Virus record (IMG/VR): IMGVR_UViG_3300032296_000923
Coordinates: 1-27,721 of that record
Origin: a virus
Reading direction: 5' to 3' (one strand)
DNA length: 27,721 nt
The translations under genes and the position numbers were made by a program. Positions 1 to 27,721 of the stretch are shown here, one piece after another (the first letter of the stretch is position 1; each line of letters opens with the position of its first letter). The notes under the pieces were generated by a model that was not told the origin of the DNA, searched no databases, and saw nothing but the letters and a program-made list of their open reading frames with translations.

Positions 1-13
1 AATCGTCAGTCAT
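1..13 (-). CDS. Start of a further early gene, cut by the window edge
   Basis: An ATG at 13-11 on the minus strand overlaps the stop of the 87-residue gene in an ATGA arrangement, the same junction used throughout this operon. Only four codons (Met-Thr-Asp-Asp) are visible, so product and length are unknown. It indicates that the leftward operon continues beyond the window. Confidence 0.4.
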
Positions 14-273
14 TTCAAATGCTCCCCTGCTTCGACCTTTTCGGCAAAATACAAAACGTCTCGCGACCAAGCATTTCCACCATGACCACGGGCGTAAGCG
101 ACAATCTTTGCGCGTTCTTCTGCGCCATCGACTTGCCGTCCGTCGTAATACCCTTGGTCGTATCCGTATTGGCGGTGACGGGCGAAGGCTTCGGCTAGAG
201 AGCCGACATGCACTACAGCGTTCCACTGGGCACTATCTGCTGCGTCCTTATCGGCTTGTGTTATCTCGGTCAT
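10..273 (-). CDS. Small early phage protein, 87 aa, unknown function
   Basis: I do not recognise this protein. It is soluble, with a Tyr/Gly-rich middle (about residues 36-46, YGYDQGYYDGR) and a mixed charged C-terminus; there is no signal peptide or membrane segment. The ATG at 273 has a GGAG about 8 bases upstream and overlaps the stop of the preceding 37-codon gene as ATGA, so translation is probably coupled. It is one of the distal genes of the leftward early operon, where phages commonly keep host-takeover or accessory functions; that role is inference from position only. Confidence 0.7.
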   Translation of the reverse strand: MTEITQADKDAADSAQWNAVVHVGSLAEAFARHRQYGYDQGYYDGRQVDGAEERAKIVAYARGHGGNAWSRDVLYFAEKVEAGEHLK

Positions 274-383
274 TGTCCTGTCTCCTGCTGCAGCGGCCTT
301 CCGAAAAGGCCATCTAAAAATGCTCGCTTAAACTCACGCCACTCTTGCAACATTCGTTGTAGTTCGCGCTTATCGGCTTCCAT
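270..383 (-). CDS. Very small early protein, 37 aa
   Basis: This short reading frame starts at ATG 383 with a perfect AAGGAG seven bases upstream and ends in an ATGA overlap with the next gene. It also overlaps the end of the preceding 90-residue gene by 14 bases, so it fills what would otherwise be a gap in an operon with no other gaps of that size. The peptide is strongly charged in its first half (MEADKRELQRML...) and looks like one amphipathic helix followed by a short Gly/Pro tail. No family is recognised. Ribosome-binding site and junction geometry are the evidence, since it is too short for coding statistics. Confidence 0.6.
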   Translation of the reverse strand: MEADKRELQRMLQEWREFKRAFLDGLFGRPLQQETGQ

Positions 384-642
384 CGCTGCGCTCCTTTTCA
401 AATGCGTCGATAATGTCCATAAAGTCCCTGCCGATGTAGTGTTGCTGGCTACCTGCGCCCCACTCTTTCTGTATGGCGGCGGTTAGTTCAGCCATGCGAT
501 CACGCACCGCTTCGATGGTCTTGGCGCGTTCTTCTGCTAGCTTGAAGGCGATAGCCCATCTTTCATTGGCGGCTCGCAGCTCTTCAATGGTGTTTGCCTG
601 TGCCTCGCAATTGGGGCAGTACTGGCTAAGGCTGTCAGTCAT
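370..642 (-). CDS. Small coiled-coil protein with CxxC, 90 aa
   Basis: The protein has a CPNC pair at residues 9-12 followed by a long, charged helical stretch (about 15-60) with heptad-like spacing, so a short coiled coil is likely. With only two cysteines, metal binding would need a dimer; that is inference. The ATG at 642 has a GAGGTGAGG element directly upstream and overlaps the stop of the 83-residue gene by four bases. The family is not recognised. It lies in the middle of the distal early genes. Confidence 0.7.
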   Translation of the reverse strand: MTDSLSQYCPNCEAQANTIEELRAANERWAIAFKLAEERAKTIEAVRDRMAELTAAIQKEWGAGSQQHYIGRDFMDIIDAFEKERSDGSR

Positions 643-890
643 GCCTCACCTCTCGCAATCGCTGCCATCCGTTTTACGGTTGCATTGGCTCCGACAGTTT
701 CCTGTTCAATAATGCGCTCCAGCCGTTCGTTCTTGGCTTCAAGTGCATCAGCCAGTCGGTTCTGACTATCCGACCAGTCGGCAGCGCGGCGTTTCCAGAA
801 AGCTAGATTATTGCAATAATCACGCTTGCCCCAGAGATACCCAATCCCAAAGGTTAAAGCAGGTGCTGCATAAATAAGATTCTCAGTCAT
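639..890 (-). CDS. Small membrane-anchored coiled-coil protein, 83 aa
   Basis: Residues about 4-20 (LIYAAPALTFGIGYLWG) form a short hydrophobic segment with glycine, followed by a positively charged stop (KR) and then a long helical, heptad-like region (about 33-70). This predicts a protein held in the inner membrane by its N-terminus with a cytoplasmic coiled coil. Resemblance to Rz-type spanins is only superficial: no lipobox partner or proline-rich segment is seen. The ATG at 890 has a strong GGAGGT five bases upstream. Function unknown; an early membrane-associated accessory role is inferred. Confidence 0.7.
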   Translation of the reverse strand: MTENLIYAAPALTFGIGYLWGKRDYCNNLAFWKRRAADWSDSQNRLADALEAKNERLERIIEQETVGANATVKRMAAIARGEA

Positions 891-903
891 GATATACCTC
901 CAA

Positions 904-1053
904 TCAAGTTAGCTTATGCCGCAAGCGTTGCAGCAATCCCGTTTGCTTAGCCGGTTCCATTGGCAAGATAGGCCCAGGAACTCGCTGTGTGCGCTGATAG
1001 CCTGAACGCCGGGTCCAGTTGTTTGAACCAATTGTTTGGAATCTTATGCTCAT
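904..1053 (-). CDS. Small basic protein, 49 aa
   Basis: An open frame of 49 codons starts at ATG 1053, with GGAAGGGA placed just upstream, and ends 14 bases before the next gene. The product is rich in Arg, Gln and Thr (WTRRSGYQRTQR near residues 13-24, then LLQRLRHKL at the end) with almost no acidic residues, so nucleic acid or membrane-surface contact is possible. It is unlike any family I know. Without it this stretch would be the largest gap in the leftward operon, which supports its being real. Confidence 0.55.
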   Translation of the reverse strand: MSIRFQTIGSNNWTRRSGYQRTQRVPGPILPMEPAKQTGLLQRLRHKLT

Positions 1054-1067
1054 GTCATCCCTTCCAT

Positions 1068-1385
1068 TTACATTTTCCGCTCTGATCGAGCATTAGCGTC
1101 TGCGCTGATCCATTCTTGGAAACGCATCTTCAGGTAATCGACCTCGACCCGCGCTTTGTTTGCCGCCGTTTTGGCGCGCACCATCGTCTTGATATAGCTT
1201 GCCCAAGCTGGGCTGGACTTCACCTGCTTTTCAGCGTGACTGTCAGGAATATCGCCAAGCAATGCCTTCTGCTGGGCAAGATAGGTAGTCTTGCCTTCTT
1301 CAAGCATTCGGGCTGCATTGTCCAAATCGGCCCATTCCAAAGCCTTCAGCCGGAATTGTTCTGATAGTTCTACATCGTTACGCAT
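1068..1385 (-). CDS. Helical phage protein, 105 aa, unknown function
   Basis: The best start is ATG 1385, preceded by GAAAGG and overlapping the end of the HNH gene by eight bases; upstream in-frame codons lie inside that gene. The protein is almost entirely helical and charged (residues 5-105), with a C-terminal segment (YLKMRFQEW, then a Ser/Arg/Lys tail) that resembles small helical proteins found next to single-strand annealing genes in other phages. Absence of catalytic motifs and the recombination-gene neighbourhood suggest an accessory binding protein; the function is not known. Confidence 0.7.
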   Translation of the reverse strand: MRNDVELSEQFRLKALEWADLDNAARMLEEGKTTYLAQQKALLGDIPDSHAEKQVKSSPAWASYIKTMVRAKTAANKARVEVDYLKMRFQEWISADANARSERKM

Positions 1386-1713
1386 CACGCGCCCTTTCCA
1401 GATCAACCCGCTTCGGTGAGGCTTTGACAAACGCCCGCGCAAGTTCCTTCATGTCGATGCCATGCTTTGCCTCGAATGACCTTTCTCCGATTCTGTGCTG
1501 TTCAGAGTGGCAATCACGGCAAAGACTGATCGTCCAGAAATCTCCAGGTTTAAGTCCCATCCCCCCGTTCGTCCCTGTTCTGACATGGGCTACCTCGATA
1601 TGATCGTATGAGCGACACGCACAGCAGGCATGGGAGCGAACGAACCGACAATGCGCTGGCGATACAAACCGCTTGGCACGCTTTTCGGGTTGAGGGCGAC
1701 GGGGTGGCAACAA
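1378..1713 (-). CDS. HNH-type nuclease (YbcO/DUF968-like), 111 aa
   Basis: A small zinc-containing nuclease of the kind phages encode with their recombination genes. Visible motifs: CxxC at residues 30-33, His38 and an AHVR segment at 42-45, a GGMGLKP loop at 50-56, and C65-x2-C68-H69-x3-H73. Together these are the cysteine/histidine framework of a treble-clef HNH fold. Start choice matters. No ATG fits, but TTG at 1713 sits seven bases after a perfect AGGAG (1725-1721), and this start lies just after the SSB stop. The protein may cut recombination intermediates made by the ERF and SSB proteins upstream; that role is inference from the family and neighbours. Confidence 0.75.
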   Translation of the reverse strand: MLPPRRPQPEKRAKRFVSPAHCRFVRSHACCACRSYDHIEVAHVRTGTNGGMGLKPGDFWTISLCRDCHSEQHRIGERSFEAKHGIDMKELARAFVKASPKRVDLERARDA

Positions 1714-1723
1714 TTCATTTCTC

Positions 1724-2098
1724 CTAAAATGGAACTGAGTCGTCCAGATCGTCAATATCGCCACCATGCGCTCCAGGGTGCGGTTCTTGTGCGCGATTGC
1801 TATCTCCCGACCGCCCATGTGGATCAACCGTCTGGGCATTGATCTGAAGATAGGTCTTGCCGTTATGCTCACGGGTCGACAGTTCGCCCACAACGGTGAT
1901 CTTCGTTCCCTTCAGAACCATCTCCGCAAGCTTGGGCCGTGCGTTCCATTTGGTCACGTCGAACCAGAGCGTTTCTTTCTTTTCGCCCCAGCCTACCGAA
2001 GCGCCGACCGAAAAGCTGACAAAGCCCTTCCCGCTCTGCCCTTCTTTATAAACTGCATCCTTGCCGACATTGCCGACGATTGTTGTGATAACTGTCAC
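1724..2098 (-). CDS. ssb: Single-stranded DNA-binding protein (SSB)
   Basis: An OB-fold SSB of 124 residues. The N-terminal domain (about 1-95) has the typical pattern of a short start strand (ITTIVGNVGKDA), the LWFDVTKW strand near 44-51, and KGTKITVVGELSTRE followed by the YLQINAQTV strand. A short acidic Gly/Asp linker ends in DDLDDSVPF, which matches the DDDIPF-type tip through which bacterial SSB recruits replication and repair partners. The start is GTG at 2098, overlapping the previous stop as GTGA. It coats single-stranded DNA for the ERF annealing protein and exonuclease in the same operon, and may engage host SSB partners. Confidence 0.93.
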   Translation of the reverse strand: MTVITTIVGNVGKDAVYKEGQSGKGFVSFSVGASVGWGEKKETLWFDVTKWNARPKLAEMVLKGTKITVVGELSTREHNGKTYLQINAQTVDPHGRSGDSNRAQEPHPGAHGGDIDDLDDSVPF

Positions 2099-2274
2099 GC
2101 TTCATTCCTTTCTGCATTGCGCTTTTCCCGTGCCAGCCTGGCGATCAGGCTTTTACATTTCGGGCTGGTGATTCCCAATCTCTGGCCGCGTCCATTGTAA
2201 AACTTCTGGCGTGCCGGATTGCCGGTGGTCGAGGGATATATCTGACGCTGAATACGCCTTACCAAACTGCTCAT
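2095..2274 (-). CDS. Small highly basic protein, 59 aa
   Basis: The ATG at 2274 has AAGGAAT just upstream and gives a 59-residue, strongly basic protein; longer in-frame extension would run into the exonuclease gene and has no ribosome-binding site. The body contains FYNGRGQRLGITSP followed by a helix rich in Arg, Lys and Ala (residues 41-56). Charge and position between exonuclease and SSB suggest a nucleic-acid-binding accessory, but there is no recognised domain. It overlaps the SSB start by four bases. Confidence 0.65.
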   Translation of the reverse strand: MSSLVRRIQRQIYPSTTGNPARQKFYNGRGQRLGITSPKCKSLIARLAREKRNAERNEA

Positions 2275-2284
2275 ATTATTCCTT

Positions 2285-2956
2285 TCAGTATCCAACGGCT
2301 TTGAAGCGCCGATAAATTTCACGCACGGTTTCAACATCGCTCAAGCAATAGTTGGCGATCTTGTCGTGTTCGCCGTTTGCCCAAGCCTCTGCCACCATGC
2401 TGCCATCGAAGTCGCCTTTTCCTGCAAGGCCGAATGCCTTGGCAAGATTGTCTTGGCTGATTGAACCTTTCGGGCCTGCCCAAGATACCATTGTGTCAAA
2501 CACCTGATCCGACCACGGCTTAATGTCGCGGGGGAATATCAACGCAGATGGTAATTTAACGCCCAAGATAATGGCGCGGTTCAACAGAAACCGCAGATCA
2601 AAGCCGCTGATGTAGTGACCAATCCAGCGTGCTGTGTGAACGCCGCAGCTTTCAATTATATTATGGAAGAATGATTCAAGAACGTTTACTTCTTCTTCCA
2701 CCTTGCGGGCGTCATAGCATTGGGCTTGGCCATCACCGATTGCCCATCCGATGCAGGCAATATGCCCCAAGGCAGGGTCAAAGCTTGTCTTGGCGATGGC
2801 TTCATCCGTTGCTGTTTCTGCATTTTCAGCCAGCCAAGCGTCGATGCTATCCTGCTTTTTGAATTGCGCTGGAGCCTTAATATTCTTCCGCACCATCGCC
2901 CTATATTCAGGCGACTGGTTTGGAATGGTTTCAATGTCCACAAATATGTCGATCAT
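2285..2956 (-). CDS. DnaQ-like 3'-5' exonuclease related to the PolB exonuclease domain
   Basis: A DEDD-superfamily exonuclease of 223 residues. Exo I is VDIETIP with Asp7 and Glu9; Exo II lies in GHYISGFDLRFL with Asp120; Exo III is YCLSDVETV with Tyr203 and Asp207, so the DEDDy catalytic set is complete. This is the pattern of predicted PolB-related exonucleases that accompany phage recombination genes. The ATG at 2956 overlaps the ERF stop as ATGA. It would degrade or resect DNA ends to produce single strands for annealing by the ERF protein; a proofreading role for a host polymerase is an alternative. Confidence 0.88.
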   Translation of the reverse strand: MIDIFVDIETIPNQSPEYRAMVRKNIKAPAQFKKQDSIDAWLAENAETATDEAIAKTSFDPALGHIACIGWAIGDGQAQCYDARKVEEEVNVLESFFHNIIESCGVHTARWIGHYISGFDLRFLLNRAIILGVKLPSALIFPRDIKPWSDQVFDTMVSWAGPKGSISQDNLAKAFGLAGKGDFDGSMVAEAWANGEHDKIANYCLSDVETVREIYRRFKAVGY

Positions 2957-3552
2957 GCTTCCTGTCCCTTCGTCAGTTTGTTCTTCAAGCTCTTTTCAGC
3001 GTGCGCGAACTTGCTGGCAGGCAATTCCGGCAGCGATTTGATTTTGTAAAATTGGCAGAGCGAAACAATGTTTGAGCCGCTGGCTTCGATCAGAGTCCGC
3101 AGTATATCGCACTGTGTATCGCTGATGGCCTCCACAGGGCCGCTCTGGTGGTTTGCGCTGGCATCTTGGACTGTATCGGGGTCATCGCCTGTTTCAAGCC
3201 CCAGCACCTTCAGGAGAGCGTATTTGACGCCATAGGACATAGCCTTGCCCGGCCCCTTGTCCTGGGGGTCCACGCCATAGCCGAAAGTGGCAACGTCGAT
3301 AAAGTCTGACCGATCGTCGATGTTCTCAAAGCGCACATCAAAGGTTGCCTGCGTGCGGTTGCCGTTTTGCTCGACCTGCATATTGCGGGGATAGTAAACT
3401 ACACCATGCTTCTGAAGGATTGGGCGGACCTTGGCGGTCACGGCATCATGTGACACGATGCTGTAATTCACGCCCTGCTTCTTTTCCTTCTGGATGTAAT
3501 CCACGTCGGCCATCGCTGCATTGATGCGCTGGGCAATATTAGGCTTGCTCAT
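2953..3552 (-). CDS. erf: ERF-family single-strand annealing protein
   Basis: The 199-residue protein matches the ERF superfamily of phage annealing recombinases first known from P22. The N-terminal half has the usual helix plus NYSIVSHDAV strand (about 29-38), and the family signature GYGVDPQDKGPGKAMSYGVKY lies at 91-111, followed by LLKVLGLETGDDPD. The C-terminal part (about 140-199) is variable and Lys-rich at the end. The ATG at 3552 has CAGGAGT upstream. It likely anneals complementary single strands for recombination-dependent replication or genome circularisation, together with the SSB and exonuclease just downstream. Confidence 0.9.
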   Translation of the reverse strand: MSKPNIAQRINAAMADVDYIQKEKKQGVNYSIVSHDAVTAKVRPILQKHGVVYYPRNMQVEQNGNRTQATFDVRFENIDDRSDFIDVATFGYGVDPQDKGPGKAMSYGVKYALLKVLGLETGDDPDTVQDASANHQSGPVEAISDTQCDILRTLIEASGSNIVSLCQFYKIKSLPELPASKFAHAEKSLKNKLTKGQEA

Positions 3553-3655
3553 TTTTCAACTCCTGTTCTGTTTTCCATTCATTCCACTCTTGCTGCGTCC
3601 ATTCGTCAGCTTGATCAAGCGCCTCGAAGGCTTCGTCTGATACATAGGGAATCAC
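3539..3655 (-). CDS. Tiny acidic Trp-rich protein, 38 aa
   Basis: A short frame beginning at GTG 3655, which overlaps the stop of the membrane peptide gene as GTGA and has GGAG nine bases upstream; it runs 14 bases into the ERF gene. The peptide is acidic, with three tryptophans in a helical EWTQQEWNEWK segment (residues 18-28). Upstream in-frame GTG and TTG codons exist but lack a Shine-Dalgarno sequence. No family is recognised. The junction geometry matches the operon's other couplings and is the main support. Confidence 0.5.
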   Translation of the reverse strand: MIPYVSDEAFEALDQADEWTQQEWNEWKTEQELKNEQA

Positions 3656-3735
3656 GATAGAAGGCTCCAAATCCAAATCAAGCACATGGGGAAAAGGAAG
3701 AATCCTGCCATCTCTGTGAGCGTTTGCTTATCCAT
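3652..3735 (-). CDS. Predicted single-pass membrane micropeptide, 27 aa
   Basis: ATG 3735 is preceded by GGGAG at a seven-base spacing and overlaps the stop of the 56-residue gene by eight bases. The product has a short polar start (MDKQTLTEM) and then an unbroken hydrophobic run with Phe, Trp and Leu up to Ser27, which is one membrane helix. Such peptides in early phage operons can act on host membrane proteins or as toxins, but that is speculation here. Start context and overlaps at both ends argue for translation; length alone proves nothing. Confidence 0.5.
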   Translation of the reverse strand: MDKQTLTEMAGFFLFPMCLIWIWSLLS

Positions 3736-3898
3736 CGATCATCTCCCAATCATCGCCATAGCGGCGTGTCATTTCTGCGTTCCAAGCTTCTTCGCTGGCG
3801 TTGAGGTAAAACTCTACGTCTATTGTCTGCATCGGCCAAACCGTGATCGGCTGCACGCTTTCCAAGACGCGATTGAATTGCTGAAGTCCCCCGTTCAT
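3728..3898 (-). CDS. Small acidic early protein, 56 aa
   Basis: ATG 3898 overlaps the stop of the preceding gene as ATGA; the frame runs 56 codons and overlaps the next small gene. The sequence is acidic with aromatic residues toward the end (EFYLNASEEAWNAE, then RRYGDDWEMIDG) and has no membrane segment or cysteines. No domain is recognised. It is the second gene of the leftward early operon, so it is among the first proteins made after infection or induction if the promoter at 4070-4097 is used. Confidence 0.6.
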   Translation of the reverse strand: MNGGLQQFNRVLESVQPITVWPMQTIDVEFYLNASEEAWNAEMTRRYGDDWEMIDG

Positions 3899-4044
3899 GA
3901 CTTCACCCCAAAAACCTTGTTGATGCGTTCGATGCGCTCGGCCAGAGCAGGCGACATTGGCTTTGCCTTCAGGCGCTCGATCAATGCGCGTTCTTCGTCG
4001 GTGGTGGGCGGGTTATCGTATGTTGGGTAAATGATTTTGCGCAT
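3895..4044 (-). CDS. First gene of the leftward early operon, 49 aa
   Basis: The start is ATG 4044, with GGAGG at a five-base spacing; in-frame extension upstream would cross the divergent promoter region and is rejected. The product begins MRKIIYPTYDNPPTTDEE and continues as a charged helix (ALIERLKAKPM...LAERIERINKVF), a pattern seen in small phage proteins of unknown role. The transcript leader from the predicted promoter would be only about 20 bases. It is tightly linked to the next gene by ATGA overlap. Confidence 0.65.
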   Translation of the reverse strand: MRKIIYPTYDNPPTTDEERALIERLKAKPMSPALAERIERINKVFGVKS

Positions 4045-4069
4045 TTTTGCCTCCGTTGTTGTTGAAGCG

Positions 4070-4097
4070 ACAATACCAATCCCTTGAACATATGCAA
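4070..4097 (-). promoter_or_regulatory. Predicted leftward early promoter
   Basis: On the minus strand a TTGCAT -35 (4097-4092) and TATTGT -10 (4075-4070) are separated by 16 bases, giving a start about 20 bases ahead of ATG 4044. The -35 coincides with an ATGCAA half-site, so the neighbouring HTH protein could control it. Match to sigma70 is moderate (both boxes 4/6), and there is no experimental support. Confidence 0.5.
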
Positions 4098-4134
4098 GCA
4101 CTAATTTGACATGATGCAAAGATTTTTGTTGCAT
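4092..4134. promoter_or_regulatory. Putative operator: three ATGCAA half-sites
   Basis: ATGCAA occurs at 4092-4097 and 4114-4119 (22 bases apart, two helical turns) and inverted as TTGCAT at 4129-4134, so the last two form an ATGCAA-N9-TTGCAT inverted repeat. The sites overlap the -35 of the leftward promoter and flank the spacer and -10 of the rightward one. They are natural targets for the Cro-like protein encoded at 4165. ATGCAAAG recurs at 5760-5767 before the replication gene. Binding is inferred. Confidence 0.5.
4106..4134 (+). promoter_or_regulatory. Predicted rightward promoter for the HTH gene
   Basis: A perfect -35 TTGACA (4106-4111) is followed after 17 bases by TTGCAT (4129-4134) as a weak -10; transcription would start near 4141, about 24 bases before ATG 4165. 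The -10 is itself an operator half-site. The weak -10 might mean dependence on an activator, or that another nearby hexamer is used. Confidence 0.45.
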
Positions 4135-4164
4135 TGGGCATTTGTGTCGGGGTAATGGGCGTTC

Positions 4165-4335
4165 ATGGACATACGAAAAGAACGCAAAGCCCTGGGCTGG
4201 ACGCAAGCGCAACTTGCTGACAAACTTGGTATCAATCACTCGATGGTTTCACGCATGGAAAGCGGGGATATACCGCTAAACGTGCGGACACTGATCGCGT
4301 TGGAAGTGATATTCAAACAGGCAAAAGATCAATGA
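4165..4335 (+). CDS. Cro-like helix-turn-helix regulator, 56 aa
   Basis: A minimal XRE/Cro-family DNA-binding protein. Residues 3-31 hold the HTH: RKERKALGWTQAQLADKLG (helices 1-2) and NHSMVSRMESG (recognition helix and following turn), then a short C-terminal helix (residues 39-55). It has no extra domain for oligomerisation or cleavage, so it is Cro-like rather than CI-like. The start is ATG 4165 with a GGGGT upstream, a weak ribosome-binding site. It is transcribed divergently from the early operon and next to repeated ATGCAA sites; autoregulation and repression of the leftward promoter are the likely roles. Confidence 0.82.
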   Translation: MDIRKERKALGWTQAQLADKLGINHSMVSRMESGDIPLNVRTLIALEVIFKQAKDQ

Positions 4336-4380
4336 GCCTCCTCCCCCGTTGGGTTCAACGCATTTCCCCGACGGGAACCT

Positions 4381-4421
4381 AGCTGCCGTGTCTGATTCAA
4401 CCCCAGACATGGCAGCTTTTT
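4381..4421 (+). terminator. Intrinsic terminator after the HTH gene
   Basis: AGCTGCCGTGTCTG (4381-4394) pairs with CAGACATGGCAGCT (4404-4417) over 14 positions with a single G-U, leaving a nine-base loop, and is followed by TTTTT (4417-4421). This is a strong rightward Rho-independent terminator. On the minus strand there is no U tract. It separates the HTH gene from the replication genes, so it could be a control point for read-through. Confidence 0.85.
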
Positions 4422-4531
4422 ATCCACCGCGCCACGTAACGGGCGCATTGCTTCAGAAGATGGGTTGGCAGTTTATCAGGCCCGATCAAATCAAGTCACA
4501 ATGGAAAATAATTCATAAGGAGAAACCATGA
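4409..4531 (+). CDS. Possible small protein, 40 aa, starting inside the terminator stem
   Basis: An open frame from ATG 4409 encodes MAAFYPPRHVTGALLQKMGW followed by a basic tail, and ends in an ATGA overlap with the next gene, whose AAGGAG lies within this frame. The junction fits the operon style, but the ATG is inside the 3' arm of the terminator hairpin and has no Shine-Dalgarno sequence. In-frame GTG 4388 or TTG 4349 are alternative starts with no better support. Treat as tentative. Confidence 0.35.
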   Translation: MAAFYPPRHVTGALLQKMGWQFIRPDQIKSQWKIIHKEKP

Positions 4532-4683
4532 TTAAGAGCATATTCAAGCGTTGGCTTAAGCCCAAGCAGGCCCGTGACAATGAAGGACGATTCCTGCCCA
4601 GCCGCGTTGCAGCCCGTCAAAAGGCTATCGAGATGGCTAAGGCAATGAACCGCAGCGATCTGGTCAAAAGGCTTCAGTCATGA
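4528..4683 (+). CDS. Small basic protein, 51 aa
   Basis: ATG 4528 has a strong AAGGAG at a six-base spacing. The 51-residue product is very basic: FKRWLKPKQARDNEGRFLPS near the start and a helix RVAARQKAIEMAKAMNRSDLVKRL at the end. The DNEGRFLPS part resembles short Arg/Gly loops in phage nucleic-acid-binding peptides, but no family is recognised. It overlaps the next gene by ATGA and is the first well-supported gene after the terminator, so its expression should report on read-through. Confidence 0.65.
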   Translation: MIKSIFKRWLKPKQARDNEGRFLPSRVAARQKAIEMAKAMNRSDLVKRLQS

Positions 4684-5015
4684 TCTATGAATCTCCATCG
4701 ACCGCAATAGCCCTAGCCCGTTATCTCGCTACGTATATCAGCGATGACAGCACCATCCTCGCCCATGTTCGCCACCGCTTCGGCGTGACTTTATCCAAGA
4801 CCGACATGGCTAAAATGCGTGCATCCCTTCCGAAGAAATACCTGCCAGGACAAGGCAACCCGTCCGGCTGGGACTTCAAAAGCGACCGAAGCTTTCGCGG
4901 TCATATCCGCCGCATGACAGACGATCCGCTTCTAAGGGCGCTGGCAGCGTATCACCTGAAGCACAGCAAGCTAAAGCCTCACGAAATTGAATATTATCGG
5001 AGGCTGGCACAATGA
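4680..5015 (+). CDS. Phage protein, 111 aa, unknown function
   Basis: The N-terminal half (about 1-50) is helical, with a segment ILAHVRHRFGVTLSKTDMAKMRASLPK that reads like a helix-turn-helix or small DNA-contacting unit. The C-terminal half is basic (RSFRGHIRRMTDDPLLRALAAYHLKHSKLKPHEIEYYRRL). No definite family. It overlaps the DnaA-like gene by ATGA, and conserved neighbours of this kind are usually replication accessories; a DNA-binding role is inferred from charge, pattern and place. Confidence 0.65.
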   Translation: MIYESPSTAIALARYLATYISDDSTILAHVRHRFGVTLSKTDMAKMRASLPKKYLPGQGNPSGWDFKSDRSFRGHIRRMTDDPLLRALAAYHLKHSKLKPHEIEYYRRLAQ

Positions 5016-5350
5016 ACATGTTCCCGAAATGGTATCGCCCCCCGCCTGTCCAGCGTGCAAAGCGCAGTGGATCATCCGTTGTGCAAGCTGTGATGAATGA
5101 ATTTGACATCGACAAGGATGGCTTGACTAGCAACAGCCGACAAAAGAAGCCGGTCAGGGCGAGGCAGGTGGCATGGTATGTGATGAGCCGCAACTGTCCG
5201 CATATGTCTTATCTTCAGATGGCGCGTATGCTGGGCCGCACAGACCATAGCACAGCGTTTCATGGCGTGCGGGTGGTTCAGGATCTGATCGCCATTGATG
5301 ATGACTTTGCAGCCGCTGTCGAGCGTGTAGAAATGGCTTTGCGTGACTAA
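5012..5350 (+). CDS. Stand-alone DnaA domain IV-like DNA-binding protein
   Basis: The 112-residue protein aligns over its whole C-terminal part to domain IV of the bacterial initiator DnaA. A VMNEFDIDKDGL helix and loop is followed by RARQVAWYVM (about 49-58, as in DnaA RPRQMAMAL), SYLQMARMLGRTDHSTAFHGVR (66-87, the DnaA signature with the DHST box at 78-81), and a final helix. No AAA+ ATPase domain is present, so it can bind DnaA-box-like DNA but cannot by itself melt an origin. ATG 5012 has GGAGG eight bases upstream. It may mark a phage origin, recruit host replication proteins or compete with host DnaA; these are alternatives, not observations. Confidence 0.85.
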   Translation: MNMFPKWYRPPPVQRAKRSGSSVVQAVMNEFDIDKDGLTSNSRQKKPVRARQVAWYVMSRNCPHMSYLQMARMLGRTDHSTAFHGVRVVQDLIAIDDDFAAAVERVEMALRD

Positions 5351-5675
5351 ATACTTCGCCAAGAAAACTGCCTGCTCTGCTGGGCATCTGCACGCCTCAA
5401 AGCGTGAAGCAAAGCGTTGCGATCAACTGCACCTGCTACAGCGAGGCCGGGAGATCGAAGGGCTGACCATTGAGCCGAAGTTTGAGTTTGTGATCGACGG
5501 CAAGCCCTTGAAAATGGGCAACGGACGGACAGCAAGCTATCGACCCGACTTCACCTATATGGAGCGAGGGAAGCTGATCGCGGAGGACGTGAAGGGAATG
5601 GTCGTTCGAGACTTCCCGCTTCGTGCTGCATTGTTCCGGCATCTGTATCCTGACTGGGAACTGAGATTGACTTAA
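5343..5675 (+). CDS. DUF1064 phage protein, PD-(D/E)XK nuclease-like
   Basis: The pattern matches DUF1064: an ASKREAKRCDQL helix (18-29), EPKFEFVIDGKPLK strand region, then SYRPDFTYME and AEDVKG. Pro68-Asp69 followed by Asp82-x-Lys84 (with Glu22 in the first helix) reproduces the PD-(D/E)XK catalytic arrangement, so a small endonuclease or Holliday-junction-type enzyme is likely, though unproven for this family. It starts at GTG 5343, overlapping the DnaA-like gene by eight bases, and is the last gene before a 131-base gap with two stem-loops. Confidence 0.8.
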   Translation: MTKYFAKKTACSAGHLHASKREAKRCDQLHLLQRGREIEGLTIEPKFEFVIDGKPLKMGNGRTASYRPDFTYMERGKLIAEDVKGMVVRDFPLRAALFRHLYPDWELRLT

Positions 5676-5700
5676 ACGCCAAAATATGGTGAACAGGTTG

Positions 5701-5729
5701 GGCGGGGAGTTTTAGGACACTCACCCGCC
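5701..5729 (+). other. GC-rich stem-loop upstream of the replication gene
   Basis: GGCGGGGAGT (5701-5710) pairs with ACTC and CCCGCC (5719-5722, 5724-5729) over ten base pairs with one bulged A, leaving an eight-base loop TTTAGGAC. No U tract follows, so it is not a standard terminator. It lies in the 131-base gap 5676-5806, the largest in the replication module, and could be an RNA processing or regulatory structure or part of an origin. Confidence 0.5.
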
Positions 5730-5787
5730 GCTACATTGCCTAAGAGGGAGGCCCTGCACATGCAAAGTTATATACACCAGAGAACCG

Positions 5788-5807
5788 TGACACAAGGGTT
5801 TGTGTCA
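5788..5807 (+). promoter_or_regulatory. Perfect inverted repeat over the ribosome-binding site of the replication gene
   Basis: TGACACAA (5788-5795) and TTGTGTCA (5800-5807) are perfect inverted arms around GGGT. The likely Shine-Dalgarno (AAGGG, 5794-5798) is in the arm and loop, and the second arm ends on the A of the ATG at 5807. It could be a translational switch in mRNA or a DNA operator; both readings are inference. Confidence 0.6.
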
Positions 5808-6502
5808 TGACGATGCACTGGTTCCGCTTATATCATCGCATCATTGATGATGAGAAACTACGCCTATTAGCCTTTGAAGATCGTTGGCACTTTGTGGCGC
5901 TATGCTGCCTTAAGGGTGACGGTCTTCTTGATGAGCCAGACGATAGCCTTCGCCAGCGTAAAATTGCCGTTAAGCTTGGCGTGCAGGTGCGCGAATTAGA
6001 GGAGATCGGACGCCGCCTTCAAGAGGTTGGATTGATCGACGAAAAGCTGTCTCCAGTTGCTTGGGACGAATTGCAATATCGCAGCGACAACAGCAACGAG
6101 CGCGTGAAAAAATACAGGGAAAAACAGAAACTTACTAAAGTGAAACGCTCCAGTAACGTTTCTGTAACGGTCCAAGAGTTAGATACAGATACAGATATAG
6201 AACCTAAAGGTTCTAGTGAAACTGGCGTTTCACCCGTCCGTCCGATTGAAATTGTTGAGGCATGGAATATCACTGCTGCCGAGCTTGGCTTGGCGAGGGT
6301 GGTCAAGCTGACTGCGGATCGAAAGCGCAAACTTGCGGCCAGGTGCAAGGACACTTCGCTGGAAGAATTTCAGGATGCGCTTGCCACCATTCGACGAAGC
6401 CGGTTTCTGCAAGGGCAGAACGACCGTAGCTGGAAAGCCGACTTTGATTTTTTCCTCCAGCCGAAAAGCTTGGCTAAACTGATTGAGGGTTCATATGAAT
6501 AA
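5807..6502 (+). CDS. Phage replication initiation / replisome organiser protein
   Basis: The 231-residue protein starts with MTMHWFRLYHRIIDDEKLRLL, the beginning of phage replisome-organiser N-terminal domains (winged-helix DNA binding, about 1-95, ending KLGVQVRELEEIGRRLQEVGLI). A low-complexity linker (about 100-145, rich in Ser, Thr, Asp and Lys) follows. The C-terminal region (about 148-231) has the RSRFLQGQNDRSWKADFDFFLQP ... IEGSYE signature seen at the ends of many such proteins. It would bind the phage origin and recruit host helicase. ATG 5807 sits directly at the end of an inverted repeat. It overlaps the next gene by eight bases. Confidence 0.82.
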   Translation: MTMHWFRLYHRIIDDEKLRLLAFEDRWHFVALCCLKGDGLLDEPDDSLRQRKIAVKLGVQVRELEEIGRRLQEVGLIDEKLSPVAWDELQYRSDNSNERVKKYREKQKLTKVKRSSNVSVTVQELDTDTDIEPKGSSETGVSPVRPIEIVEAWNITAAELGLARVVKLTADRKRKLAARCKDTSLEEFQDALATIRRSRFLQGQNDRSWKADFDFFLQPKSLAKLIEGSYE

Positions 6503-6890
6503 CCGCCTGTTAAAATCCGCTCCGAAACAAGAGGGCGAAAAGCGCACGCCGCAGGGATGGTGCGATCACTGGAACAAATATCTTCATGGCGAGCTAGAAG
6601 GCAATGACAAGCAGGTTATCCGCCATGACATAAAATGGGTGGTTGGTGCCGATGGTCATCCGCGATTAGAATCCGTTGAGACTGACTTTGACCGCACGAT
6701 GAAGCAGATCAAGGAAGGAAGCATATCTCAGGCTGCGATTGATCGGTTGCCATTCAACATCCGCCGGATTGCTTGGAATCGTGGTTATCTGAATTGCGAT
6801 TACGAAAAGCCACCGCGCTATTGGTTGCCGGGCAATGAGCCTGGACAGCAGACAAAGAGATCCGCGCTAAGTTGGTATGATGACGAGTAA
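6495..6890 (+). CDS. Phage protein after the replication initiator, 131 aa
   Basis: ATG 6495 is preceded by GAGGG at five bases and overlaps the initiator stop; a TTG twelve bases earlier has no ribosome-binding site. The protein is Trp- and Arg-rich (GWCDHWNKYL near the start, IRRIAWNRGYLNCDYEKPPRYW later) and no catalytic motif is visible. It follows the initiator in the position where phages place helicase loaders or partner proteins, but it lacks a Walker box, so it is not a DnaC-type loader. Function unknown. Confidence 0.7.
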   Translation: MNNRLLKSAPKQEGEKRTPQGWCDHWNKYLHGELEGNDKQVIRHDIKWVVGADGHPRLESVETDFDRTMKQIKEGSISQAAIDRLPFNIRRIAWNRGYLNCDYEKPPRYWLPGNEPGQQTKRSALSWYDDE

Positions 6891-7038
6891 CTTCCCCCTA
6901 ACCCAATATATTATAGACCTCCAGAAAGCCTCCACCATGAAGCTAAAAAAGATGGATATATCAGCAACAGCCCGAAAGCGTGGCCTGCCTGTCGCATATG
7001 TGATCGCCTACAGGGATATGGAGTTGAAAAGCCGGTGA
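6880..7038 (+). CDS. Small HTH-like protein, 52 aa
   Basis: The frame opens at tandem ATG codons (6877 and 6880) inside the end of the preceding gene and closes by overlapping the methyltransferase GTG by four bases. The sequence KKMDISATARKRGLPVAYVIAYRDMEL (residues 21-47) reads as two helices with a turn, compatible with a small helix-turn-helix, but no family is confirmed. The Shine-Dalgarno is weak at the first ATGs; ATG 6937 would give a 33-residue form. Confidence 0.5.
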   Translation: MTSNFPLTQYIIDLQKASTMKLKKMDISATARKRGLPVAYVIAYRDMELKSR

Positions 7039-7691
7039 CAAATCCAGTTATCATAGGCAACGCCACGCTGCATTTAGGCGACTGCCGCGACATCCTGCCG
7101 ACGCTTGGCAAGGTTGACGCTGTTGTGACTGACCCGCCTTATGGGATTTCGCATTCAAGCAATCACGGCGCGTCATGGATGGGAACGCAAATAGCCAATG
7201 ACCACGACACTTCTGCGCGTGATGCGGTTGCGGAATGGGCTGGCAAGATTCCTGCTGTCTTTTTTGGAACATGGAAAACACCGCCCGTAGCTAGTGCGAG
7301 AACTTGCGTTGTTTGGAGCAAGGGGCCTGCGTTCGGCATGGGTGACTTATCATTACCGTGGAAGCCATCGTTTGAACTTGCCTACATCTGCGGTGAAGGC
7401 TGGCAAGGAAAGCGTGGCGAAGGTGTTTTGTCTGGCCCTGTTTTGGTTTCGTGGGAAAGCAAGGGAAGGTGTCATCCGCACCAAAAGCCAGATTGGCTGA
7501 TGGCGCATTTTATTGAGCGCCTACCAAACGCACAGGCCATCCTAGACCCATTCATGGGTAGCGGGACAACCGGCGTTGCAGCCGTCCAGATGGGCAGGCG
7601 CTTTATCGGCATCGAACGTGAGCCAAAGTATTTCGACATAGCCTGCAAGCGCATCGAGGACGCTCAACGCCAAGGCGATATGTTTCTATGA
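7035..7691 (+). CDS. DNA N4-cytosine/N6-adenine methyltransferase (beta class)
   Basis: A 218-residue amino-methyltransferase that uses S-adenosylmethionine to modify exocyclic amino groups of DNA. The catalytic motif DPPYG is at 33-37, and the SAM-binding motif DPFMGSGTTG at 171-180 follows it, which is the beta-class order. HPHQKP (147-152) is the usual conserved turn before the SAM motif. The middle (about 40-140) is short, so any target-recognition region is small. Start is GTG 7035 with a distant GGAG. There is no restriction endonuclease beside it, so it is an orphan enzyme, likely for self-protection against host restriction or for control of replication or packaging. Confidence 0.92.
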   Translation: MTNPVIIGNATLHLGDCRDILPTLGKVDAVVTDPPYGISHSSNHGASWMGTQIANDHDTSARDAVAEWAGKIPAVFFGTWKTPPVASARTCVVWSKGPAFGMGDLSLPWKPSFELAYICGEGWQGKRGEGVLSGPVLVSWESKGRCHPHQKPDWLMAHFIERLPNAQAILDPFMGSGTTGVAAVQMGRRFIGIEREPKYFDIACKRIEDAQRQGDMFL

Positions 7692-7804
7692 CCAAAGGTG
7701 ATGCATTGTGCCTTGTTGCGCTTTGGACTGCCATTGTCTTGTTTGGTGCAATAGGAATTGCTATAGTGGCTTTACCAGTCCTACTATGGAAGCTGAGACA
7801 ATGA
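7688..7804 (+). CDS. Single-pass membrane protein, 38 aa
   Basis: This small frame lies exactly between the methyltransferase and the small terminase with ATGA overlaps at both ends. Residues about 7-34 are hydrophobic (ALCLVALWTAIVLFG... then IGIAIVALPVLLW), ending in WKLRQ; one or possibly two closely packed membrane segments. Its place before the terminase and its size fit a holin-like or host-membrane effector, but no endolysin is adjacent. The conserved junctions are the strongest argument for reality. Confidence 0.6.
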   Translation: MTKGDALCLVALWTAIVLFGAIGIAIVALPVLLWKLRQ

Positions 7805-8208
7805 GTTTGACACCAAAACAAGAGCGATTCGCTCAAGAAGTTGCCAGCGGCAAAAGCCAGGCCGAAGCCTACAGAACCGCGTTTGATGTCAAGCCAACGA
7901 CTAAGCCTGAGACAACATACAAGCGCGCCTGCGAACTAATGGCAGACGGGAAAGTTTCGGGTAGGGTTGCCGAGATCCGCGCAGCAGCCGTCGAACAGCT
8001 TGTCTGGACCATGCAAGACAGCCTCGAAGTCCTCGCGCAGATCGCCAAGGGATTAGACGAAGACGCAAAGCCCAGCGACAAGGTGAACGCTGTAAAAGCT
8101 ATCAACACCATGTACGGACTGGACGCACCTTCCAAAATATCCATGAACGGCAACATGGTTCACCACATCACCCGCGAAGTTATCGATGGCAAAGACGCTA
8201 ACGATTAA
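7801..8208 (+). CDS. Terminase small subunit
   Basis: The 135-residue protein begins MSLTPKQERFAQEVASGKSQ, the N-terminal helix-turn-helix found in the terminase small subunit family, with QAEAYRTAF completing it near residue 28. A helical middle (VAEIRAAAVEQLVWTMQDSLEVLAQIA) fits oligomerisation. ATG 7801, overlapping the membrane peptide by ATGA, is preferred over an earlier in-frame ATG because the latter would run through that gene. It recognises phage DNA for packaging and hands it to the large subunit, whose gene overlaps its end by 23 bases. Confidence 0.88.
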   Translation: MSLTPKQERFAQEVASGKSQAEAYRTAFDVKPTTKPETTYKRACELMADGKVSGRVAEIRAAAVEQLVWTMQDSLEVLAQIAKGLDEDAKPSDKVNAVKAINTMYGLDAPSKISMNGNMVHHITREVIDGKDAND

Positions 8209-9412
8209 AACACCTCGCTGGTTCAAGCCGTTCCTCAAGCCATCACGCTATAAGGGCGCACATGGTGGCCGTGGCTCTGGCAAATCCCATGCGTTCGCTG
8301 AATGCGTGATCGAAGCCCATGTGATGGACCCGAAGCGCCGCACCGTCTGCGTCCGTGAGATTCAGAAGTCCCTAAGCCAATCCGTCAAACGCCTGCTGGA
8401 ATTAAAGATCGAGCAGCTTGGCGTTCAGGACTATTTCGAGGTGCAGGAATTTCAGATAAAATCGCGCCACGGTGACGGACTGATTATCTTCCAAGGGATG
8501 CAGAACCACACCAGCGATTCCATTAAGTCGCTCGAAGGCTATGACTGCGCATGGGTGGAGGAAGCCCAGAGCTTATCACAACGCTCGCTTGATCTGCTCC
8601 GCCCGACAATCCGCAAGCCTGAATCGGAATTGTGGTTCACATGGAACCCCAGCAAAGACACCGATCCGATTGACCTTCTGCTTCGCGGCGAGAACCCACC
8701 GCCTGACGCAATCGTCCAAGAGGTAAACTACAAAGACAATCCTTGGTTCCCTGACGTTCTCCGCGCCGAGATGGAATATGACCGAGGCCGCGACCCTGAC
8801 AAATACAAGCATGTCTGGCTGGGCGGTTATGTATCGAACAGCGAAAGCCGTGTGTTCCGCAATTGGAAGATCGAAGAGTTTGAGGCTCCCGAAGACGCAA
8901 CGCACCGCCTGGGCGCTGACTGGGGCTTCGCATCTGACCCGACAGTCCTGATCCGTTGTCATGTCATTGGACGCACGATCTACGTTGATTACGAAGCCTA
9001 TCAGGTTGGCTGTGAGATTATGGACACGCCTTCGCTATTCCTGACGGTTCCAGAATCCGAAAAATGGCCGATCATTGCTGATAGCGCCCGGCCTGAGACA
9101 ATCAGCCACATGAAGAAGAATGGCTTCCCGAAGATCATGTCGGCAGTCAAAGGCCCCAAGTCGGTCGAGGAAGGCGTTGAATGGCTCAAGTCGCACGACA
9201 TTGTGGTTCACCCTCGCTGCACCCATACGATTGATGAATTGACCTGCTACAGCTACAAAACAGACCCCTTGACAGGGCAAATCTTGCCAGTCCTCGCAGA
9301 TCGTGATAATCACTTGATCGACGCACTACGTTATGCGTGTGAGGCAAGCCGTCGAGCAGCGCCAAAAGCGCCTATTGATTTTCAGCCTTTAGCAACGGTG
9401 AACAGGTGGTAA
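8186..9412 (+). CDS. Terminase large subunit (packaging ATPase/nuclease)
   Basis: A 408-residue motor of the Terminase_3/PBSX type. The ATPase has Walker A GGRGSGKS (27-34, Lys33) and Walker B CAWVEEAQ (121-128, catalytic Glu). The nuclease half has metal-binding Asp in LGADWGF (Asp245), ADSARPE (Asp299) and DNHLIDALRY (Asp379), the RNase H-like triad. It cuts concatemers and pumps DNA into the prohead through the portal encoded immediately downstream. It is shorter than the P22 enzyme (about 499 residues), so packaging type cannot be read from P22 alone. Confidence 0.95.
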   Translation: MAKTLTIKTPRWFKPFLKPSRYKGAHGGRGSGKSHAFAECVIEAHVMDPKRRTVCVREIQKSLSQSVKRLLELKIEQLGVQDYFEVQEFQIKSRHGDGLIIFQGMQNHTSDSIKSLEGYDCAWVEEAQSLSQRSLDLLRPTIRKPESELWFTWNPSKDTDPIDLLLRGENPPPDAIVQEVNYKDNPWFPDVLRAEMEYDRGRDPDKYKHVWLGGYVSNSESRVFRNWKIEEFEAPEDATHRLGADWGFASDPTVLIRCHVIGRTIYVDYEAYQVGCEIMDTPSLFLTVPESEKWPIIADSARPETISHMKKNGFPKIMSAVKGPKSVEEGVEWLKSHDIVVHPRCTHTIDELTCYSYKTDPLTGQILPVLADRDNHLIDALRYACEASRRAAPKAPIDFQPLATVNRW

Positions 9413-11764
9413 ATGGCGCAATTGACTAGAGAACAGCGGCTTGGCAACGTGCATGAAAACGCGCTGCTTGAATTTGACCGCTGCCAGACTTCAATGCGCG
9501 ATGAGCGTTTGCAGTGCCTTCAGGATCGCCGTTTCTACTCCCTCGCTGGCGCACAATGGGAAGGCCCCATCGGTGAGCAATTCGAGAACAAGCCGCGCTT
9601 TGAAGTCAACAAGGTTCACCTAAGCGTTATTCGGATCATAAATGAATATCGCAACAACCGTATCTCGGTCGACTTCGTATCCAAGGATGGCAGCAACAAC
9701 GACAAGTTAGCCGAGACTTGTAATGGATTGTATCGCGCTGACGAACAGGACAGCGTTGCGGATGAGGCGTTCGACAATGCTTTCGAGGAAGGTGTTGGCG
9801 GTGGCTTCGGCGCTTGGCGTCTTCGCACAGTCTATGAAGACGATGAAGACGATGAGAATGAAAAGCAGCGCATTCGGTTCGAGCCGATCTACGACGCCGA
9901 TTCCTCGGTGTTCTTCGATCTAGACGCAAAGCGCCAGGACAAGTCCGACGCTAAATATTGCTTCGTTCTCTACTCGATGACCCGCGAAGCCTACATGGCT
10001 GAATGGAACGACGATCCGACCACTTGGCCCAAGGTCATTCATCAATATGAATTTGACTGGGACACGCCTGACGTTGTGTTCGTGGCTGAGTATTACCGCG
10101 TCGAGGAAGTGCGCGAGACAATCCGCATCTTCCAGACCATCGACGGCGAGGAAGAACGTTATACCCAAGCAGACTTTGACGCAGATGACACACTGGAGGA
10201 AACGCTCCTCGCTGTCGGCACGGTCGAGGTTCGTCAGAAGCGGGTGAAGCGCCGCAAGGTTCACAAATACATTATGAGCGGTGGCGGTATCCTTGACGAT
10301 ATGGGATACATCGCTGGCAAGAACATTCCGATTGTTCCCTATTACGGCAAGCGTTGGTTCGTTGATAACGTCGAGCGTTGCATGGGCCATGTCCGTCTAG
10401 CAAAAGATCCGCAGCGCCTGAAGACTATGCAGCTTTCAAAGCTGGGTGAGATCAGTGCGCTTTCGTCCATTGAAAAGCCGATTCTCGTTCCTGAACAGGT
10501 TATCGGTCATCAAGCGATGTGGGCAGAGGATAATATCCGCAACTATCCCTATCTGCTGGTCAACCCGATCACTGGCGCCAATGGCGAGATGCAAGCCGCT
10601 GGCCCCGTTGCTTACACCAAGTCTTCCGACATTCCCCCGGCGATGGCTGCACTGCTCCAATTGACCGAGCAGGACATGGCTGAGATTCTGGGCAACAACC
10701 AACAAGCCGATAAGATGGTCAGCAACATCAGCGGTAAAGCCGTTGAGATGATCCAGACTCGTCTGGACATGCAGTCATTCATCTACATGACCAACATGGC
10801 GAAGGCTATGCGTCGCTGCGGTGAGATATGGCTGTCGATGGCTAAAGATATTTACGTCGAAGAAGGACGTAAGATGAAGCAGATCGACCAGATGGATCAG
10901 GTCGGTACTGTTGAATTGATGAAGCCGATCATCAACGCAGAAACCGGCGAACTGGATTATGAAAACGACCTGAGTAAAGCGACCTTTGACGTTGCTGTCG
11001 ATGTTGGCCCGTCGTTCACCAGCCGCCGCGAAGCCACTGTCCGCGCTCTGACCGGCATGATGCAGGTAACGAGCGATCCTGAAACGCAGATGATTTTGCA
11101 GTCGATGGCGATCATGAACATGGACGGTGAAGGCATTGGCGACATTAAGGACTTTTTCCGCACGAAGCTTGTCCAGCTTGGCGTTGTGAAACCGACCGAA
11201 GAAGAACAGCAGCAGATGATGGAAGCTATGATGGCAGAACAAGCCAATCAGCAGCCTGATCCGCAAACGACCTACCTGCTTGCCGAAGCCCAGAAGTCTG
11301 AAGCACTGGCACGTAAAGCACTGGCTGACACTGAACTGACAATGGCTAACGCTGAGAAAGCCAAAGCCGATACGCTTTCGATCCTATCCGAGATTGACAA
11401 CCCGACGAAGAACACGCGCACCGAGGTTAAGGTTGAAGAGGTCGACCCGATCAAGCAAGAGCGTGAACGCCTGGACATTGAGAGCAAGCGGTTCGATCTT
11501 GCAATCAAGATGCGTCAGTTGGAAGAGATTGAATCCAAGGTCGATACAGTCAAAGCCCAGATCACGGCAGCACAAACCCTGTCTGAAGCAAGCCAGAACA
11601 TAACGAGCGCGGTTTCAGGGATCGACAGCGGTGTTGCTGGCTTCAAGGAAGCGGTTGAGATTATGACCAAGAACCAGAAAGAAGCTGCACAGGCTGCGAT
11701 CAAGGCGGTGAATCGCCCTAAAAAATTGATACGTGAAAAAGGCAAGATTGTCGGAATAGAGTAA
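9413..11764 (+). CDS. Portal protein, P22 gp1-like
   Basis: 783 residues, close to the P22 portal length (725). The N-terminal region (RFYSLAGAQWEGPIGEQF, NKVHLSVIRIINEYRNNRISVDF, EEGVGGGFGAWRLRT) has the typical P22-like portal pattern. The long C-terminal part from about residue 595 is helical and rich in Glu, Gln and Ala with heptad-like spacing, like the helical barrel of P22. It forms the twelve-subunit ring at one vertex, through which DNA passes in packaging and ejection and to which gp4-type factors attach. ATG 9413 directly follows the large terminase stop. Confidence 0.93.
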   Translation: MAQLTREQRLGNVHENALLEFDRCQTSMRDERLQCLQDRRFYSLAGAQWEGPIGEQFENKPRFEVNKVHLSVIRIINEYRNNRISVDFVSKDGSNNDKLAETCNGLYRADEQDSVADEAFDNAFEEGVGGGFGAWRLRTVYEDDEDDENEKQRIRFEPIYDADSSVFFDLDAKRQDKSDAKYCFVLYSMTREAYMAEWNDDPTTWPKVIHQYEFDWDTPDVVFVAEYYRVEEVRETIRIFQTIDGEEERYTQADFDADDTLEETLLAVGTVEVRQKRVKRRKVHKYIMSGGGILDDMGYIAGKNIPIVPYYGKRWFVDNVERCMGHVRLAKDPQRLKTMQLSKLGEISALSSIEKPILVPEQVIGHQAMWAEDNIRNYPYLLVNPITGANGEMQAAGPVAYTKSSDIPPAMAALLQLTEQDMAEILGNNQQADKMVSNISGKAVEMIQTRLDMQSFIYMTNMAKAMRRCGEIWLSMAKDIYVEEGRKMKQIDQMDQVGTVELMKPIINAETGELDYENDLSKATFDVAVDVGPSFTSRREATVRALTGMMQVTSDPETQMILQSMAIMNMDGEGIGDIKDFFRTKLVQLGVVKPTEEEQQQMMEAMMAEQANQQPDPQTTYLLAEAQKSEALARKALADTELTMANAEKAKADTLSILSEIDNPTKNTRTEVKVEEVDPIKQERERLDIESKRFDLAIKMRQLEEIESKVDTVKAQITAAQTLSEASQNITSAVSGIDSGVAGFKEAVEIMTKNQKEAAQAAIKAVNRPKKLIREKGKIVGIE

Positions 11765-11773
11765 GGAACAGTT

Positions 11774-12175
11774 ATGGCAAACGCAATTTACCCGCTCTAC
11801 AAGCAAGCCTTGCTTGATGGCAGCGCCAACACCGATATTAATGATTTGACCGTAAAGGTCGCGCTGGTTGATACTGGCGTTTACACCTATTCGGCTGCGC
11901 ATGAATTTCTAACCTCGCTGACTGGCGTTGTGGGAACTGCACAGACCATCGCTGCAACCACGGTAGCCAATGGCTTGTTCGATGGGGACAACGTGACCTA
12001 TTCAGGCGTAACGGGCAACTCGGTTGAAGCCTTGGTGATTTACATCGACACTACCGTTGCAGGCACATCGCGCCTTGTTGCTTACATCGACAGCGGCGTC
12101 ACTGGCTTGCCGGTCACACCGAATGGCGGCGACATCACAGTTACATGGAACGCGTCTGGCATCTTCCAGCTTTAA
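11774..12175 (+). CDS. Phage structural protein, 133 aa
   Basis: Starts MANAIYPLYKQALLDGSANTD and continues with alternating beta-rich segments (VKVALVDTGVYTYS, EALVIYIDTTVAG, GGDITVTWNASGIFQL). This composition is common in small virion proteins such as decoration or tail-associated proteins, and similar sequences are found in phage structural clusters without known roles. It is the first of three genes inserted between portal and scaffold, where P22 has none. No catalytic or signal motif. Confidence 0.72.
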   Translation: MANAIYPLYKQALLDGSANTDINDLTVKVALVDTGVYTYSAAHEFLTSLTGVVGTAQTIAATTVANGLFDGDNVTYSGVTGNSVEALVIYIDTTVAGTSRLVAYIDSGVTGLPVTPNGGDITVTWNASGIFQL

Positions 12176-12183
12176 GGTGATCT

Positions 12184-13350
12184 ATGGCCCATATTAGCGC
12201 CGACCGCGTACAAGAGACAACAACCACAACGGGAACCGGCGCAATCACACTTGCAGGTGCTGGAACGGGCTATCGTACCTTTGCTAGTGTCATGGCTGCA
12301 AGTGACACCTGTTATTATACCATTGCGGGCGGTGCTGAATGGGAGGTGGGCCTAGGCACGTTCAACACAACGCTGACCCGCACAACGGTCTATGCCTCAA
12401 GCAATGCTGGTGCTGCGGTTAACTTCAGCGCAGGTTCTAAGGATGTTTTCATCACTGCGCCTGCAAGAGGTATCGTTGAGTTTGAGCCAAATGGCGCAAT
12501 CAATCTCCCGATTGTAGCAGCAGAGCCTTCAACACCTGCCGCTGGAAATCTATCGTTTTATTCTCGCAGCATTGCTGGGCGCTTGCTCCCTAAAATCATC
12601 GGCCCGTCAGGAATTGACACGATTTTACAAGTGGGTCTGTCGGGCAACTCGGTTTTCATGCTTGCGCCGCAGTCTGGGACCACCGCGCCGCTGGTGTGGG
12701 GTGGTACACTGACCACTGCTGCAACTATGTCGGTGCAGCAAACCATCGCGTCGGCTAACCCTTGGCAGGCAACATGGCGTAAGCGTTTCCAGACCAGCAC
12801 CACCTCCGCCACGGTTACGGGGTGCAGGACGGCATATACGCAGTGGTTTCGCGCAAACGCAGCGGGCTTCGGGGGCTTTTTCTTCCGCGCTCAGTTTGGT
12901 CAGAACATCAACCTTAACGGATCGCAATGCTTTGTCGGATTGTGCGCTTCGACTGGTGCGCTTGGTACAGGTGCTGGCGCGGTAGCTGCGCTTGTCAACA
13001 TGATCGGCGTTGGTTTTGACACTACCGACGCATCGACCGGCAACTGGCAGTTCTATCGGAACGACGGCACAGGTACGGCAACCAAGGTCGATCTCGGAGC
13101 AACCAACGCGGCGCGTAACACTACGCACGGCTATGACATGATTATCTTTTGTCCGCCTGGTGCTGCGACGGAAATATTCGTCAGGATCATCAACCTTCAT
13201 TCGGGCGCAACCGTGCTTGACACTAGCTATACCACTGATCTTCCGGCGGTGAACACTGGCATGGCTTTTAAGGCTGAATGCAATAACGGCGCTGTTTCTG
13301 CTGCGACAAACATTGAGATTGCCAAGGTCTATATAGAAACGGATTACTGA
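12184..13350 (+). CDS. Virion protein with conserved phage N-terminal domain, 388 aa
   Basis: Residues about 6-98 (RVQETTTTTGTGAITLAGAG, then EWEVGLGTFNTTLTRTTVYASSN and KDVFITAPA) form a domain recurring in phage tail-fibre and structural proteins. The rest (about 150-388) is rich in Gly, Ala, Thr and aromatic residues and probably beta-sandwich; TGNWQFYRNDGTGTATKVDLG is typical of lectin-like phage structural domains. It may be an appendage or decoration protein. GGTGAT lies just upstream of ATG 12184. Which virion part carries it cannot be read from sequence. Confidence 0.7.
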   Translation: MAHISADRVQETTTTTGTGAITLAGAGTGYRTFASVMAASDTCYYTIAGGAEWEVGLGTFNTTLTRTTVYASSNAGAAVNFSAGSKDVFITAPARGIVEFEPNGAINLPIVAAEPSTPAAGNLSFYSRSIAGRLLPKIIGPSGIDTILQVGLSGNSVFMLAPQSGTTAPLVWGGTLTTAATMSVQQTIASANPWQATWRKRFQTSTTSATVTGCRTAYTQWFRANAAGFGGFFFRAQFGQNINLNGSQCFVGLCASTGALGTGAGAVAALVNMIGVGFDTTDASTGNWQFYRNDGTGTATKVDLGATNAARNTTHGYDMIIFCPPGAATEIFVRIINLHSGATVLDTSYTTDLPAVNTGMAFKAECNNGAVSAATNIEIAKVYIETDY

Positions 13351-14462
13351 TGCTCGGCTTTGGCGCGTTATCTGAGTTTGCGTTAAGCGGGGTAGTCTTT
13401 CAGGCTCCCGGCCCGTCGACGCAGACGCTAACGCCTAGCCTCTTTACCAATACCCAGACCTTCTATGCCGCCACGGTAACACGCGGCACCGTCAACGTAT
13501 CGCCTGCGCTATTTACCAACAGCCAGACATTCTACGGCCCTACGGTTGCACAGGTCACGCAGCTTTCGCCCAGCCTGCTTACCAATACGCAGACCTTCTA
13601 TGGCCCAGCGGTAACGTCGGTTCGCAATCTCACTCCGGCTTTATTCACTAACACCCAAACGTTTTACAGCCCGACCCGCACGTCAAACAATGCGATCGCT
13701 CCTTCGCTGCTAACAAACACTCAGACGTTCTACAGCCCGACAGCAACCCAATTCAATACAGTTGCCCCAGCGCTGTTCACTAACACGCAGACATTCTTTG
13801 CACCTGTTGTAACGACAACCAGAACGGTTGAAGCCAGCCTATTTACGAACGAACAGACGTTCTATGGCCCGACTGCAACCGCAATCAATCCGCTGCTTCC
13901 GTCGCTGTTCACTAACGACCAGACATTTTACAGCCCAACGGTTGCGATAGTTGGCGCTCCACAGTTCATTGAGCCAAGCCTATTCGTCAATACGAACATC
14001 TTCTACCCGCCCACGGTTGTTGACCCGCCTGTTCAATTGGTTGGCGGTGGTGGTGGTGAGGATTCATCGAGCAGCAGACCCGCCAAGACCAAGCGCAGAA
14101 AGACAGGCTTTGCGAACGAGCGTGCAATCCTTGAAGCGGCGCTATCAGATCGGGTGGCAAAGAGCGCCGACGTTCTCAGTGATAGCAATCTCGCTGTCGC
14201 CAAGAAAACCGCTAAGACCCTTAACGCCTATCTGAATGAAAAGGGAACAGCCGACGCGCTGCAATCCCAGCTTGATAGACTGCTAACCCAGTTAAGCATC
14301 AAGGGCGCAAACGATCAGAACAACGACAGTCTCAATGCGGACCTAATTGCCGCTGCGGACGAAATTCAACAGTTCTTGAACGATGAACAGGAGGCGATTC
14401 AAATCCTCCTGCTCGATCAGGAAAACGATGATGCATTGCTGCTAATGGCAATGGGTTTTTGA
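13350..14462 (+). CDS. Repeat protein with nine FTNTQTFY units, 370 aa
   Basis: After a 28-residue start the protein has nine tandem units of about 22 residues (29-224) with consensus P-[SA]-L-[FL]-T-N-x-Q-T-F-[YF]-x-P-T-V. A glycine- and serine-rich linker (VGGGGGEDSSSS) and a basic patch (KTKRRKTG) follow, then a helical acidic C-terminal region (about 255-370). Regular Thr/Asn/Gln/Tyr repeats suggest a beta-solenoid or extended fibrous shaft. Location between portal and scaffold suggests virion incorporation. The ATG overlaps the previous stop by one base (TGATG). Function unknown; adhesive or decoration fibre is the favoured guess. Confidence 0.8.
   Translation: MLGFGALSEFALSGVVFQAPGPSTQTLTPSLFTNTQTFYAATVTRGTVNVSPALFTNSQTFYGPTVAQVTQLSPSLLTNTQTFYGPAVTSVRNLTPALFTNTQTFYSPTRTSNNAIAPSLLTNTQTFYSPTATQFNTVAPALFTNTQTFFAPVVTTTRTVEASLFTNEQTFYGPTATAINPLLPSLFTNDQTFYSPTVAIVGAPQFIEPSLFVNTNIFYPPTVVDPPVQLVGGGGGEDSSSSRPAKTKRRKTGFANERAILEAALSDRVAKSADVLSDSNLAVAKKTAKTLNAYLNEKGTADALQSQLDRLLTQLSIKGANDQNNDSLNADLIAAADEIQQFLNDEQEAIQILLLDQENDDALLLMAMGF
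13434..14021 (+). repeat. Tandem coding repeat, nine copies of about 66 bp
   Basis: Unit lengths in codons are 23, 22, 22, 22, 22, 22, 22, 25 and a partial 16, all in frame. The amino-acid pattern is kept while third positions vary, so the array is old and under protein-level selection rather than a recent slippage expansion. The last two units are the most divergent (25 codons, then FVNTNIFYPP). Confidence 0.9.
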
Positions 14463-14497
14463 TATCATTGCGTCATTTGCAAAAATATGTGATGATA
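14463..14497 (+). other. Stem-loop in the gap before the scaffold gene
   Basis: TATCATTGCGT (14463-14473) and ATGTGATGATA (14487-14497) can pair over eleven positions as RNA, three of them G-U, with a 13-base A/T-rich loop. There is no U tract. It lies in the 76-base gap before the scaffold gene, which also holds a TTGCGT-17-GATGAT promoter-like pair. It may adjust scaffold expression; support is weak. Confidence 0.3.
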
Positions 14498-14538
14498 CAA
14501 GTAAGCGGTTCCGCCCTTCGCTGAATTAGGGTGAGTTT

Positions 14539-15414
14539 ATGGGGTACAACATGAAAACGGCAGAATTGGAAAACAGCGACACTATCGAAGCGGTCGAGAT
14601 CGACACCGAAGCTAATGAACAATCGGTTGATGAGGAACAATCCATCGCCAACGTTCAGGATGATGACGATGAAGATGACCAGGAAGATGAAGTCGTAATT
14701 TCCATAGGTGAGGAATCGCCACCTCAAGAGGAAGAATCCCGTGCGCCTAAATGGGTGCGCGAGTTGCGTAAATCCAATCGGGAAAAAGAACGTCAGATCC
14801 GCGAGCTTGAGGCAAAGCTAAACGCTAAAGAGGCTGAACCAAAACCAGTCGCCCTAAGCAAGAAGCCAACGCTTGAAGATTGCGATTATGATTCTGATGA
14901 ATATGAGAGCAAGCTTGCTGCTTGGTATGAGCATAAACGCGAATATGATGCAGTCGAAGCCGAAGCTGCGGCCCAGCAAGAAGCTGAAGCCAAAGCATGG
15001 CAGGACAAGCTTGATTCCTATGCGAAGGCGCGTGCCTCGCTAAAGGTGCGGGACTATGAAGATGCCGAAGCGTTCGCGCTCGATACCTTCAACGTCACGC
15101 AACAGGGAATCGTTCTTCAGGGTTCTGACAATCCCGCGTTGATCATTTACGCGCTCGGCAAAAGCCAAAAGCGTGCCAAGGAATTAGCCTCAATCACCGA
15201 CCCCGTGAAGTTTGCCTTTGCGGTAGCAAAACTGGAGACTCAGTTGAAAGTAACTAATCGCAAGGCAGCAGCAGCACCAGAACGCACCATCACCAGCGGT
15301 GGCGGTCGCATCTCCGGCTCTGTGGACTCAACCCTTGAACGGCTGCGTGAAGAAGCTTTGAAGACCGGCGATCTGTCAAAGGTCATGGCTTATAAGCGCG
15401 GCAAAAAATCCTAA
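14539..15414 (+). CDS. Scaffolding protein (P22 gp8-like position and form)
   Basis: 291 residues (P22 scaffold 303). The N-terminal 60 residues are very acidic (EDDQEDEVV), the middle is charged coiled coil (RELRKSNREKERQIRELEAKLNAKE; AAWYEHKREYDAVEAEAAAQQEAEAKAW), and the C-terminus is basic (MAYKRGKKS), the end that in P22 binds coat. It lies between portal and coat as expected. It directs assembly of the procapsid and then leaves. ATG 14539 has AGGGTGAG; ATG 14551 with GGGGT is also possible and would remove four residues. Confidence 0.88.
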   Translation: MGYNMKTAELENSDTIEAVEIDTEANEQSVDEEQSIANVQDDDDEDDQEDEVVISIGEESPPQEEESRAPKWVRELRKSNREKERQIRELEAKLNAKEAEPKPVALSKKPTLEDCDYDSDEYESKLAAWYEHKREYDAVEAEAAAQQEAEAKAWQDKLDSYAKARASLKVRDYEDAEAFALDTFNVTQQGIVLQGSDNPALIIYALGKSQKRAKELASITDPVKFAFAVAKLETQLKVTNRKAAAAPERTITSGGGRISGSVDSTLERLREEALKTGDLSKVMAYKRGKKS

Positions 15415-15429
15415 TTTGGAGTTAATACA

Positions 15430-16704
15430 ATGGCAAACGCTTTCTCAAAGGAGGAAATTGTTGCTTTCGAAAACATCCTCGAAGGCTTCAATGACGCTCT
15501 GATTCTTTCGAAGAACATCAGTGTTTACAACACCAACGGCGTAACGATGGAACGCGCCCGTGACACCATCTGGCGTCCGCAGCCCTACATCGCTCAGTCG
15601 TTCAGCCGTACCGTCGGCACCACGATTGCGTCGAGCATCTCGACCATGACGCAGCTTTCGGTTCCCTCGACCCTAGGCTTCAGCCAGTGTTCGGCTTGGC
15701 AGATGGACGCTCTTGAACTGCGCGATGCACTTCAGGAAGGCCGTCTGGGCGATGCTGCAAAGCAGAAGCTTGCTTCGGACATCAACCTGTCGGTTATGGA
15801 CGTTGCATCGGCTCAGGGTACGCTGGTTGTTGACGTAACGACCGCCGCTGGCGACTATGATGACATCGCTCTGTGCGACAGCATCATGAACGAACAGGGT
15901 ATCATGGCTGGTGATCGTTATCTCGCTCTGTCGAGCCGCGATTACAACGGCATGGCTGGTAACCTGGCAATCGCAACTCGTTCGTTCACCGGCACCAAGT
16001 CGGCTAACGCTTACGAGCGTTCGTATGTCGGCCCCGTAGCTGGTTTCGAAACCTACAAGCTGGACTATGCAAACCGCTGCAATGCCAACTCGGCAAGTCG
16101 CACGATTGCAACCAACGGCGCGCAGGTTCGTTACGTTCCGCAGGCAACCACGAACAGCGTTGCTGGCGTTCTCAACGTCGACAACCGCTATCAGACTGTC
16201 ACTGTCTCTTCGACAACTGGCATTCTCGCTGGCGATGCGTTCCAGATCACGGGCATCGAAGCCGTTCACCACATCACGAAGCGCAGCACTGGTCAGCTTA
16301 AGACCTTCCGCGTTATCTCGATTGTTGATGGCACATCGATGGTTATCAGCCCGCCGATCATCGGTGCAAACTCGTCTCCGACCGACGCTGAAGAGCAGTA
16401 CAAAAACGTTGAGGTTGTTTCAACTTCGGCAACCGCACCGCTGATCTTCTTGAACAACGTTGCATCGAACATCAACCCGTTCTGGCATAAGGACTCCATC
16501 GAACTGCTTCCGGGCCGTTACGCTGTTCCTGATGGCGCTGGCGTTGACGTTCTGCGTGCATCGACGGATCAGGGCATCGAACTGGTCATGACGAAGAAGT
16601 TTGATCCGTTGACCTTCCAGACGCTTTACACGCTGGATACGCTCTACGGCGTTGTGATGACGAACCCGGAAATGGCCGGGATTCTGTTGTTCAACCAGAC
16701 TTAA
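15430..16704 (+). CDS. Major capsid protein, P22 coat-like
   Basis: 424 residues, like P22 gp5 (430). The start (MANAFSKEEIVAFENILEGF), TMERARDTIWRPQPYI and the C-terminal block LVMTKKFDPLTFQTLYTLDTLYGVVMTNPEMAGILL fit the P22 coat family, an HK97 fold with an inserted I-domain. The region near 225-300 (TNSVAGVLNVDNRYQTVTVSSTTGILAGDAFQ) is a likely beta-barrel insertion. It forms the icosahedral shell. GGAG precedes the ATG, and codon use is regular, as expected for a highly expressed gene. A hairpin follows the stop. Confidence 0.95.
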   Translation: MANAFSKEEIVAFENILEGFNDALILSKNISVYNTNGVTMERARDTIWRPQPYIAQSFSRTVGTTIASSISTMTQLSVPSTLGFSQCSAWQMDALELRDALQEGRLGDAAKQKLASDINLSVMDVASAQGTLVVDVTTAAGDYDDIALCDSIMNEQGIMAGDRYLALSSRDYNGMAGNLAIATRSFTGTKSANAYERSYVGPVAGFETYKLDYANRCNANSASRTIATNGAQVRYVPQATTNSVAGVLNVDNRYQTVTVSSTTGILAGDAFQITGIEAVHHITKRSTGQLKTFRVISIVDGTSMVISPPIIGANSSPTDAEEQYKNVEVVSTSATAPLIFLNNVASNINPFWHKDSIELLPGRYAVPDGAGVDVLRASTDQGIELVMTKKFDPLTFQTLYTLDTLYGVVMTNPEMAGILLFNQT

Positions 16705-16712
16705 CAGGGGGA

Positions 16713-16741
16713 AGGGGGAGTCTTGGAAGTCGGCTCCCCCT
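16713..16741 (+). terminator. Terminator-like hairpin after the capsid gene
   Basis: AGGGGGAG (16713-16720) pairs perfectly with CTCCCCCT (16734-16741) around a 13-base loop. Only TAACTT follows, so the U tract is poor and termination would be partial. Such a structure directly after the coat gene would raise coat mRNA over downstream genes or protect its 3' end. Confidence 0.55.
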
Positions 16742-16761
16742 AACTTCATAAGGAGAGTGAA

Positions 16762-16950
16762 ATGCCGAAGAAAATGAGCAAAGCCGCAGCGAAGGTCGCT
16801 AAGGTCATGGGTGAATATAAGGCTGGCAAACTGCACGCTGGCGTCAATCCCAAAGGCCCGAAGAAAGCCCCCAAGGCAGGAAGCCGCAAGCAGGCTATTG
16901 CCATTGCTCTCAGCGAGGCCGGTATGGCTCGCAAAGGGAAGAAGAAGTGA
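16762..16950 (+). CDS. Small basic DUF6496-like protein, 62 aa
   Basis: The pattern KVMGEYKAGKLHAGVNPKGP ... RKQAIAIALSEAGMA matches the short DUF6496-type protein found in many phages. Lysine and alanine dominate, and it probably binds nucleic acid, perhaps packaged with DNA. AGGAG precedes ATG 16762. The stop overlaps the GTG of the next gene by four bases. No function is established for the family. Confidence 0.8.
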   Translation: MPKKMSKAAAKVAKVMGEYKAGKLHAGVNPKGPKKAPKAGSRKQAIAIALSEAGMARKGKKK

Positions 16951-17279
16951 CAGACTTTCCGACCATTATGTTTAAGACGCCTGGCCCACATAGGATGCCG
17001 GGCAAAGGAACTTATGCGTTTGCAGGCGCCGCCGATCAGGAGCAGTTTGATGCACTGACCGCTAAAGGCTGGTATCCTTCGTTTGAAGAAGCAAAGGCTG
17101 GCAAGCGTGCAAGCGAGATAATCGCAAAGGCTGAAGCGTTCGACGATGCCATTGACGAAGTTTCAGGACCGACCCGCGATGAACTGGAAACCAAGGCAAA
17201 AGAACTTGGTGTCTCGTTTAATGCGCGAACTTCTGATAAGAAGCTTGCCGAGCGCATCGCTGAAAAGCTGGAGGACTAA
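16947..17279 (+). CDS. Small protein with C-terminal HeH/SAP-like domain, 110 aa
   Basis: Start is GTG 16947 in a GTGA overlap, with AAGGGAAG upstream. The first 45 residues form a compact domain (MFKTPGPHRMPGKGTYAF...GWYPSFEEA) seen in small phage head proteins. Residues 76-108 (TRDELETKAKELGVSFNARTSDKKLAERIAEKL) are a helix-extended-helix motif often found at the ends of phage structural proteins, where it may touch DNA. It lies between coat and head-completion genes; function inferred as head or connector accessory. Confidence 0.72.
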   Translation: MTDFPTIMFKTPGPHRMPGKGTYAFAGAADQEQFDALTAKGWYPSFEEAKAGKRASEIIAKAEAFDDAIDEVSGPTRDELETKAKELGVSFNARTSDKKLAERIAEKLED

Positions 17280-17281
17280 TC

Positions 17282-17758
17282 GTGGGCTATACCAAGCGGC
17301 AATTCGTAACTGGAGCCTTCGAAGAGATAGGCATGGCAGATTACGTTTTCGACCTTCAGCCTGAACAGCTTGAAGGCGCGCTCCGCCGCTTGGATGCAAT
17401 GATGATGGAATGGAACGCACAGGGCATCCGTCTTGGCTATCCCATCAGCAACCCGCAGGATGCGGATCTCGACACAGACACCAACACACCCGACAGCGCA
17501 TGGGAAGCAGTGATTACGAACCTCGCTGTTCGCATTGCGCCCGGCTATGGCAAGACCGTCTCGCCGGATACCAAGATGCTCGCCAAGAACGCTTACAACG
17601 TTTTGATGCAGCGTGCGGCGTTCCCGCTTGAGAAACAACTGCCTGAAACCATGCCAATCGGTCAGGGCAACAAGCCTTGGCGTTGGGACAATCCTTATGT
17701 CTACCCGCCTGTCGATCCTGTAGACGCTGGGCCGGATGGCCCCATTGAGTGGAGTTAA
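17282..17758 (+). CDS. P22 gp4-like tail accessory / head completion protein
   Basis: 158 residues (P22 gp4 about 166). It has the family layout: N-terminal helix (GAFEEIGMADYV), LEGALRRLDAMMMEWNAQGIRLGY, then a NLAVRIAPGYGKTV helix and a Pro-rich end. In P22, gp4 binds under the portal ring, seals the filled head and is reported to have peptidoglycan hydrolase activity. GTG 17282 with GGAGG upstream is the start. It precedes the gp10-like gene, as in P22, with two small genes between. Confidence 0.88.
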   Translation: MGYTKRQFVTGAFEEIGMADYVFDLQPEQLEGALRRLDAMMMEWNAQGIRLGYPISNPQDADLDTDTNTPDSAWEAVITNLAVRIAPGYGKTVSPDTKMLAKNAYNVLMQRAAFPLEKQLPETMPIGQGNKPWRWDNPYVYPPVDPVDAGPDGPIEWS

Positions 17759-17761
17759 TCA

Positions 17762-18088
17762 ATGCCTACTATCAATCAACTTCCGTTGGTCACGCAAGTC
17801 TCAGGCGGCAATCAGGTCGTTCTCTGGGTATCCGATCAGGGTGACAGCCGCCGCGCTTCAATCACAACGCTGATCGAATATATCGAAGCCAACTTCGGCA
17901 ATGTTGTTTGCACCACGGTTCGGACCACTGCCAGCACTTTCGCACAGCTTCCCAATGCGGTCGGCAATGCCGGTGCGCGGGGATATGTGACTGACTCAAC
18001 CGTATCGACCTTTGGCGCGACTGTTGCAGGCGGCGGTGCAAATCAGGTTCCCGTTTGGAGCAATGGCACCAACTGGCTGGTGGGGTGA
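17762..18088 (+). CDS. Small phage structural protein, 108 aa
   Basis: Begins MPTINQLPLVTQVSGGNQVVLW and has RRASITTLIEYIEANF, a start found in many small phage virion proteins of unknown role. The second half is Thr/Ala/Gly-rich (STFAQLPNAVGNAGARGYVTDS, GGANQVPVWSNGTNWLVG), resembling the capsid- or tail-associated ends of larger fibre proteins. GGAG precedes the ATG. A decoration or adaptor role is possible, but the function is not known. Confidence 0.7.
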   Translation: MPTINQLPLVTQVSGGNQVVLWVSDQGDSRRASITTLIEYIEANFGNVVCTTVRTTASTFAQLPNAVGNAGARGYVTDSTVSTFGATVAGGGANQVPVWSNGTNWLVG

Positions 18089-18369
18089 AGAAAGATAGTC
18101 GCCTCGCCCGTGCTGGTGTCTCTGGGTATAACAAACCCAAGAAAACGCCAGGACATCCTAAAAAGTCACACATCGTTGTGGCTAAGGAAGGCGATCAGAT
18201 CAAGACGATCCGCTTTGGTGAGCAGGGCGCAAAGACTGCCGGAAAGCCAAAGGCTGGTGAATCTGAGGCGATGAAAAAGAAGCGTGCGTCTTTCAAATCT
18301 AGGCACGCAAAGAATATCGCTAAGGGTAAGATGAGCGCGGCATTTTGGGCTGACAAGGTGAAATGGTGA
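18085..18369 (+). CDS. Small conserved basic phage protein, 94 aa
   Basis: Start is most likely GTG 18085 in a GTGA overlap; an in-frame ATG 30 bases earlier sits inside the previous gene without a ribosome-binding site. The pattern RAGVSGYNKPKKTPGHPKKSH, AKEGDQIKTIRFGEQG and SFKSRHAKNI...MSAAFWADKVKW is one I associate with a small protein present in many podoviruses and other phages; its role is not established. It is very basic, so nucleic-acid contact is plausible. Lying between gp4-like and gp10-like genes, it is probably virion-linked. Confidence 0.78.
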   Translation: MKKDSRLARAGVSGYNKPKKTPGHPKKSHIVVAKEGDQIKTIRFGEQGAKTAGKPKAGESEAMKKKRASFKSRHAKNIAKGKMSAAFWADKVKW

Positions 18370-19782
18370 ATGACGCAGATTGCGATCTTGAATGGCATTT
18401 ACACGGATGGAGCGCCGGACTTCCGCACGTCCTATCCTGTAAACCTTGTCCCCGTCCCTAAAGAGATTGGGGCAAACAAGGGTTATCTGCGTCCCGCTGA
18501 TGGTATTGTAGCCAACGGCACAGGCCCAGGCACTGATCGCGGCGGCATCAACTGGAACGGAGTCTGTTATCGTGTCATGGGTAGCAAACTGGTCACGGTG
18601 GCAAGCAATGGCGCTGTTACGGTTCTGGGCGACGTTGGCAATGATGGTCAGCAGGTAACGCTTGATTATGACTTCGACCTTTTGGGCATCGCGTCGAACG
18701 GCAATCTGTTCTTTTGGAATCCAGCCACCTCAACGCTGACGCAGAACACCGACCCCGATCTGGGAACGGTTCTCGATACCGTTTGGGTCGACGGCTATTG
18801 GATGACCACAGACGGCGAGTTTCTGGTTGTCACAGAATTGGGCAATCCGCTTGCAGTGAATCCGCTTAAATACGGATCGTCGGAAGTTGACCCCGATCCC
18901 ATCCTTGCTCTCTTGAAGCTTCGCAACGAAGTCTATGCGCTGAACCGGCACACGATTGAAGTCTTTGACAACGTAGGGGGTGATCTATTCCCCTTCCAGC
19001 GTATCGACGGCGCCCAGATCGAAAAGGGCGTCATTGGCACCCATGCCTGCTGCAACTTCATGGAGACAATTACGTTCCTCGGTAGCGGCTTTAACGAGGC
19101 GCCTGCGATCTATATGGGCGCGAATGCCAACGCGACGAAGATCAGCACACAGGAAATTGACGAAATACTGATGGGTTTTACCGAGGCTCAATTGGCTGGC
19201 GTCAAGCTGGAGGCCCGTAACGATAGGGCGCACCAACATCTGTATATTCACCTACCTGATCGCACTTTGGTCTTTGACGCGGCTGCTACGCAAACCCTTG
19301 GCGAGCCTGTCTGGTTCACCCTGACCACAACGCTTGTCGGATTCGCACGCTATCGCGCCCAGAACTTCGTCTGGTGCTATGATAAGTGGCTGGTCGGCAA
19401 TCCTACCAACAGTCAAGTCGGCTATCTTGTGAAGGACATATCGACGCACTGGGGTTCAAAGGTGCGCTGGGAATTTGGCACAACGATTGTCTATAACGAA
19501 GGCCGCGGCGTTATCTTCCAGAATCTGGAATTGGTGACGCTAACCGGCGCTGTGGCATTTGGCGAAGATCCGACGATCAACACAAGCTATTCGACAGACG
19601 GCGAGACGTGGAGCCAGCAGAAGTTCATCAAGGCTGGCAAGCAGGGCGACCGGGCTAAACGCTTGGTATGGTTCCAACAGGGATGGATGCGTAACTGGCG
19701 CATTCAGCGTTTCCAAGGCACCAGCGATGCACATCTGTCCTTTGCCCGGCTAGAGGCGGCGTTAGAGCCGTTGGCGTTCTAA
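18370..19782 (+). CDS. P22 gp10-like packaged DNA stabilisation protein
   Basis: 470 residues, matching P22 gp10 (472) in size and beta-propeller-like sequence. Matching blocks include YPVNLVPVPKEIGANKGYLRPADGI at the start, IEKGVIGTHACCNFMETITFLGSG, ISTQEIDEILMGFTEAQLAG, and HQHLYIHLPDRTLVFDAA. In P22, gp10 attaches to gp4 and forms the hub that holds the needle and tailspikes and keeps DNA inside. ATG 18370 follows the previous stop at once, with AGGTGAAA upstream. Its end overlaps the next gene by one base. Confidence 0.92.
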   Translation: MTQIAILNGIYTDGAPDFRTSYPVNLVPVPKEIGANKGYLRPADGIVANGTGPGTDRGGINWNGVCYRVMGSKLVTVASNGAVTVLGDVGNDGQQVTLDYDFDLLGIASNGNLFFWNPATSTLTQNTDPDLGTVLDTVWVDGYWMTTDGEFLVVTELGNPLAVNPLKYGSSEVDPDPILALLKLRNEVYALNRHTIEVFDNVGGDLFPFQRIDGAQIEKGVIGTHACCNFMETITFLGSGFNEAPAIYMGANANATKISTQEIDEILMGFTEAQLAGVKLEARNDRAHQHLYIHLPDRTLVFDAAATQTLGEPVWFTLTTTLVGFARYRAQNFVWCYDKWLVGNPTNSQVGYLVKDISTHWGSKVRWEFGTTIVYNEGRGVIFQNLELVTLTGAVAFGEDPTINTSYSTDGETWSQQKFIKAGKQGDRAKRLVWFQQGWMRNWRIQRFQGTSDAHLSFARLEAALEPLAF

Positions 19783-20564
19783 TGGCTGTCCCGCCTAGAC
19801 TAAACCTAACCCGCGATCAGTTTGCCTCGTTCCTTCAGGACTTCGAGCAGATCAAGCAGTTTGAAAGACTGTTCGCCACTGTCGATACAATTTCCACCAT
19901 CACTGTTGATGACATAAGCATAGCGGCTGGCAATGCGGGTGCGGATGCTAACGAGGCGCTTGCCCAGATCGCACGCCTTGCTGATGCACTAGAGCTTTTA
20001 GATCGCGCACCGGCTTCGGCAACAACGGAACAGGTTGATGATCTGCAAGACCAGATCGCAGCCCTTCAACAGACGCCGCCACCCAAAGAGTTTATCGCAC
20101 CTCGCTTTGGTTCGTTTTACGATACAACTGATCAAACTGCCGCTGTTATAAACACAGCCTATGCGATGACGTTTGACACAACCGATCTTTCTTTCGGCGT
20201 CACTCGCGGAAGCCCTACGTCGCGCATCTATGTTGACCGGGCGAATATCTACAACATTCAGTTCTCCGCGCAGTTCATCAATACATCTGGCGGCGGCGCA
20301 CATAGGGTCTGGGTATGGCTTCGCAAGAACGGAACAGATGTCACTCAAAGCGCCACCGTCATTCGGATTCAAGGCAATAACACAGAGAATGTCGCAGCAT
20401 GGAATTTTCTGTTACAGATGAACGCAGGCGATTATTTTGAATTGATGTGGGAAGTGGATGACATCGGCGTTCAATTGCACGCAGACGCGGCAACAGGTGT
20501 GCATCCAGCTATCCCGTCGATCATTCTAACTGTGACGGACAATGTAAGTTCTTTGGAGGTTTAA
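19782..20564 (+). CDS. Virion protein with coiled coil and C1q/TNF-like knob, possible tail needle
   Basis: 260 residues: a helical N-terminal region (about 8-100, with EALAQIARLADALELL and VDDLQDQIAALQQ heptads) and a C-terminal beta domain (about 110-255). The latter has the C1q/TNF-like pattern common in phage proteins: GSFYDTTDQTAAVINTAYAMTF, RIYVDRANIYNIQFSAQF, VWVWLRKNGTDV, NFLLQMNAGDYFELMW. The gene directly after gp10 is where P22-type phages encode the tail needle, and in Sf6 the needle ends in a TNF-like knob. A trimeric needle or plug is therefore plausible, though the coiled coil is shorter than that of P22. Confidence 0.72.
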   Translation: MAVPPRLNLTRDQFASFLQDFEQIKQFERLFATVDTISTITVDDISIAAGNAGADANEALAQIARLADALELLDRAPASATTEQVDDLQDQIAALQQTPPPKEFIAPRFGSFYDTTDQTAAVINTAYAMTFDTTDLSFGVTRGSPTSRIYVDRANIYNIQFSAQFINTSGGGAHRVWVWLRKNGTDVTQSATVIRIQGNNTENVAAWNFLLQMNAGDYFELMWEVDDIGVQLHADAATGVHPAIPSIILTVTDNVSSLEV

Positions 20565-20565
20565 C

Positions 20566-20901
20566 ATGGCTGTTTCAACAAAGGTTCTAATTCCGGCCAA
20601 GACCGCCGAGAATGCCCAGACAACGCAATACGTGGCGACCAACGTGACCACGATCATCGATAAGTTCACTGCGACCAACTACAGCGCCACGGCAGCGACG
20701 ATTAGCGTGAACCTTGTGACTGCATTGGGCAGCGCGGGAAATGACAACCTGATCGTAAAGACCAAGACGCTCCAGCCTTCGGAAACCTATACCTTCCCTG
20801 AATTGGTCGGCCAGGTGCTTGCAAGCGGTGGCTTTATCTCGACAATCGCTGGAACCGCTTCTGCGATTAATATCCGCGCATCTGGTAGGGAAATCGCATA
20901 A
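20566..20901 (+). CDS. Small beta-rich virion protein, 111 aa
   Basis: MAVSTKVLIPAKTAENAQTTQYVA followed by repeated Thr/Val strands (ATNYSATAATISVNLVTA, NLIVKTKTLQPSETYTFPELVGQVL) reads as a single small beta-sandwich, a type common near tail genes of phages. GGAGGT precedes ATG 20566. A structural role is inferred from neighbours and composition; no enzyme motif. Confidence 0.7.
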   Translation: MAVSTKVLIPAKTAENAQTTQYVATNVTTIIDKFTATNYSATAATISVNLVTALGSAGNDNLIVKTKTLQPSETYTFPELVGQVLASGGFISTIAGTASAINIRASGREIA

Positions 20902-21302
20902 TGAAAAAGCCAACGATTATCATTGATGGTTTTTTGGGCCTTAGTGAAAGCGAGCCATTCATCACAGCCGCTGAGAACAAGAAAAACACCAAGGTCGTGA
21001 TTGACGATTGGATGCTTGGCCCCGAAAATCCTAGCAACGAGCGCGGTGCTAATCCGAAATACTGGATTGCATTGGGCAAGGCGATGCAGGTGGATGAGAC
21101 GGAAGCCCGTCGCCGTCGCTGCTCGAACTGCGAGTATTATGATAACTCAACGATGACACAGGCCAAGATGGACAAGATTCCTTGGAACCAGTGGGACGTT
21201 GAAGCCGGGTTCCGTGGCTATTGCCATAAGTTCGACTTCATCTGTCACGATCTTCGCTCTTGTCAAGCATGGGAAGAACGAGAATTTGAATCCGAGGATT
21301 GA
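20901..21302 (+). CDS. Cysteine-cluster phage protein, 133 aa
   Basis: The C-terminal half carries Cys74-x2-Cys77, Cys108, Cys115 and Cys121 in RRRRCSNCEYYDNS...GFRGYCHKFDFICHDLRSCQAWE. The spacing resembles small zinc or iron-sulphur sites such as HiPIP-like folds, which occur in phage proteins of unknown role. The N-terminal part (about 1-70) has the conserved-looking stretch PKYWIALGKAMQVDETEARR. Its ATG overlaps the previous stop by one base. Metal type and function are not determined. Confidence 0.72.
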   Translation: MKKPTIIIDGFLGLSESEPFITAAENKKNTKVVIDDWMLGPENPSNERGANPKYWIALGKAMQVDETEARRRRCSNCEYYDNSTMTQAKMDKIPWNQWDVEAGFRGYCHKFDFICHDLRSCQAWEEREFESED

Positions 21303-21366
21303 TTGTGATATGTGTTGGTCACCGAGCGTTATCGAGCAGCCGGTGGCTCACCTCAAAGGGGTTTGA

Positions 21367-21828
21367 ATGACGCAAGATGGTTCACCCAAATATTGGCTAA
21401 GGCGCAACTTCAACGAGGCTCTCTGCCTGTCTGATGAGGCTGTCGACTGGCTGATCTCCCTTTGGGAAGTCATTCAACTATTCGATGACATAGTTGATGG
21501 CGATGCAATTGATCGAGACGATGTTGACGCGGTAATCTGGAATGCCTTGGTCGGAATGCCTGCAAATGCTTTCTATCAGCGCAATGCCCATGTTCTCATC
21601 CCCCTGATGAGCGTTGCGGTGCTGAAGTGGAAAGCATCGGATCAGGTCGAACGTGACGGCGGTGCGTGCGCCACAAGCTTCGTCTGGCGTGCTGGTTATT
21701 ATGATATTGTCCTGGCTGTCGTGCAGATCGAACATGGTGTGCAGGCAGCGATGGACATTGGCCCCGTTGTCCTAAATTTGTATGGCGAAAGCCTTGAGGA
21801 ATATATGAAGGAAATGTCTGATGCCTGA
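21367..21828 (+). CDS. Helical phage protein with DDxxD-like motif, 153 aa
   Basis: A fully helical protein with SLWEVIQLFDDIVDGDAIDRDDVDAVIW (about 31-58) and FVWRAGYYDIVLAVVQIEHG (about 105-124). FDDIVDGD (39-46) copies the DDxxD metal motif of isoprenoid synthases, but the protein is half their length and has no second acidic motif of the usual form. Its place just before the gp7-like ejection gene corresponds to P22 gene 14, an assembly factor of similar size. AAAGGGG precedes the ATG. A chaperone or assembly role is the more likely reading; an enzyme is possible but unsupported. Confidence 0.7.
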   Translation: MTQDGSPKYWLRRNFNEALCLSDEAVDWLISLWEVIQLFDDIVDGDAIDRDDVDAVIWNALVGMPANAFYQRNAHVLIPLMSVAVLKWKASDQVERDGGACATSFVWRAGYYDIVLAVVQIEHGVQAAMDIGPVVLNLYGESLEEYMKEMSDA

Positions 21829-22432
21829 TCCAGTAACCGGCATTGGTGCCGCTGTTAGCGTTGGCGGCTCGTTGCTTAAAGGCAAGGCTGCAAACAAAGC
21901 AGGCCAGCTTCAGTATGACGCCTCGATGGCTGGCGTTGCTGAAACCCGCGCAGCACGCGAAGAAACCCGCAAACTGCTTGAACCCTATGTCGCAGCCGGT
22001 GGACCCGCATTGCAACAGCAGATGGCTGCACTAGGTTTGTCAGGTGCTGAAGCGCAACAGCAGTATGTTGCCCAACAGGAACAAAGCCCGTTGTTTCAGG
22101 CATTGGCCCAACAGCAAGAACAAGCGATGCTGCAAAACGCATCTGCAACTGGTGGGCTTCGCGGCGGAAATATCCAAGGTGCATTAGCCCAGTTCCGTCC
22201 GCAGCTTTTGAATCAGTTCCTCGAACAGCAATATGAGCGCCTAGGTGGAATGACTGGCCTTGGTCAACGTTCTGCGGCTGGCGTTGGCGCGGCTGGAATG
22301 GAATCAGCAACTAGCATCGCTGAATTGCTTGGTCAGGGCGGCGCCGCAAGGGCTGGTTCGGCTTTGGCTAAGGGCCAGATGTTTGGCGATATACTCGGTT
22401 CTGCGGGTGGTGTTCTGAAAGCGGCGTTCTAA
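21821..22432 (+). CDS. Ejection (DNA transfer) protein, P22 gp7-like
   Basis: 203 residues, Gln/Ala/Gly-rich, with a hydrophobic start (DPVTGIGAAVSVGGSLLKGKAANKAG) and a helical core (REETRKLLEPYVAAGGPALQQQMAALGLSG, QQYERLGGMTGLGQRSAAGVG). Such composition and the gp7-type QQYERLGGMTGLGQ block occur in internal virion proteins that leave the capsid with the DNA and help it cross the cell envelope. It is the first of the ejection genes and overlaps the previous gene by eight bases. Confidence 0.82.
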   Translation: MPDPVTGIGAAVSVGGSLLKGKAANKAGQLQYDASMAGVAETRAAREETRKLLEPYVAAGGPALQQQMAALGLSGAEAQQQYVAQQEQSPLFQALAQQQEQAMLQNASATGGLRGGNIQGALAQFRPQLLNQFLEQQYERLGGMTGLGQRSAAGVGAAGMESATSIAELLGQGGAARAGSALAKGQMFGDILGSAGGVLKAAF

Positions 22433-23316
22433 TGGTTCAACCTATCAATTACGCACAGCTTGCCGGTGGCTTTCAGTCACCGCAGGAGGCGTTTACAAAC
22501 ACGATCAAGCTGCGCGAATATTATTTGCAGCAGCAGAAGGCGGCAGAAGATGCGCGTCTAGCTAAAGAGAAAGCCACTCAAATGGAGGCTGATCTTAAGG
22601 ACTATACGACTGCGCCAACACCTCAGAAGCTGGCTAACCTGCATTTGCGTTATCCCGCGCTCAAAGAAAGCCTAAACGCCTACACGCAGACGCTTTCAGA
22701 CGCTGACAAGAAAACAACCACAGAGTTTGCCACACAGGCATTCGGTCTAAACCGCGCTGGCAAGACTGATCAGGTGCTGGGGCTGTTTGATACATACATC
22801 AAGGCCGCGACTGATAGCGGTCGATCCGATATGGCGCGAGTTCTGACGGATTCTAAAAACACGTTTTCTACGATTGCCGATCCGAAAGCCCGCGAGGCTT
22901 TGATCGGCTCTGTTCTCGCTGGAACCGGCAAAGACGGGCTAGACCTTTACGACAAGATTTGGAATGCTCAGGACAATATTGAATTGACGTCTTTCCAAAA
23001 AGACTTAGCGGCGGGCGGCATTGATCCAAACAGTGAAGAGGGGCGCAGAAAAGCTCGTCAATTTGCTGAGCTAAAAATTGATCCGCTTGTCGAAATGGAA
23101 ACGCCTTCAGGCGGAAAGTTTGTTGGGCGCGAGTCTGTTTATTTCGACACCTATGGTGGCGGCGCTGAAAAGCCCCAGCCCAAATCATTGCCCAAGGTTG
23201 GTGAAGTGCGCGGCGGATATAAGTTCACAGGCGGCGATCCATCCGATAAATCAAACTGGGTAAAAGTTGAAGGAGGTCAGACGGAAAAGCCGTCTGGCAC
23301 CTTTCAAGGGCAGTAA
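22432..23316 (+). CDS. Ejection/internal virion protein, P22 gp20-like position, 294 aa
   Basis: Begins MVQPINYAQLAGGFQSPQEAFTN and continues as a long charged helical region (LREYYLQQQKAAEDARLAKEKATQMEADL), typical of internal ejection proteins; the C-terminal part (about 210-294) is more extended and Gly/Pro-rich (GGYKFTGGDPSDKSNWVKVEGG). By place it equals P22 gp20, but it is shorter (471 in P22). Its last 17 codons contain a strong Shine-Dalgarno and hairpin, and the M15-like frame overlaps it in the +1 frame, so it may end in a frameshifted fusion. Confidence 0.78.
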   Translation: MVQPINYAQLAGGFQSPQEAFTNTIKLREYYLQQQKAAEDARLAKEKATQMEADLKDYTTAPTPQKLANLHLRYPALKESLNAYTQTLSDADKKTTTEFATQAFGLNRAGKTDQVLGLFDTYIKAATDSGRSDMARVLTDSKNTFSTIADPKAREALIGSVLAGTGKDGLDLYDKIWNAQDNIELTSFQKDLAAGGIDPNSEEGRRKARQFAELKIDPLVEMETPSGGKFVGRESVYFDTYGGGAEKPQPKSLPKVGEVRGGYKFTGGDPSDKSNWVKVEGGQTEKPSGTFQGQ

Positions 23317-23626
23317 CATAAATCCTTTGGTTGATCTTGGCAGGCTTGGATTCATTCCAACCAGCGGATTCAGAACGCCAAAGCATCAAGCCGCGTTGGC
23401 TGCTCAAGGTATGACGAAAACAAAAGGCGGGTCGCACCCAAAGGGTGATGCGCTGGACTTCATGCCGCCCAGAGGAATGTCAATGCAGCAGGCTATTGCC
23501 ACCGTGCAGCAGATGTATCCCGGCGCAAAGGCGATCCCTAGCAATAAGGGCGCAATTCATGTAACCTTCCCCGGATGGGGCAAGGCACCAGATGTAAGCG
23601 GTTCTGTCCGCAGGTATGGGGAATAA
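23267..23626 (+). CDS. M15-type peptidase-like protein (endolysin-like), up to 119 aa
   Basis: Core motifs of a small D-Ala-D-Ala / M15 peptidase are visible (numbering from TTG 23267): SGFRTPKHQ (33-41), SHPKGDALDF with zinc ligands His57 and Asp64 (56-65, the SxHxxGxAxD box), and AIHVTF with His98. Such enzymes cut peptide cross-links in peptidoglycan. The start is unclear: TTG 23267 and TTG 23327 lack proper ribosome-binding sites, and the likely domain start (NINPLVDLGRLGF) precedes any good start codon. It overlaps the gp20-like gene by 50 bases in the +1 frame; frameshift fusion is one explanation. It lies in the ejection cluster, so wall digestion during DNA entry is likelier than lysis. 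Confidence 0.75.
   Translation: MKEVRRKSRLAPFKGSNINPLVDLGRLGFIPTSGFRTPKHQAALAAQGMTKTKGGSHPKGDALDFMPPRGMSMQQAIATVQQMYPGAKAIPSNKGAIHVTFPGWGKAPDVSGSVRRYGE
23270..23298 (+). promoter_or_regulatory. Internal Shine-Dalgarno followed by a perfect hairpin
   Basis: AAGGAGGT (23270-23277) is directly followed by CAGACGG (23278-23284), a five-base AAAAG loop, and CCGTCTG (23290-23296); G-C and U-G pairs extend the stem to nine. No start codon follows at a normal spacing. A ribosome-pausing element of this form stimulates frameshifting in other genes, so it may act on reading frame or on internal initiation of the M15-like frame. Confidence 0.55.
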
Positions 23627-23627
23627 A

Positions 23628-26600
23628 ATGGCTCAAGAAGCGAAGCCTTGGGAAGAATTTCAGCCAACTCAGCCTGTTGCCGGGCAGGGCGTTGTTATTC
23701 CAAAAGCTGGCCCTACTGAACGCGAAATTGCGGCTGAACAGCGGGCGCAATCTGCTGAACAGCGGGCATCTGCATCTGCCCAGCGTGAGGCTATTAAGTT
23801 CGAGCAAGAACAGGCTGAAGGTGGCGGCGCAAAGCCGACCGAGGCACAGCAAAAGACACTGACCCTTCTGACTCGTATTTCGGGAGGCCAGAAAGACATT
23901 CAAAGTGCTTTGGCGCTTGATCCTGAGGCGCAAAGGGCGGGATTATTTGAAACGCTCTCTCGCAATGTATTGGGTGAAGGCGTTGTAACCCGCGGCGTGG
24001 CAGGTCCAGAACGTCGAATGGTAACGGACGCTCAGGCAGACATTCTTGATGCGCTTTTGACCCTTGGCACGGGCGCTGCTTACAGCCGTGAGCAGTTGAT
24101 CGGCCAGACCATTTCTTATTTCCCGCAGTACGGAGATACTGAGGCTGAAATTAACGCCAAGAACGAGCGACTGAAGCGCCTAACCGAATCTGCGCGTATT
24201 GCGACTGGACCGCTGTCTAAAAAGTTTGATGAAGTTATTGTCCCTCTCATTGGTGGGGCGGCACCCGATCAAGTAACCGACAAGGCTAGTCAGCTTCAAG
24301 AGGCCCTTAACAGCGGCGCCACTCTTGAACAATTGAACACGCTTGCTGGCACGCTTGGCATCACGCCAAATCAGGCAGATCTTGTGGAAGCAATTAAGTT
24401 CCGCGATGCCGGTGGCGTTGGTGCAAGAATCCTTCCGCCCGAAGCTGGTGCTGCGCCTGAAGAGACTGGCTTTCTAGAAGGCATCATCGAAACCGTAACC
24501 GGCTCTGAACGCAGCACGCCAGAGATCGAAGCGTTGCCTGAATGGACAACGATGCCGGAACTGAACGAGCTTTCCCTCGCTGGTGCTGCAACCGGCATTG
24601 GAACCATGTTCACCAGTCCCGAAGAATCGGTGCAGATCATCAGGTCCAATTATCCCGGCGTGCAAGTGCGTCAGGATTCCAAGGGCAACTATATTCTGCG
24701 CTCACAGGATGGGCGCGAGTATGGCATTAAGCCAGGCTTTCGCTGGAGCGATGTTCCGCGTGCGTTGGGTGGTATCCTTGCGTTTACTCCCGCTGGGCGC
24801 GCTGCAACCGTCTCTGGCGCTGCTGGCGGCTCTGCGCTTACTCAGGCTGGCATTGAGGCAACACAGGCCGCAACTGGTGGCACGTTTAACACTGGCGAGA
24901 TCGCTATTGCTGGTGGCGCTGGTGCTGCCGGTAAGGTTATTGAACCGATAATTCCCGCCGCCATATCTGCTGTTCGTGGATTGCGTCGCGGCCCCGAAGT
25001 CCCACTTCCAACGCCTGCTGCACCACCCGCTAGGATGGCTCAGGCTGCGATCCCCGAAGCTCCAATCGCTCCAGTTCAGCCCGCGCCGATTGCGCCTGCT
25101 GCGGCTCCTATGGCTACACCTGAAGCCGCCGCTGAACTTGGGACAATCATTCGTCAAGCATCTGCTGCGGATGCAAAAGCTAAAGGCGCACAGATTAAGT
25201 TGGCCGAAATGGCGCAGGTCAATCCTGAAGCAAGGGCTGCTGCTGAACGCCTTGGCATTGACGTTCCTGCTGATGTGTTTTCGGACAACCCGCAGGTTCG
25301 CGCTGCCGTTGGCCTAACTCGGTCTCTTGCCGGAAGTGAAGCCGAGGCAGCTTGGCGCAATTCAGTATCGGCAGCGGTTGATCAGGCTGACAACATCCTG
25401 CGCGAATTTGACGCTCAGTTCATTGAAGGCGCAATCGCTCCTGGCGTTGTATCACAGCGGGTTAAGGATAGCCTCACGGGAACACGCGCATCTTTGAACA
25501 AAGAAGCAAGCGACATTTACAAGCAGGTTGATGCCGCTGTTCCTAAGCAAACACCCGTCCAAATGGACAATCTGTTTAGGGAACTGAACTTGATTGCTGG
25601 CGAAGTTGGTGAAAGCGGAATGACGGCGCAGGAAAAGCGCCTGATGAGCCTTATCCAAAGCGGAGAGGCTGCTGGTGGCGATATTACCTATGGCCGGTTG
25701 ATCCGCGAAAAGAATCTGATCGGCAAAGCGTTGAAGCGTGAAGAGTCGCCTTATGGTTCGTTGGATGAGGCAACGCTCAAGCGTTTGTATGGCGCACTTG
25801 CAACCGATCAGTTGGATAATGTTGGTCGCATTGCTGGCGAGGAAGTCCGCAGCCAATTGCGCGGCGCTAATCTGATTTATGCCAAAGAACGCGCTCTTGG
25901 TGATCGCATCGTCAACGCTTTCGGTCGAGATCTTGAAGGTGGCATCGCAAACAAGATGCGTGCCGCAATCACTAGCGGTGCGAAGGGTGATGCAGGCGAC
26001 TTTGTACGCTTGATGAAAACCGTTCCAAAAGATTTGCAGCGTGAGGTTGTGGCGACGGCTCTTGGCTCAGTGTCTCGATCTGCACGCGGCGCTGAAAAGG
26101 GCGGCTTCGGATTTTCGGAATTTGCTGATCTTTATCCCAAGCTTCGCGCCAATCCGACTGTTTACAAGCAGATCGTGGAAACACTTGGCCCGAAAGCATC
26201 TGACACGCTTCGTGATTTGTATCAGGTGTCAAAGCGCATCACCGAAGCCCGTGCCAACGTTCTGACCACTGGAAAGGCGAACCAGGCGCTCGTTGAGTCG
26301 CTAAACGCTGAAGGCATTGTCACGCGCATAATGGATAGCACTATGGCTAAGCGTGCCGTCGGTGCTGCTGCTGGCATGGCTGGTCCGCTTGCGGGTGCTG
26401 TTATGCCTGATATTATGCAAGCGATGGCAAAGGGCAATCCTGATGCAATCCGCGCTGCTGGCAAGATGTTTAGTAGCCCCGAATTTCAGGTGCTTTTGAC
26501 GGAAGCCGCAACGCAGCCCAAAATTGCAGATCGAGCAATTAACCGCGTCGCAGCGTCTGCCCGATTCCGTGACTTTGCCAAAACAATTGGCTTGGACATG

Positions 26601-26714
26601 AAAAACGCGAAGACTTGGCTGCGATCAGCGACGGCTCCTGCGGCTGTCGCACAAGGCGAACAAGCACCTATGACAGAAACCGGCGGAGCGCCTGTTGTGC
26701 GTATTCAGCAATGA
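23628..26714 (+). CDS. Large ejection/internal virion protein, P22 gp16-like position, 1028 aa
   Basis: ATG 23628 with GGGGA five bases upstream is preferred; an earlier in-frame ATG at 23616 would add four residues. Residues about 1-85 are Glu/Gln/Ala-rich helices. A Gly/Ala hydrophobic region lies near 385-445 and a Pro/Ala-rich linker near 455-505, with helical Ala/Arg/Lys domains after that. A Gly/Ala/Met hydrophobic segment (AVGAAAGMAGPLAGAVMPDIM) is close to the C-terminus. This fits a protein stored in the head and injected to form a membrane channel. No transglycosylase motif is seen. It is much longer than P22 gp16 (609) and may combine several ejection functions. Confidence 0.8.
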   Translation: MAQEAKPWEEFQPTQPVAGQGVVIPKAGPTEREIAAEQRAQSAEQRASASAQREAIKFEQEQAEGGGAKPTEAQQKTLTLLTRISGGQKDIQSALALDPEAQRAGLFETLSRNVLGEGVVTRGVAGPERRMVTDAQADILDALLTLGTGAAYSREQLIGQTISYFPQYGDTEAEINAKNERLKRLTESARIATGPLSKKFDEVIVPLIGGAAPDQVTDKASQLQEALNSGATLEQLNTLAGTLGITPNQADLVEAIKFRDAGGVGARILPPEAGAAPEETGFLEGIIETVTGSERSTPEIEALPEWTTMPELNELSLAGAATGIGTMFTSPEESVQIIRSNYPGVQVRQDSKGNYILRSQDGREYGIKPGFRWSDVPRALGGILAFTPAGRAATVSGAAGGSALTQAGIEATQAATGGTFNTGEIAIAGGAGAAGKVIEPIIPAAISAVRGLRRGPEVPLPTPAAPPARMAQAAIPEAPIAPVQPAPIAPAAAPMATPEAAAELGTIIRQASAADAKAKGAQIKLAEMAQVNPEARAAAERLGIDVPADVFSDNPQVRAAVGLTRSLAGSEAEAAWRNSVSAAVDQADNILREFDAQFIEGAIAPGVVSQRVKDSLTGTRASLNKEASDIYKQVDAAVPKQTPVQMDNLFRELNLIAGEVGESGMTAQEKRLMSLIQSGEAAGGDITYGRLIREKNLIGKALKREESPYGSLDEATLKRLYGALATDQLDNVGRIAGEEVRSQLRGANLIYAKERALGDRIVNAFGRDLEGGIANKMRAAITSGAKGDAGDFVRLMKTVPKDLQREVVATALGSVSRSARGAEKGGFGFSEFADLYPKLRANPTVYKQIVETLGPKASDTLRDLYQVSKRITEARANVLTTGKANQALVESLNAEGIVTRIMDSTMAKRAVGAAAGMAGPLAGAVMPDIMQAMAKGNPDAIRAAGKMFSSPEFQVLLTEAATQPKIADRAINRVAASARFRDFAKTIGLDMKNAKTWLRSATAPAAVAQGEQAPMTETGGAPVVRIQQ

Positions 26715-26766
26715 CCTTTCCACGTAACACAATTTCTGGCATAAGCGTTGCCAAGGAGTTCAACAA

Positions 26767-27721
26767 ATGGCGTTAACTCAGGTCACTGGGCCTTATCCTA
26801 TTTTCACCGACCTTGACGGAACGCCGCTTGATGACGGCTATCTGTATATCGGGGAAATAAACGAAGACCCCGAAACAAATCCGATTCAGGTCTATTGGGA
26901 CAGCGCGTTAACAATCGTTGCAACCCAGCCGATCCGCACGAATAGCGGTTATGCCTATCGCAATGGTTCGCCTGCTTTGCTTTACACTGCTGGCGAGTTC
27001 TCGATCACCATCCGCAACAAGCGCCAGGAGTTCGTTCTATACAGCCCTGTAGGCTATGGCTTTGACCCTGCGGCGGTCTCTGCGTCTGTGGTCAAGAACG
27101 ACTTTGTTGGCGATGGCGTTGAAGTGGACTTCGCGCTTTCCGCTTCGCCTAGCACTATCCTTGCAACGAACATCTTCGTAAACGGGGTGTATCAGGAAAA
27201 GGACAGCTACACACTGCTTGGCAATGTCATCACGTTCTCAATTGCCCCTCCGCTGAATAGCAGCATTGAGATCATGACGAACGAAACCGGCGTGATTAAT
27301 TCGGGTAACGCTTCCGCGATTAGCTACACGCTGACAGCTTCTGGCGCCGTCGCACAGACCGTTCAGACCAAGCTGGAGCAATATGTCTCGGTCAAGGACT
27401 TCGGCGCTGTTGGCGACGGGGTGACGGACGATACCGTGGCCCTTAAAGCTGCATTTGATTACGCAATCCCACTCACCATTCCTGTAGAGTTAGAAGGTAC
27501 TTATCTCGTCACGGGGCCGATCCAGCCTTATGCGTCCCGCGCTTCAGGCTCTGCGCATATTATCTGCAAAGGCCACGTAACTATTAACGTAAGCGGAGGC
27601 GCCACGGCGTTTCGGGATTTGTTTTACCTTGAGACGACGGCGTCCAATAACTGCTCGATCACAGGCGGGTCGCTGACTATAAACTGCAACAGCAAAGCCG
27701 CCAGCGCAATTACGTTCCGCC
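26767..27721 (+). CDS. Tailspike with P22 head-binding domain and beta-helix, cut by window end
   Basis: Only the first 318 codons are visible; the frame is open to the end. Residues 1-110 (VTGPYPIFTDLDGTPLDDG, YIGEINEDPETNPIQVYW, IRTNSGYAYRNGSPALLY) match the head-binding domain of P22 gp9, which attaches to the gp4/gp10 hub. A second small domain (about 115-175, VKNDFVGDGVEVDFALSAS...NIFVNGVYQE) follows, and VKDFGAVGDGVTDDTVAL (about 209-226) opens a Pectate_lyase_3-type beta-helix, where glycan-binding or depolymerase activity resides. AAGGAG is eight bases upstream. Substrate and catalytic residues lie beyond the window. Confidence 0.92.
   Translation, partial: MALTQVTGPYPIFTDLDGTPLDDGYLYIGEINEDPETNPIQVYWDSALTIVATQPIRTNSGYAYRNGSPALLYTAGEFSITIRNKRQEFVLYSPVGYGFDPAAVSASVVKNDFVGDGVEVDFALSASPSTILATNIFVNGVYQEKDSYTLLGNVITFSIAPPLNSSIEIMTNETGVINSGNASAISYTLTASGAVAQTVQTKLEQYVSVKDFGAVGDGVTDDTVALKAAFDYAIPLTIPVELEGTYLVTGPIQPYASRASGSAHIICKGHVTINVSGGATAFRDLFYLETTASNNCSITGGSLTINCNSKAASAITFR

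Follow-up and report, generated by a model that had tools for sequence, protein, structure and literature searches.

A conserved Shine-Dalgarno, hairpin and UUU-Y element suggests programmed +1 frameshifting between phage ejection proteins and peptidoglycan hydrolases

The ejection protein gene described here very probably undergoes programmed +1 frameshifting, in which tRNA-Phe would slip from UUU to UUC at positions 23302-23305, stimulated by a Shine-Dalgarno (SD) sequence and a hairpin on the 5' side, so that a part of the ejection protein copies would gain a peptidoglycan hydrolase domain. The DNA stretch that was analysed, termed the window in the following, is 27,721 nucleotides long and comprises positions 1 to 27,721 of the IMG/VR virus record IMGVR_UViG_3300032296_000923. 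A comparison with related loci reveals a conserved +1 relation of the two reading frames, a covarying hairpin, a conserved SD sequence together with UUU-Y, unrelated hydrolases that follow the same element, and natural single-frame fusions. The relevant features of the window are the following:

21821-22432, plus strand: neighbouring gene, gp7-like DNA ejection protein (phrog_598 'DNA ejection', E 1.3e-30)
22432-23316, plus strand: 0-frame ORF, 294 aa, the unshifted product, a probable ejection (internal virion) protein in the position of P22 gp20
23272-23277, plus strand: GGAGGT, internal SD-like sequence, codon aligned (GGA GGT), conserved in about 171 of 176 +1 loci
23278-23296, plus strand: perfect 7-bp hairpin CAGACGG-AAAAG-CCGTCTG, stem covarying across relatives
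23297-23301, plus strand: 5-nt spacer GCACC between hairpin and shift codon, constant at 4-6 nt across families
23302-23305, plus strand: UUU-C, candidate slip site for the P-site tRNA-Phe from UUU to UUC (+1); TTTC in 170 and TTTT in 6 of 176 loci
23306-23626, plus strand: +1-frame extension, M15-type metallopeptidase, 106 aa plus stop
23314-23316, plus strand: 0-frame stop TAA, separated from UUU by the three codons CAA GGG CAG
23616-26714, plus strand: neighbouring gene, large protein of 1032 aa in the position of P22 gp16 (phrog_6704, E 1.2e-53)

The 0-frame ORF ends with EKPSGTFQGQ and the TAA stop, while the M15 frame, which is +1 relative to it, is open to 23626; the predicted fusion (22432-23304 plus 23306-23626) has 397 aa. 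For the relative L052, the predicted sizes of the two forms are about 187 and 293 residues. No strong family match of its own was found for the 0-frame ORF, the gp20 family included, and a relative of this ORF weakly matches phrog_917 ('released from the phage upon host infection', 1.7e-4). It lies between the gp7-like gene and the large protein, a position that fits P22 gp20, and its product is probably an ejection (internal virion) protein. The M15 domain is absent from MW202867, the nearest annotated phage. The window contains no tRNA gene. Near its end, the DNA of region 27385-27460 is about 80% identical to that of unrelated phages of Escherichia and Synechococcus. This region codes for the common tail-spike motif VKDFGAVGDGVTDDT, whose frame runs off the window end.

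As to the letters of the putative signal, AAGGAGGT is located at 23270-23277, the hairpin arms occupy 23278-23284 and 23290-23296, and the stem can be extended to 9 bp by T23277.G23297 and G23276-C23298. A GGG-C follows at 23308-23311. The ORF end, the hairpin, UUU-C and GGG-C, from which the original prediction had been built, are thus all in place. A CM of the element finds a single match in the window (23272-23305, 43.6 bits), which is partly by construction, as the building set includes the window's own element; the same search found no second copy elsewhere in the window, and Rfam contains no match to the element. An intrinsic terminator was considered and, on inspection, rejected, because downstream of the hairpin come 5 nt and then only three T. 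A pairing of the SD region with the CCUUUC of the slip site, possible in the window, was likewise dropped, as most relatives have AAC or GGN before UUU.

Relatives were collected by several routes. A protein search with the M15 ORF as sole query, which is blind to the element, yielded 52 viral loci, and in every one of them a long ORF precedes the domain, which is in +1 relation to it. All 52 likewise have GGAGGY, followed by a hairpin (7 to 9 bp), a short spacer and TTTY, and their 0-frame stop lies no more than 5 codons past TTT; the same scan of the plus strand detected no second such element in these loci. A DNA pattern of the commonest stem found 102 elements, each of them lying in the reading frame of the upstream ORF. 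Domain-based scans resulted, after dereplication, in 191 loci, comprising 176 +1 loci with the element, six -1 loci, eight in-frame loci and one stand-alone ORF. As the 176 consist of 171 strict loci (defined by TTTY, GGAGG and the hairpin) and five that were assigned by inspection, and as all 176 were classified with UUU-Y as a criterion, the fair denominator is that of all domain loci, i.e. 176/191, and these comparative data support the +1 frameshift between an ejection protein and an M15 peptidase that had originally been predicted. The typical +1 locus has a codon-aligned GGA-GGN, a hairpin of 7-9 bp, 4-6 nt, and UUU-Y, and its 0-frame stop usually comes 1-5 codons on. By single linkage, 171 of the 176 upstream proteins fall into one loose family, which means that we deal with one gene position with exchangeable tails and not with many unrelated genes.

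The exchangeable tails belong to several domain types. The element precedes M15-A (the type of the window), M15-B (without Pfam match and called M15 only by its TSGYRGP...H...D motif), Peptidase_M15_3 (PF08291, E 4e-9) and SLT transglycosylase domains (PF01464, E down to 7e-10). Prophages of cultured Sphingomonadales carry the element; the arrangement is present in Pelagerythrobacter marinus (NZ_WTYO01000001.1) and in two further genomes of its order. It is also found in the IMG/VR records L307, L308, L324, L355 and L361, whose numbers resemble those of isolate genomes. Among 50,697 annotated phage records, tblastn gave no match for the M15-A or M15_3 domains. An RNA-model search of 385 class-level genomes found nothing but is uninformative, since it also missed the known positive G001, which has the other hairpin class; an M15_3 search of 385 class-level genomes was likewise empty. 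At one +1 locus (L362, around 3001), GAGG stands in place of GGAGG, followed by a hairpin with a UCCG loop and by TTT-TGA. Two contigs, IMGVR_UViG_3300042314_000177 (L282, L033) and IMGVR_UViG_3300035670_000305 (L044, L223), each contain two different cassettes that are tens of kb apart, with flanks that are only about 80-90% alike in part; either the assembly joined two phages or there is a real double set.

The geometry of the element is nearly fixed. Among the 171 strict loci, GGAGG and TTT are 30 nt apart in 148 cases, 33 nt in 17, 27 nt in five and 36 nt in one, so the alternative distances differ by whole codons. Two hairpin classes can be distinguished, namely class I with 7-8 bp and a 5-nt loop, and class II with 8 bp and a 4-nt loop that is mostly GNAA. 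On dereplicated subsets and for the named structure, 96.1% of the cells of the class I stem are paired, with changes on both sides in 6 of 7 pairs, and 99.4% of those of the class II stem, with changes on both sides in 8 of 8 pairs. The covariation scores are 0.797 versus 0.183 shuffled and at most 0.171 slid for class I, and 0.811 versus 0.389 shuffled and at most 0.299 slid for class II; these scores derive from related sequences, and the shuffle control does not represent a probability. RNAalifold recovers the same stem unaided. As the stem-encoded peptide varies (e.g. GGQTEKPSGTF, GGTSGNAGGTF and GGPTQPASGGF), protein conservation does not account for the pairing. Codon choice at the site points to selection as well: GGAGG encodes Gly-Gly in about 171 of 176 loci, whereas elsewhere in these ORFs it does so for 5.8% of the Gly-Gly pairs, and UUU-Y encodes Phe in 176 of 176, compared with 14% of the Phe codons of the same ORFs. 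Conserved GGAGG and the covarying stem agree with the SD sequence and hairpin being stimulators, as had been suggested, and we therefore regard them as putative stimulators. Substitutions at codon positions 1/2/3 amount to 2615/2029/9217 in the +1 frame of the M15-A domain and to 115/85/378 in the 0 frame of the upstream ORF, a pattern which indicates that both frames are protein-coding and that the domain evolves as a protein in the +1 frame under strong purifying selection. Three marks of programmed +1 frameshifting, i.e. overlapping frames in a conserved +1 relation with coding selection in both, a conserved slip-prone site and a conserved putative cis stimulator, are hence found here.

Where would the ribosome shift? 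The closest of the last domain-frame stops is at -17 (L334), and UUU is directly followed by the 0-frame stop (UUU-UAA/UGA) in six loci, which confines the shift, if one common site is assumed, to about -14 to +3 around TTT. Within this range only TTTY is invariant, and both TTTC (170 loci) and TTTT (six loci) allow the cognate tRNA-Phe to re-pair one base further on. The original prediction had offered UUU-C and GGG-C as shift sites, and only the former has held up, with UUU-Y in 176 of 176 loci. At GGG-C (23308-23311), re-pairing would be possible in the window, but in the six loci with UAA or UGA right after UUU the ribosome meets the stop ahead of any GGG, and the M15-B, M15_3 and SLT families have no GGG there, so GGG-C is excluded as common site and a +1 shift at this position is extremely unlikely. 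In most loci, the A-site codon after UUU-C is a sense codon (CAA, CGC or CCC) and not a stop.

The assignment of the +1 domain to the M15 / hedgehog-DD-peptidase fold is based on motif and structure comparison. H44, D51 and H85, the zinc ligands H, D and H of an SxHxxGxAxD-like motif, are invariant in 22 relatives. The AF2 model of the M15 domain has a pLDDT of 92, and its best VIA-align matches are LysECD7 (Z 7.3), ChiX (6.9), LysB4 (6.1), the Zn DD-peptidase (6.0) and Ply500 (5.9); although the scores are moderate, all five top fold matches are M15-type wall enzymes, and the modelled domain is accordingly an M15-type fold. In Pfam, the domain of the window remains below the M15 cut-off, and the relative L052 lies at the PF08291 (M15_3) cut-off.

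What alternatives exist for a frameshift? The hydrolase could be a separate gene that uses its own, possibly non-AUG start, with GGAGG as its Shine-Dalgarno sequence and with the hairpin looping out the gap, and the initiation region of T4 gene 25/38 is of this type. Such an arrangement would profit from the effective spacing of 5-6 nt that GGAGG and the hairpin provide to UUU, a TTG is present in the M15 frame of the window at 23267, and in one relative (L349) the domain is indeed a stand-alone ORF with its own ATG. The earlier statement that the M15 frame has no usable start therefore needs to be qualified: the TTG exists, but it is neither preceded by an SD nor conserved, and no other start codon is conserved at the right place either. 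In 26 of 176 loci, there is no ATG, GTG or TTG at all in the possible start stretch, which begins at the last domain-frame stop and ends 8 codons after UUU, and UUU is, to our knowledge, not a known start codon. Furthermore, the upstream ORF in every case reads through the element, the frame offset is nearly always the one that a +1 slip would repair, and natural in-frame fusions exist. Non-canonical initiation, which had also been considered at the outset, is for these reasons improbable.

The other non-frameshift readings fare worse. One may regard the element as a conserved DNA linker that serves the swapping of hydrolase modules by homologous recombination, the frame offset being incidental. 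This would agree with the divergence of the sequence on both sides at the element borders and with the fact that different domain types have the element in common, and the element may additionally act as such a linker. As sole explanation it is very improbable, since the stem sequence changes with pairing kept, which a homology linker would not need, and since an incidental offset would not result in +1 in 176 of 182 out-of-frame overlapping loci. A sequencing or assembly indel, or a decayed gene, could explain any single locus taken alone, and an indel had been named as another possible reading of the window. With 176 dereplicated loci from many samples and several cultured genomes, including prophages of cultured bacteria, the indel is excluded, and the strong purifying selection that acts on the +1-frame domain speaks against decay, which leaves a practically negligible probability for this explanation.

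Programmed +1 frameshifting thus being the preferred reading, a mechanism can be proposed that would make use of all conserved parts. Ribosomes that translate the ejection protein gene would traverse GGAGG and the hairpin, and the hairpin would refold behind the ribosome, with its 3' foot about 5 nt upstream of the P-site UUU. GGAGG, which the looping-out of the hairpin would bring to a distance of only 5-6 nt from UUU, could then pair with the anti-SD of the 16S rRNA, and the refolded stem together with this pairing would draw the mRNA by one base, whereupon tRNA-Phe would re-pair from UUU to UUC (or UUU). Shifted ribosomes would enter the hydrolase domain, and the others would terminate 1-5 codons on. 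Ejection proteins that bear a C-terminal peptidoglycan hydrolase would then be mixed with others that lack it, presumably since the virion requires the enzyme on only some copies to open the cell wall during DNA injection. The occurrence of frameshifting, its efficiency, the physical pull with the SD step, and the incorporation of the fusion protein into virions are inferred.

How does this compare to known systems? Release factor 2 (prfB) has in common that the P-site tRNA slips by +1 and that an internal SD lies upstream. The prfB SD is 3 nt away. In the system described here, the slip site is UUU-Y, the A-site codon is mostly a sense codon, GGAGG ends 25 nt upstream of TTT and a conserved hairpin lies in between, whereas prfB has CUU_UGA_C with a stop in the A site, an SD close upstream and no hairpin (PMC5009743, PMC3711429), so that the window does not contain a prfB-type signal. 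In E. coli, UUU_U is reported to be much less shift-prone than CUU_U (PMC5009743), and together with the sense A-site codon in most loci this implies that the stimulator must be strong. According to one study, -1 frameshifting is attenuated, and +1 frameshifting stimulated, by a hairpin that lies immediately 5' of a slip site, the +1 result having been obtained in yeast and not in bacteria (PMC3639245). The upstream hairpin of SARS-CoV and the synthetic 6BPGC hairpin in yeast likewise refold at about 4-5 nt on the 5' side of the shift site, but the +1 test was synthetic, no natural +1 use is described there, and there is no SD (PMC3639245). T4 gene 60 bypassing resembles our system in that a 5' stem-loop and an SD-like sequence act from the mRNA exit side; it differs in that a long coding gap separates the matched GGA codons for take-off and landing, while here the shift would be by one base without a gap. 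The dnaX gene also has an internal SD stimulator, and its truncation by shifting follows the same logic as the in-frame relatives described below; it shifts by -1 at A_AAA_AAG with a 3' stem-loop and an SD 10 nt upstream. In phage tail assembly chaperones (G/GT type), a -1 frameshift sets the ratio of short and C-terminally extended forms. These chaperones have in common with our proposed system that a phage structural gene is frameshifted, and they differ in direction, gene, slip site and signals; the window, with its +1 relation, is not a -1 site of the X_XXY_YYZ type known from dnaX and tail chaperones. Peptidoglycan hydrolases on ejection proteins are known from T7 gp16 and K1E gp35, in which a single frame places the enzyme on every copy (PMC8954989). 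While programmed +1 frameshifting itself is known, the SD-hairpin-UUUY architecture, the gene and the modular use appear to be new, and no earlier description of this signal was found in the open-access literature.

The loci that deviate from +1 bear on the mechanism. Six -1 loci and eight in-frame loci demonstrate that the +1 arrangement is not obligatory, and with these eight of 191 loci the single-frame fusions that a frameshift had led one to look for do exist. The six -1 loci (L221, L315, L316, L317, L354 and L356, a small sample of which some members are related) each have the heptamer C_CCU_UUC in the 0 frame, and their hairpins are weak (-3.2 to -6.0 kcal/mol versus a median of -12.25 kcal/mol in +1 loci), which fits the finding that an upstream hairpin suppresses -1 and stimulates +1 frameshifting (PMC3639245). 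They possibly represent a natural reversal of the frameshift direction. The in-frame fusions L318, L319, L314/L132 and L357 have kept a perfect hairpin and TTTY, and a +1 stop follows 2-3 codons on, so that a shift would truncate and not extend these four proteins; in three of the four, the coding sequences that follow TTT are homologous, and their +1 stops are hence not independent. On balance, we consider it likely, with some reserve, that the SD-hairpin-UUUY module is a portable, structure-based frame switch at the joint, by which phages of Sphingomonadales and their relatives dose different cell-wall hydrolases on ejection proteins, and that the switch can be inverted (the four in-frame fusions with hairpin and UUU-Y) or reversed to -1 by loss of the hairpin and gain of C_CCU_UUC.

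If true, this would be, as far as could be searched, the first natural 5' hairpin that drives bacterial +1 frameshifting. That upstream hairpins can stimulate +1 shifts is known mainly through synthetic tests, and their working was called 'still mysterious' in a 2016 review (PMC5009743). With more than 100 natural sequence variants of fixed geometry plus -1 and in-frame counterparts, the mechanism is directly testable. Phages may in this way tune the fraction of injected proteins that bear a wall-cutting enzyme, and such hydrolases will probably be overlooked or annotated as stray ORFs. In L314/L132 and L303, the linker of the ejection protein and the M15_3 domain are separated by an additional conserved module (DGSISTVRS...).
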